From Burkholderiaceae bacterium (GTDB lineage Bacteria > Pseudomonadota > Gammaproteobacteria > Burkholderiales > Burkholderiaceae_C): a DNA stretch of 64,000 bases. Position 1 is the first letter of the stretch; each line of letters opens with the position of its first letter. The notes beneath the pieces were generated by a model that searched no databases, was not told the DNA's origin, and saw nothing but the letters and a program-made list of their open reading frames with translations. Positions 1-64,000 of the stretch are shown one piece after another. A program made the translations under genes and the position numbers. The DNA is taken from contig JAHCKM010000003.1 in NCBI GenBank assembly GCA_026125795.1, positions 248,001-312,000 of the forward strand, given 5' to 3'.

Positions 1-305
1 ACGCCATCAACCAGGGAGCGGATCCGGTCGCCGCCGCGTGCCGCTTTGTCGATGCGATCGATCCGAGCCACGTGGCCGAGATCCATCTGGCGGGCTTCAG
101 CGCCCAGGGACCGATGGTGATCGATGACCATGGCAGTCGCGTGCATGACCCGGTGTGGCAGGTGTACCGCCACACGATGCAGCGCCTCGGCCGGGTGCCG
201 ACGCTGATCGAATGGGACACCGACATCCCGGCCCTCGACGTGCTGCTTGACGAAGCGCGGCATGCCGATGCGGTGATGGCTGAGGCCTCGGAGGTGATGG
301 CGTGA
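1..305 (+). CDS. bufB: Bufferin/metallophore RiPP maturase, MNIO (DUF692) family, 3' part
   Basis: This is the C-terminal ~100 residues of a DUF692 protein; the frame is open from base 3 and the real start lies left of the window. DUF692 enzymes (MNIO: MbnB, TglH, BufB/HvfB) are iron TIM-barrel oxidases that modify cysteines of small ribosomal peptides. Visible family landmarks are VAEIHLAGF, then IDDHGS and DPVW, then [13 protein letters not shown], where the acidic and His residues belong to the metal site of the barrel. Its stop overlaps the GTG start of the next gene by 4 bp, and the DUF2063 and DoxX partners that follow are the usual bufferin operon companions. The precursor gene bufA would be outside the window to the left. 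Family assignment is firm; the copper role is inferred from context. Confidence 0.85.
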
Positions 306-1102
306 ACGCCCCGGCGCCGCAACGCGAAGCGCTGCGACAGCAGCAGCTGCTGCGCAGCCTGTGGCGGCGCGGTTCGGAGGCATCGCTCAACCTCTGGCTG
401 CGCGAGTCGCCCGAGCGCGCGTTGCACGGACTGGCGGCCTATCGGGGCAACGCCGGCGCGATCGCCGAGCGCGCGCTGGCCGCTGCCTATCCCACCGTGC
501 AGCAGCTGGTTGGCGAAGAATCGTTCGCGCAGCTCGCGCGCGCCGTGTGGCAGCGATTTCCGCCGCAGCGTGGCGACCTGGCGCAGTATGGCGATGCGCT
601 GCCGGCGTGGATCGAGATCGACCCGCAGCTCGCGAGCGAACCGTACCTGGCCGACGTGGCGCGCGTCGATTGGGCCGTGCATGCGATCGAACAGGCGGCC
701 GATGTGGAACAGCCGCCGGCAGGACTCGCGTTGCTCGCTGCAATCGATCCATCGCGGTTGCGCGTGCGGCTGCGCCCGGGGTTGGTGATCGTGGCATCGA
801 ACTGGCCGGTGGTCACGATCTGGCAGGCGCATCGCCGTGACGGCGAAGACCGGTTCGCCCCGGTGCGCGCCGCGTTGGCGGCGCGGGCGCGCGAGACCGC
901 GCTGGTCGCGCGCAACGCCTGGCGCGCCGAGGTCGAGGCGGTGGATCCCGCGACGGCCGCATTCACGCTGGCCTTGCAGCGCGGCGCCGATCTGGGCCGT
1001 GCATTGGACGACGCGGGAGACGCGCTGGCATTCGACCAGTGGCTTCAGCGCGCATTGACGAACCATTGGCTGCAGGCCATCGAACCTGTGTCCGACATTT
1101 GA
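302..1102 (+). CDS. bufC: DUF2063 RiPP maturation partner, BufC/HvfC family
   Basis: This 266-residue protein pairs with the upstream DUF692 oxidase. BufC/HvfC proteins are thought to deliver the precursor peptide to the MNIO enzyme; older databases call the N-terminal half a putative DNA-binding domain. The N-terminal helical domain (about 1-100) contains the family pattern [20 protein letters not shown] and then a [13 protein letters not shown] segment; the C-terminal part is a small alpha/beta domain. The GTG start sits inside the stop region of bufB, so the two are translationally coupled. No signal peptide or membrane segment is visible, in keeping with a cytoplasmic maturation factor. 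The role comes from the described family, not from anything catalytic visible in the sequence. Confidence 0.85.
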
Positions 1103-1115
1103 GGGAGTTCTCACC

Positions 1116-1580
1116 GTGACGTCACTCACCGGCCACATCAACCTGCAGATCGATCGTGCCATCCGCGCGCTCGAGGCTGCGCAGCCGGCGGCGCAAGCGC
1201 TGGCGCGCCTTTACCTGGCGAAGGTGTTCTTCCTCGCCGGGCTGACCAAGGTGCGCGATTGGGACATCACGCTGACCCTGTTTGCCGACGAGTACCGCGT
1301 GCCGCTGCTGTCGCCCACGCTGGCAGCGTGGCTGGGCACCGGCGCCGAGCTGTTGCTGCCGGTGCTGCTGGTGCTCGGTCTGGGTGGGCGCATGGCGGCG
1401 CTCGGACTGTTCGTGTTGAACGCCGTGGCCGTGATCAGCCTCGGCGAGGTTGCCGAGCCCGCACTGCAGCAGCATGTGTTCTGGGGCAGTCTGCTGCTAG
1501 CGCTGGTGTTGTGGGGCCCCGGGCGCTGGTCGGTCGACGCGTGGTGGCTGGGGCGCAGCGCGCAGCGGCTGCACACCTGA
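1116..1580 (+). CDS. DoxX family membrane protein of the bufferin operon
   Basis: The product is a 154-residue DoxX-family protein with about four hydrophobic segments (roughly residues 28-45, 62-84, 88-105 and 115-135). DoxX-like proteins commonly end bufferin (bufABCD/hvf) operons and are proposed to act in copper-related maturation or membrane redox steps; the biochemical role is unsettled. It follows bufC after 13 bp and starts with GTG preceded by GGGAG. The family-typical FFLAGLTKVRDW segment is visible. It could also be read simply as a DoxX/quinol-oxidase-like protein; the operon position favours the bufferin reading. Confidence 0.8.
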   Translation: MTSLTGHINLQIDRAIRALEAAQPAAQALARLYLAKVFFLAGLTKVRDWDITLTLFADEYRVPLLSPTLAAWLGTGAELLLPVLLVLGLGGRMAALGLFVLNAVAVISLGEVAEPALQQHVFWGSLLLALVLWGPGRWSVDAWWLGRSAQRLHT

Positions 1581-1593
1581 AGCAAGCCGGGGC

Positions 1594-2202
1594 ATGCTCG
1601 ACCGCGCGGCGATCGCGCTGTTGCGGCCGGTGCTGGAGCGCGGTGCTCGCGGCCTGCTGCGTCTGGGTTTCAGTGCCAATGCAGTCACTGGCATCGGGTT
1701 TCTGATCGGCGTGGGCGCGGCGATGGCGATTGCGCAGCGCCGCTACGGGCTCGGCCTGGCACTGCTGCTGGCGAGCCGCCTGTGCGATGGGCTCGATGGC
1801 GCGCTGGCGCGGTTGACGCGGCCCACCGACCGCGGCGCGTTCCTCGACATCGTGCTGGACTTTTTGTTCTACGCCAGCATCCCACTGGCGTTTGCGATCT
1901 CCAGCCCGGCCGAACGAGCGCTACCGGCTGCGGTGCTGCTGGCCGCATTCGTCGGCACCGGGTCGAGCTTCCTGGCCTATGCGGCGCTGGCCGAGCGGCG
2001 CGGATTGCGCAGCGACAGCTACCCGCGCAAGGGCATCTTCTATCTCGGCGGCCTGACCGAAGCCACCGAGACTCTGATCTGCTTCGTGCTGATGTGCGTG
2101 CTGCCGTCATTCTTTGCGCTCTGGGCCTATGGCTTCGCGGCGCTGTGCACGGTGACGATCATGATGCGGCTGTGGGCCGGCTGGCGTGCTTTTGGGTCTT
2201 AG
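1594..2202 (+). CDS. CDP-alcohol phosphatidyltransferase family membrane enzyme
   Basis: This 202-residue integral membrane enzyme carries the CDP-alcohol phosphotransferase signature DGLDGALARLTRPTDRGAFL followed by DIVLD. That matches D-x2-DG-x2-AR-x8-G-x3-D-x3-D, whose four Asp residues bind the metals and the CDP moiety. It transfers a phosphoalcohol from a CDP-activated lipid or alcohol at the inner membrane; the acceptor cannot be read from sequence. It begins 13 bp after the DoxX gene and ends just before the strong AGGAGG of the next gene, so it is probably cotranscribed with both neighbours. It is not obviously PgsA or PssA, which occur elsewhere in such genomes. Confidence 0.85.
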   Translation: MLDRAAIALLRPVLERGARGLLRLGFSANAVTGIGFLIGVGAAMAIAQRRYGLGLALLLASRLCDGLDGALARLTRPTDRGAFLDIVLDFLFYASIPLAFAISSPAERALPAAVLLAAFVGTGSSFLAYAALAERRGLRSDSYPRKGIFYLGGLTEATETLICFVLMCVLPSFFALWAYGFAALCTVTIMMRLWAGWRAFGS

Positions 2203-2218
2203 CGAGGAGGCAACGGCG

Positions 2219-4366
2219 ATGAACAAGAAGAAGCTGGTCGTGCTGGTGTCGGTGATCGTGCTGATCGCTGCGTTCTTCGCCTTCGACCTCGGACGCTTCT
2301 TCAGTTTTGCGTACCTCAAGGAGAGCCAGGCGCAGTTCGCCGAGCTCTATCGCGCGCAGCCCGCACGGGTGATCGGCCTGTACGCGCTGGCCTATGTCGT
2401 GGTGTTTGCGCTGGCGCTGCCGGTGGGCGCGGTGATCTCGCTGGCCGGCGGCGCGATGTTCGGGCTGGTGGTGGGCACCATCGTCGTCTCGTTCGCGTCG
2501 TCGGTCGGCGCCACGCTGGCCTTCCTGGCGTCGCGCTACATCCTGGCCGATTCGGTGCGTGCGCGGTTCGGCGCGCGGCTGGCCGAAGTCGACAAGGGCA
2601 TCGCCAAGGACGGTCCGTTCTATCTGTTCACCCTGCGGCTGATCCCGGCGATACCGCCGGCGGCGATCAACCTGCTTTTCGGGTTGACGAAGATGCGCAC
2701 CTGGACCTTCTATTGGGTCAGCCAGCTCGGCATGCTCGCGGGCACCATCGTCTACATCAACGCCGGCACACAGCTGGCGAAGATCGACTCGCCGGCCGGC
2801 ATCCTGTCGCCCGGCCTGATCGTTTCGTTCCTGCTGCTCGGGTTCTTTCCGCTAGTGGCCAAGAAGATCGTCGATGCCGTGAAGGCGCGCCGCGTCTATG
2901 CGCGCTGGAGCGACCGCAAGCCCAAGGCCTACGACCGCAACCTGGTGGTGATCGGCGCCGGCGCGGCCGGCCTCGTCAGCGCGTACATCGCGGCGGCGGT
3001 CAAGGCCAAGGTGACGCTCATCGAAGGCCACAAGATGGGCGGCGACTGCCTCAACTACGGCTGCGTGCCGAGCAAGGCGCTGATCAAGAGCGCCAAGCTG
3101 ATGCACCAGATGCGCCACAGTGCCACCTACGGCATCGCGGGCGCGCAAGCGCGGATGTCGTTCGCCGACGTGATGGAGCGCGTGCAGCGCGTCGTGAAGG
3201 ATGTCGAGCCGCACGACTCCGTCGAGCGCTACACCGGTCTCGGGGTCGATGTGGTGCTCGGGCGCGCGAAGATCGTCGACCCGTGGCACGTGCAGATCAC
3301 CCAGGACGACGGCAGCGTGCGGACGCTGTCGACGCGCGCCATCGTCGTGGCCACCGGCGCCGAGCCGTTCGTGCCACCGTTGCCGGGCATCCAGGAGGTG
3401 GGCGTTCTGACCAGCGACACGCTGTGGCAGATGCGCGAGCAGCCTGCGCGTCTGGTGGTGCTGGGCGGCGGCCCGATTGGCTGCGAGCTGGCGCAGGCGT
3501 TCGCGCGCCTGGGATCGCAGGTGACGCAGATCGAGATGCTCGATCGCATCATGGTGCGCGAGGACGCCGACGTGTCGGCCTACGCCAGGCAGGCGCTCGA
3601 AAACGATGGCGTCACCGTGCTCACGGGCCACAAGGCGCTGCGCTGCGAGCGCAGCGGCGACGTGAAGGCGATCGTCGTCGAGTCCGGCGGACAACAGAAG
3701 CGCATCGAGTTCGATGCGCTGATCTGCGCAGTGGGACGTGTGGCGCGTCTCAAGGGCTACGGCCTCGAGGAGCTCGGCATCCCGACGCAGCGCACGATCG
3801 AGACCAACGACTACCTGCAGACGGTCTACCCCAACATCTATGCCTGCGGCGACGTGGCCGGGCCGTACCAGTTCACGCACACCGCGGCGCACCAGGCCTG
3901 GTACGCGGCAGTCAACGCGCTGTTCGGCTTTGCCAAGCGGTTCAGGGCCGACTATTCGGTGATCCCGTGGGCCACCTTCATCGACCCAGAGGTCGCCCGC
4001 GTCGGCTTGAACGAGCAGGAGGCCAAGGACAAGGGCATCGCTTTCGAGGCCACGCGCTACGGCATCGACGACCTCGACCGCGCGATCGCGGACTCGGCCG
4101 CGCACGGCTGGATCAAGGTGCTCACCGTGCCGGGCAAGGACAAGATCCTGGGCGTGACCATCGTCGGCGAGCACGCGGGCGATTTGCTGGCCGAGTACGT
4201 GCTGGCGATGAAGCACGGCATCGGCCTGAACAAGATCCTCGGCACGATCCACACCTATCCGACGCTGGCCGAATCCAACAAGTACGTGGCGGGCGAGTGG
4301 AAGCGGGCACACCAGCCGCACGGCCTGCTGCGTTGGGTGGAGCGGCTGCACGCCTGGCGGCGTTGA
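2219..4366 (+). CDS. VTT/TVP38-TMEM64 membrane domain fused to FAD disulfide oxidoreductase
   Basis: This 715-residue protein has two parts. Residues 1-230 form a VTT (DedA/TVP38-TMEM64-like) membrane domain with several hydrophobic helices and the FTLRLIPAIPPAAINLLFG loop. From about residue 240 comes a class I pyridine-nucleotide disulfide oxidoreductase like mercuric or dihydrolipoamide reductase: FAD motif VIGAGAAG (~243), redox pair in GGDCLNYGCVPSKALIK (~276/281), NAD(P) motif VLGGGPIGCELA (~411), second FAD motif YACGDVAG, and the C-terminal HTYPTLAE acid-base dyad. The C-terminal vicinal cysteines of true MerA are absent, so mercury reduction is unlikely. AGGAGG at 2205-2210 fixes the ATG at 2219. 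The substrate is unknown; a membrane-tethered thiol or quinone reductase is plausible. Confidence 0.88.
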   Translation: MNKKKLVVLVSVIVLIAAFFAFDLGRFFSFAYLKESQAQFAELYRAQPARVIGLYALAYVVVFALALPVGAVISLAGGAMFGLVVGTIVVSFASSVGATLAFLASRYILADSVRARFGARLAEVDKGIAKDGPFYLFTLRLIPAIPPAAINLLFGLTKMRTWTFYWVSQLGMLAGTIVYINAGTQLAKIDSPAGILSPGLIVSFLLLGFFPLVAKKIVDAVKARRVYARWSDRKPKAYDRNLVVIGAGAAGLVSAYIAAAVKAKVTLIEGHKMGGDCLNYGCVPSKALIKSAKLMHQMRHSATYGIAGAQARMSFADVMERVQRVVKDVEPHDSVERYTGLGVDVVLGRAKIVDPWHVQITQDDGSVRTLSTRAIVVATGAEPFVPPLPGIQEVGVLTSDTLWQMREQPARLVVLGGGPIGCELAQAFARLGSQVTQIEMLDRIMVREDADVSAYARQALENDGVTVLTGHKALRCERSGDVKAIVVESGGQQKRIEFDALICAVGRVARLKGYGLEELGIPTQRTIETNDYLQTVYPNIYACGDVAGPYQFTHTAAHQAWYAAVNALFGFAKRFRADYSVIPWATFIDPEVARVGLNEQEAKDKGIAFEATRYGIDDLDRAIADSAAHGWIKVLTVPGKDKILGVTIVGEHAGDLLAEYVLAMKHGIGLNKILGTIHTYPTLAESNKYVAGEWKRAHQPHGLLRWVERLHAWRR

Positions 4367-4404
4367 GGCTTGGCCGCGGCGCTCTCGGGTTATCCTCAAG
4401 CCCG

Positions 4405-5136
4405 ATGAAAACAGCTACGGCGGCGCTGGTGGCAGCGCTGGGCTTAATCGCGTGTGCGGCCGCCGTCGGTGCGGCCGGCGCGAACGCGCTGACCGATCCG
4501 GTCGGTGCGCTGGGTGCACCCGCGGCACCGTGGCACGTGGTGGGGCTGCCGCGCCAGTCCAAGCCCTACACGCGCTACCAGGTGGTGGAGCGCGACGGCC
4601 AGCGCGTGCTGGAGATCGAGGCTCAGGCGTCGTATGGCACGCTGGTGCACCCGCTGCCCGATGTCGCGGGCGCGCGGCAGTTGTCGTGGTCGTGGCGCAT
4701 CGAGCAGGACAATCCCGCGACCGATCTGCGCACGAAGCAGGGCGACGATCACGTCGCCGTGGTGTGCGCGCTGTTCGACATGCCGATCGGCGCGGTGCCG
4801 TTCATCGAGCGGCAGCTGCTGCGGCTGGCGCGTGTGTTCAGCGGGCAGGCGCTGCCGGCGGCATCGCTGTGCTACACCTGGGACGCGCGCCTGCCGCGCG
4901 AGACTGTGCTGATGAGTCCCTACACGCGGCGCGTGCGGCTGATGGTGCTGCACGGCCTCGGCGAACCACTGCACAGCTGGCAGCACGAGGAGCGGGACCT
5001 GCCGGTCGATTTTCAGCGGCTGTTCGGCGATGAATCCGCCGAGGTGCCGCCGCTGCAGGCCGTGGTGGTGGCCGCCGACGCCGACAACACCGGCGGACGC
5101 AGCGTCGCACTGTTGAAGGAACTCAAGTTGAAATGA
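4405..5136 (+). CDS. DUF3047 exported protein
   Basis: The product has 243 residues with a probable Sec signal peptide in residues 1-26 (MKTATAALVAALGLIACAAA then small residues). The mature part matches the DUF3047 pattern: WSWRIEQDNPATDLRTKQGD, then DDHVAVVCALFD and later DADNTGGRSVA. The family has no assigned function; the fold looks like a beta-sandwich and the protein is expected in the periplasm. The cysteine at residue ~16 lies in LGLIACAAA, so a lipoprotein reading is possible but the lipobox is imperfect. It is 38 bp downstream of the VTT/FAD oxidoreductase gene and on the same strand, which suggests cotranscription. Confidence 0.8.
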   Translation: MKTATAALVAALGLIACAAAVGAAGANALTDPVGALGAPAAPWHVVGLPRQSKPYTRYQVVERDGQRVLEIEAQASYGTLVHPLPDVAGARQLSWSWRIEQDNPATDLRTKQGDDHVAVVCALFDMPIGAVPFIERQLLRLARVFSGQALPAASLCYTWDARLPRETVLMSPYTRRVRLMVLHGLGEPLHSWQHEERDLPVDFQRLFGDESAEVPPLQAVVVAADADNTGGRSVALLKELKLK

Positions 5137-5211
5137 AGCCCCCACGCTCGCGTGCGCTCGCTGCCCCCCGAGGGGGCGCTCAGTGGCTTCGGGGCGGCCG
5201 GGCGCCACTGA
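5137..5211. repeat. Intergenic CCCCC/GGGGG repeat, copy 1
   Basis: This copy of a family of short imperfect palindromic elements fills the gap between two co-directional genes. It has a GC-rich left half with GCTCGCGTGCGCTCGCTGCC, then CCCCGAGGGGGC, then GGCTTCGGGGCGGCCGGGCG and CACTGA leading straight into the next start codon. Related copies are at 12656-12782, 14362-14436, 34918-35020, 43025-43121, 48580-48649 and 54450-54527. Confidence 0.75.
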
Positions 5212-5212
5212 G

Positions 5213-6373
5213 ATGAAGCGCCTGGTGCTGCTGGGCGGTGGACACAGCCATCTGCACGTGCTGGCCGCGATGGCGCGCGAGCCGATGCCCGGCGTGCAGG
5301 CGGTGCTGGCCACCCCGTATGCGCGGCAGATCTACAGCGGCATGGTGCCGGGCTGGGTGGCCGGGCACTACACACTCGACGAGTGCGCGATCGCGCTCGA
5401 GCCGCTGGCACGCGCGGCCAAGGTGGAGCTGGCGCTGTCGGCGGCCGTGTCCATCGATGCCAAGGAGCGCACCGTCACGCTGGCCGACGGCCGGGTCGCC
5501 GAGTACGACGTGTTGTCCCTCGACACCGGGGCTGCGGTCGATCGCGACGCGATCCGCGGCGCGCGCGAGCACGGCTTGTTCGTGCGTCCGATCGAGCACT
5601 TTGTGCAGCTGTTCGATCGTGTGCCGGCGCTGGCGGCCGACCGTGTGCTCGATGTGGTGGTGATCGGCGGGGGCGCGGCCGGCTTCGAGGTGGCGCTGGC
5701 CGTGCATCACCGCCTCAACGGCGCCGGCGCCGAGCGTGCGCGCGTGTGCCTCGTCACCGGTGACGCCAGCGTGCTGTCCAGCTTCAACGCCAAGGTGCGG
5801 CAGCGCGCCACCAAAGCCTTGCGGCGTGCGCGCATCACGCTGATGAACCAGAAGGTGGTCGAGATCGGCGCGGCGCAGGTGCAGCTCGACAACGGCGCAC
5901 GGCTGGTGTGCGACGTGCCGCTGCTCGCGCTGCCCGCGGTGGCGCCGCCATGGCTCAAGGACAGCGGCTTGGCGTTGGACGAGCGCGGCTTCGTCTCCAC
6001 CACGGCGACGCTGCAGAGCACGTCGCATCCGGAGGTATTCGCCTGCGGCGACGTGGCCACGCGCAACGACCGAGCGTTGCCGAAGAGCGGCGTGTTCGCG
6101 GTTCGCGCGGGCCCGGCGCTGGCGCTCAATCTGCGCCGGCGCCTAGCCGGTGGCGAGCTGACGCCGTGGCAGCCACGCGAGCGCTCGTTGTACCTGTTGT
6201 CCTGTGGCGAGCGCCGCGCCATCGCGTCGTGGGACCGCTGGAGCGCGCAAGGGCGCTGGGTCTGGTGGTGGAAAGACCAGATCGACCGTGGCTTCGTGGG
6301 CTCGTTTGCACAGGTGCCGGCGGCAACCGCGCCGACGGTGGCCGCTGCGCAGGGACGCGACACGGCGCCCTGA
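5213..6373 (+). CDS. FAD-dependent oxidoreductase, SelD-associated/NDH-2-like
   Basis: This 386-residue flavoprotein resembles the NADH-dehydrogenase-like domain found fused to or near SelD. N-terminal nucleotide motif VLLGGGHSHLHVL (residues 4-16), the segment YSGMVPGWVAG, a second Rossmann motif VVIGGGAAGFEVA (~146-158) and the FAD-binding VFACGDVAT (~280) are all visible. No CxxC redox pair and no C-terminal amphipathic NDH-2 anchor are evident. It oxidises NAD(P)H or another donor with FAD; acceptor unknown. No selD gene is in the window. The start codon directly abuts repeat copy 1, and no good Shine-Dalgarno outside the repeat is visible. Confidence 0.82.
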   Translation: MKRLVLLGGGHSHLHVLAAMAREPMPGVQAVLATPYARQIYSGMVPGWVAGHYTLDECAIALEPLARAAKVELALSAAVSIDAKERTVTLADGRVAEYDVLSLDTGAAVDRDAIRGAREHGLFVRPIEHFVQLFDRVPALAADRVLDVVVIGGGAAGFEVALAVHHRLNGAGAERARVCLVTGDASVLSSFNAKVRQRATKALRRARITLMNQKVVEIGAAQVQLDNGARLVCDVPLLALPAVAPPWLKDSGLALDERGFVSTTATLQSTSHPEVFACGDVATRNDRALPKSGVFAVRAGPALALNLRRRLAGGELTPWQPRERSLYLLSCGERRAIASWDRWSAQGRWVWWWKDQIDRGFVGSFAQVPAATAPTVAAAQGRDTAP

Positions 6374-6378
6374 GGGTG

Positions 6379-7281
6379 TCAGATATCGCGCGGTCTGAAG
6401 TCGAGCAGCATCGGTGACGGCACGCGCCCGTCCACGTCACGAGGCAGGATCTCGGTGCGGTCGAGCGCGCGCAACACCGCCTCGTCCCACTCCTTGTTGC
6501 CGCTGGACCTGACCAGACGCCGGCCGACGATGGTGCCGTCGGGGCCGCAGCGCACCTCCACCTGTGCCAGCGGGTTGCCCGGCACGTCGTTGGTCAACAC
6601 GATGTTCGGCTTGACGCGCGCGATGATGCGACCCGCGTAACTCGCCGACGGGCCGGCGTCGCGCGCCGCGGTGCCCGGGGAATCGGGCGCGCCGGTGCCG
6701 GCCTGGCTCAACATGCGCTTGAGGTTGTCTTCGCGCAGCTTGGCCTGGCGCGCTTGTTCTTCCCTTTGCCGCTTGGCCTCGAGCTCGCGCTGTTTCTGCG
6801 CCGCCAGCTTCTCGGCCTTCTCGCGTTCGAGCTTCTCCTGGCGCTCCTTCTGCTCGCGTTCCTTGCGCTCCTGCAGTTCCTTTTCCCGGCGCTCTCGCTC
6901 GCGCTCCTGCTGCTCACGCAATTCACGCTGCTTGCGCTCGGCCTTTTCCTTCTCGATGGCGATCTGCGCGTCGATCTGAGCTTGCGTTGGTTTGGGCGGC
7001 TCTTCGGGCTTGGGTTGCGGTTGGGGCTGCGGCGGCTGCGGTTGCGGTTGCGGCGGCGTGGGCTTGGTCTCGACCGGTGTCGGCGCGGCCACCTGCGGCA
7101 CCGCGGCCCACAGCTCGGCGCTGACGCCCGCGGGCGTCTGGCTGCGCCAGGCCACGCCGAAGGCCAGCGCGATGATCAGGCCCACGTGCACCAGCAGCGC
7201 GAGCGCGGTGCCCTTGCCGATGCCGCCCGGCCGCTGCGGCATCAGGCTGTCGTGGCGCTTGAGCGTGCTGTCGAATGCCAT
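6379..7281 (-). CDS. tolA: Cell envelope integrity protein TolA
   Basis: TolA links the inner-membrane TolQR motor to periplasmic TolB/Pal and maintains outer-membrane constriction during division. The 300-residue product shows the expected three parts: an N-terminal transmembrane helix (~24-44, ALALLVHVGLIIALAFGVAW), a proline-rich linker (PQPQPQPP repeats ~75-95) followed by a long charged coiled coil rich in E, K, Q and R (~100-195), and a C-terminal TonB-like domain with VEVRCGPDGTIVGRRLVRSS. It is the last gene of the ybgC-tolQ-tolR-tolA run, 21 bp after tolR. TolB and Pal, usually next, are absent; the gene beyond is on the other strand, so they must be elsewhere. Confidence 0.93.
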   Translation of the reverse strand: MAFDSTLKRHDSLMPQRPGGIGKGTALALLVHVGLIIALAFGVAWRSQTPAGVSAELWAAVPQVAAPTPVETKPTPPQPQPQPPQPQPQPKPEEPPKPTQAQIDAQIAIEKEKAERKQRELREQQERERERREKELQERKEREQKERQEKLEREKAEKLAAQKQRELEAKRQREEQARQAKLREDNLKRMLSQAGTGAPDSPGTAARDAGPSASYAGRIIARVKPNIVLTNDVPGNPLAQVEVRCGPDGTIVGRRLVRSSGNKEWDEAVLRALDRTEILPRDVDGRVPSPMLLDFRPRDI

Positions 7282-7302
7282 GTCCGGTGTTGCGGCTTCC
7301 GG

Positions 7303-7728
<426 letters not shown>

Positions 7729-7752
7729 GGGACGGTGCGGGCAGCTTGCGGG

Positions 7753-8442
7753 TCAACGCGGCGCGACCGCCGGCGGTGCACTGACGTTGCGCTGCAGGAT
7801 GTTGAGGAACTCCTCGATGAAGGTCTCGAGCTGGGTGGCGATGCGGTCGATATCGCGCGCGAAGCGGTTGTAGGCCACCACCGCGGGGATCGCCGCGAAC
7901 AGGCCGATGGCGGTGGCCACCAGCGCCTCGGCGATGCCGGGTGCCACGGTGGCCAGCGTGACCTGCTGCAGGTTGGACAGGCCGACGAAGGCATGCATGA
8001 TGCCCCACACGGTGCCGAACAACCCCACGTAGGGGCTTACCGAGCCCACCGATGCCAGAAAACCGAGGTTGCCCTCGATCACGTCCAGCTCGCGCTGGAA
8101 GCTCGCACGCATGGCCCGGCGGGCGCCGTCGAGCTGCGCGGCGGCGTCGAGCCTGCGTTCGCGCAGCTTGAGGAACTCGCGCATGCCGGAGGCGAAGATG
8201 CGCTCCATCGGTGCGCTGGTGTGCTTGGCTCCGGCGGCCTGGTTCAGCTCGGCCAGGTTCTTGCCCGACCAGAACTCGCGCTCGAAGCTCTCGTTGAGCG
8301 TGCGCACCTTCTGCAGGCCGAACACCTTGCCGAAGATCATCGACCAGCTCACGACCGACACCGCGAGCAGGCCGACCATGACCACCTGCACCACGAAGGT
8401 GGCATGAAGGACGAGGTTGAAGATCGACAGGTCTTGGCTCAT
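7753..8442 (-). CDS. tolQ: Tol-Pal system protein TolQ (ExbB/MotA family)
   Basis: The 229-residue product is a MotA/TolQ/ExbB proton-channel protein with three hydrophobic segments: residues ~15-37, ~130-155 (ASVGSVSPYVGLFGTVWGIM) and ~165-190 (VAPGIAEALVATAIGLFAAI). These last two include the conserved LFGTVWGI and EALVATAIGL motifs that line the channel. TolQ forms the pentameric stator around TolR. The gene follows ybgC after 4 bp and precedes tolR, the normal proteobacterial order. Confidence 0.95.
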   Translation of the reverse strand: MSQDLSIFNLVLHATFVVQVVMVGLLAVSVVSWSMIFGKVFGLQKVRTLNESFEREFWSGKNLAELNQAAGAKHTSAPMERIFASGMREFLKLRERRLDAAAQLDGARRAMRASFQRELDVIEGNLGFLASVGSVSPYVGLFGTVWGIMHAFVGLSNLQQVTLATVAPGIAEALVATAIGLFAAIPAVVAYNRFARDIDRIATQLETFIEEFLNILQRNVSAPPAVAPR

Positions 8443-8446
8443 GGCC

Positions 8447-8857
8447 TCATTGCAGCAGCTGCAGGATTTCTTCGGGAATGCGGCGCAGCTTCAACGTGGG
8501 TGCGTCGACGCAGGCGATTCGGATCGTGCCTTCGGCCAGCAGTTCCGCGCCGCGCAGAGCCTGCTGGTCCAGCTGCAGGCTGGCGCGTGCCGCATGGCGC
8601 ACGCCGACGGTGACCTCGAGCAGATCGTCGAGGCGGGCCGGGCGGTGGTACTGCAGCGCCGTCTGGCTGACGATGAACATGGTGCCGTCGCGCTCGCGCA
8701 TTTGTTGTTGTTGAACGCCCAGGCTGCGCAGCCACTCGGTGCGCGCCCTCTCGAAGAACTTCAGGTAGTTGGCGTAGTACACGATGCCGCCGGCATCGGT
8801 GTCTTCCCAGTACACGCGCGTCGCATGGCGAAAGGGCTTGGCAGTGGCAGCTGGCAT
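8447..8857 (-). CDS. ybgC: Tol-Pal-associated acyl-CoA thioesterase YbgC
   Basis: This 136-residue hot-dog thioesterase is the usual first gene of the tol cluster. The 4-hydroxybenzoyl-CoA thioesterase signature with its catalytic Asp is seen near the N-terminus in YWEDTDAGGIVYYANYLKFF. YbgC hydrolyses acyl-CoA or acyl-carrier-protein thioesters and associates with phospholipid synthesis enzymes at the inner membrane. It ends 4 bp before tolQ; length matches the family. Confidence 0.92.
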   Translation of the reverse strand: MPAATAKPFRHATRVYWEDTDAGGIVYYANYLKFFERARTEWLRSLGVQQQQMRERDGTMFIVSQTALQYHRPARLDDLLEVTVGVRHAARASLQLDQQALRGAELLAEGTIRIACVDAPTLKLRRIPEEILQLLQ

Positions 8858-8915
8858 GGGCTCACGCGATGATACGTGACGCCCTCGAGGCCGGGGCGTG
8901 CCCGGCGGGAGCGGC

Positions 8916-9308
8916 TCAGGGCGAAACGCGGCGGTACACCGGTCCCCACAGCGGGTGGCCGGCTTCGGAGCGGCTCAGCGTGAAGGCCGGATCGGCATCG
9001 CGCGCGGCGCGAAACGCCGCCTCGCAGTCGGGCACGCGGCTCGACGTGCAGTAGATGAACGCGAGCAGCTTGTGTGCACTGGCCCGGTCTTTCGGGCTCG
9101 TGAGCCCGGAGCTCAATGCCGTGTTCAGCGCCCGCTCGGCCTGCGCGTACTGCGCATCGTCATAGGCGCGGATGCCGGTGAGCAGCGCACGTTCGGCCGG
9201 ACGCTCGATCACGTCGGATAGGCCGGCCGAGTGCATCGGCGCGGCGCAACCGGCGAGACCGGCGAGACCGGCGAGCGTCGCAATGGCGAGCCACAGGAGC
9301 TTGTTCAT
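8916..9308 (-). CDS. TssQ-like lipoprotein with TPR-type repeat
   Basis: This 130-residue predicted lipoprotein has signal peptide ~1-20 and a lipobox ending LAGLAGC, with Cys at ~21. The mature part is a single tetratricopeptide-like unit (GIRAYDDAQYAQAERALNTA then AHKLLAFIYC) and ends in the conserved AGHPLWGPVYRR. This arrangement matches the TssQ family of T6SS-associated lipoproteins. It is 13 bp downstream of a Ser/Thr kinase gene in the same direction. No type VI secretion structural gene is in the window, so the T6SS link comes from family resemblance only; it could equally be a partner of the kinase. Confidence 0.78.
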   Translation of the reverse strand: MNKLLWLAIATLAGLAGLAGCAAPMHSAGLSDVIERPAERALLTGIRAYDDAQYAQAERALNTALSSGLTSPKDRASAHKLLAFIYCTSSRVPDCEAAFRAARDADPAFTLSRSEAGHPLWGPVYRRVSP

Positions 9309-9321
9309 GGTGCAGACCTCC

Positions 9322-10872
9322 TCACGATCCGAAGCGATGGCGCACCGTCACGGGTTGGTCGGCGCTGACGCGCACGGTCACCGTGTGGGGTGCGAAGTCT
9401 TCGTTGCGCACGGTGATCACGTGCTCGCCGACCGACAGCTTGAGCTGTGACAGCGGCGGCGTGACCCCGGCGTTCTTACCATCGATCTCGATCTGACCCC
9501 ACGGCGTGATGGCCAACTGCACCATGCCGGTGGCGGCCACCGCCGGAGCAGGGCGGGCTGAGGCTTCGCGCGGCGAGCGTTCCTTGGTCTCGCGCGCTGC
9601 AGGTCGTTCGGGTTGCCGCGCTCGGGGCGCCGGCGGCACCACGGCAGTGGCCACAGCGGCTCGGTTGACCGGGGCCGCGTCGTCAACCGCGGGTGCCGGT
9701 GGTGGCGCGGGGGTTGGGTCGGGTTCGACGGCGACCGGCGCCGCAGGTGCCGCGGCCACGACTTCGGGCGTCTGCGCAGTATCGGCCTCGGGAACCACCA
9801 GTCGCCAGCCGATGACGCCGCCGATGACCGCACCGACGAGCAGGGTTGCCAGCAGCATGCGGCGGCGGACGGCGCGCCCGGGCGCGCCGTCTTCGCCGGC
9901 GATTTCGGCTTCGGACTCGATCCAGTCGCGCAGCGCCTGGCTCATCTGGCGTGCCGATCGGTAGCGCTCTCCCGGATCGTGCGCGATGGCGCGCATCGTG
10001 ATGTCGGACAGCGCAACCGGCACCTCGGGGCGGACCTCATGTGGTGCGGGCGGCCGCACGTGCTCGACCGCATGCACGATCTCGGCCAGCGTCTTGCCGT
10101 CGAAGGCCTTGCGATGTGTCAGCAACTCGTACATCACCACGCCGAGCGCATAGACGTCGCAGCGCCGATCCACGGTTTCGCCGCGCAGCTGCTCGGGCGC
10201 CAGATAGTGCGGCGAGCCGGCGACCACGCCCTCGAGTGCGGGGATGTCCTGGCCGTGCGCGACGCGCGCGATTCCGAAGTCCACCACCTTGGGCAGCGTG
10301 CGGCCGACCATGAAGATGTTGGCCGGCTTGATGTCGCAGTGGATCACGCCCTTGCTGTGCGCGTAGCTCAGTGCATCGGAGACCCGACGCAGGATCTGCG
10401 CGGCCTGCACGATGTCGGGCCGCCATCCGTTGGCCAGCAACTGGCGCAAGTCGCGTCCACGCAGGCGTTCCATCGCGATGTACACGCCCTGCTCGGACAG
10501 GCCGGCGTCGTACACGGTAACGATGTTCGGGTGGTTCAGGCCCGCCGCGGCACGCGCCTCGTTGAGGAACAGCGCGTCGAGCGTGGCGCGGTCGCCTTCG
10601 GCGACGCTCAGGTGCAGCGTCTTGACCGCGATGGTGCGTGACAGGATCGGGTCGTATGCCGCGTACACCGTGCCGAGGCCACCCTCGCCAAGCTGCTGCT
10701 TCAGCGCATAGCGGCCGATGTGGCCGATGGTGAGGCTTTGACCTGCCGCAGGGCTGCCGTCGGACGAGGCGCCGTCCAACGCGGAGTCCGTGAGGTTGAG
10801 ATCGACGGGCGGGTCGGCGGTCCTGGCCTCGGGTTGGACGCGATCGGAGTCGCCTTGTTCTTGGGGTTGCAC
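9322..10872 (-). CDS. Membrane-anchored serine/threonine protein kinase with PEGA-like C-terminus
   Basis: A Hanks-type kinase of 516 residues from a GTG start. The kinase domain (~55-315) has the Gly loop LGEGGLGTVYAAYD, the Lys in IAVKTL, the catalytic loop HCDIKPANIF (Cys replaces the usual Arg of HRD), DFGIARVA for the metal site and APEQLRG. A transmembrane helix follows at ~340-362, then a Pro/Ala-rich linker and a PEGA-like periplasmic domain (~445-515, QIEIDGKNAGVTPPLSQL). Non-RD kinases of this kind usually do not need activation-loop phosphorylation. Together with the downstream TssQ-like lipoprotein it may form an envelope signalling pair; in T6SS clusters similar kinases act as PpkA. 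Confidence 0.9.
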   Translation of the reverse strand: MQPQEQGDSDRVQPEARTADPPVDLNLTDSALDGASSDGSPAAGQSLTIGHIGRYALKQQLGEGGLGTVYAAYDPILSRTIAVKTLHLSVAEGDRATLDALFLNEARAAAGLNHPNIVTVYDAGLSEQGVYIAMERLRGRDLRQLLANGWRPDIVQAAQILRRVSDALSYAHSKGVIHCDIKPANIFMVGRTLPKVVDFGIARVAHGQDIPALEGVVAGSPHYLAPEQLRGETVDRRCDVYALGVVMYELLTHRKAFDGKTLAEIVHAVEHVRPPAPHEVRPEVPVALSDITMRAIAHDPGERYRSARQMSQALRDWIESEAEIAGEDGAPGRAVRRRMLLATLLVGAVIGGVIGWRLVVPEADTAQTPEVVAAAPAAPVAVEPDPTPAPPPAPAVDDAAPVNRAAVATAVVPPAPRARQPERPAARETKERSPREASARPAPAVAATGMVQLAITPWGQIEIDGKNAGVTPPLSQLKLSVGEHVITVRNEDFAPHTVTVRVSADQPVTVRHRFGS

Positions 10873-10981
10873 AGTGGCCGCAGCTTAGGTGCGGCGACCA
10901 CCCACACGGCGACAAAAAGCGTGGCCGGCTTCCTTCGGGTAACGCTTTGTCACCCTCGCGCACAACGGCGATGGGAAAAGG

Positions 10982-12169
10982 TCACAGCGCTTGGCGAAGG
11001 CGCGACATGGCCTCTTCGAGCTCGCCCATCGAACTGGCGTACGACAGACGCAGATAACGCCGTGGTGCCATGCGGCCGAAATCGCGGCCCGGTGTCAGTG
11101 CCACCTGCGCGCGGTGCATCAAGTCAAAGCAGAAGTCCCAGCTGTTGCCGCTGTGGCGCGAGCAGTCCACGTAGGCGTAGAAGGCACCGTCGGGTGCCAC
11201 GGGGGTTGGCAGGTCGAGCCGCCGCAGCGCATCGACCACGTAGTCTCGCCTGCGATGCAGCTCGTCGCGACGGCGCTCGAACTCGGCGATCGATTCGTCG
11301 CTGAAGCAGGCGATGGCCGCGTGCTGCGCCACCGTCGAAGGGCAGATGTACAGGTTCTGCGCCAGGCGTTCGACCGGGCCGACCAGTGCCTCGGGCAGCA
11401 CCAGCCAGCCCAGCCGCCAGCCGGTCATGCCGAAGTACTTGGAGAAGCTGTTCACCGAAACGATGCGCTCCTGGTGCGCCGCCAATGCGAGCACGGTCTG
11501 CGCATAACGCTGCTCGTAGCTCAAGCCGAGGTAGATCTCGTCGACCACGCAGGCACCGTCGTGCTGCGCGGTCAGGTCGGCGATGCGCGCCAGCTCTTCG
11601 GGATCGATCGACGTGCCGGTGGGATTGGACGGCGTGGCGAGCAACACGCCGCGCGTGTGCGGATTCCAGGCTTCGGCCACCTCGCGGGCGCTCAACTGGA
11701 AGCGCATGCCGGCATCGGTGGGCAGCAGCGTGGCCTTGGCATCGGCAGCGGCGACGAAGTGCCGGTTGCACGGATAACACGGATCGGGCATCAGCACTTC
11801 GTCGCCGGCCTCGAACAGGGCGGCGCAGGCCAGCTGCAGCGCAGCCGAGGCGCCCGCGGTGACGACGATGCGCCGCGGCGCCACTTGAATGCCGAAGCGC
11901 CGCCGGTACCAGCCGGCGATCTGTTCGCGCAACTCCGGCAGGCCAGTGGCCTGCGTGTACTGGGTGCGTCCGTCGCGGATGGCACGTTGCGCCGCCTCGC
12001 GCACCAGGGGTGCAGCACCGAAATCAGGCTCGCCGATGTTCAGCCAGATCATCGGCCGGCCGCCGTGCGCCGGATCGCACACTGCGCTGTTCGAGATTTC
12101 GTACGCCGCCTTGGCGCACTCCATCACATAGAAGGGCTCGATGTGGTCGAGCCGGGACGCGGTCTTCAT
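10982..12169 (-). CDS. PLP-dependent class I/II aminotransferase
   Basis: This 395-residue fold-type I aminotransferase has the substrate-carboxylate loop LNIGEPDFG, the PLP ring contact PSNPTGTSI (Asn), the D of VVDEIYLGL, the Schiff-base lysine in SVNSFSKYFGMTGWRLGW and a C-terminal Arg in RYLRLSYA. It converts an amino acid to its 2-oxo acid in the cytoplasm; the family includes AlaA/aspartate-type enzymes and the exact substrate cannot be read. It begins 15 bp after the nusB stop and could be cotranscribed with it. Confidence 0.88.
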   Translation of the reverse strand: MKTASRLDHIEPFYVMECAKAAYEISNSAVCDPAHGGRPMIWLNIGEPDFGAAPLVREAAQRAIRDGRTQYTQATGLPELREQIAGWYRRRFGIQVAPRRIVVTAGASAALQLACAALFEAGDEVLMPDPCYPCNRHFVAAADAKATLLPTDAGMRFQLSAREVAEAWNPHTRGVLLATPSNPTGTSIDPEELARIADLTAQHDGACVVDEIYLGLSYEQRYAQTVLALAAHQERIVSVNSFSKYFGMTGWRLGWLVLPEALVGPVERLAQNLYICPSTVAQHAAIACFSDESIAEFERRRDELHRRRDYVVDALRRLDLPTPVAPDGAFYAYVDCSRHSGNSWDFCFDLMHRAQVALTPGRDFGRMAPRRYLRLSYASSMGELEEAMSRLRQAL

Positions 12170-12184
12170 CAGTGCACGGGTGGT

Positions 12185-12652
12185 TCAGCCGCGAGCAGCG
12201 CGCGCGGCGGGCACTTCGTTCGGGCGCAGCTCCGGGGCGACCTTGTCGAGCACCCCGTTGACGTACTTGTGGCCGTCGGTGCCACCGAAGGTCTTGGCCA
12301 GTTCCACCGCCTCGTTGATGGCCACCTTGTACGGCACGTCGACGCAGTGCGCCAGCTCGTAGGCGCCGATCAGCAGCACGCCGTGCTCTACCGGCGACAT
12401 TTCGCTCACCTTGCGGTCGGCATGACGCGCCAGCACCGCGTCAAGCGCGGCGGCCTCACGCGCAACGCCATGCAACAGCGCGTCGAAGTGCTGGCTGTCG
12501 CAGCGCTCGAAGCCCTCCTGCTCGCGCATGTGGGCATCGATCGCCCCCGGGTCGCCGCGTCCGACCTGCCATTCATACAGACCCTGCAATGCCAGCTCGC
12601 GCGCACGGCGGCGCGCCGACTTGCCGCCGCCGCGGGATCTCCCTGGGTTCAT
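12185..12652 (-). CDS. nusB: Transcription antitermination factor NusB
   Basis: NusB binds boxA RNA with NusE (S10) and allows antitermination in rRNA operons. The 155-residue all-helical product shows the basic N-terminus ([16 protein letters not shown]) that contacts RNA and the C-terminal signature [20 protein letters not shown] followed by [10 protein letters not shown]. It sits downstream of ribH, the widespread ribH-nusB arrangement, here separated by a repeat element. Confidence 0.95.
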
Positions 12653-12655
12653 CGG

Positions 12656-12782
12656 ACCCTCCGCGCTGCACGCTTTGGGGTCAGCGCTTCGGAGCGGCCG
12701 GGCGCGCTCATACGTGCACCCCTGGCGCTTCGCGCCTCCCCGCCAAGCGGGGGCTGAGCCCCTTCGGGCGGCCGGGTGGGGC
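12656..12782. repeat. Intergenic CCCCC/GGGGG repeat, copy 2 (double)
   Basis: This 127-bp segment between ribH and nusB looks like two head-to-tail units of the repeat family: GCGCTTCGGAGCGGCCGGGC followed by a second block with CGCCAAGCGGGGGCTGAGCC and CCCTTCGGGCGGCCGGGTGG. The stretch could fold into strong hairpins and may uncouple nusB translation from ribH. No gene is visible in it. Confidence 0.7.
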
Positions 12783-13244
12783 TCACAGTTCGCTCATCAG
12801 GTTGGCCATCTCCACCGCGACACGGGCTGCGTCGCGCCCTTTGTCTTCCACTCGGTCCCAGGCCTGCTGCTCGGTGTCGCAGGTGAGGATGGCGTTGGCG
12901 ATCGGGATCTGGTGGTCGAGTGCCACTCGGGTGACGCCGGCGCCGCTTTCGTTGGCCACCAACTCGAAGTGATAGGTCTCGCCGCGAATGACGCAACCAA
13001 CGGCGATCAGCGCGTCGAAGTCATCGCTGTCGGCCATGGCCTTCAGCGCCACTGCGATCTCCAGCGCGCCCGGTACGGTCACATGCGTGATGTGGCGCTC
13101 GGCCACGCCGAGCGCGGCCAGTTCGTAGCGGCAGGCTTCGGCGAGCTTGTCGGTCATCGCGGCGTTGAAGCGCGCCTGCACGATGCCGATGACCAGACCA
13201 TCGCCGTCGAGCTTGACGGCCTTTCCTTTGTCGGCATCCTGCAT
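12783..13244 (-). CDS. ribH: 6,7-dimethyl-8-ribityllumazine synthase
   Basis: RibH condenses 5-amino-6-ribitylamino-uracil with 3,4-dihydroxybutanone 4-phosphate, the penultimate step of riboflavin synthesis. The 153-residue product has [14 protein letters not shown] (substrate loop), the invariant [18 protein letters not shown] (catalytic His) and [18 protein letters not shown]. The ATG at 13244 was chosen because the core homology begins there; the open frame extends upstream into ribBX. The gene starts 11 bp after ribBX. Confidence 0.95.
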
Positions 13245-13255
13245 GCGGTCTCTCG

Positions 13256-14356
13256 TCAGTCGCTGTGCGTCACGAAGCCGGTGACCTCGAGACCGTAGCC
13301 GGTCATGCTCGGCATGCGCCGCGGACTGCCGAGCAACCGCATGCGCGCGACGCCAAGGTCGCGCAGGATCTGCGCACCGACGCCATAGGTGCGCAGGTCC
13401 ATCGGTGACTGTGGACTGCGCACTGGCGTCGCATCGCTGGGCAGGCACTGCGCACTGAGTGTCGCGATGTCGGCCGTGCAGTTCAGCAGCACGGCCACGC
13501 CGCGCGGACTGCGTTGCAGCGCCTGCAGCGCACGCGCCAGCGGCCACGAGTGTCCGCCGGCCGACACGTCGAGCAGGTCAAGCGCCGTGAACGGCTCGTG
13601 CACGCGCACCAGCACTTCTTCGTTGCCCTGCCAGCGGCCGTGGCACAGCGCCAGGTGCAGCCCGCGGCTGCGGTCCCGATAGGTCAGGCAGCGGAAGCTG
13701 CCGTAAGGCGTGATCAAGTCGCGCTCTCCGCTGCGCTCGATCAGGCTCTCGTTGTGGCTGCGAAACGCGATCAGGTCGGCGATGGTGCCGATCTTCAGGC
13801 CGTGGGCCTGCGCGAACTTCTCGAGATCGGGCAGGCGCGCCATGCTGCCGTCGTCGTTCATGATCTCGCAGATCACCGCGGCCGGCGTCAGGCCGGCCAT
13901 CCCGGCGAGGTCGCAACCGGCTTCGGTGTGACCGGCGCGCATCAGCACACCACCGTCTTGCGCCTGCAGCGGAAAGATGTGTCCCGGTTGCACCAGATCG
14001 GCGGGCCGGGCGTCGCGCGCCACCGCGGCCTGTACCGTGCGGGCGCGATCGGCGGCGGAGATACCGGTGGTGACGCCGCGCGCTGCTTCGATAGACACGG
14101 TGAATGCCGTGCCGTGCACCGTGCCGTTGCGCGCCGCCATCGGCGGCAGATGAAGGCGCTCGCAGCGCTCGCGTGTGAGCGTCAGGCAGATCAGCCCGCG
14201 ACCGTGCTTGGCCATGAAGTTGATGCCGTCGGCGCTGACGTGGTCGGCGGCCAGCATCAGATCGCCTTCGTTCTCGCGATCCTCTTCGTCGATCAGGATG
14301 ATCATGCGACCGGCGGCCAACTCGGCAACCAGGTCGGGAATCGGGGCCATCGGCAT
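13256..14356 (-). CDS. ribBA: RibBX: DHBP synthase with degenerate GTP cyclohydrolase II domain
   Basis: The first ~205 residues are a complete 3,4-dihydroxy-2-butanone-4-phosphate synthase: [20 protein letters not shown] (metal-binding Glu), GRGLICL, and [15 protein letters not shown]. Residues ~206-366 have the GTP cyclohydrolase II fold order, but the zinc-binding Cys triplet (normally H-x-ECLTGD...LRCDC) is gone: the equivalent stretch reads [20 protein letters not shown]. This matches the described RibBX variant of Proteobacteria, which keeps DHBP synthase activity and lacks cyclohydrolase activity. A separate ribA must therefore exist outside the window. Confidence 0.9.
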
Positions 14357-14361
14357 GTCAG

Positions 14362-14436
14362 GGGCGCCCGGTGGCCCCGAGCCGCTGACGCGGCCCCTCA
14401 GGTTGCAGCGAGCGAAGCGAGCGTGGCGGCCTGTTC
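14362..14436. repeat. Intergenic CCCCC/GGGGG repeat, copy 3
   Basis: Read on the minus strand this is CCACGCTCGCTTCGCTCGCT, then TGAGGGGCCGCGTCAGCGGC, TCGGGGCCACCGGGCGCCCC and TGACATG. It has the same order of blocks as the copies at 5137 and 54450. It lies in the leader of ribBX, ending at its start codon. Confidence 0.7.
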
Positions 14437-14493
14437 ACGGCGCGATTGTAGGCGCGGCTCCTGCCGCGGCCGCGCAGCGCCGACACTGGAGGG

Positions 14494-15252
14494 CTATCGG
14501 CTCTTGCGAATCCAGCTCAGCCAGCCGCCGCTCGGGCGCGTGGTCGGCTCGGCACGCGCGGCCGGGTGCATGCGCAGCACCATCAGGCCGGACAGCAGGT
14601 ACAAGCCATTGAGCATGCGCACGGCGCGGTCGATGTTCATCCCGGGCCAGCGCGAGATGGCGCGCAGCGACGCGGTTTCGCGGCGCAGGCGCTGGATCGC
14701 CGGTCCGAGCGCGCCCGAGACCGGCAGCGTGCCGATGTGGAAGTCGGGCGACACGCGATATGCCGCGTTGCCGCCTATCTCGTTGATCAGCGTGCCGCGA
14801 GGTCCGTGCAAGCCGAGCGCCCACAACAACGGCTCGAGTGGCCGGTAGTGCTTTTCTTCGGCCACACGTTCGGTCATGAAATGACCGGGCGCGCGCACGC
14901 CAGGTGGCTCGACGCTGTGCACGCTCAGTGCACGCACGCCTTGTTGCAGCTCTGTGGTGATGTCGCGCGGAGAGTGGAACAGCCGCTCGCGCGGGAACAC
15001 CGTGATCGGCCACACCAGTTCGTTGTGCAGCACGTAGATCAACGCCGGTTCACGGTGTCGCATGCACGCGGCGATGACTTCCATCGCGTCGGTGCCGCCT
15101 TCAGAGAACTCGAGCCGCGCCAGTTCGCTGACCAGCGTGGTCGGAAGCACCGTCGGGCCTCCGAGCTTGGCATAACCGCTATTGCCGGTGGCGAGCCGGA
15201 CGCGCTCGAACTCGCTGACCCGCCAAAGGGTGGAATCGTCGAAATCCTGCAT
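14494..15252 (-). CDS. Unrecognised 252-residue protein inside the riboflavin cluster
   Basis: I do not recognise this family. The product has 252 residues, no signal peptide and no clear membrane segment. It contains [19 protein letters not shown], an [20 protein letters not shown] stretch, a conserved-looking [20 protein letters not shown] block, and a C-terminal helical part ([20 protein letters not shown] then LLSGLMV) reminiscent of helical tails in signalling proteins such as PATAN/DUF4388. No nucleotide-binding or metal motif is visible. It is co-directional with ribE (upstream) and ribBX (downstream) with gaps of about 150 and 137 bp, so it may be an independent insertion. Codon usage looks native. 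Confidence 0.75.
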
Positions 15253-15405
15253 GCGAGCCTGAACTCCCTCCCGAGCCGCACTGGGCTGCTCGGCGTCCGC
15301 GACGGGCCAATACTACGCGAGCGACTCGCGTTTTGGGTGTATCCGTTTGCGTTTGCGCCCGGTCAAACAAGGGAAGAACCTGGCTTCACCACGTAGCGCA
15401 CCGAT

Positions 15406-16044
15406 TCACATGTCACCGCGCGGGGATCTGGGAGCCGACGCCAGCCGCTCGACGTAACGCGCGATCAAGTCGACCTCGAGATTGACGCGCGATCCCGCCT
15501 GGAGTTCGCCCAGCGTTGTATTCGCCAGCGTGTGCGGGATCAGATTGATCGATACGGCGCAGCCGTCGGTGCGGTCGTCGACCCGGTTGACGGTGAGACT
15601 GACGCCATTGACGACCAACGATCCCTTGACGGCGATGAAACGCGCCAGCTCGATCGGGCAAAGTACCACCATCTCGGTGGACTCGCCGGCCGCGCGCATC
15701 CAGTCGATGGAGCCGACGCCGTCGACGTGGCCGCTGACCAAATGTCCCCCCAGCCGATCGCCTGCGCGCAGCGCGAGCTCGAGGTTGACGCGTCCGGGGC
15801 GATCGAGGCCACTGGTGCGAGCCAGGCTTTCGCCGGAGATGTCGACCTCGAAGCGGTGATTGGCAGCATCAAGCGCCGCCACGGTCATGCAGGCACCGTT
15901 GAGCGCGATGCTGTCGCCCAGTGCCACGCCGCCCAGATAGTCTTGGGGCGCCGTGATCGACAGCCGCAGACCGGAATTGGGCGTGGCACCGAGCGCACGC
16001 ACGACCATGAGGGTACCGATGGCCGAGACGATGCCGGTGAACAT
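15406..16044 (-). CDS. ribE: Riboflavin synthase, alpha chain
   Basis: The 212-residue enzyme dismutates two molecules of 6,7-dimethyl-8-ribityllumazine to riboflavin. Two lumazine-binding repeats are visible: MFTGIVSAIG at the start, GDSIALNGACMTVAAL (~42-57), then GGHLVSGHVDGVGSI (~99-113) and LVVNGVSLTVN in the second half. It follows ribD after 34 bp on the same strand. Confidence 0.95.
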   Translation of the reverse strand: MFTGIVSAIGTLMVVRALGATPNSGLRLSITAPQDYLGGVALGDSIALNGACMTVAALDAANHRFEVDISGESLARTSGLDRPGRVNLELALRAGDRLGGHLVSGHVDGVGSIDWMRAAGESTEMVVLCPIELARFIAVKGSLVVNGVSLTVNRVDDRTDGCAVSINLIPHTLANTTLGELQAGSRVNLEVDLIARYVERLASAPRSPRGDM

Positions 16045-16078
16045 GCGCCGATTGTGTCAGGCCGCAGCGGCGCGCGGG

Positions 16079-17206
16079 TCAGTCGAGGCACCGTTCACGA
16101 TCGCGCGGACGCGCGATGACGCGCAGGTCGTCGCCGCATCGTGTGGCCTCGACGATGCGAAAGGCCGACGCATCGCTCAGCCGCGCCAGCGCAGGCAGGG
16201 CCGCGATTGCGCGGCCGGGTCCGAGGAGCCGCGGCGCGAGATAGAGCAGCAACTCGTCCACGAGGTCGGCCGCGAGCAAGGCCGCATTCAGCTGCTCGCC
16301 GCCTTCGACGTGCAGTTCGTTGACGCCGCGCCGTGCCAGATCGGAGAGCATGGCGTGCAGATCGACATGGCCATCGCCCGACGGCAACTCGATCAGACCG
16401 ACCCCGCGTTGGCGCAACCCCTCGGCGGACGGCGCCGATGCGCCTGCGCAGTACACAAGCGCCGATCCGGGCGGATCGAAGACGCGCGACGCGGCCGGCA
16501 CGCGCAGCTGCGAATCGATGACCACGCGCAGCGGCTGCACCTCCGTGGGCACCGAACGGACGTCGAGCCGAGGGTTGTCCGCCAGGATCGTGCCGGAGCC
16601 TGTCAGCACCGCACCGGCTCGACGTCGCCAGGCGTGGGCGTCAGCCCGCGCGGCTTCGCCCGTGATCCACTGGCTGCTGCCGTCGGCCAGCGCGGTGCGT
16701 CCGTCCAGCGAAGCCGCGACCTTCAGCCGTACCCAGGGGCGTTGCCGCCGCATGCGCGAGAAGAACCCGATGTTGAGTTCGCGCGTTGCCTCGGCCGGTG
16801 CATCTTCGGCCACGTCGACGCGGATGCCTGCATCGCGCAATCGCTGCACGCCGGCACCGCTGACGAGCGGATTGGGATCGATCGCAGACACCACCACCCT
16901 CGCCAGACGCGCAGCCACGAGCGCGTCGCAGCACGGTGGCGTGCGACCGTGATGGGAGCACGGCTCGAGCGAGACCCAAGCCGTGCCGCCGGGCAGGGAC
17001 GCGCCGGCGGCATGCGCAGCGCGCAAGGCCATCACTTCAGCGTGCGGCTCGCCGGCGCGCTGCGTGACACCAACGCCCACCACGCGGCCCTCGGCGTCGG
17101 CCAGCACGCAGCCGACGCGCGGGTTGGGGTCGGAGCGCCCGATCGCGTCGTGCGCCAGCTCGAGCGCGCGCTGCAACTGGCGCTGGTCGTGCTCGTCGAT
17201 CGGCAT
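16079..17206 (-). CDS. ribD: Bifunctional riboflavin deaminase/reductase RibD
   Basis: RibD deaminates and then reduces the pyrimidine intermediate of riboflavin synthesis. The 375-residue product has an N-terminal zinc deaminase domain (~1-145) with GEPHAEVMALRAA and EPCSHHGRTPPCCDALVAAR, and a C-terminal reductase domain (~150-375) with RLKVAASLDGRTALADGSSQ, the GSGTILADNPRLDVR segment and HVEGGEQLNAALL. The ATG at 17206 was chosen from the MPIDEHD start just before the helix preceding the deaminase core; the open frame continues far upstream through pilV in another reading and is not meaningful. Confidence 0.95.
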   Translation of the reverse strand: MPIDEHDQRQLQRALELAHDAIGRSDPNPRVGCVLADAEGRVVGVGVTQRAGEPHAEVMALRAAHAAGASLPGGTAWVSLEPCSHHGRTPPCCDALVAARLARVVVSAIDPNPLVSGAGVQRLRDAGIRVDVAEDAPAEATRELNIGFFSRMRRQRPWVRLKVAASLDGRTALADGSSQWITGEAARADAHAWRRRAGAVLTGSGTILADNPRLDVRSVPTEVQPLRVVIDSQLRVPAASRVFDPPGSALVYCAGASAPSAEGLRQRGVGLIELPSGDGHVDLHAMLSDLARRGVNELHVEGGEQLNAALLAADLVDELLLYLAPRLLGPGRAIAALPALARLSDASAFRIVEATRCGDDLRVIARPRDRERCLD

Positions 17207-17229
17207 GGCATCGACGAGTCTAAGCGGTG

Positions 17230-18495
17230 TCAGGGCGACGGTGCCGGCTGGTGCAGCAGCGTGTTGCTGTTGACGAAATCGCCGGCAGCCGGGTTGGCCG
17301 CCACGTCGGTGGGGCAATTCTTGACCGACGGGATGACGAAGAAGTTCTGGTCGGTGAGGTTGCCGGTGACGTCGAGGTAGTTGCGCGGATGGGCGGTGTT
17401 CGGCACGCTTTGCGCGTCGCTGGTCGCCGTGGTGTATCGGCAGACGCGGTAGTGGTCGTCGCCCGCGCTGTCGGTGATCTGCCAGAGTACGTCGTTGTTG
17501 CCGATGTGGGTGCTCTGCGCTGCGATTTCCGTTCGGCCCGACCATTGGCCGCCCGTGTTCGACTTGATGATGCAGAAGTAGCTCGCCAACGGCAGTGCGC
17601 CGGAGAACGTGGTGTCGTAGTTGGCATCGTCGATGCAGAACGAGCCCGTCGGATGTCCCGTGCTGGTCAACGTGAGTTCCATGCGCAGGCGCAAGGCCGG
17701 ACCGGGAGGATCCTCCGCATTGGCCGCGGTCAGGTCCGGCCCGCTGCTGTCGCGCCAGAAGCGCACGAATCCGCTCAGCAGCTGCGCCAGCGTGTTGTTG
17801 TCGCACGAAGCCACGTCGGCCGGCGTGATGTTGTCGTTGGTGAAGCCGGTGTTCTGGAAGCCGAAGTCGCAGATGCCGGTGATCAGTCCCGTGACGTTGT
17901 TGAACACCAGCACGAGCCACGGCCGGAAGGGCGGCACAAAGGCGCTGCGCCCGTCGCCGAAGTCGCGCGCCTGCACCGGGATGGTGGGATGCCGGCTCAT
18001 CGGGCGACGCGTCGGGCCGCCGGCGGCGGTGTCGCGCCGCACGTGCAGGGTGCCTGAAAGCGCCGGCGCCGCGGCGGCGATGGCGCTGGACAACATCACG
18101 AACTGCTGTTGACCAGACCGGTCGAACCAACTCACGGTGACCTGCAGCGTCTTCGACGGCGGATCGCCGGTGGTCGTCACGGCGTGCGAAACGCTGTAGG
18201 TCGTGTTGCTGCTGCCGGGAGTCACGGGGAGCTGCGTGCCGGCAACGATGTCGTCCCAAGCCTTCTGTCCGAGCAACTTGTCGGCCGTATCGATCACGTC
18301 GAAGCCGCGGCTGTCCTCCAGGGCCTGCTGCGCGATGCGTGTGGCCTCGGAGCGCTGCTTGGCGATGTCGCCGTTCAGGCGCAGCGTCGATTGCACGCCG
18401 ACCACAGTCAGCATGCCGAACGCCATCACGGCCAGAGCGACCATGGCCTCGACCAGCGAGACGCCGCGCGACGATTGCTGCGTGCCTGTTCTCAT
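17230..18495 (-). CDS. pilV: Type IV pilus modification/minor pilin PilV
   Basis: This 421-residue minor pilin has a class III prepilin signal: short basic leader, cleavage after Gly in SSRGVSLVEAMVALAVM with Glu at +5, then a hydrophobic helix (~20-40). The C-terminal domain is large for PilV (usually 150-200 residues), carries several cysteines and may be adhesin-like. The ATG at 18495 lies 1 bp from the pilX stop. It is last in the minor-pilin run, followed by ribD after 23 bp. No pilY1 is nearby. Confidence 0.82.
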   Translation of the reverse strand: MRTGTQQSSRGVSLVEAMVALAVMAFGMLTVVGVQSTLRLNGDIAKQRSEATRIAQQALEDSRGFDVIDTADKLLGQKAWDDIVAGTQLPVTPGSSNTTYSVSHAVTTTGDPPSKTLQVTVSWFDRSGQQQFVMLSSAIAAAAPALSGTLHVRRDTAAGGPTRRPMSRHPTIPVQARDFGDGRSAFVPPFRPWLVLVFNNVTGLITGICDFGFQNTGFTNDNITPADVASCDNNTLAQLLSGFVRFWRDSSGPDLTAANAEDPPGPALRLRMELTLTSTGHPTGSFCIDDANYDTTFSGALPLASYFCIIKSNTGGQWSGRTEIAAQSTHIGNNDVLWQITDSAGDDHYRVCRYTTATSDAQSVPNTAHPRNYLDVTGNLTDQNFFVIPSVKNCPTDVAANPAAGDFVNSNTLLHQPAPSP

Positions 18496-18496
18496 G

Positions 18497-19777
18497 TCAG
18501 CTCCCCGCTTGGAAATCGCGCCAGCTCCCCGGCACGCGAACCATCGAGCCTTGTTTGGTGCTGATCGTGCGCAGCACGTTCGGATCAAACCGGATCGCCG
18601 GCGCGCCGTTGAACGTGAGATTGCCTTCAGTCACCACGGCGCCTTCGATCAGCGTGGAGCCGGCCGTCGTGTTCCAGACGTTGCTGCCGGACTGGGCATG
18701 GAGGTAGAGCATTCCGACCATGTTCAGGTTCGCCGCCACCGTCAGGTCGCCTTGCAGCACCAGCATCACCGGAGTGGCGGACGAACCGAGCACGAGGTTG
18801 TTGTCGATCGTGGCGGAACCCTCGACCCAGACGATGCGCCCGGGATTGGCGGATACCGCGCCGGCGATCGCCGCATCGCAGGCGCCGTTGCAGGTGACCC
18901 GCACCACCGCCGGCTGCGAGCGGTAGGTGACGCGGTCCATGCCGAAGGTCGAGAGAAACATGCGATCTGGGGTCATCGCCGACAGGGACGGGTCGTTGGC
19001 TCGCAGCGAATTCAGTCCCGGCGAGCCGGGGATCGACAGCAGCCGGGCGTAGTCGGTGTGTTGGATCGGGCCGCCTGCATCGATCGTGACGCCGGAGGAG
19101 GGCACATCGTCGTTGCTGACGGTCACCGTGTGGTGGTTGATCTCGACACTCCCGCGAGCCGTGATGGCCGCCGCAGGCGGTCTGGCGAGTGCTGAATTCA
19201 GCGCCAGCAGCACCGACGTCTCGGCGACGGCATCGGCCTGTCCCTTGGTTGAAGCGGCGTAACACTGGGTGCCGATGCTGCTGCAGCCCGTTGATGTCAC
19301 GCGCACCACGCCGGGCTGCGCCGTGGGGTCGAAGCGCAGCTGGAACGCCGGCGTCAGACCGACCGGTTCGGCGAGCGCTGGTGCAGTAGTGGCCGGGCAG
19401 CTGCACGTGGGGCCGCCTGTCAGCAGCATGCAAGTGGGTTTCAGCGTGGCTTGACCGCCGGTCAGCGTGAAGAGACCGTTGGCATCCTGCGTCAGGTGGC
19501 GGTCACGGAACGTGGCTTGCGTCGTGTCGGTGGTCGGCGTGCATACTGCATCGACACGGCCACCCCCGAGTTGCGACACGGCGAACTCGAGGCCCGCCTC
19601 GGCGGCCTCAAACGCCTGGGTGGCGCGCTGGTTGTTGATCGAGGTGCGCTGCTCGAAGATCAGGTTGCGGCCCGCATACGCGGTGACCATCGCCAGGATG
19701 AAGAACAGCACGACCACCACGATCAGCGCCGCGGCACCGCGCTGGGTCGATGGTGCGCAGGGGCGATTCGCACGCAT
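18497..19777 (-). CDS. pilX: Minor pilin PilX-like protein
   Basis: The 426-residue product begins with a PilX-type N-terminus: QRGAAALIVVVVLFFILAMV (~12-31), then a helix containing AYAGRNLIFEQRTSINNQRA and FEAAEAGLEFA. These are the hallmarks of PilX_N and of the GspK-like minor pseudopilins, which lack Glu5. The remaining ~350 residues form a long extracellular domain with paired cysteines (for example ICSSIGTQCY-like and PTCSCPA segments). Minor pilins PilV/W/X prime pilus assembly and present PilY1. It overlaps no neighbour and lies 12 bp after pilW. Confidence 0.82.
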   Translation of the reverse strand: MRANRPCAPSTQRGAAALIVVVVLFFILAMVTAYAGRNLIFEQRTSINNQRATQAFEAAEAGLEFAVSQLGGGRVDAVCTPTTDTTQATFRDRHLTQDANGLFTLTGGQATLKPTCMLLTGGPTCSCPATTAPALAEPVGLTPAFQLRFDPTAQPGVVRVTSTGCSSIGTQCYAASTKGQADAVAETSVLLALNSALARPPAAAITARGSVEINHHTVTVSNDDVPSSGVTIDAGGPIQHTDYARLLSIPGSPGLNSLRANDPSLSAMTPDRMFLSTFGMDRVTYRSQPAVVRVTCNGACDAAIAGAVSANPGRIVWVEGSATIDNNLVLGSSATPVMLVLQGDLTVAANLNMVGMLYLHAQSGSNVWNTTAGSTLIEGAVVTEGNLTFNGAPAIRFDPNVLRTISTKQGSMVRVPGSWRDFQAGS

Positions 19778-19789
19778 GGCAGCTCCTTT

Positions 19790-20479
19790 TCAGGCCGGGC
19801 AGGCGCCGGTGAGAACGTCGTTGCGCAGCCGCGCCGTGCTCTGCGCGCCGCGCCGCACGGCGGCGTCGTGCACCGCGGTGCCCTCGATGAGAACCGTGAT
19901 GTTGCGCACCGTCTGCTGCGGGTAGCAGGCCGTGCCGCCACCGGGGCACTCATTGAAGCAGCTGAGCGCGACATTGTGGTCGTTCAGCTGGACCTGGAAA
20001 CTCGTCACACGCAGCGTGTTGGCGTCGGTCAACGCCTGCCACCCACCGCCGGTGAACATCTGCACCACGCCGTTGTTGAGCCGGAAGCCCGATTGGTCGG
20101 TGGCATCGAGCGTGTTGTTCTCCACCGCGCCGCGCGAGTAGCCGAACTGCACCGCGGATGCCGGCGTGCCATGGACCACGCCGGTGAGTGGTGTGTACGG
20201 GTTGGACGACACCGAGACCGCACCGGCGTGCCATACACCGGCTTCGGCGCTGCCCCAGTAGCCCGAGCGGCGCAGATCCCGAGCGATCAAATCGGCCGCT
20301 GCGCGCAGGTCTTGCTGGATCTGCGTCTCCAGCATCAGGCGGCGGTTGTCGCCGAGCTGGTTCGACACCACCAGCGTCGCCCCAGCCACGACGAACAGGC
20401 CGACTGCAACGCCGACCATCAGCTCCACCAGCGACAGGCCGCGTTGCGAACGGGACGGGTGCTTGTGCGTCAAGGACAT
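19790..20479 (-). CDS. pilW: Minor pilin PilW
   Basis: The 229-residue product has the prepilin signal SQRGLSLVELMVGVAVGLFV with Glu at +5, then the PilW-typical VSNQLGDNRRLMLETQIQQD and LRAAADLIARDLRRSGYWG. PilW is one of the tip/priming minor pilins. Its start overlaps the end of the preceding GspH/FimT-like gene by 10 bp, and pilX follows after 12 bp. Confidence 0.88.
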   Translation of the reverse strand: MSLTHKHPSRSQRGLSLVELMVGVAVGLFVVAGATLVVSNQLGDNRRLMLETQIQQDLRAAADLIARDLRRSGYWGSAEAGVWHAGAVSVSSNPYTPLTGVVHGTPASAVQFGYSRGAVENNTLDATDQSGFRLNNGVVQMFTGGGWQALTDANTLRVTSFQVQLNDHNVALSCFNECPGGGTACYPQQTVRNITVLIEGTAVHDAAVRRGAQSTARLRNDVLTGACPA

Positions 20480-21057
20480 GGAAGGACTCCTCGCATCGAA
20501 CCGTCGGGCGAGCAGACGCTGGGTACGCCGAGCGCACTGAACGTCGTGCGCAGGTGGCCGCTCAGCGTGTTCTGCACGTTGATCACGAAGTCAGCGGGCG
20601 TCATCACGCCTTGCGGCGGCGCGAACACCATGCTGCTGCCGCCGGAGCTCGTCGCTGCGAGACTCACGCCGTCGGCGCGCGTCACATGGGCCGTCTTGAT
20701 CTCCGGCGAAGGCGTCACGGCCGGCGTGCAGGCATTGCCGGCGCCGCGTGTGCAGTCGCAGGTGACGCCTGGCACGACCGCATGCAGCGTGTAGCACGAC
20801 ACAGCGGCGTCTCCGCCGAAGCTCACGGCCACGGACGTCGACGTGCCGCTGCGCTGGGCCAGCTCCGAGCGCGCGAGTTGCAGGTCGGTGAGCAGGTCGG
20901 CCTGCACGCTTTGCACGCGCTGGCGCGCGATCGTGCCGCGCATCGACGGTGCCACAAGGGCGATGACGACCCCGAGGACGACCAACACGATCACCAGCTC
21001 GATGATCGTGACGCCGGAGACCCGGCGCGGCCGGCGGGGGACTCGCAGCGGCGTCAT
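20470..21057 (-). CDS. GspH/FimT-family minor pilin
   Basis: This 195-residue prepilin-like protein has the cleavage region RRVSGVTIIELVIVLVVLGV (Glu +5) and a GspH-type helix ending ARQRVQSVQADLLTDLQLAR. The globular domain includes a CDCTRGAGNACTP cysteine cluster that probably forms disulfides. The ATG at 21057 overlaps the TGA of the upstream pilE-like gene by 4 bp, which fixes the start and indicates coupling. Likely role: FimT/FimU-type minor pilin. Confidence 0.82.
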   Translation of the reverse strand: MTPLRVPRRPRRVSGVTIIELVIVLVVLGVVIALVAPSMRGTIARQRVQSVQADLLTDLQLARSELAQRSGTSTSVAVSFGGDAAVSCYTLHAVVPGVTCDCTRGAGNACTPAVTPSPEIKTAHVTRADGVSLAATSSGGSSMVFAPPQGVMTPADFVINVQNTLSGHLRTTFSALGVPSVCSPDGSMRGVLPCP

Positions 21058-21515
21058 CGCACCCAGCACCGGGCGGTGGCGGTCGTCTCGACGTCGTTGG
21101 CGTCGAACGACTTGGTGATGATCGTGCCGGTCTGCATCTGCACCGTCAGCTTCCTGCACTTGGTGTCGGCGTACTGCGGCGATGTGCTCTTCGCGGTGGC
21201 CGACATCGTGTAGGTGGCAGGGCCCGAAGCGTCGACCGTCATGGAGTAGTGCTGCTCGGGCGATTCTGCGGACGTACCGGTCGGCATGGATGCCACGGCT
21301 GATGCATAGACGGGGCTGCCGCCACGGAAGCGCTCCTGCACCTGCTGCAGGCGCAGCAGGCCCGCCATCGCGTCGGCGCGTCGGCTCTTGCGGATGCTGT
21401 CCTGGAACGCCGGCAATGCGACCATCGCGAGCACCGCGACCACCGCGACGGCGATCATCAGCTCGATGAGCGTGAAGCCGCGCTGCGATCCGCCGTGTGG
21501 TCGGGTGTGACGCAT
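21054..21515 (-). CDS. pilE: Type IV pilin-like protein PilE
   Basis: The 153-residue product has a canonical prepilin signal SQRGFTLIELMIAVAVVAVL with Glu +5, then the PilE pattern LPAFQDSIRKSRRADAMAGL and a C-terminal pair of cysteines (TKCRKL and ATARCWV) that would form the D-region disulfide. In minor-pilin clusters this PilE-like protein is a low-abundance subunit and is not the major pilin. The start at 21515 follows the leader MRHTRPHGGS. It is second in the cluster after a FimT/FimU-like gene. Confidence 0.85.
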   Translation of the reverse strand: MRHTRPHGGSQRGFTLIELMIAVAVVAVLAMVALPAFQDSIRKSRRADAMAGLLRLQQVQERFRGGSPVYASAVASMPTGTSAESPEQHYSMTVDASGPATYTMSATAKSTSPQYADTKCRKLTVQMQTGTIITKSFDANDVETTATARCWVR

Positions 21516-21598
21516 GTCACGATTATCTGCAGCGCGGTTTCGGTCCATTGCCGCTCGTCGGGTCCAGCGTGCCGCTCGTCTGTTCGAGTCCATCACCC

Positions 21599-22141
21599 TC
21601 AGCAGGCGGCTTCGCCCATGCCGCGGCCGTGCGGAGAGCACGATCGCACGCGGCCCAGGAGGTTCACCACCTGGTGGATGGCGCGGCCGTCGCGCCCCTC
21701 GACGCGTAGCGTCGCGGTGGGCGTCACCGTGCCCTTCAGCGGATCGAAGGTGACCGACTTGCTGGCCGAGCGGACCTGCACGTCGCCTTTCGGATCCAGC
21801 ACCACGGCGCGCAACAGCTCGGAGTCGCCGCTGCAGGCCGGCGCCGGCTGCGCGCCGCCGCAATTGCAGTCGCCCGGCGCACCGGTGTGCACCATGTAGC
21901 AGGTGCCGCCGCCGGCTTCGAGCAGGCTCAACCGGACCGTCCGGTTCAACACCCGCGCCTGGCTGCGCGCGAACTGCACGTCAGTCTCGAGCTGCGACGC
22001 GACCCCGGCCAGGTCGGCGCGCTGGCCGAGCGACCGCAAGCCGGGCAGCGCAGTGCCGATGACGATCGACAGCACGAACAGCACGATCATGCTCTCGACC
22101 AACGAGACACCGCCTTGGGCGGTGCGATTGTGGTTTGCCAT
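21599..22141 (-). CDS. FimT/FimU-type minor pilin, first gene of the cluster
   Basis: The 180-residue product carries a prepilin signal (TAQGGVSLVESMIVLFVLSI, Glu +5) and a GspH-like helix ending FARSQARVLNRTVRLSL. Several cysteines (CYMVHTGAPGDCNCGG) lie in the globular part. An AGGAG about 9 bp before the ATG is clear. It heads the run fimT/U-pilE-gspH-pilW-pilX-pilV, 132 bp downstream of nrdR; the cluster promoter should lie in that gap, though I cannot point to a convincing one. Confidence 0.82.
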   Translation of the reverse strand: MANHNRTAQGGVSLVESMIVLFVLSIVIGTALPGLRSLGQRADLAGVASQLETDVQFARSQARVLNRTVRLSLLEAGGGTCYMVHTGAPGDCNCGGAQPAPACSGDSELLRAVVLDPKGDVQVRSASKSVTFDPLKGTVTPTATLRVEGRDGRAIHQVVNLLGRVRSCSPHGRGMGEAAC

Positions 22142-22273
22142 GCGGGGCTCCTGGTGTGTTCAACGGACGTCCACACTCTAGGAATCCGGGCCGCGCGGCG
22201 CTTCGCCCACGGGAGGGTTTGCCGCGCACCCTCGCCGGTGCCGCCAGCCGGGGGCACCCTTTGGGGTGGGCGA

Positions 22274-22717
22274 TCAGATGTCGCGGATCAGCCGCCTGAA
22301 CTCGTCGACGTCTTCGAAACTGCGGTACACCGAGGCGAATCGCACGTAGGCCACTTTGTCGATGCGCTTGAGTTCGCGCATCACCAGCTCACCGAGGCGG
22401 CTGCTCGGTACTTCGCGCGCGGCACTGGCCAGCAGCCGCTCCTGGATGCGATCGAGCGCCGAGTCCACCTGTTCCATGCTGACCGGGCGCTTGCGCAGCG
22501 CCAGTAGCATCGATGCGCGGAGCTTGCCGGCGTCGAAGTCGGCCCGCGTGCCGTCCTTCTTGACCACCGCCGGCAAGGCGATTTCGGCGCGCTCGTAGGT
22601 GGTGAAGCGCTTGTCGCACTTCAGGCAGCGGCGGCGCCGACGGATCACGTCGCCTTCGTCGGACTCGCGCGTTTCGACGACCTGGGTGTCGTCGTGGCTG
22701 CAATAGGGGCAACGCAT
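22274..22717 (-). CDS. nrdR: Transcriptional repressor NrdR
   Basis: NrdR senses adenine nucleotides and represses ribonucleotide reductase genes. The 147-residue product has the N-terminal zinc ribbon [17 protein letters not shown] ... [15 protein letters not shown] and the ATP-cone domain ([20 protein letters not shown], ~50-140). The glyA-nrdR order seen here, with a 36-bp gap, is common in Betaproteobacteria. Confidence 0.95.
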
Positions 22718-22753
22718 CGGCAGCTCAACGAACGGCGGCCGGGCCCGGCGGAC

Positions 22754-24001
22754 TCAGCGGTACACCGGGAAGTCGCGTGTCAACTGCGCCACCTTCTCGC
22801 GCGCCGACGCGATCATGCGTTCGTCGCTCGGCGCTTCAAGCACGTCGGCGATCAGGTTGGCGGTGGCTACGACCTCGGCCTCGCGGAAGCCGCGCGTGGT
22901 CATGGCCGGAGAGCCGAGCCGGACGCCGCTGGTGACCATCGGTCTCTCCGGATCGTTCGGGATGGCGTTCTTGTTGCACGTGATGTGCGCGCGTCCCAGC
23001 ACGGCTTCGGCGTCCTTGCCGGTGATGCCCTTGGGGCGCAGGTCTACCAGCATCAGGTGACTCTCCGTGCGGCCCGACACGATGCGCAGGCCGCGCCGGA
23101 CCAGCGTCTGGGCGAGCACATCGGCATTCTTGATCACCTGCTCCTGGTAACGCTTGAATGCCGGGTCGAGCGCCTCCTTGAAGGCTACGGCTTTGGCCGC
23201 GATCACATGCATCAACGGCCCGCCCTGGATGCCGGGGAAGACCGCGCTGTTGATCGCCTTGGCGACATGCTCCTTCATCAGGATCAAGCCGCCTCGCGGT
23301 CCCCTCAGCGTCTTGTGCGTGGTGGAGGTCACCACGTCGGCATGGGGAACGGGGTTGGGGTAGAGGCCGGCCGCGATCAATCCGGCGTAGTGCGCCATGT
23401 CGACCATCAGGATGGCGCCCACCTCGCGCGCCACGGCGCCGAAGCGTTCGAAGTCGATGCGCAGCGAGTACGCCGACGCGCCGGCGATGATCAGCTTGGG
23501 CCGCTCTTTGAGCGCCAGTTGGCGCATCGCGTCGTAGTCGATCTCTTCGCACGCGTTGAGCCCGTAGCTCACCACCTTGAACCACTTGCCGCTGAGGTTC
23601 AGCGGCATGCCGTGCGTCAGATGACCACCTTCGGCCAGGCTCATGCCCATGATCGTGTCGCCGGGCTGCAGCAGTGCAAACAGCACCGCCTGGTTGGCCT
23701 GCGAGCCCGAGTTCGGCTGCACGTTGGCATGCTCGGCGCCGAACAGGCGCTTCAGGCGCTCGATGGCGAGCGTTTCGACCTGGTCGACGAATTCGCATCC
23801 GCCGTAGTAGCGTTTGCCTGGGTATCCCTCCGCGTACTTGTTGGTCAACTGGCTGCCCTGGGCCGCCATCACGGCGGGCGAGGCGTAATTCTCCGAGGCG
23901 ATGAGCTCGATGTGCTGTTCCTGGCGCTCGTTCTCTGCCGTGATGCTGGCCCAGAGTTCAGGGTCCACGGCGGCTACGGTGGAGGTGGCGCGGTCAAACA
24001 T
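22754..24001 (-). CDS. glyA: Serine hydroxymethyltransferase
   Basis: GlyA interconverts serine and glycine with tetrahydrofolate. The 415-residue PLP enzyme has [33 protein letters not shown], the catalytic lysine in [17 protein letters not shown] and the [19 protein letters not shown]-terminal features. The ATG at 24001 gives the normal family length. Its 5' gap (24002-24207) is GC-rich and could form hairpins, but I could not match it to a known riboswitch. Confidence 0.96.
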
Positions 24002-24207
24002 GGCAGTCCTTCGTCGCTGAATGCGTCGGTGTCCGCGCGTGCAGCGCGCCTCCGACAGCGGCCCAGGCGAACGGCGCACCCCAGGTGCCGGCGGCGACCC
24101 AGGTCGCGCTTCCTGGTGGTTGGTCCACCTTGGGCCGGCAAGGCCCTATCGCCAGTCGCGCGTGGCTGAAAGTCTAGCGGACCGCGACCTGGGCGGTCGG
24201 GCGCAGG

Positions 24208-25107
24208 CTAGCGGGCGGCCCGCGCCCAGGCCACTTGGTCGGCGCCGGCCGCCTGGGGAGCGGTGGCGCCGTTGCTCGATTCCGGCGCGGGACTCTTCAC
24301 CTCGACCGGAGTCGGCGCGGTGGTGCTCGGCAATGTCACGTAAACCGAAACCCATTTGCCATCGGCGACGCGGCGCAAGTTGGCCTGCTCGGCCAGCACC
24401 TTGCTCGCGTATCCACCGTCGTCGGCGAAGTGGGCAGCGCCCACGTAGTGCTTCAGTCCGCCCTCGAGGCTGCCGGCGCGTGCGATGCACTCCTTGAGCA
24501 CCTGCACGCCGACGCGCAGGTTGCTTACAGGATCGAATGCAGCGCGCGTGCCGCCGAAGCGCTCGTACTTCTCGTCATGGATGCGCGTCATCACCTGCAT
24601 CAGTCCCTGCGCACCCATCGAACTCTGGGCAAACGGGTTGAAGCTCGATTCGATGGCCATCACCGCCAGTATCAGCGTCGGATCCAAACCGGTCCGTTGG
24701 CCGCTCTCCCATGCTTCTTGCACCAACCGGCCCACCGGCTCCACGGCGACGCGATAGCGGCGTGCGAGCCATGTGGCCACCGATGCCTGTGGTTTCGACA
24801 GGCTGGTGATGTCTGCGGCAGTAACTCGCGTGGCGGCGTCAGGGTTGGCCGGCTCGGGAGGCGCAACGTTGGCCTGACGCGCTTCTTGTCGTGCCAATAG
24901 CCAGCCCAGCACGTGTTGCTCGGCGCCTTCGCGCAGATCGGGCCTTGCGGCCGAGAACAGCACGGTGCCGCAGACAACCGCTAGGCCAACAATGGCCAAC
25001 GAGTTGTGGCTGACCTCAAGCAACCCCGTGCCGACGTCGCGCGCGAAGGTGCCTGCCGAACGCATGCAGGCGCGGTAGATTGCAGTCACTGAGGCTCGGT
25101 TGCTCAT
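24208..25107 (-). CDS. Lytic murein transglycosylase, SLT domain
   Basis: This 299-residue protein has an N-terminal hydrophobic helix (~33-53, NSLAIVGLAVVCGTVLFSAA) acting as membrane anchor or signal and a C-terminal SLT domain (~125-245) with the catalytic Glu in ILAVMAIESSFNPFAQSSMG and AQGLMQVM. It cleaves the glycan backbone of peptidoglycan to 1,6-anhydro products. A good sigma-70 promoter lies just upstream (25153-25182). The gene is divergent from ubiD. Confidence 0.88.
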   Translation of the reverse strand: MSNRASVTAIYRACMRSAGTFARDVGTGLLEVSHNSLAIVGLAVVCGTVLFSAARPDLREGAEQHVLGWLLARQEARQANVAPPEPANPDAATRVTAADITSLSKPQASVATWLARRYRVAVEPVGRLVQEAWESGQRTGLDPTLILAVMAIESSFNPFAQSSMGAQGLMQVMTRIHDEKYERFGGTRAAFDPVSNLRVGVQVLKECIARAGSLEGGLKHYVGAAHFADDGGYASKVLAEQANLRRVADGKWVSVYVTLPSTTAPTPVEVKSPAPESSNGATAPQAAGADQVAWARAAR

Positions 25108-25152
25108 GGGTGAGAAGCCTGGGGTTTCCCCTTTGGGCCACCAGGCGGAGCG

Positions 25153-25182
25153 ATTCTAGGTACAGCCAAAATAACCAGTCAA
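25153..25182 (-). promoter_or_regulatory. Sigma-70 promoter of the lytic transglycosylase gene
   Basis: On the minus strand TTGACT (complement 25177-25182) is followed after 18 bp by TAGAAT (complement 25153-25158), close to TTGACA/TATAAT. A transcript would start near 25146, about 40 nt before the start codon at 25107. The same AT-rich patch offers TATAAA at 25184-25189 for ubiD on the plus strand. Confidence 0.6.
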
Positions 25183-25206
25183 TTATAAAAATCCAGTACA
25201 TAAGAC

Positions 25207-26775
25207 ATGAACAGACTGAAATATCGGGATCTGCGCGAGTTCCTTGGCATGTTGGAGGGGCGGTCACTGCTTCGCCGAGTGACGGAAAACGTGTCGCCAA
25301 AGCTCGAAATGACAGCCATTGCCGACATCGCCCTGCGCAAAAACGGTCCGGCGCTGCTCTTTTCGGCACCGGACGGATTTCACGCCCGGGTGCTAGTGAA
25401 CCTGTTCGGAACACCGGAACGCGTAGCCCTTGGGATGGGGGCTGAGTCGACCGACGAACTGCGTGAGGTCGGCGTTTTGCTCGCCTCTTTGCGCGAACCC
25501 GAGCCGCCCAAGGGACTGTCCGACGCCGGCCGCGTGATGGGCATGTTGGCCGCGCTTTGGAACATGAAACCCAGTCGTCGCACGGATGGCGCGTGCCGCG
25601 AGGTGTGCATCGAGGGCCCTGACGTCAATCTAGGGACATGGCCGGTCCAGACCTGCTGGCCGGGCGACGTGGCGCCGCTTGTCACCTGGGGCCTGGTCAT
25701 CACACGGGGCCCGCAGGGTGTGCCCAAACCCCGCCTGCGCCAGAACCTCGGCATCTACCGCCAGCAGGTCATCGGGCGCAATCAAACCATCATGCGGTGG
25801 CTTGCTCATCGCGGCGGTGCTCAGGATTTCCGCGAGTTCGCTCGCGCAAGTCCGGGACAGCCGTTTCCGCTGGCCGTGGCCCTCGGCGCCGACCCTGCCA
25901 CCATGCTGGGGGCCGTGACACCTGTGCCCGACACGTTGTCGGAGTACCAGTTCGCCGGCCTGCTGCGCGGAGCGCCGACGGAAGTGGTCGATGCCGCAGT
26001 GGGCGATGCTGGCGTCGCGCTGCAGGTACCCGCGCGTGCCGAGATCATTCTGGAAGGGCACATCCCGACCGCCGAGGCCGGGTATCGCGCAGTCAGTGAG
26101 CTCGGCGTGCCGTGCAAGTCGATCGATGGCTACCTGCACGCGCTGGAAGGACCGTTCGGAGACCACACCGGCTATTACAACGAGCAGGAGTGGTTTCCAG
26201 TGTTCCGCGTCGACCGCATCACCCACCGCCGGGACGCCATCTACCACAGCACCTACACAGGGAAGCCACCCGACGAGCCGGCAGTGCTCGGCGTGGCGTT
26301 GAACGAAGTGTTCGTGCCGATCTTGCAGCGTCAGTTTCCGGAGATCGTCGACTTCTATTTGCCGCCGGAAGGGTGCAGCTATCGGATGGCGGTGATCTCG
26401 ATACGCAAAGCGTATGCCGGGCACGCGAAGCGCCTCATGTTCGGCCTGTGGAGTTTCTTGCGCCAGTTCATGTACACCAAGTTCATCGTCGTCACCGATG
26501 GCGACGTCGACATCCGCGATTGGAAGGAAGTGATCTGGGCTGTCACCACGCGTTGCGATCCCGTTCGCGATACCACGCTGGTCGACCACACGCCGATCGA
26601 CTACCTGGACTTCGCGTCACCGGTGAGTGGGCTGGGCGGCAAGATGGGACTTGACGCCACCGCCAAGTGGTCTGGCGAAACCGAGCGCAAATGGGGACAG
26701 CCCATCGTCCGCGACGAAGGAGCCCACCGCCGGATGAGCGCGCTCTACGATGAATTGATGCGATCGAAACCCTGA
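25207..26775 (+). CDS. ubiD: 4-hydroxy-3-polyprenylbenzoate decarboxylase UbiD
   Basis: UbiD removes the carboxyl group of the polyprenylated ubiquinone precursor using prenylated FMN made by UbiX. The 522-residue product matches the family along its length: [14 protein letters not shown]-like start, the prFMN/metal region [53 protein letters not shown] (Glu of the E-R-E catalytic network) and [19 protein letters not shown]. The gene has no Shine-Dalgarno in the bases just before its ATG. ubiX is not in the window. Confidence 0.95.
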
Positions 26776-26787
26776 TGCGCAAAGTGC

Positions 26788-26816
26788 TTGATGTCGGCGG
26801 CGCGCAGGTGTATTGT
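26788..26816 (+). promoter_or_regulatory. Sigma-70-like promoter for the small RNA candidate
   Basis: TTGATG (26788-26793) and TATTGT (26811-26816) are separated by exactly 17 bp. Initiation would fall near 26821-26824, immediately at the first hairpin of the downstream RNA. It lies just after the ubiD stop. Confidence 0.55.
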
Positions 26817-26820
26817 TCAT

Positions 26821-26962
26821 TTGCCTGCTTGCAGGCAATCCAAAGTGGATGCGCAGTCTCTGCGCGACAGGGGCCCTGGACCGAATAGCCTCCGGAGCCC
26901 CGCCCGGTGACCTGAGTCACCCACCCCTCCCGCCATTCGTGGTGTGGAGGGGTTTCGTTTTT
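26821..26962 (+). ncRNA. Candidate small RNA of about 142 nt with five consecutive hairpins
   Basis: The segment can fold into an uninterrupted series of stems. H1 is TTGCCTG/CAGGCAA with loop CTTG (26821-26838). H2 is GCGCAG/CTGCGC with loop TCT (26851-26865). H3 is GGGGC..CTGGA/TCCGG..GCCCC (26870-26901). H4 is GGTGAC/GTCACC with loop CTGA (26906-26921). H5 is the terminator. A 17-bp-spaced promoter lies directly upstream, so this looks like a free-standing RNA gene between ubiD (+) and the convergent ydcF-like gene (-). I could not match it to 6S, 4.5S, tmRNA or a known riboswitch. It could instead be a structured 3' UTR of ubiD. Confidence 0.6.
26924..26962 (+). terminator. Intrinsic terminator with UUCG tetraloop
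   Basis: CCCCTCC-CGCCA, loop TTCG, TGGTG-T-GGAGGGG (26924-26952) makes a 12-bp stem with one bulge, followed by TTTCGTTTTT. It is the clearest intrinsic terminator in the window and ends the small RNA and any ubiD transcript. Confidence 0.85.
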
Positions 26963-26995
26963 GGGCCCCCGGGGCGCTTCCCTCTTGGGCTCCCT

Positions 26996-27817
26996 TCAGG
27001 CGCCGACCAGCAGACCCATGAGCTCGCGCAAGACCATGCGGGTCTTCTGGAAGCCTTCACTGCTCGGCAGCCATCGCAGCAACGGGCGTTCGCTCGGTGC
27101 TGCCAGGCCCATTGGCGCTGGCCAGACGCGCATCGGCACGCCGGCGCGCTGCGCCTCGCTCTGGAACGCTCGCATCGACCGTGGCATGTGGAAGCCATGC
27201 GTGACCAACACGATGTCGGTGATGCCGGCGGTTTTCAGCAGTGCCATGCTGCGTGACGCGTTCTCACGCGTGTCGCGCGATTCGGCTTCGGTCCAGGTGA
27301 GGGGTCTGCCGTAGTCCTTTTCGGCGATCCGCGCCGCAACCTCGGCTTCGGCCACGCCGACGTTTCCGACGTGTCCGACCCCACCCGAGAACAGCATGGG
27401 CGCCCCGATCTGCCGCGATACCCACACGCCATAGTGCAGCCGCTGCAACGAGAGGTCAATGAGATTGGCCAAGCCGTACTCCGGCGCCATCGCCTCGCGC
27501 CCACCTCCCAGCACGACGATGGCCACCTTGTAGCCCGCGGTCTCCGCGATGCGTTTCACTTCGGTGATGCGATCCGGCGCCAGGGCTGGCGGTGGCTTGA
27601 GCACCGCCCTTTCGAGCCAGTGGCCCACCGCGCTCGTGCAACTGAGCCACAACCCCGCCGCACCGAGCAGGAGCAGCAGCCACGACACGCTGCGGCGCCA
27701 GAACATCATGCGCGCGCCGACCAGCATCAGAAGAATCCATGGCAGTGGCGGCAGGGCCAGCGCCGTGAGAACGGGCTTCCATGACTGGATGCCGAGCAAG
27801 ACGAAGAGGTCGTTCAC
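26996..27817 (-). CDS. YdcF/SanA/ElyC-like DUF218 membrane protein
   Basis: The 273-residue product has two N-terminal transmembrane helices (~15-38 and ~44-64) and a DUF218 domain (~100-265) with VAIVVLGGGRE, LFSGGVGHVG, the SRDTRENASRSM motif and DIVLVTHGFHMPRSMRAF. Members such as ElyC and SanA affect envelope and undecaprenyl-phosphate homeostasis; no enzymatic activity is settled. The GTG at 27817 (MNDLFVLLG) was chosen because it begins the first hydrophobic helix; no strong Shine-Dalgarno supports it, and the frame is open much further upstream. Confidence 0.8.
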   Translation of the reverse strand: MNDLFVLLGIQSWKPVLTALALPPLPWILLMLVGARMMFWRRSVSWLLLLLGAAGLWLSCTSAVGHWLERAVLKPPPALAPDRITEVKRIAETAGYKVAIVVLGGGREAMAPEYGLANLIDLSLQRLHYGVWVSRQIGAPMLFSGGVGHVGNVGVAEAEVAARIAEKDYGRPLTWTEAESRDTRENASRSMALLKTAGITDIVLVTHGFHMPRSMRAFQSEAQRAGVPMRVWPAPMGLAAPSERPLLRWLPSSEGFQKTRMVLRELMGLLVGA

Positions 27818-27992
27818 CGGGACGCCATTGATGCGATGGCCGATTCTGCGCCGCGCTCTTGTTGCGCCTCGTGCAATATGACCGTGGCGAAACCCGCTGT
27901 TACGGCTGCCAGGCGCGCCACGGCGCTGCCGCCACAATGCGGCTGTAAGTGAACCGGCCTGGCGTTCGACTGTCTGAACGGAAAGGAACCAC

Positions 27993-28526
27993 ATGGCCAT
28001 CGAAACCATCACGCTGGGCGGCGGCTGCTTCTGGTGCGTCGAAGCCGTGTTCGAGCAGGTCGACGGCGTCATCTCGGTCGAGTCGGGGTACAGCAACGGG
28101 CACGTCAAGCAGCCGAGCTACCAGCAGGTGTGCGGGGGCGACACCGGGCACGCCGAAGTGGTGCGCGTGCAGTTCGACAACAGCAAGATCTCGCTGCGGG
28201 AAGTGCTCGAGATCTTCTTCGCGACGCACGACCCCACCACGCTGAATCGGCAGGGCAACGACGTGGGACCGCAATACCGATCGGGTGTCTATTTCCACGA
28301 TCCGGCACAGCGCGCCGTCGCGCAGGCGGTGATCGACGAGGCCAATGCGGCCACCGGTGGACGCGTCGTAACCGAACTGGCGGCGCTCGAGAACTACTGG
28401 CCGGCCGAGGCCTACCACCAGCACTACTTTGCCCGCAACCCGAACCAGGGCTACTGCGCGTTCGTCGTGGCACCCAAGGTGGCGGAGTTCCGCAAGACCT
28501 TCCAATCCAAGCTGCGGACCGCGTGA
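27993..28526 (+). CDS. msrA: Peptide-methionine (S)-S-oxide reductase MsrA
   Basis: MsrA repairs methionine-S-sulfoxide in proteins. The 177-residue product has the active-site GGGCFWCVEAVF (nucleophilic Cys), GYSNGHVKQPSYQQVC and DVGPQYRSGVYF, and ends with NPNQGYCAFVV. AAAGGAA lies 8 bp before the ATG. It is divergent from the ydcF-like gene. Confidence 0.95.
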   Translation: MAIETITLGGGCFWCVEAVFEQVDGVISVESGYSNGHVKQPSYQQVCGGDTGHAEVVRVQFDNSKISLREVLEIFFATHDPTTLNRQGNDVGPQYRSGVYFHDPAQRAVAQAVIDEANAATGGRVVTELAALENYWPAEAYHQHYFARNPNQGYCAFVVAPKVAEFRKTFQSKLRTA

Positions 28527-28542
28527 GCGGCGCGGAGCGTCT

Positions 28543-29205
28543 TCAAGGCGCCAGACGCTCGCGACGCCAGGCGCCGCTTTCAAGGCGGTAGCACAGGCGG
28601 TCGTGCAGGCGGCTGCGCCGGCCCTGCCAGAACTCCCAGCGGTCGGGAACAAGCCGGTAACCGCCCCAATGCGGAGGACGCGACGGATTCAAACCATGCC
28701 GGGCCGCGGCCTTGGCAGCGTTGGCCACCAGCACGGCGCGTGATGCGATCGGCTGGCTTTGCGGCGACGCCCATGCGCCGATGCGCGAATCCAGCGGACG
28801 CGACGCGTAGTAGCGGTCGGACTCCTCGGCGCTGGCGAACTCCACCCGGCCCTCGATGCGCACCACGCGTTCCAACTCGACCCAGTGAAACTGCAGCGCC
28901 GCGTGCGGGTTGTGCGCCAACTCGCGACCCTTGCGGCTGTGGTAGTTCGTGTACCAGACCAGACCCCGCGCGTCGACATCCTTGATCAGGACGATGCGCG
29001 TCGAAGGGCGCCCGTCGGCACCGACGGTGGCCAGGGTCATCGCGTTGGGCTCCGGCAGCTCGGCCTTGATCGCCTGCTCGAGCCAGGTCTGAAACTGGCG
29101 CAGTGGATCGTCGGCGCTCGAGGACTCGTCGAGCTCGTCGCGTTCATAGCTCTTGCGCAAGTCAGCCAGGTTCGCCTTGTCCATCGCAGCAGTATGCACG
29201 CTCAT
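28543..29205 (-). CDS. pdxH: Pyridoxamine 5'-phosphate oxidase
   Basis: PdxH oxidises pyridoxine/pyridoxamine phosphate to PLP with FMN. The 220-residue product has [12 protein letters not shown], the FMN-binding [20 protein letters not shown] and [13 protein letters not shown]-like segment, and the C-terminal signature [25 protein letters not shown] at 29205 is preferred on length; an internal ATG at 29184 would also fit. Tail-to-tail with msrA, 16 bp apart. Confidence 0.93.
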
Positions 29206-29357
29206 GCGGCGGCGACTGGGAGTGCACCTTACGTGAAACGCCCTAAGTGAAGCTCCCACTGTCGCCGGTGCGGTGGCACACCGATGCTGTGGTGCAAGAG
29301 GACAGGCCGTGCCGGTCGCAGCGGGGAGGGGAACTGCGCCGCCGCAGGGCAACGCGC

Positions 29358-29990
29358 ATGAAGAGGCCACCTACCGTCATCGTGCTGGCTGCGGGCCGCG
29401 GCAGCCGGTTCGTCTCACCCGGCCACAAGCTGCTGCAGTCGTTCGGCAACTCCACCGTGCTGGGCATGACGCTCGATCACGCGATCGAATCCGGCTTGCC
29501 GGTGCGCGTGGTCACCACCGCCGCGGTCACGGCCGAGGCACGGCGCCATGTGGCGCAACGCGACATCGTCGAACTGCCGGCATCGACCGGCCGGGCCGGC
29601 GAGGTGCTCGGCATGGGCTATTCGATCGCCAGCGGCGTGGCCGCCTGTGCCGACGCGGGCGGCTGGCTGGTGCTGCCAGGCGACATGCCGGCGGTGCAAC
29701 CCTCAAGCCTGCTGGCCGTGGCGGCGAGGTTGCCGCAGCACGTTGTGGTGTACGCGCAGCATCGTGGACGGCGTGGCCATCCGGTGGGCTTCAGCGCGGA
29801 GTTGTATTCGGAGCTGGTGCAGCTGTCGGGCGATGAAGGTGCGCGCCGGCTGGTGGCACGTTATCCATCGCACGGCGTCGAGCTCGACGACCCCGGCGTG
29901 CTGGCCGACGTCGACACCCAAGACGACCTGGCGGCGCTGCTCGCCCGCTCCGCGCAGGCCGACAGCGGCAGTCACGCCGCGCGCGGCTGA
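29358..29990 (+). CDS. MobA/MocA-like NTP transferase
   Basis: This 210-residue protein is a GT-A-fold nucleotidyltransferase: [12 protein letters not shown] (nucleotide loop), [33 protein letters not shown] (metal-binding Asp) and [10 protein letters not shown]. The pattern is that of MocA, which makes molybdopterin cytosine dinucleotide, though the SxRMG part of the loop is altered and no molybdoenzyme gene is nearby. ATG at 29358 begins the beta-strand before the loop; upstream in-frame sequence is not family-like. Confidence 0.8.
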
Positions 29991-29994
29991 GAGT

Positions 29995-30855
29995 TCACTC
30001 GGCGGCGACCGACCCCGGGCGAAGCCCGAACAGCGAACCCAGCGCCTCGCGCACCTCCTCGCGCGCCATCGACTGGGCGTTGTGGTGGTTGCCGGCCTCG
30101 GCGAGGATGAAACGTTTGGGCTCCTTGGCGCGCTCGAAAAGCGCGCGGCCGAGCGCGGGCTGGATCATCTGGTCGCGCGCCCCGTGCACCACCAGCACCG
30201 GCGAGCCGATGTCAGCGATGCGTCCGGCCGCGTCGAAACGCTGCGTGATCAGCGGCCGCAGCGGCAGCCAGCCGAAGCGCATCGTGGAGTACACGTCGGG
30301 AATCGACGTGAACGCGCCCTCCACGATCAGGCCGGCCTCATCGTGCACCTCCGACGCCAGGTGCACCGCGATCGCGCTACCGAGGGAATGGCCGTAGATC
30401 AGCCGCGGCCGCATCGGATGGCGCTCGCGCAGCCAGTCCCATGCCGCGCGCGCATCCTCGTAGGCCATGGTTTCCGACGGCAGGGCGCCGCTGCTGCGGC
30501 CGAAGCCGCGGTAGTCGATGCCGAGCACCGACACGCCAAGCGCATGCAGGCGGCGCATCCGAAAGGAGCTGCTGAGCACGTCCCAGCGTGCGCCGTGCAG
30601 GTACAGCAACACCGGCGCGTCGGCACGTTCTGCGGGCAGCCACAGCGCGTGCAGCTTCACCGGCTCGCTGGCGCCGGCGGGCGTGAAGCTGATCCACTCT
30701 TCCTGCATGCCGTCTGACGACGCGCCGTACCAACTGTGCTTGGCCGGCTGGAAGATCCAGCGGCGCTGCTGCTCGTCGAGCGTGGCACAGCCGGCCAGCA
30801 ACGCGAAGGCCGCCATCAGGGCGGCCCCGATTCGGCGCCAAAGTCGTGCGGTCAT
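29995..30855 (-). CDS. Alpha/beta hydrolase lipoprotein
   Basis: The 286-residue product has a lipoprotein signal (RIGAALMAAFALLAGCATLD, Cys ~22) and a serine-hydrolase domain: oxyanion region VLLYLHGARWD, nucleophile elbow IYGHSLGSAIAVHLA, acidic residue in VVHGARDQMIQP and His in AEAGNHHN. It resembles BEM46/YfhR-type hydrolases. GGAGG 8 bp before the ATG at 30855 fixes the start. The substrate is unknown. It overlaps nothing and ends 4 bp from the MocA-like gene tail. Confidence 0.85.
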   Translation of the reverse strand: MTARLWRRIGAALMAAFALLAGCATLDEQQRRWIFQPAKHSWYGASSDGMQEEWISFTPAGASEPVKLHALWLPAERADAPVLLYLHGARWDVLSSSFRMRRLHALGVSVLGIDYRGFGRSSGALPSETMAYEDARAAWDWLRERHPMRPRLIYGHSLGSAIAVHLASEVHDEAGLIVEGAFTSIPDVYSTMRFGWLPLRPLITQRFDAAGRIADIGSPVLVVHGARDQMIQPALGRALFERAKEPKRFILAEAGNHHNAQSMAREEVREALGSLFGLRPGSVAAE

Positions 30856-30931
30856 TGACGATCCTCCGTGCTGCGCGCTGCGGTATACGCCTCGGGGGCG
30901 GCCCATCGGCTCATGGTCGATACAACTGCAA

Positions 30932-32704
30932 TCATCGGCCGCGCATGAACCACGCGTCCAGCTCTTTCAACGTGATGGGGCGCCAGGTCGGACGTCCGTG
31001 GTTGCACTGATCCGCACGCTCGGTGGCTTCCATCTGGCGCAACAGCGCATTCATCTCCTCGATGGTCAGCCTGCGGTTGGCGCGCACGGCGCCATGACAG
31101 GCCATCGTGGCCAACAGCTCGTCGCGCGCGCGCTGCACGACCCGGCTTGAATCGGTTTGTTCGATCTCGGCCAGCACCGCGCGGGTCAATTCCACCAAGT
31201 CGGCATCGGGCAGGGCGGCGGGCCGGCTGCGCACGGCGAGGGTGCTCGCGCTCAACGGCGCCACATCGAGACCGAGCTCCAGCAGCGCCGCCGCCGACGC
31301 CTGCGCCGTGGCGACCTCGGCGGGTGATGCGGCGAACGTCACCGGCACCAGCAGCGGCTGCGATTGCAGCGCCGCGCCGCCTCTGGCCTTGAGCCGTTCA
31401 TACACGATGCGCTCGTGCGCGGCGTGCATGTCGACGATGATCAAGCCCTGCGCATTCTCGGCCAGCACATACGCACCTGCGAGCTGTGCCAGTGCGCGCC
31501 CGAGCGGCCAAGCGGCCGCATCTCTGCGGGGCTCAGCTTCCACCGAGCCGGGAGTTGGCCACGACGGCAACGGCTCGAACGCCTGCAGGCGGGTGGTCAA
31601 CGGCAGCTCCAAAGCCTGAGACTGCGCTGGAGGCGACCACGCGCCGGGCCGGCTCGAGCTCTGACCGGATGCGTCCGCTGCCGGCCAGGACGGCGCGCTG
31701 CGCGGCAGCGCGAGCGCCGCTTCCACCGCGTGCAACACCGCCTGGTGCAGCGCGCGTCCGTCGCGAAAGCGCACCTCGATCTTGGTCGGGTGCACGTTCA
31801 CGTCGACCAGGCCCGGCGCAATGCGCAGGAACAGTGCGTACGCAGGCTGGCGCTGCCCGTGCAGCACGTCGTCGTAGGCCGCGCGCACTGCGTGCGCCAC
31901 CAGACGGTCGCGTACGTGCCGGCCATTGACGAACAGGTACTGCAAATCGGCGCGCGCGCGGGCCGTGTCGGGCAGGCCGACGCGCCCGTGCAGCGTGAGC
32001 GGTCCGGCCTGCGTGGCCAACACGCGGCTGCCCCTCATGAACTCGTCGCCCAACACGTCGCGCAGGCGGCCTTCTGGCGGGGCCGGTGCCAATTGGTGCA
32101 CCAGCCGGCCGTCGTGCCACAAGGCGAAAGCCACATCGGGCCGCGCCAGCGCGTGGCGGCGGATGGCCTCGACGCAGTGCGCCAGCTCCGTCGCGTCGCT
32201 CTTCAGGAACTTGCGCCGTGCCGGGGTGTTGAAGAACAGCTCCTGCACTTCCACCGTGGTGCCGCGCGCGCGCGCAGCGGGAGCGATCTCCCCGGACGAG
32301 GCCTGCAGGCGGAACGCCTGCGTCGCGCCCTGGGCCCGGCTGGCCAACGACAGTTCTGATACCGACGCGATGGCGGCCAGCGCCTCGCCTCGAAAGCCCA
32401 TTGTCGACACCTGCTCCAACTCGTCGAGCGTGCCAATCTTGCTTGTGGCGTGGCGCCTGAGTGCCAGCGGCAGCTCATCGGCCGGGATGCCGGCGCCGTC
32501 GTCCTCGACCACCACGGCGCGCACGCCGCCGGCGCGCAGCCGCACGACGACGCGCGTGGCGCCGGCGTCGAGTGCGTTGTCGACCAGCTCCCGCACCACC
32601 GATGCGGGCCGCTCCACCACCTCGCCCGCCGCGATCTGGCTGATCAGTTCGCCGGGCAGCTCGCGGATGGGTCGACGTTCGGCGCGATCGATGGCAGCCT
32701 GCAT
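30932..32704 (-). CDS. mutL: DNA mismatch repair protein MutL
   Basis: MutL couples mismatch recognition by MutS to downstream nicking and unwinding. The 590-residue product has the GHKL ATPase motifs RELVDNALDAGAT, EDDGAGIPADEL, TMGFRGEALAAIASV and GTTVEVQELFFNTPARRKFL (~20-175), a transducer domain, a Pro/Ser-rich linker (~330-400) and a C-terminal dimerisation domain with VDMHAAHERIVYERL. The C-terminal metal-endonuclease motif DQHAx2E(R)E is of the DMHAAHER type. Start at 32704 was chosen over an earlier in-frame codon because family homology begins there. Confidence 0.95.
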   Translation of the reverse strand: MQAAIDRAERRPIRELPGELISQIAAGEVVERPASVVRELVDNALDAGATRVVVRLRAGGVRAVVVEDDGAGIPADELPLALRRHATSKIGTLDELEQVSTMGFRGEALAAIASVSELSLASRAQGATQAFRLQASSGEIAPAARARGTTVEVQELFFNTPARRKFLKSDATELAHCVEAIRRHALARPDVAFALWHDGRLVHQLAPAPPEGRLRDVLGDEFMRGSRVLATQAGPLTLHGRVGLPDTARARADLQYLFVNGRHVRDRLVAHAVRAAYDDVLHGQRQPAYALFLRIAPGLVDVNVHPTKIEVRFRDGRALHQAVLHAVEAALALPRSAPSWPAADASGQSSSRPGAWSPPAQSQALELPLTTRLQAFEPLPSWPTPGSVEAEPRRDAAAWPLGRALAQLAGAYVLAENAQGLIIVDMHAAHERIVYERLKARGGAALQSQPLLVPVTFAASPAEVATAQASAAALLELGLDVAPLSASTLAVRSRPAALPDADLVELTRAVLAEIEQTDSSRVVQRARDELLATMACHGAVRANRRLTIEEMNALLRQMEATERADQCNHGRPTWRPITLKELDAWFMRGR

Positions 32705-32866
32705 GTCAGCAAGGCTCGGCCGTCCCAGGGTGCCGACGCACCCCGCGGCCCACAACGTGGCCCCTTCGTGGCCCGTGAGGCAACGAGCGTGGCGATCGTG
32801 GGGCCGAATTCACTCGCGCGATTGTACGGAGAGGCGCGGCCGGCGCGACCTGGATAATGCCCGCCC

Positions 32867-33565
32867 GTGGAGATCCTCGGGGCTTTGCTCGATTTCGTGC
32901 TGCACGTCGACGTGCACCTTCGGCAATTCGTCGAGCACTATGGTGCGTGGGTGTACGCGCTGCTGTTCCTGATCGTGTTCGTCGAGACCGGCGTGGTTGT
33001 GATGCCGTTCCTGCCGGGTGACTCGCTGCTGTTCATCGTCGGCGCGCTGGCCGGCGCGGGCTTGATGAGCTACACCATCGCGGTGCCGCTGCTGATCGCG
33101 GCAGCGGTCCTGGGCAACCAGACTAACTACACCATCGGCTCCTACGTCGGGCCGCGGGTGTTCCAGTGGGAACACTCCAAGTTCTTCAACCGGCGCGCCT
33201 TCGACCGCGCGCACGCGTTCTACGAGGAGTACGGCGGCATCACGCTGGTGGCGGCGCGTTTCCTGCCGTTTCTGCGCACGTTCGCGCCATTCGTCGCCGG
33301 CGTGGCGCAGATGACGCGCGCCAAGTTCACGATGTATGACGTGACCGGCGGCACGTTGTGGGTGGTGTCTCTGGTCACCGCGGGCTACCTGTTCGGCAAC
33401 CTGCCGTGGGTGCAGAACAACATGAGCACCATCATCTGGCTGATGATCTTCGTGCCCGGTGGCTTGGCCCTGCTCGGTGCGTGGCGCACCAAGCACGGCA
33501 AGCGCCCGACGACGCCCCGGCCGGAGGTGGCTCCGCAATCCATCCGGCCGCCGGGCGATCACTAG
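32867..33565 (+). CDS. DedA family membrane protein
   Basis: The 232-residue VTT-domain protein has about five hydrophobic segments and the DedA motifs FVETGVVVMPFLPGDSLLF, GYLFGNLPWVQNN and RFLPFLRTFAPFVAGVAQMT. DedA proteins recycle undecaprenyl phosphate and other lipids across the inner membrane and affect proton-motive-force homeostasis. GTG start. It is the second VTT protein in the window (compare 2219-4366), and is convergent with amiC. Confidence 0.9.
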   Translation: MEILGALLDFVLHVDVHLRQFVEHYGAWVYALLFLIVFVETGVVVMPFLPGDSLLFIVGALAGAGLMSYTIAVPLLIAAAVLGNQTNYTIGSYVGPRVFQWEHSKFFNRRAFDRAHAFYEEYGGITLVAARFLPFLRTFAPFVAGVAQMTRAKFTMYDVTGGTLWVVSLVTAGYLFGNLPWVQNNMSTIIWLMIFVPGGLALLGAWRTKHGKRPTTPRPEVAPQSIRPPGDH

Positions 33566-33580
33566 ACCCGTAACAAGGAG

Positions 33581-35023
33581 CTACAGCACCCGCTGGCGCG
33601 CGCGCGGCGGGTTCTTGGCGAAATAGCGCCGCACGCCCGAGACCAGCGCATCGACCAGCCTCTCCTGGTACCTGGCGCTGCGCAGCAAAGCTTCCTCCTG
33701 CGGATTGGAGATGAACGCAGTCTCCACCAGGATTGACGGAATGTCGGGCGCCTTCAGCACCGCGAAGCCGGCCTGCTCGACCTTGCTCTTGTGCAGCTGT
33801 CCGACGCGACCAATTCGCCGCAGGACCTCGTCGCCCACCGCCAGACTGTCGCGTATCTGCGCCGCGGTGCTCATCTCGAGCATCGTGCGCAGCAACTGCG
33901 CATCCTTCATGCCGCGCTGGTTCACGCCGCCCACCAGATCGGCGTTGTTCTCCTTGTCGGCCATCCAGCGCGCGGCCGCGCTGGTGGCGGCGCCGGACGA
34001 CAGCGCAAACACCGACGCGCCGCGTGCCTTCGGTGTCATGAACGCGTCGGCATGCAGAGAGATGAACAGATCGGCCTGCACGCGACGTGCTTTGCGGACG
34101 CGGTCGTATAGCGGCACGAAAAAATCATCGTCGCGCGTCAGCATCGCGCGCAGTCCCGGCAGGGCATTGAGCTTGTCGCGCAGGCGCAGCGCGACGGCCA
34201 GCACGACGTCTTTTTCCTTCAAGCCGCTCGGGCCGATGGCACCGGGATCCTCGCCACCGTGGCCCGGGTCGATCGCCACGATCGTGAGCCGCTCGACCTT
34301 GCGCAACGCCTGCGCGCTCGGCCGCGGTTCGGGTCCGGGGCGGGGCGCGGGCGCTCGCGGCGCAGGAGCGGTCTCACGAGGCGCCGACGCTGGAGGGTCG
34401 ACGCGCCCGATCAGTTCGCCCAGCGAGTCACGCACCGCCTGTTCGGCGCGGCGGTCGGCGCGGTCCTTCTCGCGCACCATTTCCAGCAGCGGATCGCGTT
34501 CCTGCAGCGGATAGAGGTCGAACACCAGGCGGTGGCCGTAAGCGGCCACCGGGACCAGGGTGAACTGCTGCGGCTGCACGTTCTGCTTGAGATCGACCAC
34601 CAGGCGCACCAGGCGCGGCTGGTTCTGGCCGACGCGCACGCCGGCGATGTACGGGTCGTCGGGCTGCACCTTGCCCACGATCTCGCGCAGCGTCGGACTC
34701 AGCTCCAACTGGTCGATGTCAACCACCAGGCGAGGCGGGTTGTCGGTCATGAAGTGCCTGGCGGCGAGCGCCTGGTCCGACTCGATCGTCACCCGCGTGT
34801 AGTCGGCCGCCGGCCACACCCGCACCGCGACGATGCTTGCAGCGTGCGCCGCGTGGTGCGCCGACCACCACAGCACCAACGCGCCGCCTTGCTGCAGGAG
34901 CCAGTGCCGTCGAGCCAGCGGCGTCCGGCCGCCCGAAGCCGCTGACGTCCCCCCGGGACCGGGATGGGCCTCTTCCGGAGCCAAGCGGGTCACGAGCGCG
35001 AGCGAGCCAGGGGGCTTCTTCAT
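33581..35023 (-). CDS. amiC: N-acetylmuramoyl-L-alanine amidase AmiC
   Basis: This 480-residue amidase has a twin-arginine signal (LARRHWLLQQGGALVLWW, ~36-53), an AMIN septal-targeting domain (~62-160) and an Amidase_3 catalytic domain (~245-470) with zinc ligands in IVAIDPGHGGEDPGAIG, LFISLHADAF and the Glu of ILVETAFISNP. It splits daughter cells by trimming septal peptidoglycan. The first ~38 residues, before the Tat motif, are encoded by a copy of the intergenic repeat family. The ATG overlaps the tsaE stop (TCAT), so this extension is probably translated. Confidence 0.92.
   Translation of the reverse strand: MKKPPGSLALVTRLAPEEAHPGPGGTSAASGGRTPLARRHWLLQQGGALVLWWSAHHAAHAASIVAVRVWPAADYTRVTIESDQALAARHFMTDNPPRLVVDIDQLELSPTLREIVGKVQPDDPYIAGVRVGQNQPRLVRLVVDLKQNVQPQQFTLVPVAAYGHRLVFDLYPLQERDPLLEMVREKDRADRRAEQAVRDSLGELIGRVDPPASAPRETAPAPRAPAPRPGPEPRPSAQALRKVERLTIVAIDPGHGGEDPGAIGPSGLKEKDVVLAVALRLRDKLNALPGLRAMLTRDDDFFVPLYDRVRKARRVQADLFISLHADAFMTPKARGASVFALSSGAATSAAARWMADKENNADLVGGVNQRGMKDAQLLRTMLEMSTAAQIRDSLAVGDEVLRRIGRVGQLHKSKVEQAGFAVLKAPDIPSILVETAFISNPQEEALLRSARYQERLVDALVSGVRRYFAKNPPRARQRVL
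34918..35020. repeat. CCCCC/GGGGG repeat, copy 4, inside the start of amiC
   Basis: On the minus strand the order is AGCCCCCTGGCTCGCTCGCG, then GGTCCCGGGGGGACGTCAGC, then GGCTTCGGGCGGCCGGACGC. This is the same block order as other intergenic copies, but here it is read as codons 2-38 of amiC. The encoded stretch is Pro/Gly/Ala-rich with no family similarity. Confidence 0.65.
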
Positions 35024-35493
35024 GCCAGTAGCTCAACGCCGCGCGGCGTGTTCGCGTGCACCGCGACCTCTCGACGCCCGTCGTCTTGTGGCGCGATGTG
35101 CACACACAGATCCGGCACCGGCAACAACGTACCGGCCTTGTCGGGCCATTCCGCGAGTTTGAGGCCGGGCTGCGCGAACACGTCGCGCAGCCCGGCATCG
35201 ACCCATTCGCGCGCGTCATTGAAGCGATAGAAGTCGAGGTGTGACGCTTTGAGCCGCGGCAGCTCGTAGGGCTCGAGCAGCGCGTAGGTGGGGCTCTTGA
35301 TGCGGCCGGTGGCGCCGAGCGAGCGCAGCAGGTGGCGCGCAAACGTGGTCTTGCCTGCTCCGAGCGGACCTTCGAGCGCGATGAAGGCGTCGGCGAGGGC
35401 GTCACGGTGGGCCAGCGATTCGGCGAAGGCGGCGCAATCGGACTCCGTGGTCCAGGTGATCGAGCGGCTTTCTAGAATCGGTGGATGGGTCAC
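35020..35493 (-). CDS. tsaE: tRNA threonylcarbamoyladenosine biosynthesis ATPase TsaE
   Basis: TsaE drives the TsaBD-dependent t6A modification of ANN-decoding tRNAs. The 157-residue product has Walker A EGPLGAGKTTFARHLLRSLG, the SPTYALLEPYE switch, HLDFYRF and LAEWPDKAG. It starts with GTG at 35493, so its first codons overlap the divergent queG start; its stop overlaps the amiC ATG, indicating translational coupling, as in many Betaproteobacteria. Confidence 0.93.
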   Translation of the reverse strand: MTHPPILESRSITWTTESDCAAFAESLAHRDALADAFIALEGPLGAGKTTFARHLLRSLGATGRIKSPTYALLEPYELPRLKASHLDFYRFNDAREWVDAGLRDVFAQPGLKLAEWPDKAGTLLPVPDLCVHIAPQDDGRREVAVHANTPRGVELLA

Positions 35494-36591
35494 GAGATCG
35501 GTACGGGGCCGCGCACGGTCGACGCAGCACAGCTCGTCGATCGATTGCGCTCCTGGGCTCGGGAGCTCGGATTTTCACAGATCGGCGTGGCCGATGTGGA
35601 TCTCCATGAGGCCGAACCCGGTTTGCGTGCCTGGCTGGCCGCCGGTTTCCACGGCCGCATGCACTACATGCAGCGCCATGGCCTGCGCCGCGCACGGCCG
35701 GCCGAACTCGTGCCCGGCACGGTGCGCGTCATCACCGCGCGCATGGACTACCTGCCGCGCGATGCCCAGCACGACTGGATCGACCTCGAACACGCGCGCT
35801 TGCGCGCGCCGCACGAAGCGGTGGTCTCGGTGTATGCGCGCGGGCGCGACTACCACAAGGTCTTGCGCCAGCGCCTGCAGCAGCTGGCCGAGCGGCTCGA
35901 AGGCGCGATCGGTGCGTTTGGCCATCGCGTGTTCACCGATTCGGCGCCGGTGCTCGAGGTGGAACTGGCCCAGCGCAGCGGCATCGGGTGGCGCGGCAAG
36001 CACACACTGGTGCTGTCGCGCGAAGCGGGTTCGATGTTTTTTCTGGGCGAGATCTATGTCGACCTGCCGCTGCCGGTGACCGAAGCCACGTCCGCGCATT
36101 GCGGCAGCTGCAGCGCCTGCATCGACGTGTGTCCGACGCGCGCCATCATCGGCCCGTACCGGCTCGACGCGCGGCGCTGCATCTCGTACCTCACCATCGA
36201 GCATGACGGCGCCATCCCGGTGGAGTTGCGGGCTGCGATCGGGAACCGCATCTATGGCTGCGACGACTGCCAGCTGGTGTGTCCGTGGAACAAGTACGCA
36301 CAGCGCTCCAGCCTGCCGGACTTCGACGCGCGCAGCGTTTGGAGCACGGCCCATTTGCTCGAGCTGTGGCAATGGGACGAAGCACAGTTCCTGCACCACA
36401 CGCAGGGCACCGCGCTGCGGCGCATCGGCCATGCGCGCTGGCGCCGCAACCTGGCGGTGGCGTTGGGCAACGCCTGGCGCGCGACCGGCGACAAGGCGAT
36501 CGCGCAGACCCTGCAGGCCGCGCGGCCGGGCGCCGACGCGCTGGTGGCAGAACACATCGACTGGGCGCTGGGACAACGCTCAGCGCAGTGA
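35485..36591 (+). CDS. queG: Epoxyqueuosine reductase QueG
   Basis: QueG reduces epoxyqueuosine to queuosine in tRNA, using cobalamin and two [4Fe-4S] clusters. The 368-residue product has LGFSQIGVADVDL, GFHGRMHYMQRH, the ferredoxin motifs CGSCSACIDVCPTRAI (~208) and CDDCQLVCPWNK (~259), and a C-terminal HEAT-like tail. The ATG at 35485 lies inside the 5' end of divergent tsaE; no later start preserves the first conserved helix. The end overlaps the tail of the AEC transporter gene by 12 bp. Confidence 0.93.
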   Translation: MGHEIGTGPRTVDAAQLVDRLRSWARELGFSQIGVADVDLHEAEPGLRAWLAAGFHGRMHYMQRHGLRRARPAELVPGTVRVITARMDYLPRDAQHDWIDLEHARLRAPHEAVVSVYARGRDYHKVLRQRLQQLAERLEGAIGAFGHRVFTDSAPVLEVELAQRSGIGWRGKHTLVLSREAGSMFFLGEIYVDLPLPVTEATSAHCGSCSACIDVCPTRAIIGPYRLDARRCISYLTIEHDGAIPVELRAAIGNRIYGCDDCQLVCPWNKYAQRSSLPDFDARSVWSTAHLLELWQWDEAQFLHHTQGTALRRIGHARWRRNLAVALGNAWRATGDKAIAQTLQAARPGADALVAEHIDWALGQRSAQ

Positions 36592-37482
36592 CGCCATGGC
36601 GGCGAGGGCGAGTGGCAGCCCAGGCATCGCGAGCAGCGTCGAGACCGTGACCAGGCCGGCGACATAGGCACCGTGGCCGCCCATGCGTGCCGCCAGCACG
36701 TAGCTGGTGGGCGCGGTGGGCAACGCCGCGAATGCAACGATCACCGCCTGCTGCAATGCCGGCAACCGCAGCCAAAGCACGAGCGCGATCGCGATCAACG
36801 GCAGCACGAGGTGGCGGATTGCCAGCAGCGCGGCCGCCAGCCTGGGGGCCTCACGCAGCGCGCCGAAGCGCAGCCCGGCACCCACCGCCATCAAACCGAG
36901 CGGCAGCGCGGCATTGCCGATGCGTTGCAGCGTGGTGCCGACAAACTCCGGCAGTCGCAAGGCCACCGCGTTGGCGAGCAGGCCGGCCACAGTGGCCACG
37001 ATCAACGGATTGCGAGCCAACTCGCGCCAATAGCCGTGGCCGCCATGGCGCGCCAGCGGCCACACCGCGGCCACGTTGCACAACGGCACGCAGGCCGAGA
37101 TCAGCACCGCCATCCATGCCAGACCCTGTGCACCGGCCAAGCGCTCCGACAGCGCGAGCGCAATGTAGGAGTTGAAGCGAAATGCGGTCTGCTGGCCTGA
37201 CGCATGCAGGCTTGCGTCGCGTTGCGGCCAGGCGCGCAACAGCGCGGCCAGCACGACACCCGAGCCGACGATGGCCAGGCCCACGCCGCCGAGGCTGAGC
37301 AGTCCGTCGAGCGAGGTGGGGTAGCGCACGATCGAGCCGAACAGCAGCACGGGGAACAGCACCACGTAGACCAGGCGCTCCACGCCATCCCACAACGGCC
37401 GGTTCAGCGGCGTGAAGCGGCACAGCAGCCAGCCGAGCGCGATCAGACTGAAGTCAGGCAGCAGCACCAGCGCGTCGACCAT
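36580..37482 (-). CDS. AEC (auxin efflux carrier) family transporter
   Basis: This 300-residue inner-membrane protein has about ten hydrophobic segments in the AEC pattern: LLPDFSLIALGWLLCR at the start, ARNPLIVATVAGLLANAVAL in the middle and a GRL/PTAPTSYVLAARMGG block near the end. Bacterial members (MleP/MdcF-like) export or import small carboxylates; the substrate cannot be told here. Start ATG at 37482 begins the first helix. Confidence 0.87.
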   Translation of the reverse strand: MVDALVLLPDFSLIALGWLLCRFTPLNRPLWDGVERLVYVVLFPVLLFGSIVRYPTSLDGLLSLGGVGLAIVGSGVVLAALLRAWPQRDASLHASGQQTAFRFNSYIALALSERLAGAQGLAWMAVLISACVPLCNVAAVWPLARHGGHGYWRELARNPLIVATVAGLLANAVALRLPEFVGTTLQRIGNAALPLGLMAVGAGLRFGALREAPRLAAALLAIRHLVLPLIAIALVLWLRLPALQQAVIVAFAALPTAPTSYVLAARMGGHGAYVAGLVTVSTLLAMPGLPLALAAMASLR

Positions 37483-37634
37483 GGCGCGCGAGTGTGCCAA
37501 AGGCCCGAGACCTCCTCTGGAAGATTGCGGTTGCGCGTCGCCGCAGAGCGGCAAAGGCCGCACGGCGCGGCTTGTGAGGCCCGACACGGCACAATGCGCG
37601 CCATCGGCCCTTCGACATCCCAGGAGAGTTCGGC

Positions 37635-37664
37635 ATGCAGCTTCGATGGTTCAACGACAACTGA
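37635..37664 (+). CDS. Possible nine-residue leader peptide
   Basis: ATG-to-TGA of ten codons (MQLRWFNDN) with GGAGAG 9 bp upstream, ending 11 bp before the start of the NDUFA9-like gene. It may be a short upstream ORF that tunes translation of the next gene; no attenuator hairpin is visible and chance cannot be excluded. Confidence 0.25.
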   Translation: MQLRWFNDN

Positions 37665-37675
37665 ACGAGGCTCGA

Positions 37676-38629
37676 ATGGAGCGGCGGGTCGTCGTGCTCG
37701 GCGGTACCGGTTTCATCGGCCGGGCCTACGCTTGGCGCTGTGCGGCACAGGGGTTGTCACAACACCTCACGATCCCGACCCGCGCGGCAGCCCGGCGCCC
37801 CACGTTGTGGCCCAACCCCAACGTGATGCTGGTCGATGGTGACGTGCACGACAACAAGGTACTGGGCCGTGTGATGGCAGGTGCCGAGGCGGTGGTCAAC
37901 CTGGTCGGCATCCTGCATGGACGTGACACCGACTTCCAGCGCGTGCACATCGATCTGCCGCTGCGCATCGGCGAGCTCGCGCGTGACTACGATGTGCCTC
38001 ACGTCGTGCATGTCAGTGCGCTCGGCGCTGCGACTGATGCGCCGTCGATGTACCTGCGCAGCAAAGCCGCGGGGGAGGCCGCGCTGCAGCGCTGCGGCGT
38101 GCCGTTGAGCGTGATCCGGCCGTCGGTGGTGTTCGGCGCCGAGGATCGTCTGCTCAATCTGTTCGCTCGTTTGCAGGCCCTGTTGCCGGTGGTCCCGCTG
38201 GCCGGCGCCAACGCGCGGCTGCAGCCGGTGTGGGTGCGCGACTTGGCGCAGGCGCTGTGGACTTGCGTGGAGCGCGGGCCCGGCGCCGCCGGCGTTTACG
38301 AGGCGGTCGGCCCGCACGTGCTCACGCTGCGTGAGCTCGTGCGTTGCGCCGGCCAGTTGTCGGGCCATGTGCGGCCCGTGTGGGCACTGCCGCCGGCGCT
38401 TGCGGCGTTGCAGGCCTGGGTGCTCGAGCACCTGCCCGGCCCCAAGCTGATGTCGCGTGACAACCTGCGCTCGCTGCAGGTCGATGCCGTGGCGAGCGGC
38501 CGCTTCCAGACCTTGCAGGCACTCGGCATCGTGCCGGCATCGATCGAGCAGGCGCATGCACAGGAAAGTGGCGACCGCGAGACCCTGGCCGACCTGCAAC
38601 GATGGCGAGCCGCACCCCGTGTGCGCTGA
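37676..38629 (+). CDS. Complex I NDUFA9-like NAD(P)-binding protein
   Basis: The 317-residue product is an atypical short-chain dehydrogenase (NmrA/NDUFA9 type) with VVVLGGTGFIGRAYAWRC (dinucleotide loop), LVDGDVHDNKVL, AEAVVNLVGILHG, HVSALGAATDAPSMYLRSKA and RPSVVFGAEDRLLN. The active-site Tyr-x3-Lys appears as YLRSKAAGE. Such proteins are thought to have NADH or sterol/lipid-linked roles in bacteria; function is unproven. GAACGAGG precedes the ATG. It overlaps the start of xerD by 11 bp. Confidence 0.85.
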   Translation: MERRVVVLGGTGFIGRAYAWRCAAQGLSQHLTIPTRAAARRPTLWPNPNVMLVDGDVHDNKVLGRVMAGAEAVVNLVGILHGRDTDFQRVHIDLPLRIGELARDYDVPHVVHVSALGAATDAPSMYLRSKAAGEAALQRCGVPLSVIRPSVVFGAEDRLLNLFARLQALLPVVPLAGANARLQPVWVRDLAQALWTCVERGPGAAGVYEAVGPHVLTLRELVRCAGQLSGHVRPVWALPPALAALQAWVLEHLPGPKLMSRDNLRSLQVDAVASGRFQTLQALGIVPASIEQAHAQESGDRETLADLQRWRAAPRVR

Positions 38630-39593
38630 GCCGGCCGCAACGACCGCCGGGGATTGTGTCGATGCAGCCGCGTCGGCGGCCCGTGTCGGCGCGAGCGCGC
38701 TGGCGGCAAGCGAACAAACCATCGCGCGCTTCGCCGACGTGCTGTGGCTCGAAGACGGCCTGGCGCCCAACACCACCGCCGCCTACCGGCGCGACCTGAC
38801 GCTCTACGCGCGCTGGCTCGCACGGCAGCACCAGCGCGACCTGCAGGCCAGCAGCGAGACCGACTTGCTGGGGTACATCGCCGAGCGCCATGCCGGCACG
38901 CGCGCCACCACGGCGAACCGGCGCCTCACGGTGTTCAAGCGCTTCTTCCGCTGGGCGCTGCGCGAGCACCTGGTCGACGCCGACCCGACGCTGCGCATCG
39001 CCTCGGCCAAACAACCGCTGCGTGTGCCCAAGACGCTGAGCGAAGCGCAGGTCGACGCCTTGCTGCAAGCGCCCGACGTCGAGACACCACTTGGCCTGCG
39101 CGACCGCGCCATGCTCGAGTTGATGTATGCCAGCGGCCTGCGCGTCAGCGAGCTGGTGACGCTGAAGTCGGTGCACGTGAGCCTGAGCGAGGGCGTGCTG
39201 CGCGTGATGGGCAAGGGGTCCAAGGAGCGCCTGGTGCCGTTCGGTGCCGAGGCGGCGGCCTGGCTGCAGCGCTACCTTGACCGCTCACGCGCCGGCATCC
39301 TCGGCGAACGCCGGAGCGATGCCCTGTTCGTGACCACGCGCGGCGGCGCCATGACGCGCCAGATGTTCTGGAAGCTGATCAAGCAGCACGCACTGAAGGC
39401 CGGCGTGCGCAGCGCGCTGTCGCCGCACACGCTGCGCCATGCATTCGCCACGCACCTGCTGAACCACGGGGCCGACCTGCGTGCGGTGCAGATGCTGCTC
39501 GGCCACGCCGACATCTCGACCACGACGATCTACACGCACGTCGCGCGCGAGCGCCTGCGCCAGCTGCATGCGCAGCACCACCCGCGCGGATGA
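38619..39593 (+). CDS. xerD: Site-specific tyrosine recombinase XerD
   Basis: XerD, with XerC, resolves chromosome dimers at dif. The 324-residue product has an N-terminal SAM-like DNA-binding domain (~35-120) and the catalytic domain with Arg in YASGLRVSELVTL, Lys in GKGSKERLVPF, HTLRHAFATHLL, LGHADISTTTIYTHV (His and Tyr nucleophile). GTG at 38619 is the only plausible start after the previous gene; the N-terminal ~30 residues are Ala-rich and not conserved. Family resemblance favours XerD over XerC. Confidence 0.92.
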   Translation: MCAEPAATTAGDCVDAAASAARVGASALAASEQTIARFADVLWLEDGLAPNTTAAYRRDLTLYARWLARQHQRDLQASSETDLLGYIAERHAGTRATTANRRLTVFKRFFRWALREHLVDADPTLRIASAKQPLRVPKTLSEAQVDALLQAPDVETPLGLRDRAMLELMYASGLRVSELVTLKSVHVSLSEGVLRVMGKGSKERLVPFGAEAAAWLQRYLDRSRAGILGERRSDALFVTTRGGAMTRQMFWKLIKQHALKAGVRSALSPHTLRHAFATHLLNHGADLRAVQMLLGHADISTTTIYTHVARERLRQLHAQHHPRG

Positions 39594-39596
39594 GTG

Positions 39597-39800
39597 CGCC
39601 CGTGCGCGGGTGCGCCATGGCCGTGCCTCGTAGACCAGGTTGAACGGCGTCTGCGTCGCGCGGCGAATGCGCCTGAAGCCACCTCGCGTCACGACCTCTC
39701 GCATACGCACCTCGCCGGCCTGGGCGCCGAGGCACAGGCCCACCTCCTGCGCATGCGACGCCGGGGTGCAGATGAAGGTCGAGGTGGCTACCGTGAGGTC
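39597..39800 (-). pseudogene. 3' remnant of a class I SAM-dependent methyltransferase
   Basis: The minus strand encodes APDLTVATSTFICTPASHAQ followed by EVGLCLGAQAGEVRMREVVT, RGGFRRIRRATQTPFNLVYE and ARP. I recognise this as the C-terminal end of a Burkholderiales methyltransferase whose full length is over 300 residues. Here only about 65 codons survive: upstream the frame runs into the 3' end of the DUF455 gene, and downstream there is no stop at the expected place, the frame running on antisense to xerD. No start codon or Rossmann domain is present, so this is a truncated relic. Confidence 0.6.
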
Positions 39801-40612
39801 GGGCGCGTGACGGGACGCTGCGCGGCGGCGTGAAGCGCGGCCAACTCGTCGGCATCAAATCCGGCGGCGCGGCGTGCCTCGAGATTGAACGGCGGCTTGG
39901 GCCGCGGTGCACGATGCCGCTGCGCCAACAGGTTCTGCGCCTGCAGCGGATCGAGCCCGTCGCGCGCGCACAGCCAGCGGTACCAGCGGTTGCCGATGGC
40001 CACGTGGCCAATCTCGTCGCGCAGGATCACGCCGAGGATCTCGGCGGCGCGCAGGTCGCCGGCGCGCGCGAACCTGGCGCGCATCGCCGGCGTCACGTCG
40101 AGCCCACGTGCCTCGAGCGTGCGCGGCACCAGCGCCATGCGCGCCAGCACATCGTCGCGCGTGCGCTCGGCCATCGTCCACAGGCCGTCGTGCGCGGCGA
40201 AGTCGCCATAGGCATGGCCCAGAGTGCCCAGGTGCTGCTGCAGCAGCGAGAAGTGCAGCGCTTCTTCGCCGGCGACGCGCGCCCAGTCGAAGTAGTAGGC
40301 GCGCGGCAGGCCGGCAAAACGCCACACCGCATCGAGCGCGAGAGCGATCGCGTTGTATTCGATGTGCGCCACCGCATGCAGCAGCGCGGCGCGCCCAGCG
40401 AGATCGAACGCGCTGCGCTGCGGCAGCTGCGCCGGCGGCACCAGCGGCGGCCGCTCGGGCCAGCCTGGCAGACCCGGCGGCTCGTCGAGGATCGCTTGCG
40501 GGTCAAGTTCGGTGTCTGGCGTCAGCGCTTCTACCCATGCTCGCACCGCCTGCACCTTGGCCGCCGGCTCGCGCAGGGTCAACAACTGCAGCGCACGCCC
40601 TCGCAGATCCAT
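39788..40612 (-). CDS. DUF455 ferritin-like protein
   Basis: The 274-residue product is a DUF455 protein with a ferritin-like four-helix core. Potential di-iron ligands are in LLHAVAHIEYNAIALALDAV (E, H), ARVAGEEALHFSLLQQHL (E, E, H) and VILRDEIGHVAIGNRWYRWL (E, H). Function is not established; related proteins include tRNA hydroxylase MiaE-like folds. ATG at 40612 is divergent from hslO, 23 bp away. Its extreme C-terminus overlaps the methyltransferase remnant and may have been altered by the same deletion. Confidence 0.85.
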   Translation of the reverse strand: MDLRGRALQLLTLREPAAKVQAVRAWVEALTPDTELDPQAILDEPPGLPGWPERPPLVPPAQLPQRSAFDLAGRAALLHAVAHIEYNAIALALDAVWRFAGLPRAYYFDWARVAGEEALHFSLLQQHLGTLGHAYGDFAAHDGLWTMAERTRDDVLARMALVPRTLEARGLDVTPAMRARFARAGDLRAAEILGVILRDEIGHVAIGNRWYRWLCARDGLDPLQAQNLLAQRHRAPRPKPPFNLEARRAAGFDADELAALHAAAQRPVTRPTSR

Positions 40613-40635
40613 GTCTGCGATGATATCGGGCCTCG

Positions 40636-41628
40636 TTGTTCGAGGCTCGCGCCGTGGATCGCTTGCACAAGTTTCTCTTCGAAGGCCTGCCGGTGCGCGG
40701 CATGCTCGTGCAGTTGCGCGACGGTTGGCGCGAGCTGCTGTCGCGTCGCGCCACCGCCAGTGACGGCGGTCATGCGTTCGCACCGGAGGTGCGCAACCTG
40801 CTCGGCGAGATGAGCGCCGCGGCGTGTCTGATGCACGCCAACATCAAGTTCGACGGGGCCTTGATCCTGCAGGTGTTCGGCGATGGGCCGGTCAAGCTTG
40901 CCGTGGCCGAGGCGCGCACCGACCTCGGGTTTCGCGCCACCGCCAAGGTGGTGGGTGCGGTGCCGGCCGGTGCGCAGCTGCCGGCGCTGCTCAACCTGCA
41001 CGGACAGGGGCGCTGCGCGATCACGCTCGATCCCGGCGAGCGCCGCCCGGGACAGCAGGCCTACCAGGGCGTGGTGCCGCTGCACGGCGATCGCCGCGAG
41101 CCGCTGCAGCAGCTGTCGCAGGTGCTGGAGCACTACATGCTGCAGTCCGAGCAGCTCGACACGCGTCTGGTGCTCGCCGCCGACGACACCTGCGCCGCGG
41201 GGCTGCTGATCCAGCGCATTCCGGTGCAAGGCGACGCCAACCTGTCGGCCAGCGGCTGGAAGGCCGGCGACGAAGACGCCATCGGCCGCAGCGAGGATTT
41301 CAACCGCATCGCCCTGCTGGCCGGCACGTTGACGCGCGAGGAGCTGTTGGGTCTCGGTCCCGAGGAGATCCTGAAGCGATTGTTCTGGGAAGAGACCTTG
41401 CGGCTGTTCGATCCGCTCGAGCCAATGTTCGCCTGCACCTGCTCGCGCAAGCGCGTCGTCAACATGCTGCGCGGCCTCGGTCGTGAAGAGGTCGAATCGC
41501 TGATCGCCGAGCGCGGTGTTGCAGAGGTCGGGTGCGACTTTTGCGGTGCGCAGTACCGCTTTGACGCCGTGGACGTCGGAGAGGTGTTCGTGCCTGGACA
41601 ACCGCCGGGGTCCCAGGTCGTGAACTGA
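40636..41628 (+). CDS. hslO: Redox-regulated chaperone Hsp33
   Basis: Hsp33 is a holdase activated by oxidation of a zinc-bound cysteine centre. The 330-residue product has the chaperone core (VDRLHKFLFEGLPVRGMLV, then LLGEMSAAACLMHANIKFDG) and the C-terminal switch FACTCSRKRV ... EVGCDFCGAQYRF, i.e. CxC and CxxC. TTG at 40636 opens the frame, but GTG at 40654 (VDRLHKF) is the better match to family N-termini. Confidence 0.93.
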   Translation: MFEARAVDRLHKFLFEGLPVRGMLVQLRDGWRELLSRRATASDGGHAFAPEVRNLLGEMSAAACLMHANIKFDGALILQVFGDGPVKLAVAEARTDLGFRATAKVVGAVPAGAQLPALLNLHGQGRCAITLDPGERRPGQQAYQGVVPLHGDRREPLQQLSQVLEHYMLQSEQLDTRLVLAADDTCAAGLLIQRIPVQGDANLSASGWKAGDEDAIGRSEDFNRIALLAGTLTREELLGLGPEEILKRLFWEETLRLFDPLEPMFACTCSRKRVVNMLRGLGREEVESLIAERGVAEVGCDFCGAQYRFDAVDVGEVFVPGQPPGSQVVN

Positions 41629-41630
41629 GG

Positions 41631-42275
41631 TCAGCCCTTACCCTGGGCGAGCAGATGGCGCTCGCAATCGGGGTCGCCGCATTCGGCGCAGACATGGCGC
41701 CAGCGTGGCGCTGCAGGCTGACGCGCGCGCAATGCGGACTGCACCGCACGCAGCGCGTGGGCCAGGCGTTGTTCGCCGTGCCCGGCCACCACCGAGTACG
41801 CCACGCCGCCCCGATGCAGGGCATCGCGAAGCAGCCCATCGACCGGTTCGCGCACGTGGGCGCCGTCGCGGATGCCCGGATCGGGGACCCAGGGCAGGTC
41901 GAGTGCCATCAGCAGCGTGACCCGGTGGCGCGCCTGCTCGGCCACCGCGTCGGGCAACAGCGACGCGTCATCGAACAGCAGCTGGTTGTAGACAGCCACC
42001 ATCATCGACGTGGTGTCCGCCACCACCAGCTCATGCGTGCGTGCAGCCTCTGCAATCTGCGACGCCTGCGTGCGCGCGATCCCGGCCTGCTCGTGGTGCT
42101 GCGGCGTGCGGCCGGCACGCAGGCAGAACGCGCGCAACTCCTCGCCCACCAGTGCCACGTGGTGGCCCTGCGCTTGCAGCGTCTGGTGCAAGGCACGCGC
42201 GAGCGTGGTCTTGCCGGTGCTCTCGGCGCCGAGCAGCGCGATCACCGCGCCCGATGACTGGGCCGCGCCTTTCAT
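41631..42275 (-). CDS. NadR-like P-loop ATPase, possible ribosylnicotinamide kinase
   Basis: The 214-residue product has a NadR-kinase-like Walker A (IALLGAESTGKTTLARAL), LVGEELRAFC, the VVADTTSMMVAVYNQLLFDD stretch, and LLMALDLPWVPDPGIRDG. The RNK domain of NadR phosphorylates nicotinamide riboside delivered by PnuC; a pnuC gene is 3 kb away in the same run of minus-strand genes. A C-terminal CAECGDPDCERHLL cluster looks like an added metal site. The ATG overlaps the crotonase stop by 4 bp (ATGA). Without the NMN adenylyltransferase domain, it may be a kinase only. Confidence 0.75.
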   Translation of the reverse strand: MKGAAQSSGAVIALLGAESTGKTTLARALHQTLQAQGHHVALVGEELRAFCLRAGRTPQHHEQAGIARTQASQIAEAARTHELVVADTTSMMVAVYNQLLFDDASLLPDAVAEQARHRVTLLMALDLPWVPDPGIRDGAHVREPVDGLLRDALHRGGVAYSVVAGHGEQRLAHALRAVQSALRARQPAAPRWRHVCAECGDPDCERHLLAQGKG

Positions 42276-43024
42276 TCGCCGGTGAAGCGCGGCGTGCGCT
42301 TCTCCGCCCACGCGGCGCGGCCTTCCTGCAGGTCGTGCGACGCCAGTGTGCGCTCGATGTCGCGCTGCAACTCGGTGGCGTCGAGCGTGCCGCGTGCGAT
42401 GCGGTTCAGATGCTTCTTCATGCCGGTCACGGCCAACGGCGCCATCGCCGCCAGCGTGGCGGTGAGACGGTCGGCTGCGACCGGCAGCTCCTCGGGCGCG
42501 ACCAGCTGCGTCAGGAAGCCGATGGCGTGCATCTCGCGCGCATCGATCTTCTCGGCGGTGAGGAACAGGCGCTTGGCCTGGTCCAGCCCGAGGCGCGACA
42601 CGTAACGCTCGAGGCCGCGGCGGTAGAAGTGCAGGCCCAGACGCGCCGCCGGCATGAACATCTCGGTGGCCGTGCTGCCGAGGCGGAAATCGCAGGCCAG
42701 CGCCAAGTCGGTGGCGCCGCCGTACACGCCGCCTTGCAGCAGCACCAATGTCACCGGTCGCGCCTCTTCCAGCGCGTTGACCATGTCTTCGAAAGCCACC
42801 GGACGCGTGCCGCCGATCTGCCCGATGTCGTAGCCGGCGCAGAATGTCTTGCCGCCGGCCTGCAAGCGCAGCACCGAGACCGATCGCTCGTGGTTGACCC
42901 GGGCCACGTGGTCGCTGATCGCGGCGAGGTCGTCGGGCTCGAGACGGTTGGCCTGCTGCGGCCGGCGCAGCACGATGGTGGCGACGGCGCCGTCGATGCG
43001 CAGTTCGGGCGTGCCCGGGGTCAC
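42272..43024 (-). CDS. Crotonase-family protein lacking both catalytic glutamates
   Basis: The 250-residue product has the enoyl-CoA hydratase fold and the first oxyanion-hole segment KTFCAGYDIGQIG, plus GGVYGGATDLALACDFRLG. At the place of the two catalytic Glu residues the sequence reads FMPAARLGLHFYRRGLERYV, so neither is present in its normal place. It therefore need not be a hydratase; isomerase, hydrolase or decarboxylase roles occur in this superfamily. GTG start at 43024. Coupled to the NadR-like gene downstream; separated from the next crotonase by repeat copy 5. Confidence 0.82.
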   Translation of the reverse strand: MTPGTPELRIDGAVATIVLRRPQQANRLEPDDLAAISDHVARVNHERSVSVLRLQAGGKTFCAGYDIGQIGGTRPVAFEDMVNALEEARPVTLVLLQGGVYGGATDLALACDFRLGSTATEMFMPAARLGLHFYRRGLERYVSRLGLDQAKRLFLTAEKIDAREMHAIGFLTQLVAPEELPVAADRLTATLAAMAPLAVTGMKKHLNRIARGTLDATELQRDIERTLASHDLQEGRAAWAEKRTPRFTGE

Positions 43025-43121
43025 TGAGCCCCCTTGGCGCTGCGCGCCATCGCCCAGGGCTCCGAAGGAGCCCCTTCGTTGCTCCTGGGGAGCGAGCGCC
43101 TTCGGAGCGGCCGCGCGGCGC
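43025..43121. repeat. Intergenic CCCCC/GGGGG repeat, copy 5
   Basis: A 97-bp member of the repeat family between two co-directional crotonase genes: on the plus strand TGAGCCCCCTTGGCGCTGCG, then CTCCGAAGGAGCCCCTTCGT, then GCGCCTTCGGAGCGGCCGCG ending CGCTCATCG. It interrupts an otherwise ATGA-coupled run. Confidence 0.7.
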
Positions 43122-43931
43122 TCATCGTCCGCTGAAGCGCGGCTCGCGCTTTTCCAGGAACGCGGTGCGGCCCTCGCGGTAGTCGGCGCTGTCGAAGCAC
43201 TGGTTCACCAGCTCGTCGACCGCATCGGCTTCGGCGTTGGCGCTGTAGCGCTCGAACAACGCGACGGCGGCCTTGCAGGCGCGGATCGTCAGCGGCGCAT
43301 TGGCGGCGATGCCGGCGGCATAGTCGCGCACGCGCTGCTCGAGATCGGCGGGCGCGCAGACGAAGTTGACCAGGCCCAGCCGCAGCGCCTCGTCGGATTC
43401 AAGCTGGCGCGCGCTGAACAGCATGTCCTTGGCCACCGAAGGGCCGACCAGGCGCGCCAGCGCGGCGACACCTTCGTACTCGTAACCCAGCCCCAGCCGC
43501 GCTGCCGGAATGCCGAAGCGCGAACCCAGAGCGGCGAAACGCACGTCGGCCTTGAGCGCGATGGCCATGCCGCCGCCGATGCAATAACCCTGGATCATCG
43601 CGATCAGCGGCTTGGCGAGATGGGCCAGCGCGTCTTGGCCGCGCGCCAAGATCTCGCCGTAACGCGCCTTCTGCTCGGCGTTGGCGCGCTCCTTCTGAAA
43701 CTCGCTGATGTCGGCGCCGGCCGCGAACGATTGGCCGCCGACGCCGTGCATCACCACCACGCGCACATCGGCATCGGCGTCGAAAGCCGTGCAGGCGTCG
43801 GCAAGGCCCTGCCACATCTCGAGCGAGATCGCGTTGCGGCGCTCGGGCTGGTTGATGCGCAGCCAGCCGATGCCGTCTTCGACCTCGGCCAGGATCTTCG
43901 GCGTGGCCAGAGGCACGCGACGCAAGCTCAT
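43122..43931 (-). CDS. Enoyl-CoA hydratase/isomerase family protein
   Basis: The 269-residue crotonase has LRINQPERRNAISLEMWQGL, the oxyanion-hole QSFAAGADISEF and IQGYCIGGGMAIALKADVRF. The first catalytic Glu position is Ala (FGIPAARLGLGYEYEG), while a Glu is present in the second region. Likely acts on a 2-enoyl-CoA in acid or terpenoid/amino-acid breakdown. Its ATG overlaps the CoA-transferase stop by 4 bp. Confidence 0.85.
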   Translation of the reverse strand: MSLRRVPLATPKILAEVEDGIGWLRINQPERRNAISLEMWQGLADACTAFDADADVRVVVMHGVGGQSFAAGADISEFQKERANAEQKARYGEILARGQDALAHLAKPLIAMIQGYCIGGGMAIALKADVRFAALGSRFGIPAARLGLGYEYEGVAALARLVGPSVAKDMLFSARQLESDEALRLGLVNFVCAPADLEQRVRDYAAGIAANAPLTIRACKAAVALFERYSANAEADAVDELVNQCFDSADYREGRTAFLEKREPRFSGR

Positions 43932-45124
43932 TTCACGACTCCCTGTTGGTTCAGCGCGCGGATCTCGGCATCGTCGAAGCCGAACTCGCGCAGCACCTGC
44001 GCGCTGTGTTGCCCGGCTTCGGGCGCGGCGCGCTCAAAGGCTTCAGCGTGCGCATGAGCCGACAGGTTGATGGGCGAGCGCAGCAATTGAATGCGGCCGA
44101 GCTGCGGGTGCTCGGCCGGTCGCGTCATGCGCAGATGTCGCACCTGCGGATCGGCAAACGCCTGGCCGATGTCGTGGATCGGGCCGCACGGCACGCCAGC
44201 CGGGTTGAGCCGCCGCACCAACTCGTCGACGCTGAAGTGCGCGGTCACGGCCTGCAGTGCGGCATCGAGGGCGTGGCGGTTCCGGTTGCGTGCCGCCGTG
44301 TCCGCAAACGCGGGGTCCGCGGCCAGTTCCTGCGCGTCGAGCGCCTCGCACAGCGCCTCCCACATCTTCTGCGAGCTGGCGGCGAGGTTGACGAGGCCGT
44401 CGCGTGCTCGATAAGTGCCCATCGGCGCCAGGGTGGGGTGAAAGTTGCCCTGCTGCGCCGGCACTTCGCCGTCCATGGTGAAACGCGCAGCTTGGAAGTC
44501 GAGTTTGTTGAGCATCGCTTCGAGCAGCGAGGTGTGCACCCATTGGCCCTGGCCCGTGTGCTCGCGCTCCAGCAACGCGAGCAGGATGCCCTGGCCGAGA
44601 AACATGCCGGCGGCGGTGTCGGAGATCGCGATGCCCACGCGCATCGGCCCGCGGCCGGGCTCGCCGGTGACCGACATCAGGCCGCTCAGCCCTTGCACGA
44701 TCTGGTCGACGCCGGGGCGCTCGGAATAGGGGCCGTCCTGGCCGAAGCCGGAGATGCTGGCCAGGATGATGCGCGGGTTGATCGCGCGCAGGCGCTCGTA
44801 CCCCAGGCCGAGGCGCTCCTTCACCGCGGCGCGAAAGTTCTCCACCACCACGTCGCTGCGCTGCACCAAGCGGTCGAGCAGCGCGCGGCCGCGCGCGGAC
44901 TTGAGGTCGACGCACAGGCTGCGCTTGTTGCGGTGCAGGTTCTGTTCGTCGGAACTGTGGCGGCGACCGAGCGCGCTGCGGTCACCGGCCTCCGGCGGCG
45001 GCTCCACGCGGACGACGTTGGCACCCCAATCGGCGAGCAGCCGCACGGCGGTGGGGCCGGCGCGCGCGATCGTCAGGTCGAGCACCGTGTAGCGCGCCAG
45101 GGGCAAGGGCGACGGCGTGTTCAT
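43928..45124 (-). CDS. CaiB/BaiF family CoA transferase
   Basis: The 398-residue class III CoA transferase has VLDLTIARAGPTAVRLLADW, GANVVRVEPP, HRNKRSLCVDLK, the catalytic-Asp region VVENFRAAVKERLGLGY, SGFGQDGPYSERPGVDQIVQ and LGQGILLALLEREHTGQGQW. It moves CoA between carboxylic acids via formyl-CoA-transferase-like chemistry. Its ATG overlaps the pnuC stop (TCAT) and its stop overlaps the crotonase ATG, so pnuC-caiB-echA are tightly coupled. Confidence 0.9.
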   Translation of the reverse strand: MNTPSPLPLARYTVLDLTIARAGPTAVRLLADWGANVVRVEPPPEAGDRSALGRRHSSDEQNLHRNKRSLCVDLKSARGRALLDRLVQRSDVVVENFRAAVKERLGLGYERLRAINPRIILASISGFGQDGPYSERPGVDQIVQGLSGLMSVTGEPGRGPMRVGIAISDTAAGMFLGQGILLALLEREHTGQGQWVHTSLLEAMLNKLDFQAARFTMDGEVPAQQGNFHPTLAPMGTYRARDGLVNLAASSQKMWEALCEALDAQELAADPAFADTAARNRNRHALDAALQAVTAHFSVDELVRRLNPAGVPCGPIHDIGQAFADPQVRHLRMTRPAEHPQLGRIQLLRSPINLSAHAHAEAFERAAPEAGQHSAQVLREFGFDDAEIRALNQQGVVK

Positions 45125-45744
45125 GCGACCCGACTCTGCCACACACGCCAACCCACCACCGACAGCACGGCAAACAGCGCGTACAGCAGCACCGTGAGCC
45201 AGAGCTCCTTCAACGCGAACAGGCCGATGCTGAACAGGTTCACCAGCAGCCACACCGGCCAGTTTTCCACCAACTTGCGGCCGAGCAGGAACTGGCCGGT
45301 GATGCTTCCGACGGTGGGCAGCGCGTCGAGATAGGGCACGTCGCTGTCGGTATGGTGGTCCAGCAGCCAGCCCAGCAGCGGCCACGCGGCAAGCGTGAGC
45401 ATGCCGATGCCCAGGCGAGCGGAGGGGGCCAGGACGTGCACACGCAGCGGCGTGCCGTCGGCACCGCGGCCGCGCAGCCACTGCCACCACCCCCAGAACG
45501 CCACCACGATGAACAGCAGCTGCAACGACGCTTCGCCGTAGAGCCGGCTCGATGCGAACAGAACCCCATAGAGCGCCGACGCCGCAATGGCCAGCGGCCA
45601 GGCCCACGGGTTGACGCGGAAGTTGCACAGCACCATCGCGATCGACAGCACGAAGGCCACGATCTCGAGCCAGGTGATCGGCGAGCCCCACCAAGTGAAC
45701 GCAGGGCTCAGAAACGGCGCGATGCGCGCGAGCGCCTCGTCCAA
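45121..45744 (-). CDS. pnuC: Nicotinamide riboside transporter PnuC
   Basis: PnuC imports nicotinamide riboside for NAD salvage. The 207-residue protein has about seven hydrophobic helices with PITWLEIVAFVLSIAMVLCN, NPWAWPLAI, the FWGWWQWLRG motif and the NWPVWLLVNLFSIGLFALKE block that forms the substrate site. TTG appears to be the start at 45744; it lies 6 bp after ftsB. Confidence 0.9.
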   Translation of the reverse strand: MDEALARIAPFLSPAFTWWGSPITWLEIVAFVLSIAMVLCNFRVNPWAWPLAIAASALYGVLFASSRLYGEASLQLLFIVVAFWGWWQWLRGRGADGTPLRVHVLAPSARLGIGMLTLAAWPLLGWLLDHHTDSDVPYLDALPTVGSITGQFLLGRKLVENWPVWLLVNLFSIGLFALKELWLTVLLYALFAVLSVVGWRVWQSRVA

Positions 45745-45750
45745 GGCGGG

Positions 45751-46035
45751 TCAGCGCTTGGGCGCCACCTGCACGAAGACTTCGTCGGGCCGCACCATGC
45801 CGAGCTCGCTGCGCGCCTTCTCCTCGATCATCCCGAGGCCGGCCTTCAGATCAAGCACCTCGGCGGACATGCGCTGGTTGCGCATCTGCGCCTGCTCGTT
45901 CTGTGCATTCAGCGCCGCCAGCTGGGAGCGCTGGCTCCACACATGCGGCACGCTGCCCTTGCCGAACCACAGCCCGAGGTGCACGAGCGCCAGCAGCGTG
46001 GCGAGCAGCCAGGTCGCGGTGCGGGCGTTAATCAT
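45751..46035 (-). CDS. ftsB: Cell division protein FtsB
   Basis: The 94-residue bitopic divisome protein has an N-terminal transmembrane helix (~5-25, TATWLLATLLALVHLGLWFG) and a periplasmic coiled coil (SQLAALNAQNEQAQMRNQRM). FtsB forms a complex with FtsQ and FtsL. The eno-ftsB order, 25 bp apart, is the usual one. Confidence 0.92.
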   Translation of the reverse strand: MINARTATWLLATLLALVHLGLWFGKGSVPHVWSQRSQLAALNAQNEQAQMRNQRMSAEVLDLKAGLGMIEEKARSELGMVRPDEVFVQVAPKR

Positions 46036-46060
46036 GTGCGGGCGGTCCGTGGTGTCGCGT

Positions 46061-47374
<1,314 letters not shown>

Positions 47375-47387
47375 TCAGGAGGGAAGC

Positions 47388-47696
47388 TCAGGCGGGCGGC
47401 GCGTCAACGCCCTCGACCAGCACCATGTTGAAGTACTCGGTCTTGCCTTTGCGCAGCTTGCGCACCTCGGTGTAGTGCGGGCCGTCGTAGAAGGCCTTGG
47501 CCGCCTCATAACTGGGAAAGCGAAGCATCGCCACACGGTGCGGCTGCCAGTCGCCCTCGAGCGTTTCATGCTTGCCGCCGCGCACCAGGTACTCGCCGCC
47601 GGCGGCCTTCACCGCCGCGGGCGCGGCCGCCATGTAAGCCTTGTAGCCTTCGGGGTCGGTGACGTGCATCTCAACCATCAGGTAGGCAACCGGCAT
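47388..47696 (-). CDS. DUF1330 ferredoxin-like-fold protein
   Basis: This 102-residue dimeric alpha/beta-barrel-type protein starts MPVAYLMVEMHVTDPEGYKA and contains EYLVRGGKHETLEGDW and VAMLRFPSYEAAKAFYDGPH. The family has no settled function. It lies between kdsA and eno on the same strand, as in many Burkholderiales. The ATG at 47696 matches the family start; the open frame extends further upstream. Confidence 0.88.
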   Translation of the reverse strand: MPVAYLMVEMHVTDPEGYKAYMAAAPAAVKAAGGEYLVRGGKHETLEGDWQPHRVAMLRFPSYEAAKAFYDGPHYTEVRKLRKGKTEYFNMVLVEGVDAPPA

Positions 47697-47718
47697 CGGC
47701 AGTCTCCAGTTCTCGAGG

Positions 47719-48576
47719 TCAGCAGGAAAAATCGGTCTCGAGCAGCGGCTGCTGCTTGACCACCCGATCGAGCGCGAGCAGTTGCTCGAGCAGCGCACGC
47801 ATGTGCTTCAGCGGCACTGCGTTGGGCCCGTCCGACAGCGCCTTGGCCGGATCGGGGTGGGTTTCCATGAAGATGCCGGCGATGCCCACCGCCACCGCGG
47901 CGCGCGCCAGCACCGGCACGAATTCGCGCTGGCCGCCCGAGCTCGTGCCTTGCCCGCCCGGCAGCTGCACCGAATGCGTGGCGTCGAACACCACCGGAGC
48001 GCCCGTCTCGCGCATGATCGCCAGCGAGCGCATGTCGGACACCAGGTTGTTGTAGCCAAAGCTCGCGCCGCGTTCGCAGGCGAGGAAGTTGTCCTCGTTC
48101 AGACCCTTCTCGCGCGCCGCCGCCCGCGCCTTGTCGATCACGTTCTTCATGTCGTGCGGCGCGAGGAACTGGCCCTTCTTGATGTTGACCGGCTTGCCGC
48201 TTTGCGCCACGGCACGGATGAAATCGGTCTGCCGGCTCAAAAAGGCGGGCGTCTGCAGCACGTCGACCACCTGGGCCACCACGGGCACCTCGGCTTCGGT
48301 GTGCACGTCGGTGAGCACCGGCACCTTCAGCTCGCGCCTGACCTTGGCCAGGATCTCCAGGCCCTTGTCCATGCCGGGGCCGCGAAACGACGTGCCGCTG
48401 GAGCGATTGGCCTTGTCGTAGCTGGACTTGAAGATGAACGGGATGCCCAGCGCCTGGGTCATCTCCTGGAGCCGGCCGGCGACCTCGAGCTGCAACTGCT
48501 CGGATTCGACGACACAAGGGCCTGCAATCAGGAACAACGGCCGGTTCAGCCCGACGTCGAATCCACACAGTCTCAT
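47719..48576 (-). CDS. kdsA: 3-deoxy-8-phosphooctulonate (KDO-8-P) synthase
   Basis: KdsA condenses PEP with arabinose 5-phosphate for lipopolysaccharide core synthesis. The 285-residue TIM barrel has [85 protein letters not shown] and [20 protein letters not shown]. It lies 73 bp from pyrG, with a repeat copy between. Confidence 0.96.
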
Positions 48577-48579
48577 CGA

Positions 48580-48649
48580 TCTCGCATCCCGGTGCGGGCT
48601 CTCTCCCCCCGCGGGGGAGCCAACCACCTTGGGGCGGCCCGGCGGTGGC
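48580..48649. repeat. Intergenic CCCCC/GGGGG repeat, copy 6
   Basis: It fills the pyrG-kdsA gap: GGTGCGGGCTCTCTCCCCCC, then GCGGGGGAGCCAACCACCTT, then GGGGCGGCCCGGCGGTGG ending just at the pyrG stop. The CTCCCCCCGCGGGGGAG core is a strong palindrome. Confidence 0.75.
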
Positions 48650-50388
<1,739 letters not shown>

Positions 50389-50490
50389 TCGATGGACCAT
50401 TTCGGCCCTTTCCGGCATGTGCACCGGCCCGGCTGTGGACGCTTCGCCACACCCTGGGGAAAGCACGCAAGCTCAGGTCGGCGTCGCATT

Positions 50491-50517
50491 GTGTCGCAAG
50501 CCTGTCGATTGCGACAC
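50491..50517. promoter_or_regulatory. Inverted repeat, probable operator upstream of the TonB-dependent receptor
   Basis: GTGTCGCAA (50491-50499), nine spacer bases, TTGCGACAC (50509-50517): a perfect 9-bp dyad with a centre-to-centre half-site distance of 18 bp. It is about 135 bp before the receptor ATG. The adjacent regulator genes are natural candidates for binding, but this is inference. Confidence 0.55.
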
Positions 50518-50649
50518 CACACCATGCATCGCAACGAGGTGACTGCGCTGCGTCGCGGCGCATCGCGCGGCTGACATCCACTGCTTCGATCGAAACGCTC
50601 ACCGCTGCCTAGATTGTCTCGATTCGTTTCGGCGACGGGAGTCGAGGGC

Positions 50650-53454
50650 ATGAAGGCGACAGTGCGTTGGACGGTGCTGGCGGCACGCATGGCGTGTGCG
50701 GGCCTGGCGGCCGGTGCGGAGGTGTGGGCGCAGGACACACCGCAACGCGTGGAGATCACCGGCTCGTCGATCAAGCGCACCGACGCGGAGACCGCGTTGC
50801 CGGTGCAGGTGATCACGCGCCAGGAGATCCAGTCGTCTGGCGCGGTCAACGTCGAGCAGCTGCTGCAATCGATCAGCGCGGCGTCGAGCTCGGGCGGGAT
50901 CACCAACTCGTCGTCGTCGGGGGCGGCCACCGGCGGCATCTCTTCGATTTCGTTGCGCGGACTGACGTCGCTGCGCACGCTGGTGCTTATCAACGGCAGG
51001 CGCATCGCGCCCTACGGCATCGGATTCGTCGGCGACTCGGTGTCGGTGGACGTCAACTCGATCCCTTTGTCGGCCATCGAGCGCGTCGAGGTGCTCAAGG
51101 ACGGTGCGTCGGCGATCTACGGCTCCGACGCGATTGCCGGCGTCGTCAACTTCATCCTGCGCAAGGACTACAACGCGCTAGAGCTGTCGGCGGACTATGG
51201 CGACACCACGCAGGGCGGCGCCAGCCTGAAGCGCGCGACCATCACGTGGGGCAAGGGCGACGTCACCACCGACAAGTTCAACCTCATGCTGTCGGCGTCG
51301 TTCCAGAAGGAGGGCGCGCTGTTCGGCCGTGACCGCGACTTCGCCGCACGCGGCTACAACGTGGAACACAACAACGACGTCACGTCGTTCAACACCTTCC
51401 CGGCCAACTTCCTGCTGATCGATCCGTCGGGCAACGGCGGCAACCCGAGCGCGCCCACCTGCCCTGGGCCGTATTCGTTCGACAGCCCGTTCCTCACCGG
51501 CAGCGGCTTCTGCGCCTACGACCCGTCGCCCGACGTGACGCTGCTGCCGGCCAGCGAGCGCGCCAGCCTGTTCGCTTCGGCGCGTTTCGCGGTGACGAGC
51601 AGCCTCGAGTTGTTTGCCGAGGCTTCGTTCAACCGCAACAAGCAGCGAACGGTGATCCAGCCGGTGCCGCTGTCGTTCCTGTTCACGCTGCCGCCGAACC
51701 ACCCGCTGTACAACGTGCCGCCGTACAACGGCTTCTATCCGCCGGGTGCGCCCGGCGGCCTGGGTGGCACCGAGCATGGCCTCGGCGTGGGGCTGAACAC
51801 GATCATCGTGTACCCCGACATGCCCTTCTATCCCACCGCGACGGTGCAGGCGCTGGTGGGTGCCGGCAACCCGCTGCCGCCGATTGCGCCGCTGTACCGC
51901 TCGGCGTTGAGCGGCAATCGCGACTTCACCGACGTGTCGGAATCGCCGCGCCTCGTGCTCGGCGCGCGCGGCGACGCGATCGGCTGGGACTACGAGGCGG
52001 CGTACCTGCACACCGCCAGCCGGGTGCGCGAGACGGTGGCCAGCGGCTACCCGGCGCTGACGCAGATCCTGCCGTTGCTCAACAGCGGTACCGTCAACCT
52101 GTTCGGGCCCAACACGCCGGACATCGAAGCCCAGGTGCGCGCCACCGGGTTCACCGGCGACGCGTTCCGCATCAAGTCACAGATCGACAGCGTCGCCGGC
52201 AAGGCCACGCGCGATCTCACGGCGATGCCTGGCGGGCCGCTGGCGCTGGCGATCGGCGTTGAGCACCGGCTCGAGAAGTTCCTGTTCGATCCGGCGCCGG
52301 AGATCCAGACCGGGGACATCTCGGGCTACGGCGGCAATCTGCTGCTGACCGACCGCAAGCGCAACGTCGAGGCGGCGTTCGGCGAGCTGAACATCCCGAT
52401 CCTCAAGGGGCTCGAGGTCAACACGGCGGTGCGCTTCGACCACTACGAGGGCGTGGGCAGTTCCACCACGCCGAAAGTCAGCCTGCGCTGGCAGCCGGTC
52501 TCCGAGGTGCTGCTGCGCGGCGCAGTGGGCAAGGGCTTCCGCGCGCCGAGCCTGCAGGACCTCTATCTGCCGATCACCAACAATGTGACGCCTGCGGGCA
52601 CCAACGACCCCGTTCGCTGTCCGGTCACCGGCAGCCGCACCGACTGCTCGACGCAGTTCAACGTGGTCAACGGCGGCGATCCGAACCTGAAGCCGGAAAA
52701 ATCGACCAATGCGACCGTGGGCATCGTATTTGCGCCGACGAACAGCGCCTCGCTCGCGGTCGATGCGTTCAAGATCGAGTTGAAGGACACCATCGTCAAC
52801 GGCGTGGCGCTGGCCACCATCCTCAGCGACCTCGACCGTTATGGCCATCTGGTGCAGCGCGGTCCGGTCGATCCGGCTTTTCCGACCCTGCCCGGGCCGA
52901 TCACTGCCATCACGCAGACCAACATCAACCTGGGCGAGACGCGCGTGTCGGGCATCGATCTCGACGGCCGCTGGGTGTTCGCCAACGGCGCGTTCGGCCG
53001 CTTTGGCGCGCAGCTGTCGGGCACGTACTTCCTCAAATACAAGGTGCAGAACCCGGACGGCACGTTCGCAGACGGCGTCGACCAGCCGAACACGGCGACC
53101 GGCGGGCTGATCCCGCGCTGGAAGCATTACCTCGCCGTCGATTGGACCGCAGGGCCCTGGGGCGTGACGTTGGCGCAGAATTTCCAGAAAGGACACTGGG
53201 ACCTGCCGGCGACCAATGCAGCGCCGGGTGATCCGCAGCGTCGCGTGGGCCACTACGAGACCTACGACCTGCAGCTGCGCTACACCGGATTCAAGTCGCT
53301 CACATTGAGGGGCGGCGTGCGCAATCTCTTTGACCGGGATCCGCCGTACAGCAACGCCGGCGGCCAGACCAGCTTCCAGACCGGTTACGACCCGCTCTAC
53401 GCCGACCCGCGCGGGCGCTTCATTTACGTCGGCTTCAGCTACGAGTTTAAGTAG
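50650..53454 (+). CDS. TonB-dependent outer-membrane receptor
   Basis: The 934-residue product has a signal peptide (~1-30, cleaved near VWAQD), a TonB-box-like EITGSSIKR, the plug domain (~45-175) with PVQVITRQEIQSSGAVNVEQ, LRGLTSLRTLVLINGRR and VEVLKDGASAIYGSDAIAGV, and a 22-strand barrel ending in FIYVGFSYEFK with the C-terminal aromatic. It belongs to the iron-complex/B12/carbohydrate receptor group, of the large type common in Xanthomonas and Sphingomonads. The ligand cannot be read. Expression probably involves the upstream dyad and the flanking regulators. Its end overlaps the following minus-strand regulator by 16 bp. Confidence 0.9.
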   Translation: MKATVRWTVLAARMACAGLAAGAEVWAQDTPQRVEITGSSIKRTDAETALPVQVITRQEIQSSGAVNVEQLLQSISAASSSGGITNSSSSGAATGGISSISLRGLTSLRTLVLINGRRIAPYGIGFVGDSVSVDVNSIPLSAIERVEVLKDGASAIYGSDAIAGVVNFILRKDYNALELSADYGDTTQGGASLKRATITWGKGDVTTDKFNLMLSASFQKEGALFGRDRDFAARGYNVEHNNDVTSFNTFPANFLLIDPSGNGGNPSAPTCPGPYSFDSPFLTGSGFCAYDPSPDVTLLPASERASLFASARFAVTSSLELFAEASFNRNKQRTVIQPVPLSFLFTLPPNHPLYNVPPYNGFYPPGAPGGLGGTEHGLGVGLNTIIVYPDMPFYPTATVQALVGAGNPLPPIAPLYRSALSGNRDFTDVSESPRLVLGARGDAIGWDYEAAYLHTASRVRETVASGYPALTQILPLLNSGTVNLFGPNTPDIEAQVRATGFTGDAFRIKSQIDSVAGKATRDLTAMPGGPLALAIGVEHRLEKFLFDPAPEIQTGDISGYGGNLLLTDRKRNVEAAFGELNIPILKGLEVNTAVRFDHYEGVGSSTTPKVSLRWQPVSEVLLRGAVGKGFRAPSLQDLYLPITNNVTPAGTNDPVRCPVTGSRTDCSTQFNVVNGGDPNLKPEKSTNATVGIVFAPTNSASLAVDAFKIELKDTIVNGVALATILSDLDRYGHLVQRGPVDPAFPTLPGPITAITQTNINLGETRVSGIDLDGRWVFANGAFGRFGAQLSGTYFLKYKVQNPDGTFADGVDQPNTATGGLIPRWKHYLAVDWTAGPWGVTLAQNFQKGHWDLPATNAAPGDPQRRVGHYETYDLQLRYTGFKSLTLRGGVRNLFDRDPPYSNAGGQTSFQTGYDPLYADPRGRFIYVGFSYEFK

Positions 53455-54287
53455 TCAGGGGCGACGCCGTGCGCAAGGCGCGGTTCGCCCAGTGCGGCAC
53501 CGCGCAGCACGAAGCCGCGTCCGCGCACGGCCTCGATCGCGAGATCCTGCACGCCGGCCGCGTGCAGGCGCTGGCGCAGCCTGTGCACGTAGACGTCGAC
53601 GCTGCGCGCGCGCAGTTGCGAGTCGGGCGCGCAAACCTGTTCGTGCAGCTCGGCGCGCGGCACCACGCGGCCCGCGTGCTGCGCCAGGCAGCGCAGCAGG
53701 TGCGCCTGGCCGCCGGTGAGCGCGATGGTCTGCTCGCCGCGCTGCAGCTGGTTGTGCACCGGATCGAGCCGCCAGCCCGACGGCAGATCGGGCGCGGCGG
53801 CGTGGCCGCGTTCGGCCTGCAGCGCTGCTGCGCCGCCGTGGCGGCGCAGCAGCGCCTCCAGACGTGCACGCAGTCGCCGCGGCGTCACCGGGTGGGCGAG
53901 GTGCTCGTCAGCGCCGAGTTCGAGCGCGATGATCTCGTCGACCTCGTCTTGCGACGCATCGAGCACGAGCAACGCGCCGTTGAAGCGGCGCCGCAACTGC
54001 GCCAGCGCCAACGGCAGCGGGCTCCCGTCGGCCTGCGCGTCGTAAACGATGGCATCGGGCACCACCTGGTCGGCGACGCCGTCGAGCTTGTGCAGGCCGT
54101 CGATCCATATGCAGCGCAGGCCACGCTGCGCCAGACAGTCGACCACGCTGCGCTGCGGCGCGCTTCCGCGCGCGACCATGAGCACCAGGTGCGCCGGCGC
54201 CTCCCACGGCTGCTCGTCAGCTGCGTCAGCCGTTGGCACGGCCACCGCCAGTGATTCACGGTGATAACCCATGACGCTGGCCATCAT
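53439..54287 (-). CDS. OmpR-type regulator with atypical receiver domain (A)
   Basis: The 282-residue product has a receiver-like domain (~30-150) and a C-terminal winged-helix Trans_reg_C domain (~175-270, ALTGGQAHLLRCLAQHAGRV ... SVDVYVHRLRQRLHAAG, GRGFVLRG). In the receiver the usual acidic pair is missing (HLVLMVARGS), the Asp in DAIVYDAQAD remains, and the switch Lys is His (LAHPVTPRRL). It probably works without normal phosphorylation. No kinase gene is adjacent. ATG at 54287 was preferred to a TTG 24 bp upstream. It overlaps the receptor tail and is divergent from the MocR-like gene. Confidence 0.82.
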   Translation of the reverse strand: MMASVMGYHRESLAVAVPTADAADEQPWEAPAHLVLMVARGSAPQRSVVDCLAQRGLRCIWIDGLHKLDGVADQVVPDAIVYDAQADGSPLPLALAQLRRRFNGALLVLDASQDEVDEIIALELGADEHLAHPVTPRRLRARLEALLRRHGGAAALQAERGHAAAPDLPSGWRLDPVHNQLQRGEQTIALTGGQAHLLRCLAQHAGRVVPRAELHEQVCAPDSQLRARSVDVYVHRLRQRLHAAGVQDLAIEAVRGRGFVLRGAALGEPRLAHGVAPDYLNS

Positions 54288-54449
54288 GGGTGGCTCGGCC
54301 AGGGACGACAAGGACCATTGTGGCCGTACGCCTCAAGCCAATGCGGTGGCGCCGCGACTCGGACACACGGAGCCGCAGCCCGTCGCATGCTCATGCAGTT
54401 CATCGCGCCAAACACCTAAATTCGCGCTGCCTCTCACACCCGGCGGTTG

Positions 54450-54527
54450 ACATGGGCCCCCACGCTCACCTCGTTCGCGACCCCCCGAGGGGGCTTCGGC
54501 GGCTTCGGGCAGCTGGGCGCCACTGAC
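54450..54527. repeat. Intergenic CCCCC/GGGGG repeat, copy 7
   Basis: GGGCCCCCACGCTCACCTCG, CGACCCCCCGAGGGGGCTTC, GGCGGCTTCGGGCAGCTGGG and CGCCACTGAC, ending at the start codon of the MocR-like gene. It is closest in block order to copy 1. It is open in frame with the gene, so a longer product from 54447 is formally possible. Confidence 0.75.
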
Positions 54528-56093
54528 ATGGTGAAGCAGGCCGCCGGCGTCCTGATCCAGCCCCTGGTTCGCTCGGCGTCGGAGCGCGTGTCGCGGCGTC
54601 TGCAGGTGTACCAGACCGTGCTCGATGCGATCCACCGCGGCGTGCTGTCGCCGGGCGCTCGGCTGCCGTCGGCACGGCAACTGGCCGCGGACTGGAGCGT
54701 GGCGCGTGGCGCGGTCGACGAGGCGTTCGCCCAGCTGCAGATCGAGGGTTATCTCGAGCGCCGCGTCGGCGACGGCACGTACGTGACGCGCCGGCCGCAA
54801 CCGATCGTGCAGCCTGACGCTCCGCGCGTGCTGCGCCCGCCGAGCCAATCGGCGCAGCAGGTGCTGAACCGCTTCTCGGTCTACCTCGGCAAGCCCAGGC
54901 AGGTGGAGTTGCCGCACGTGCTGCTGACGCCGATGCCGCTGTTCCCGCGCGCGCCGATGATCGAGCAGTTCCCGCTGCCGATCTGGCGCCGGCTGATGAT
55001 GCGGGCGCTCGGCGAGGACTACCGCGCGCATCTGAGCTACGGCGCCGCGGCCGGCCTGCCCGAGCTGCGCGAGGCGATCGCGCGCCACTTGTCGCTGACG
55101 CGCGCCACGCTGTGCTCGCCGCAGCAGGTGCTGGTGCTGAACAGCCCGATGCAGGCCATCGAGCTGATCGGCCGCGTGCTGCTCGAGCCGGGTGACAAGG
55201 TCTGGCTCGAAGACCCGGGACATGCAAGCCTGGTGTCGCTGTTCCAGGTGTTGCATGCCCAGGTGGTGGGCGTGCCGCTCGACGCGCGCGGACTCGACGT
55301 GGCCGCCGGCCGGCAGGTGGCGCCGGATGCCGCCGCCGTCTACCTGCATCCGCTGACGCAGTTTCCGCTCGGCGTGCGCACCGACAGCGCGCGCCGCGCC
55401 GAGCTGCTGCAATGGGCGGACGAAAGCGGCGCCTGGATCATCGAGGGCAACTTCAACGACGAGATTGCGCACGACGGCGCGGCGCCGGTGTCGTTCCAGG
55501 CCATGGATCGCTCCGACCGCGTGGTGCTGATGGGCACATTCGAAGGCATCATGTTCCCGTCGTTGCGCCTGGCCTATCTGGTGGTGCCCGAGCGCCTGGT
55601 GGAGGTGTTCGTCGCGATGCGCGGCCTGCTCGGCGACCACACCAACGCGTCGTTGCAGATCGCCATGGCCGCCTTCATCGACGAAGGCCACATGAGCAAC
55701 CACCTGCGCACGCTGCGCGAGGTGTCGCGCGAGCGCCGCGATGCTTTCGTGGCGGCGGCGCACCGTCACCTGCCCGATTGGGCCCGGGTCGGGCCGACCG
55801 CTGCCGGCACGCATGCCTGCCTGCATCTGCCGCCCGAGGTGGGCGACATGGAGGTGATGCGCCGCATCCGCGAGCACGGCGTGATGGCGATCGCACTGTC
55901 GTCGACCTGCTGGAACCCGCGTCCCTGGAACGGCCTGGTGCTGGGTTATGGCGCGTTCGCGCCGGCGGCAATCGATCAGGCCATGCGCACGATCGGGCGT
56001 GTGCTGCGGGAGATGAAGCACTCACCGGTCGCGTCGCGCGCTGGCGCCGCCGCGCCGCGCAAGGCTCACCAGGCCAGGGGCGAGAAGAGATAG
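54528..56093 (+). CDS. MocR/GntR-like regulator with a degenerate aminotransferase domain
   Basis: This 521-residue protein joins a GntR winged helix (~20-90, GVLSPGARLPSARQLAADWS and EGYLERRVGDGTYVT) to a fold-I aminotransferase-like domain (~130-490). Normal MocR proteins bind PLP through a Lys in a TFSKxLxPxLRLGY motif. Here the sequence is MGTFEGIMFPSLRLAYLVVP, with Glu in place of the Lys neighbourhood and no Lys in the loop. The Asp that contacts the PLP ring (EDDYDSE) reads EGNFNDE. PLP therefore cannot be held covalently, and ring contact is weakened. The ligand may be different or absent. The gene lies between two atypical OmpR-type regulators. Confidence 0.87.
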   Translation: MVKQAAGVLIQPLVRSASERVSRRLQVYQTVLDAIHRGVLSPGARLPSARQLAADWSVARGAVDEAFAQLQIEGYLERRVGDGTYVTRRPQPIVQPDAPRVLRPPSQSAQQVLNRFSVYLGKPRQVELPHVLLTPMPLFPRAPMIEQFPLPIWRRLMMRALGEDYRAHLSYGAAAGLPELREAIARHLSLTRATLCSPQQVLVLNSPMQAIELIGRVLLEPGDKVWLEDPGHASLVSLFQVLHAQVVGVPLDARGLDVAAGRQVAPDAAAVYLHPLTQFPLGVRTDSARRAELLQWADESGAWIIEGNFNDEIAHDGAAPVSFQAMDRSDRVVLMGTFEGIMFPSLRLAYLVVPERLVEVFVAMRGLLGDHTNASLQIAMAAFIDEGHMSNHLRTLREVSRERRDAFVAAAHRHLPDWARVGPTAAGTHACLHLPPEVGDMEVMRRIREHGVMAIALSSTCWNPRPWNGLVLGYGAFAPAAIDQAMRTIGRVLREMKHSPVASRAGAAAPRKAHQARGEKR

Positions 56094-56854
56094 CCGCGGT
56101 TGCGCACCGTGCGGATGCGCCGCGCCGTCGGATCGTGGTCGCCGAGCTTGGCCCTCAAGCGGTAGACGCAACAATCGATCGAGCGGTCGGCGCGCTGGTA
56201 CTCGAGTCCGCGCAGATGCGGAACGAGGTCACAGCGTCGCACCACATGCCCGGCGCGCACGGCGAGCAGCCACAGCAGCTCGAACTCGCCCTCGGTCAGC
56301 GCCATCGGTCGCTGGCCGAGCACGGCGCGCCGCTCGCGCCGGATGAGCTGCAAGCGTCCGAAGCACAGCTGTTCGGGTTGTTCGTCGGGCCGCTCGCCGC
56401 CGCGCCGCCACAGCGCGCGCAGCCGTGCCGCGACGACGGGCGCGCTCAGGGCGGTATCGATCACGTCGTCGGCCCCCATCTCGAGCGCGAGCACGTGGTC
56501 GAGGTCGCGCAGGCCCTGGCATGCGGCCACCAGCGGCACCTGCGGCGCCGCGCAGCGCAATGCGCGCAGGCGCGCCAACTGAGGCGGTAGTCCGCGCGTC
56601 AGGTGCAGGACCCAGGCGTCGGGCGGGGCGTCGCCGGCTCGGCCGGTGCCGTCGAGCGGCAAACAGCGCGCGTTGAGGCCTTCGCCCCGCAACGCGGTGA
56701 CCCACGCTGCCGCGGCGCCGGGGTCATCGGACAGCACCTGGACGCTGTGCGTGCTGCAACGCGCGGACGGCCCGGCTGCCGGAGAGGCGGTCGTCGGTGG
56801 CGCGGTGGGGGTGTCCACAATGGCGCCGATGGTTGGCCGTGAATGGCGGCGCAT
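56066..56854 (-). CDS. OmpR-type regulator with atypical receiver domain (B)
   Basis: The product, up to 262 residues, has a receiver-like domain (~38-155) and a winged helix (~170-262, ALTEGEFELLWLLAVRAGHV, SIDCCVYRLRAKLGDHD, RNRGYLFSPLAW). The acidic pair is kept (VLSDDP), but the phospho-accepting Asp position reads DAWVLHLTRG (His) and the switch Lys position reads DTALSAPVV (Ala). It should be phosphorylation-independent. It is a paralogue of regulator A. ATG 56854 or GTG 56818 could start it. Its 3' end overlaps the MocR-like gene by 28 bp. Confidence 0.8.
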   Translation of the reverse strand: MRRHSRPTIGAIVDTPTAPPTTASPAAGPSARCSTHSVQVLSDDPGAAAAWVTALRGEGLNARCLPLDGTGRAGDAPPDAWVLHLTRGLPPQLARLRALRCAAPQVPLVAACQGLRDLDHVLALEMGADDVIDTALSAPVVAARLRALWRRGGERPDEQPEQLCFGRLQLIRRERRAVLGQRPMALTEGEFELLWLLAVRAGHVVRRCDLVPHLRGLEYQRADRSIDCCVYRLRAKLGDHDPTARRIRTVRNRGYLFSPLAW

Positions 56855-56899
56855 CAAGGGCCATTTGGCGCGCGCGCGTGGGCCAATGTGGCCTGCCCG

Positions 56900-57727
56900 T
56901 CAGACGATCTTCTCTCCGGCGTGCGTGATCTTGCGCATCGGCTCGTAGCGATTGGAACTCACGCGCAGCGGATGCTGCGTGTCGCCGCCATCCCAGCGCG
57001 GGTCGTCGAGGCCGTCAAACACCTCGCGCAGGCGCTGGCCCCAGGTGCTGTGGATCATCTGGAAGTAGGGGTTGCGGTCGTCGATGCAGACGATCTGATC
57101 GGTGCTGAACTGGCCCTCGCGGTACACCAGCAGGTCCAGCGGCAGGCCGACGCCGAGGTTGGACTTGAGCGTCGAATCCATCGACACCAGCGCGCACTTG
57201 GCGGCGGTTTCCAGCGGCGTGGTCGGCGTGATCAACCGATCAAGCACCGGCTTGCCGTACTTGGACTCGCCGATCTGGAAATAGCAGGTTTCGCGTGTGG
57301 CCTCGATGAAGTTGCCGGCCGAGTACACCAGGAACATCCGCATCGCCTCGCCGCGGATCTGGCCGCCGAAGATCATCGTGGCGTTGAATTCGATGCCGGC
57401 GTTCTTCAACGCCTCGCCGTCCTCGGCATAGACGCGGCGCACGGTGGCGCCGAGCACGCGCGCGGCATCGAACATGCTGGGCGCGTTCCAGATGGTCAGC
57501 GGATCGCCGCCGTGGTGCGACTCGATCTTCTCCACCTGCAGCAGCTCGCGCACCGACTGCGAGGTCGACAGGTTGCCGGCCGACAGCATCACCATGAAGC
57601 GGTCACCCGGCTTCTCGTAGACCATCATCTTTCGAAAGGTGCTGATCTGGTCCATGCCGGCGTTGGTGCGCGAATCGGATAGGAACACCAGGCCCGCATT
57701 GAGCCGGATGCCGATGCAATAGGTCAT
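56900..57727 (-). CDS. Anbu, proteasome-like self-compartmentalising peptidase homologue
   Basis: The 275-residue product is an Ntn-hydrolase of the proteasome beta-subunit family, Anbu type: [20 protein letters not shown] with Thr2 as the expected N-terminal nucleophile, [27 protein letters not shown], and the long C-terminal tail of the family. Anbu forms open helical or ring assemblies; peptidase activity has been hard to show. It usually sits with alpha-E, transglutaminase and ATP-grasp genes, none of which are here. Instead its ATG overlaps the mutS stop (TCAT). Confidence 0.88.
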
Positions 57728-60333
57728 GTCGCGTCTTTCTGCAGAGCCTTCAGGCGGTACAGCGCATCGAGCGCCTCGCGCGGGGTGAGCGTATCAGGCT
57801 CGATCCCTTTCAGCGCTTCCTCGACCGCGCTCGAAGTCTCGCGCGGTGCCTCGGCGGCAGCGGCGAACAAGTCGACCTGCGCCTGGCCGGCACGCGACTG
57901 CGCCTCCAGCGCTTCCAGCGTGGCGCGTGCCTGGCGCACGATGCGATCGGGCATGCCGGCCAGCCGCGCCACCTGCACGCCATAACTGCGGCTGGCCGGC
58001 CCGGCTTCGATTTCGTGCAGGAACACGACGTCATGGCCGGCCTCTGCCGCCGAGACGTGCACGTTGAGTGCGTGCGCGTGGCGCGCCGGGAACTCGGTCA
58101 GCTCGAAGTAGTGCGTGGCGAACAGCGTGAACGCGCGATTGCGGTCGTGCAGTTGCGTCGCGATGGCGGCGGCCAGAGCGAGGCCGTCGAACGTGGAGGT
58201 GCCTCGGCCGATTTCGTCCATCAGCACCAGCGACTGCTCGGTGGCCGCGTGCACGATCGCGGCCGCCTCGGTCATCTCGAGCATAAACGTCGATTGCGCG
58301 TTGGCCAGATCGTCGGCTGCGCCGATGCGCGTGTGGATCGCATCGATCGGCCCCAGCACGCAGGCATCGGCCGGCACGCAGGAACCGATCGATGCCAGCA
58401 AGACGATCAACGCCACCTGGCGCATGTAGGTGCTCTTGCCGCCCATGTTGGGCCCGGTGATCACCTGCATGCGCGTGCGCGCGTCGAGCCGGCAGTCGTT
58501 GGCGATGAAGGCTGTTCCCTGGGTTTCGGCCAAGCGGGTCTCCACCACCGGGTGACGGCCGCGCTGGATGTCGATGCACGGATGGCTCACGAACTGCGGC
58601 GTGCACCAGCGCAAGGTCTGTGCGCGTTCGCTGAGGTTGGCCAGCGCATCGAGCGTGGCGAGCGCGCGCGCCAATGCGGCGAGCTCGCCGACGTGCGGCG
58701 ACAGCGCGTCGAGCAACGCTTCCCACAGCACTTTCTCGCGCGCCAGCGCGCGCTCCTGCGCCGACAGCGCCTTGTCCTCGAACGCCTTCAGCTCCGGCGT
58801 GATGAAGCGCTCGGCGTTCTTCATCGTCTGACGGCGCTGGTAGTCGAGCGGCACGCGGTCGAGGCCGCTGGTGGTCACTTCGATGTAGTAGCCGTGCACT
58901 CGGTTGAACTGCACGCGCAGGTTGCCGATGCCGGTGCGTGCGCGTTCGCGGCCCTCGAGCTCCAGCAGGTATTCGTCGCCGTTCTGGCCGATCGCGCGCA
59001 GCTCGTCGAGCGCGGCGTCGTGCCCCGATGCGATCACACCGCCATCGCGCAGCTGCACCGCAGGATCCTCCGCCAGCGCCGCGCGCAGGCGCTCGAGGAT
59101 GGCGTCATCCGGCTCGAGCGCGGCGTGCACGCCATCGAGCAGTTCGCTGCCGTGCGGCGCCAGCGCACGCAGCTGCGGCAATGCCTGCAGCGTCGCACGC
59201 AGGCCCGCCAGTTCGCGCGGACGGACCTGGCGCAGCGCGAGCCGCGCGGTGGTGCGCTCGACATCGCTGACGCCGCGCATCGCGTCGCGCAGCGCCGTTG
59301 CGTTCGCAGCCGACAGCGCGTCGATCGCCGCCAAGCGCGCGATCGCCGCAGCGCGCTCGCGCGGCGGGTGCGTGAGCCAATGGCGCAACAAACGGCTGCC
59401 CATGCCGGTGGCGCAGCGGTCGATCAGCGACAGCAGCGTCGGCGATTCCTCGCCACGCAGCGTCTGCGTGATCTCCAGGTTGCGCAACGTGATCGGCGGC
59501 AGCTCGATCAGCTCGCCACTGCGCTCGACCTTCAACTCGACCACGTGCAACGCGGCACTGCCTTGTGTGCGCTCGGCGTAGCTGAGCAAAGCCGCTGCCG
59601 CGGCGTGCGCCAGCGTGCAGTCGTCGGCAGCGTAACCGGCGAGGTGCGCCACCCGCAGCGTCTCACACAGCTTGCGGCGGCCGAGCGCGGCATCGAAGTG
59701 CCAGGCAGGCCTGGTGGTGCGCGCGACGCCGTGAGCGCGCAGCGCAGCCGGCGCTTCGGTTTCGTCCAGCAGCACCTCGGCGGGCTCGATGCGCGACAGC
59801 CACGACGGCAGCTCATCGAGCCGGCATTCGGCCAGCGAACAGCGCCCGCTGGCCAGGCTCAGCCAGGCCAGGCCGCAGCGCTGGCCGGGCGCGTCGCGCG
59901 AGTTCCGCGAGTCGCGCGCGTCGCGCGCGAGTGCCAGCAGCGTGGTGTCGCTGCGCTCGGCGAGCAGCTCGCCATCGGTCACCGTGCCCGGCGTCACCAC
60001 GCGGGTGACCTTGCGCTCGACCGGCCCCTTGGCGGTGGCGACGTCGCCCACCTGTTCGGCAATCGCCACCGACTCACCGAGCTTGATCAGCTTGGCGAGA
60101 TAGCTCTCCAGCGCCTGCGCCGGCACGCCGGCCATCACCACCGCCTCACCGGCGCTCATGCCGCGCGAGGTGAGGGTGATGTCGAGCAGGCGGTTGGCGC
60201 GTCGCGCGTCGTCGTAGAACAGCTCGTAGAAGTCGCCCATCCGGTAGAGCACCAGCGTGTCGGGGTGCTCGGCCTTGATGCGCAGGTACTGCTGCATCAT
60301 CGGCGTGTGCGCAGAGAAGTCGTCGCGGCTCAC
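57724..60333 (-). CDS. mutS: DNA mismatch repair protein MutS
   Basis: MutS recognises mismatches and recruits MutL. The 869-residue product has domain I with [20 protein letters not shown] and the Phe-x-Glu mismatch wedge ([13 protein letters not shown]), core and clamp domains, and the ATPase with [40 protein letters not shown] and [12 protein letters not shown] short low-complexity insertion [14 protein letters not shown] lies in the connector domain (~143-156). The start is GTG at 60333. It is followed directly by the coupled Anbu gene. Confidence 0.96.
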
Positions 60334-60377
60334 TCGGCGCTTACCTCTATGAATTCACCCATGTTCACTCGGATAGG

Positions 60378-60440
60378 CCTACGCACACCTTTGATTGTGG
60401 CGTAGCATTCTGCGTAGTTTTCTGCCTGCGTAGGTTTTCT
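60378..60440. promoter_or_regulatory. Iterons/operator at the integrase start
   Basis: The AT-rich 107-bp gap between mutS and the integrase contains TGCGTAGTTTTCT (60411-60423), TGCGTAGGTTTTCT (60427-60440), GGCGTAG (60399-60405) and the inverted CCTACGCA (60378-60385). The second long repeat directly abuts the integrase ATG. These are probably integrase arm-type or autoregulatory sites, or part of an attachment site. Confidence 0.5.
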
Positions 60441-61706
60441 ATGTTCGATCCACGATCCGCGAAGGCCTTGAAGGCTGGTCAGCATCTCATTGTCGAGCAG
60501 GCACCAGGGCTGCGCCTTGTGGCGACGGCGAGCGGGCATTCGTGGATCTACCGCTATCGCTCGCCTATCGACAGCCGAATGCGCCAACTCAAGTTGGGGC
60601 GCTGGCCTGCGCTCGGTCTTCCGGCCGCGCTGGCGGCTTGGCATCAGGTGAAGGCTGTGCGCGATACCGGCGGCGATCCTGCCGCACAGCGGCGCGAGCG
60701 GCGCCAAGCGGAAGCCTCTAAGGAACGCTCGGGCCGGCTTACCGTAGCCAAGCTCCGGCACGAGTTTCTCGCGGCCTACGCAGGCAGCGTGGCTCTCAAA
60801 ACCTTTGGGGAGGCCAAGCGCTTGCTCGAGCGTGAGTTGGCACCGCTGGATCGGCGAGAGGCAGCCACCATCACACGGGGGGACGTCTTTGATCTGCTCG
60901 ATAGCATGCGGGATCGGCCGGTTGTTGCGGCGAACTTGCGTCGGCTCGCGGGGGCGGCTTGGGACCGCGCGCTGGACTCGGGGAGGTTGCCCGAGAACAC
61001 CCCCAACTGGTGGCGTCTGGTTCTTCGCGGCAAGCTGGTGAGCCGAGGCAAGCGCGTTGCAGGCCATCACCGCGGGGTTCAAAAGCGTGCCCTCAACACC
61101 GACGAGCTTCGCCTCCTCCTGCCCTGGCTGCCCAACTTCACGCGCGATATCGGGGACGCCCTGGTGCTGTACCTTTGGACTTGCTGTCGAGGCTCCGAGA
61201 TCGTCGCCATGGAACGCAACGAGGTCGCGGAGGAACAGGATGGTCTGTGGTGGACCATTCCCCGGGCCAAGCTCAAGATGCGGCGGAACCCGTCGGTCAC
61301 CGACCTTCGCGTTCCACTGATCGGCCATGCGGAGGCAGTTGTACGGCGCAGGCTGGCGGCGCACGACAGGCAGCTCCTCTTCCACTCGCGTGGCCGGTCC
61401 GGGCACATCGAGCAGAAGGCCGTCGGTGTCGCTGTCTGGTGCCACATGCCGAATTGCGCGCTGCGCCCAGAGTGGGTTCGTCCTCGACTACCCGTCACGG
61501 ACTGGGCACCTCATGACTTGCGCCGGACTGGACGCACCTTGCTGGCGTCGCTGGGCTGCCCCAACGAGGTCGGCGAGGCCATTCTTGGCCACCTTCTTCC
61601 CGGCGTGCAGAAGGTCTACAACCGGCATCACTATGACGCCGAGCGGCGCCACTGGCTCAGCCAGTTGAGTGGGGCGCTGGAACGGCTGGCTCGCGGGGAG
61701 AGCTGA
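60441..61706 (+). CDS. P4-type tyrosine recombinase/integrase
   Basis: The 421-residue integrase has an N-terminal DUF4102-type arm-binding domain (~1-85, SWIYRYRSPIDSRMRQLKLG), a core-binding domain (~100-190) and a catalytic domain with Arg in TCCRGSEIVAMERNEV, a Lys in PRAKLKMRRNPS, the HDLRRTGRT box, LGHLLPGVQKVYNRHHY (His and Tyr nucleophile). All five key residues appear present, so it may be active. It mobilises a genomic island; its insertion point by mutS has no tRNA. Iterons abut the start codon. Base composition is lower in GC upstream than its neighbours. Confidence 0.9.
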   Translation: MFDPRSAKALKAGQHLIVEQAPGLRLVATASGHSWIYRYRSPIDSRMRQLKLGRWPALGLPAALAAWHQVKAVRDTGGDPAAQRRERRQAEASKERSGRLTVAKLRHEFLAAYAGSVALKTFGEAKRLLERELAPLDRREAATITRGDVFDLLDSMRDRPVVAANLRRLAGAAWDRALDSGRLPENTPNWWRLVLRGKLVSRGKRVAGHHRGVQKRALNTDELRLLLPWLPNFTRDIGDALVLYLWTCCRGSEIVAMERNEVAEEQDGLWWTIPRAKLKMRRNPSVTDLRVPLIGHAEAVVRRRLAAHDRQLLFHSRGRSGHIEQKAVGVAVWCHMPNCALRPEWVRPRLPVTDWAPHDLRRTGRTLLASLGCPNEVGEAILGHLLPGVQKVYNRHHYDAERRHWLSQLSGALERLARGES

Positions 61707-61968
61707 ATTCAGCTGGTGTCGCCGGTGCCTGCCTTCGACGGCCTGGTCCCGGCGGCAGGTCGCTGACTGGAAGCGCTTCCGCACAGCGCTGGAGTTCGGC
61801 GTAGAGCCAGCCGACGCTCTTGTCCGCAAGAAGACGGGGTTTGGGCATGCGCCCGCGGCGAACGAGGCTCTCGAACAAGCTCACGCTGATGCCCAAGGCT
61901 TGCGACGCTTGGTCGCGACGAAGCGCGATAGGTGCTGCCTGGATCACGGTGGTACGTAGGGGCTTCAT
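61657..61968 (-). CDS. AlpA-like helix-turn-helix protein, possible excisionase
   Basis: The 103-residue product has a short HTH of the AlpA/excisionase type: IALRRDQASQALGISVSLFE, then SLVRRGRMPKPRLLADKSVG and WLYAELQRCAEALP, followed by a Pro-rich tail. AlpA-like proteins sit beside P4 integrases and control int or act as directionality factors. The 3' end overlaps the end of the integrase gene by 50 bp, tail to tail. ATG at 61968 is the likeliest start, with another 21 bp upstream. A decayed second copy lies at 62837-62990. Confidence 0.7.
   Translation of the reverse strand: MKPLRTTVIQAAPIALRRDQASQALGISVSLFESLVRRGRMPKPRLLADKSVGWLYAELQRCAEALPVSDLPPGPGRRRQAPATPAEFSSPREPAVPAPHSTG
61806..61917. 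repeat. Direct repeat DR1, copy in the AlpA-like gene
   Basis: About 112 bp, from CCAGCCGACGCTCTTG to TTGCGACGCTTGGTCGCG. It matches 62850-62961 with roughly 85-90% identity by eye, same orientation, including GGCGAACGAGGCTCTCGA and CAAGCTCACGCTGA. Confidence 0.8.
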
Positions 61969-62126
61969 GGGTCGGGCGGGCAGCGCCATGAGCCACGTAG
62001 CTGTGATCCATGGACGCCATGTTTCAGTTGACGTGAGCTTACGCCAGCAATCGACAAATGGTGTCGATGACTTGCAGTCCGAAATCATCGGCATCGGCGC
62101 CACCGTTCGAACGTTCGGACACCGCG

Positions 62127-62399
62127 ATCGGCCATTCCCATGCAAACGCGGACTGCCAACGCGCTCTCGCGCTCTTTCCAGAAGCCCTGATCGAAGCCTG
62201 CCTGGCGCACCAGAAGAATGACCAGGCGGCCGCCGCGTACAACCATGCACGCTTGTCCGGGCCGAGGCAGGTACTCATGCAGGTGTGGGCGGACATTGTC
62301 GAGTGCTGGGTGCGGGGCGAAAACGCCAGAGACGTCATTGCGCGAGGCAAGGCGAAGATCGACGAGGCCGCCCACGACGCAGAAGGCATGAACTTGTAG
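62127..62399 (+). pseudogene. C-terminal remnant of a second tyrosine integrase
   Basis: The plus strand encodes HSHANADCQRALALFPEALI, then EACLAHQKNDQAAAAYNHAR, LSGPRQVLMQVWADIVECW and a short tail. This is the end of a P4-type integrase: the LAHxxxD...AAYN motif carries the last His and the Tyr nucleophile, and QVWAD is the typical C-terminal helix. The Arg/HxxR boxes and all upstream domains are missing. It does not continue the intact integrase at 60441, which has its own C-terminus, so it marks an older insertion. Confidence 0.65.
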
Positions 62400-62836
62400 G
62401 CCGCAGCAGCGGTCGCCCTGGTCTGGCTCACGCGAAGCAGGTCTGCTTCACGAGCACTTGGTGTTGGCTCGCCGTCGGTTGACAGCCCTGGCGAGGTTCG
62501 GAGCTTCGCCATGGCGGGCGCTGCAGACTTCGCAGTGGCAGTCGCGGTGGTTGCATGCCGACCGAGACATGAGCCTCTCGGTCAGGCCGGGCGTGTGGAT
62601 CGGTGCCAAACACCTCACGGCGCGCAAAGCCCGCACGTTGTCGCCCAACCGGCGATCAGCCGGACCCGTACTGGCACCCGCCAGAAATGAGAAAGACCTG
62701 GTGGCAGCAACAGCCATCACCAGGTCGCAAGCCCGTCGCTTCGCGCCCTCAGGGAGGATTCAGGCGGCACAGCAGCGCAGGGTGGCGCCGATCATACCGA
62801 CCGAGAGGACGCCGACAACTTGGTGATCACCACAAG

Positions 62837-62990
62837 CTCAGCCCAGCGCCAGCCGACGCTCTTGCGCGTCAGGAGCCGGGGTTTGAGCATGCGCCCGAGG
62901 CGAACGAGGCTCTCGAGCAAGCTCACGCTGACGCGCAAGCCTTGCGAGGCTTGGTCGCGGAAGTCCTCGACATCAGGCGGTGATGCACCG
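62837..62990 (-). pseudogene. Broken second copy of the AlpA-like gene
   Basis: The minus strand encodes DFRDQASQGLRVSVSLLESL, then VRLGRMLKPRLLTRKSVGWR and WAELVVITK. This parallels the intact AlpA-like protein (RDQASQALGISVSLFESLVR). The hydrophobic and turn positions are altered (Pro to Leu in GRMLKPR), no proper start codon precedes it, and the C-terminal half is unrelated. Confidence 0.65.
62850..62961. repeat. Direct repeat DR1, second copy
   Basis: Second copy of the 112-bp direct repeat described at 61806-61917, about 1.04 kb away in the same orientation. It contains CCAGCCGACGCTCTTG and GGCGAACGAGGCTCTCGA. Confidence 0.8.
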
Positions 62991-63146
62991 GCTGCGGGAG
63001 GGCTTCGGCGAATGGCAGGCACGGAGGTGACGCAAATGTCATCGCCACGCCAGCCTTCGGTACGAGTTGGACGCCTAGAGTGGACTGCGCAATGCAGATT
63101 GCGTCCGTGCGGGCAACGGCCCACGTGGTCACACAGGAGTCCAATC

Positions 63147-63578
63147 ATGAACGCGCGACTACTCTTTGTCGTGGTGGCGGGTGCGGTGGCGCCGGTGGCG
63201 CTCGCCAACTCGGGATTCACGCCCGGCAGCGGTGAATCGAGCGGCAGCTACCACTGGATGCCTTCGACCGTGACAGTCGAGCAGGTACGTGCTGAACTCG
63301 CCACATGGAAGCGCAACCCCGTGACGGCGGACGGTCTGCGGCAGATCAACGGCGATCCGGGCTGGGTCTATGTGGGCACGGGCGCGAGCAGCATGACCCG
63401 TGCTGCGGTCCGGCAGGAACTGGCCGAGTTCCGTCGGAACCCAGTGGCCTCGGATGGCGCGGTGTGGGTGGGCGGCGACGTGGGCTGGGCCAGCACTAGC
63501 GACCCGTCGAGTCGCGGGGTGACAGCGGGTTCTGATCGCCAGTCGACGGCACCCGTGGCGCTGCGTCCGTCGCCTTGA
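63147..63578 (+). CDS. DUF4148 exported protein with two internal repeats
   Basis: The 143-residue product has a Sec signal (~1-21, MNARLLFVVVAGAVAPVALA). The mature part contains two related units: VEQVRAELATWKRNPVTADG followed by LRQINGDPGWVYVG, and VRQELAEFRRNPVASDG followed by AVWVGGDVGWAS. This is the DUF4148 pattern, common in Burkholderiales periplasmic proteins of unknown function. AGGAG 7 bp before the ATG supports the start. Function unknown; possibly envelope stress or metal linked, given the metal-type promoter downstream. Confidence 0.8.
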   Translation: MNARLLFVVVAGAVAPVALANSGFTPGSGESSGSYHWMPSTVTVEQVRAELATWKRNPVTADGLRQINGDPGWVYVGTGASSMTRAAVRQELAEFRRNPVASDGAVWVGGDVGWASTSDPSSRGVTAGSDRQSTAPVALRPSP

Positions 63579-63594
63579 CGGGAGGTCTTAGAGC

Positions 63595-63816
63595 CTAACG
63601 CGTTTGGAGATCATTGCCGGTAACGGCGCGGCGCTCTTCGTGGCACTGCGCCGTGCGCTTCATGCTCTCACGCCTCGCCAACGCGGCGGCAAGAGCAGGT
63701 AGGCACGGTCGAGCGAGGCCGGTACGCCGGTTCCGAGCGAGTTCTTCGATAGCGCGCAGCAGACACTCGGCGACCGCAGGCTGTCGTTCGCGGACGGCGC
63801 GTTCGTAGAGCGCCAA
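63595..63816 (-). CDS. Small protein of 73 residues, unrecognised
   Basis: TTG start with a perfectly placed GGAGG (63823-63827) and an in-frame TAG just upstream. The product (ALYERAVRERQPAVAECLLR, then AIEELARNRRTGLARP) is helical and resembles small Burkholderiales proteins with an AEHLLRALE-type helix, though I cannot name the family. It is divergent from the MerR-type promoter region and could be expressed from its minus-strand side. Confidence 0.4.
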   Translation of the reverse strand: MALYERAVRERQPAVAECLLRAIEELARNRRTGLARPCLPALAAALARRESMKRTAQCHEERRAVTGNDLQTR

Positions 63817-63906
63817 AAGGGGCCTCCACTATCGAAGTGTGTTCACGGCAAAGCGTGTGATGCATTGCTGCACCTCCGTCGCGGCAATTTCGACGCCGCA
63901 GTCACC

Positions 63907-63937
63907 TTGAACCTTGTCCCTGTGGCAAGGTCAAGCG
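63907..63937. promoter_or_regulatory. Second MerR-type dyad
   Basis: ACCTTG (63911-63916) and CAAGGT (63926-63931) form a dyad flanked by TTGAAC and, after exactly 19 bp, CAAGCG. On the minus strand it reads TTGACC, 19 bp, CAAGGT. The -10 is poor in both directions, so this may be a binding site only, or a weak divergent promoter for the small ORF at 63595-63816. Confidence 0.45.
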
Positions 63938-63945
63938 GCCACCGC

Positions 63946-63976
63946 TTGACCTTCGCCTTGGAGCGAAGGTTTATCC
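63946..63976 (+). promoter_or_regulatory. MerR-family regulated promoter with 19-bp spacer
   Basis: TTGACC (63946-63951), 19 bp, TTATCC (63971-63976). The spacer holds a perfect dyad ACCTTCGC-CTTGGA-GCGAAGGT (63949-63970). The over-long 19-bp spacer with a central dyad starting ACCTT is diagnostic for MerR-family activators (CueR, ZntR, CadR, MerR), which twist the DNA to bring the -35 and -10 into register. It points out of the window to the right, so the controlled gene, presumably a metal regulator or exporter, is not seen. Confidence 0.75.
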
Positions 63977-64000
63977 TTGGCCCGTGTCGTATGCAGCAGT

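Follow-up and report, generated by a model that had tools for sequence, protein, structure and literature searches.

How might a TonB-dependent receptor be controlled by local regulators whose sensory pockets have lost key residues? This question is raised by a four-gene set of a Burkholderiaceae bacterium (assembly GCA_026125795.1), located between pyrG and mutS in a 64,000-nucleotide stretch of contig JAHCKM010000003.1 (positions 248,001 to 312,000), hereafter called the window. The set consists of the TonB-dependent receptor (50650..53454, + strand, 934 aa), the OmpR-type regulator A (53439..54284, - strand), a MocR-type regulator (54528..56093, + strand) and the OmpR-type regulator B (56066..56857, - strand). 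In the window, the pyrG–mutS interval contains these four genes and an Anbu-like gene. A previous sequence-only reading had recognized a TonB receptor, two paralogous OmpR-type regulators and a MocR in alternating, tail-overlapping orientation, and had proposed that the three regulators form a local, phosphorylation- and PLP-independent circuit controlling the receptor. The protein types and their arrangement are confirmed here. The receptor and A genes are convergent with a tail-to-tail overlap of 16 bp, those of MocR and B likewise with an overlap of 28 bp, and the A and MocR genes are divergent. The receptor has the Plug (PF07715) and barrel (PF00593) domains, and its orthologues at the same address are 58–63% identical. 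The Trans_reg_C DNA-binding domain was matched in A (E 2.6e-17) and in B (E 1.6e-19), which share 31% identity over 260 aa. The MocR combines a GntR winged helix (PF00392, E 1.1e-14) with an Aminotran_1_2 domain (PF00155, E 3.8e-16).

Neither A nor B is matched by Pfam Response_reg; NCBIfam response regulators do align with the greater part of each protein, at scores below the cut-off. In receiver A of the window genome, the acidic pair, whose residues are Mg2+ ligands in receivers, is replaced by Ala-Arg and the switch Lys by His; the absence of both had been seen from the sequence. The switch Thr is Asp, and the phospho-Asp is kept. The acidic pair and the Lys are lost in all seven A orthologues, and Thr or Ser is present at the switch position in three of them. 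The phospho-Asp is kept in five, the remaining two having Ser and His (the A of genome L012 is off its contig). Receiver B has His at the phospho-Asp position, as previously proposed, and Cys at the switch Thr. Its Lys position holds Thr and not Ala, which is the next residue; Ala does stand at the Lys position in 5/7 B orthologues. Among these orthologues (the partial B of L011, at a contig end, is omitted from the counts), the Asp is lost in 7/7 (His in 6/7), the Thr is replaced by Cys in 7/7, and the Lys is lost in 7/7. The first acidic residue is lost in 7/7 and the second retained in 6/7. With regard to aspartate-less receivers, B is devoid of a phosphorylation-site Asp in every case, and A has one in most. 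The predicted model of B (pLDDT 75.9, pTM 0.50), in which alpha2 is absent, aligns with complete response regulators (best E 7e-17, TM 0.42/0.48). The best match of its DNA-binding domain is RstA (E 7e-22; TM 0.89 against 4nhj_A, normalised by target).

The closest solved relative of the MocR is GabR (E 5e-42). Its NCBIfam scores are 323.9 bits for PdxR, which passes the cut-off of 320, and 340.6 for the rhizopine MocR (cut-off 650). GabR residue numbers were taken from PMC6677901 and matched to the MocR by spacing. The position of the PLP Lys (GabR Lys312) is Gly340 and that of the ring-binding Asp (GabR Asp279) is Gly307. Both residues had rightly been described as absent; the Glu and Asn that were said to replace them are the neighbouring Glu339 and Asn308. 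Among 44 homologues, the PLP-Lys position is occupied by Gly in the 8/8 orthologous MocRs, by Asn in G542, a genome of another family, and by Lys in the 35/35 others. At the ring-Asp position, Gly is found in 8/8 orthologues and Asp in G542 and in the 35/35 other homologues. The nine MocRs lacking the lysine form one clade (support 100/100), for which a single loss suffices, and this loss appears to have one old origin. Gly340, Gly307, Asn308 and Asn205-Ser206-Pro207 are invariant in 8/8 MocR orthologues, the stretch Asn205-Pro207 corresponding to a phosphate-binding loop in this fold. Arg347, presumably the phosphate-side Arg, is also invariant. With dN/dS values of 0.19–0.31 for the three closest genomes, the MocR is under purifying selection; A and B evolve faster (0.39–0.59 for the same genomes, and up to 0.79 for A versus L013). 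The predicted MocR model has a pLDDT of 69.7, and claims on the pocket are not drawn from it.

A search in relatives showed that the set extends beyond this strain. Six genomes (that of the window, L006, L010, L013, L014 and L015) have it in the same gene order between pyrG and mutS, and two further genomes have a rearranged and a contig-cut version. It is absent from the pyrG–mutS site in five relatives checked, of which two show a clean empty site, with pyrG directly adjoining the next gene; within the same genus, one member was found to have an empty site. In all nine members of the MocR clade, genes for a TonB receptor and an OmpR-type regulator lie within about 3 kb of the MocR gene, G542 having them in a different order and different surroundings. 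The OmpR receiver beside the MocR lacks key residues in the 8/8 that could be read among these nine. In G118 the neighbouring B is truncated at the contig end, and the A gene, located on a different contig, encodes a pseudo-receiver. No orthologue examined has the intact residue set. Neither of the two outcomes that the earlier reading would have counted against itself was thus seen in the material examined. Since orthologue after orthologue shows these changes in an open frame, they are not due to chance.

Receptor homologues at 54–59% BLAST identity exist without the set. A precursor with intact residues beside the receptor was sought in those 8 of the 13 receptor-bearing family genomes from which the MocR is absent. 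In G096, whose receptor is 59% identical, the adjoining OmpR gene also encodes a pseudo-receiver (acidic pair Glu-Arg, Lys replaced by Met); the phospho-Asp is retained in the G096 and G542 regulators. In G139 and G293, with receptors at 42–43%, the MocR does possess the Lys, and there is a NarL-type regulator that on inspection looks degenerate (Gly in place of Asp, Ser in place of Lys). In G192, G266, G119, G282 and G238, no match to A, B or the MocR was found directly beside the receptor. A- or B-like ORFs were noted several kb from the receptor in G192 and G266. G144 and G258 match B at E 1e-31 and 5e-32, and the family search returned further, weaker matches to A.

A and B are also linked through their promoters. 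A bipartite element, CAAGGACCATT-N18-CCAAT, is located upstream of A (54309..54342, unstranded), and a second copy, CAAGGGCCATT-N17-CCAAT, upstream of B (56855..56887, unstranded). The 6.57-Mb genome has no other copy. The extended form, CAAGRRCCAWT-N17/18-CCAWT, was found in exactly two copies per whole genome, 5' of A and of B, in 4/6 genomes searched, and in a single copy in a fifth. Every copy lies at A or B, and the reversed-pattern control gave 0. On the coding strand, the element reads as two AWTGG boxes 22–23 bp apart, the second followed by YYCTTG, and it sits just upstream of a TTG resembling a -35. No conserved middle box at 10–12 bp was seen by eye inside the element. The extended element has 0 matches in G542, which has the shorter form CCAAT-N18-CCATT (0.10 matches per locus expected from shuffles) between its MocR and the divergent neighbour. 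Because the shared element extends as far as the more upstream start codons, or close to them, A likely starts at the ATG at 54272 and B at the GTG at 56818, both inside the listed ORFs. The common element ties A and B together, and such a paired element, with two copies per genome in four genomes, is new here. Together with the conserved order and place of the genes, its occurrence only 5' of A and B in four genomes gives good support to the proposed local circuit.

The receptor promoter has a different signature, with a TGTCRC half-site versus AWTGG in the A/B element. A -10-like TAGATT (50610..50615, + strand) is present in 7/7 orthologous promoters, its end lying 30–69 nt upstream of the ATG of the receptor. 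Further upstream there is a repeat array (50483..50517, + strand), with GTCGCA at 50483 and 50493, GTCGAT at 50504 and a dyad at 50491-50517 that is a perfect 9-bp inverted repeat. These analyses cover seven of the eight orthologous genomes, since the contig of L012 does not include a receptor promoter at this location. The repeats show a 10-bp periodicity in the seven regions (z 6.4 at d=10 and 6.1 at d=20, among 24 spacings tried). TGTCRC, a motif picked after the sequences had been seen, occurs 17 times versus about 1.5 expected. The phasing is present in 5/7 regions; L010 and L006 have a count of 0 at both d=10 and d=20. The dyad is not supported as a conserved operator: GTGTCGC-N8-18-GCGACAC is found at 2 places in the genome, the dyad included, versus 3 for the reversed control. 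What is conserved is the half-site with its 10-bp phasing; taken by itself, the dyad shows no specificity. Control of the receptor by the regulators, as proposed earlier, gains indirect support from these phased repeats but not in the two promoters that lack them.

Taken together, these features suggest a self-contained regulatory cassette for one receptor, a model to which we give about an even chance. The MocR, having no lysine to hold PLP, would act as a permanently apo protein and bind the direct-repeat element at the promoters of A and B. The two OmpR-type regulators, with receivers missing residues that ordinary phosphorylation requires, would bind the 10-bp-phased TGTCRC repeats 5' of the receptor gene and thereby set its expression. 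The element fits the habits of MocR proteins, since these often bind direct repeats, and apo-PdxR prefers direct over inverted repeats (PMC5320631). The 10-bp phasing fits OmpR/RstA-type domains because the RstA box is a tandem repeat of TACA (PMC4117788). The assignment of the MocR and of A/B to their respective elements leans on such family habits, and the A/B element could instead be a target of A or B. The input would probably be neither a histidine kinase nor PLP. It may be a small molecule, a metal or a redox state read by the altered MocR pocket and/or the altered B receiver pocket, or merely the amounts of the three proteins. In a more speculative form, which we hold to be rather unlikely, the PLP site of the MocR has been turned into a pocket for the cargo of its own receptor, and the phosphorylation pocket of B into an acidic/His/Cys site for a metal or redox signal. 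If so, two classical sensing chemistries would have been replaced in a one-locus circuit.

Several other explanations have to be weighed against this cassette model. The A/B element could be bound by A and/or B in auto- or cross-regulation, the MocR acting elsewhere, for example at the receptor promoter or its own. OmpR-type proteins bind tandem repeats (PMC4117788), in four genomes the element stands in front of the two OmpR genes alone, and its 22–23-bp spacing is close to two 11-bp steps. On the other hand, self-binding agrees poorly with the missing middle box, with a half-site unlike the receptor repeats and with the G542 copy, which lies beside the MocR and not beside the OmpR gene; we regard it as possible, though not probable. 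It is also conceivable, if doubtful, that the three proteins sense nothing. The MocR fold would then be a dimerisation scaffold and A and B constitutively active, protein amounts and feedback setting the output. Key residues are indeed gone from all three sensory pockets, and a model in which constitutively active pseudo-receivers are controlled indirectly is recognised (PMC12632262). However, the MocR pocket is not drifting, as its invariant Gly, Asn and Asn205-Ser206-Pro207 residues attest, and B retains its His (6/7) and Cys (7/7).

Either of the two classical chemistries might also persist, though this is very unlikely. The MocR would still be a B6 sensor if PLP or another B6 vitamer were bound without the lysine. 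The invariant Arg347 and a domain still recognised by profiles, above the PdxR cut-off, speak for this, but the lysine, the ring Asp and the Asn205-Pro207 stretch have all changed together in 8/8 orthologues, making it very unlikely. An unlinked kinase or a small phosphodonor might still phosphorylate the Asp that A retains, but this seems highly improbable: the Asp persists in most A orthologues, and the regulators of G542 and G096 have it too, yet both acidic residues and the Lys are lost in all seven, and two have Ser or His instead of the Asp. The earlier claim that all sensing residues are gone does not hold for A, whose phospho-Asp is kept; independence from phosphorylation and PLP, backed by the losses in all orthologues read, carries the same reservation. 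Finally, lost catalytic residues, patchy presence and the faster evolution of A and B could be taken as signs of decaying relics. We reject this extremely improbable view on the basis of frames without an inner stop codon in any orthologous match of the family searches, the dedicated element pair and the single old origin of the MocR change; in addition, the DNA-binding domains are still recognisable.

Pseudo-receivers such as RitR, ChxR, HP1043 and GlnR are already known, and like A and B they combine an OmpR-type DNA-binding domain with a receiver without the conserved active-site residues. By the definition in PMC12632262, a pseudo-receiver is identified computationally as a receiver yet is devoid of key phosphotransfer residues; the residue loss is present in A and B, and their identification as receivers relies on the full-length NCBIfam alignments and the B model rather than on Pfam. 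In aspartate-less receivers, Arg, Lys and His together make up 4% of substitutions of the Asp (PMC4395418), and B, with its His, has such a basic residue. Unlike the known pseudo-receivers, two paralogues and a MocR without the PLP lysine are united in one cassette with one promoter element for both, B has His and Cys in its phosphorylation pocket, and A mostly keeps its Asp. The MocR shares its GntR winged helix and fold-type-I aminotransferase domain with MocR, PdxR and GabR, whereas the PLP Lys and ring Asp that its orthologues replace by Gly are reported to be conserved in every MocR cluster (PMC6677901). The literature searched contained no description of a MocR clade devoid of this lysine. 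The DNA-binding domain of B is closest to RstA; in contrast to RstA/RstB, a Pfam scan identified no kinase among the products of the pyrG–mutS interval of the window, the B receiver has no phospho-Asp, and the receptor half-site is TGTCRC and not TACA. A TonB receptor with local regulators is reminiscent of FecA/FecIR trans-envelope signalling. Here, however, no extra N-terminal signalling domain appears among the Pfam matches of the receptor (E up to 0.01), and the interval from pyrG to mutS in the window encodes no sigma/anti-sigma pair.

The switching of pseudo-receivers was called a mystery in a 2025 review (PMC12632262). The present locus joins, in compact form, two of them with a MocR clade stripped of residues said to be conserved cluster-wide. 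It may represent a private control loop for a nutrient-uptake receptor, kept across species of some environmental bacteria with a dedicated control sequence. As it offers a likely output gene, a rare element, an empty site and natural residue variants, the replacement of phosphorylation and PLP is directly testable. As a minor observation, two RTCGCR half-sites with a spacing of 20 bp are found at the MocR promoter in the window genome, L010 and L006, the three promoters tested.

The window (G000:C3:248001-312000, from a source genome of 6.57 Mb) holds four genes between pyrG and a peptidase-like gene, with mutS next after the latter: a TonB-dependent receptor (50650-53454, + strand), the OmpR-type regulator A (53439-54284, - strand), a MocR-type regulator (54528-56093, + strand) and the OmpR-type regulator B (56066-56857, - strand). 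The tails of the receptor and A genes overlap by 16 bp and those of the MocR and B genes by 28 bp, and A and the MocR gene are divergent. No signalling domain was found in the receptor by a Pfam scan. The peptidase-like gene that separates the set from mutS (56900-57727) presumably encodes an Anbu-like protein; it is 71–87% identical across the matched relatives and gave no match in Pfam and NCBIfam scans. Beyond mutS, an ORF (60441-61706) resembles a phage-type integrase, and L010, L013 and the genome G119 have similar ORFs on that side; this label and that of mutS were assigned from the sequence alone.

The MocR-type regulator lacks the residues expected to hold PLP. In all eight orthologues the PLP lysine (Lys312 of GabR) is replaced by Gly340 and the ring-binding aspartate (GabR Asp279) by Gly307, and residues 205-207, which we take to be part of the phosphate-binding loop, are Asn-Ser-Pro. 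According to a published classification, Asp279 and Lys312 are conserved in all MocR clusters (PMC6677901). Among 44 MocR-type sequences (the eight orthologues, that of G542, a genome of another family of the same order, and 35 others), the lysine is absent in nine and present in 35. The nine form one clade (100/100) in a tree built with the trait columns left out, and one change suffices on this tree. Loss of the lysine may have come first, since the G542 protein has Asn at that position but still carries the Asp. At 1e-110, a profile of the eight orthologues matched none of 399 genomes of the order besides the own one and G542; at 1e-95 it matched 15 among 340 of the class; all 16 class-level matches outside the own genome have the lysine. 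In the accessible parts of the open-licence literature we found no report of a MocR clade devoid of the PLP lysine. Pseudo-receivers are already known; no open-licence paper was found that mentions both 'pseudo-receiver' and 'TonB-dependent receptor'.

The receivers of A and B were compared with those of seven OmpR-type regulators from the own genome, picked among its 27 Trans_reg_C matches, each with all five active-site residues. Both acidic residues and the Lys are gone from A in 7/7 orthologues, while the phospho-Asp is retained in five (Ser in L006, His in L090), so that the loss of sensing residues in A is incomplete. For the three regulators together the sequence-only reading was right in substance, with three positions off by one residue. 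In B, the Asp is gone in all seven orthologues (His in six, Tyr in L012), as is the Lys, and the switch Thr is Cys in all; the second acidic residue is retained in six. The former phosphorylation pocket of B thus contains an acidic residue (6/7), His (6/7) and Cys (7/7) in place of Asp, Asp and Thr, and could be a candidate metal or redox site. An AlphaFold model of B (pLDDT 75.9, pTM 0.50) has its strands and helices in a receiver-like order but lacks helix alpha2, and its top structural matches are whole response regulators, at TM scores of only 0.4–0.5. The residue losses in the three regulators are common to the orthologues and not an accident of one strain. Among the three closest genomes (dS 0.57–1.10), dN/dS is 0.19–0.31 for MocR, 0.40–0.55 for B and 0.39–0.59 for A, and for A against L013 it rises to 0.79; none of the computed values, which are crude counts, is above 1.

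Among 299 sampled family genomes, own included, MocR was found in five at E 1e-90 or better, B in seven at 1e-30, among them all five with MocR, and the receptor in 13 at 1e-150. A pattern-based scan of 84,980 species genomes, which reaches close relatives only, gave 21 loci, i.e. six orthologous (56–78% identity) and 15 with distant MocRs (30–37%). Three of the six are from already sampled genomes, for a combined total of eight orthologous genomes. It had been proposed to look for the set beyond one strain, and the receptor-A-MocR-B order is indeed kept between pyrG and the Anbu-like gene/mutS in six of the eight (own, L006, L010, L013, L014 and L015), the distance from B to the Anbu-like gene reaching about 8 kb in L014. 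In G118 the set is spread over two contigs: on one, an AraC-type gene and a gene for a small secreted-looking protein accompany the receptor, MocR and the end of B; on the other, A adjoins the Anbu-like gene. The L012 contig begins before the expected place of A and carries MocR, B and another receptor. The gap between pyrG and the receptor is about 0.3 kb in the window versus about 1.3 kb in L006, L010, L013, L014 and L015; that of L015, the one scanned with Pfam, contains an alpha/beta hydrolase gene, and a similar-looking ORF lies beside A in L090 (280-1101). At the site in five relatives without the set (G098, G096, G119, G192 and G011; L133 and L136, also L135 and L137, are the loci of the first four), no match to A, B, MocR or the receptor was found. 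There, pyrG and the Anbu-like gene are separated by 137 bp in G098 (same genus), 88 bp in G096, 892 bp in G119 and about 2 kb in G192; pyrG is absent from the G011 stretch examined. No Anbu-like match was found in G199 (85% complete).

The cassette is real and conserved, with a dedicated promoter element. The motif CCAWT-N17/18-CCAWT is present upstream of A in all seven orthologous promoters available and upstream of B in 7/8, the first half-site being altered in G118, against means of 0–0.4 per locus in shuffles. One more match in the window (56819-56846, other strand) adjoins the B copy. The extended element CAAGRRCCAWT-N17/18-CCAWT has exactly two copies in each whole genome of G000 (own), G273, G227 and G143 and a single one in that of G118; G542 has none, and a reversed-pattern control gave no match in any of the six. 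On the coding strand the element reads as two AWTGG boxes, 22–23 bp apart, with YYCTTG after the second. In 7/8 B promoters, the own one being the exception, TACACC follows 17–18 bases past the TTG hexamer, and this pair looks like a putative -35/-10.

The receptor promoter differs from those of A and B in its elements. TAGATT lies 30–69 nt ahead of the receptor ATG in 7/7 genomes, and upstream of it repeats are in excess at 10 bp (26 versus 4.3 expected, z 6.4) and 20 bp (22 versus 3.6, z 6.1; 400 shuffles), the next highest z among the 24 spacings tested being 2.3. Two of the seven regions (L010 and L006) do not contribute at either of these spacings. The seven regions together contain 17 TGTCRC/GYGACA half-sites versus about 1.5 expected, this motif having been picked after viewing the sequences. 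The dyad at 50491-50517, singled out in the sequence-only reading, lies within this repeat array and is non-specific as a dyad. For PdxR, the apo form is reported to favour direct repeats and the PLP-bound form inverted ones, and MocR operators commonly hold direct repeats (PMC5320631). A MocR unable to take PLP covalently, together with a direct-repeat element at A and B, fits this preference of apo-PdxR. RstA boxes are described as tandem in another study (PMC4117788), and the tandem 10-bp repeats at the receptor fit the RstA-like DNA-binding domain of B. From these two fits we infer a wiring in which MocR would act on the A and B promoters and A/B on the receptor, through predicted binding.

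Related arrangements occur elsewhere. Within about 3 kb of each of the nine Lys-less MocRs there are genes for a TonB receptor and an OmpR-type regulator, and key residues are lacking in all eight neighbouring OmpR-type receivers read, the G118 copy being cut. G542, alone among 28 genomes of its family to have this MocR at 1e-85, carries at a different place and in a different order a small secreted-looking protein, a LytTR gene, MocR, an OmpR-type regulator without acidic pair and Lys, and a receptor 41% identical to that of the window. In L082 (G096), an OmpR-type pseudo-receiver (5529-6569; acidic pair Glu-Arg, Lys replaced by Met) is immediately upstream of a 59%-identical receptor, and no MocR match was found in the stretch examined. 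In L092 and L093 (G139 and G293), receptor homologues of 42–43% identity lie beside a Lys-keeping MocR and a NarL-type regulator whose receiver, judged by eye, is degenerate (Asp to Gly, Lys to Ser); this is a parallel arrangement in which a different type of regulator takes part. Finally, four genomes have, next to such a receptor or MocR, a small secreted-looking protein that carries an FDFWxGxW motif and is not part of the window's set (L007 9638-10159, L012 837-1352, L082 9477-10025 and L096 7522-8040); the three scanned (L007, L082 and L096) gave no Pfam match.
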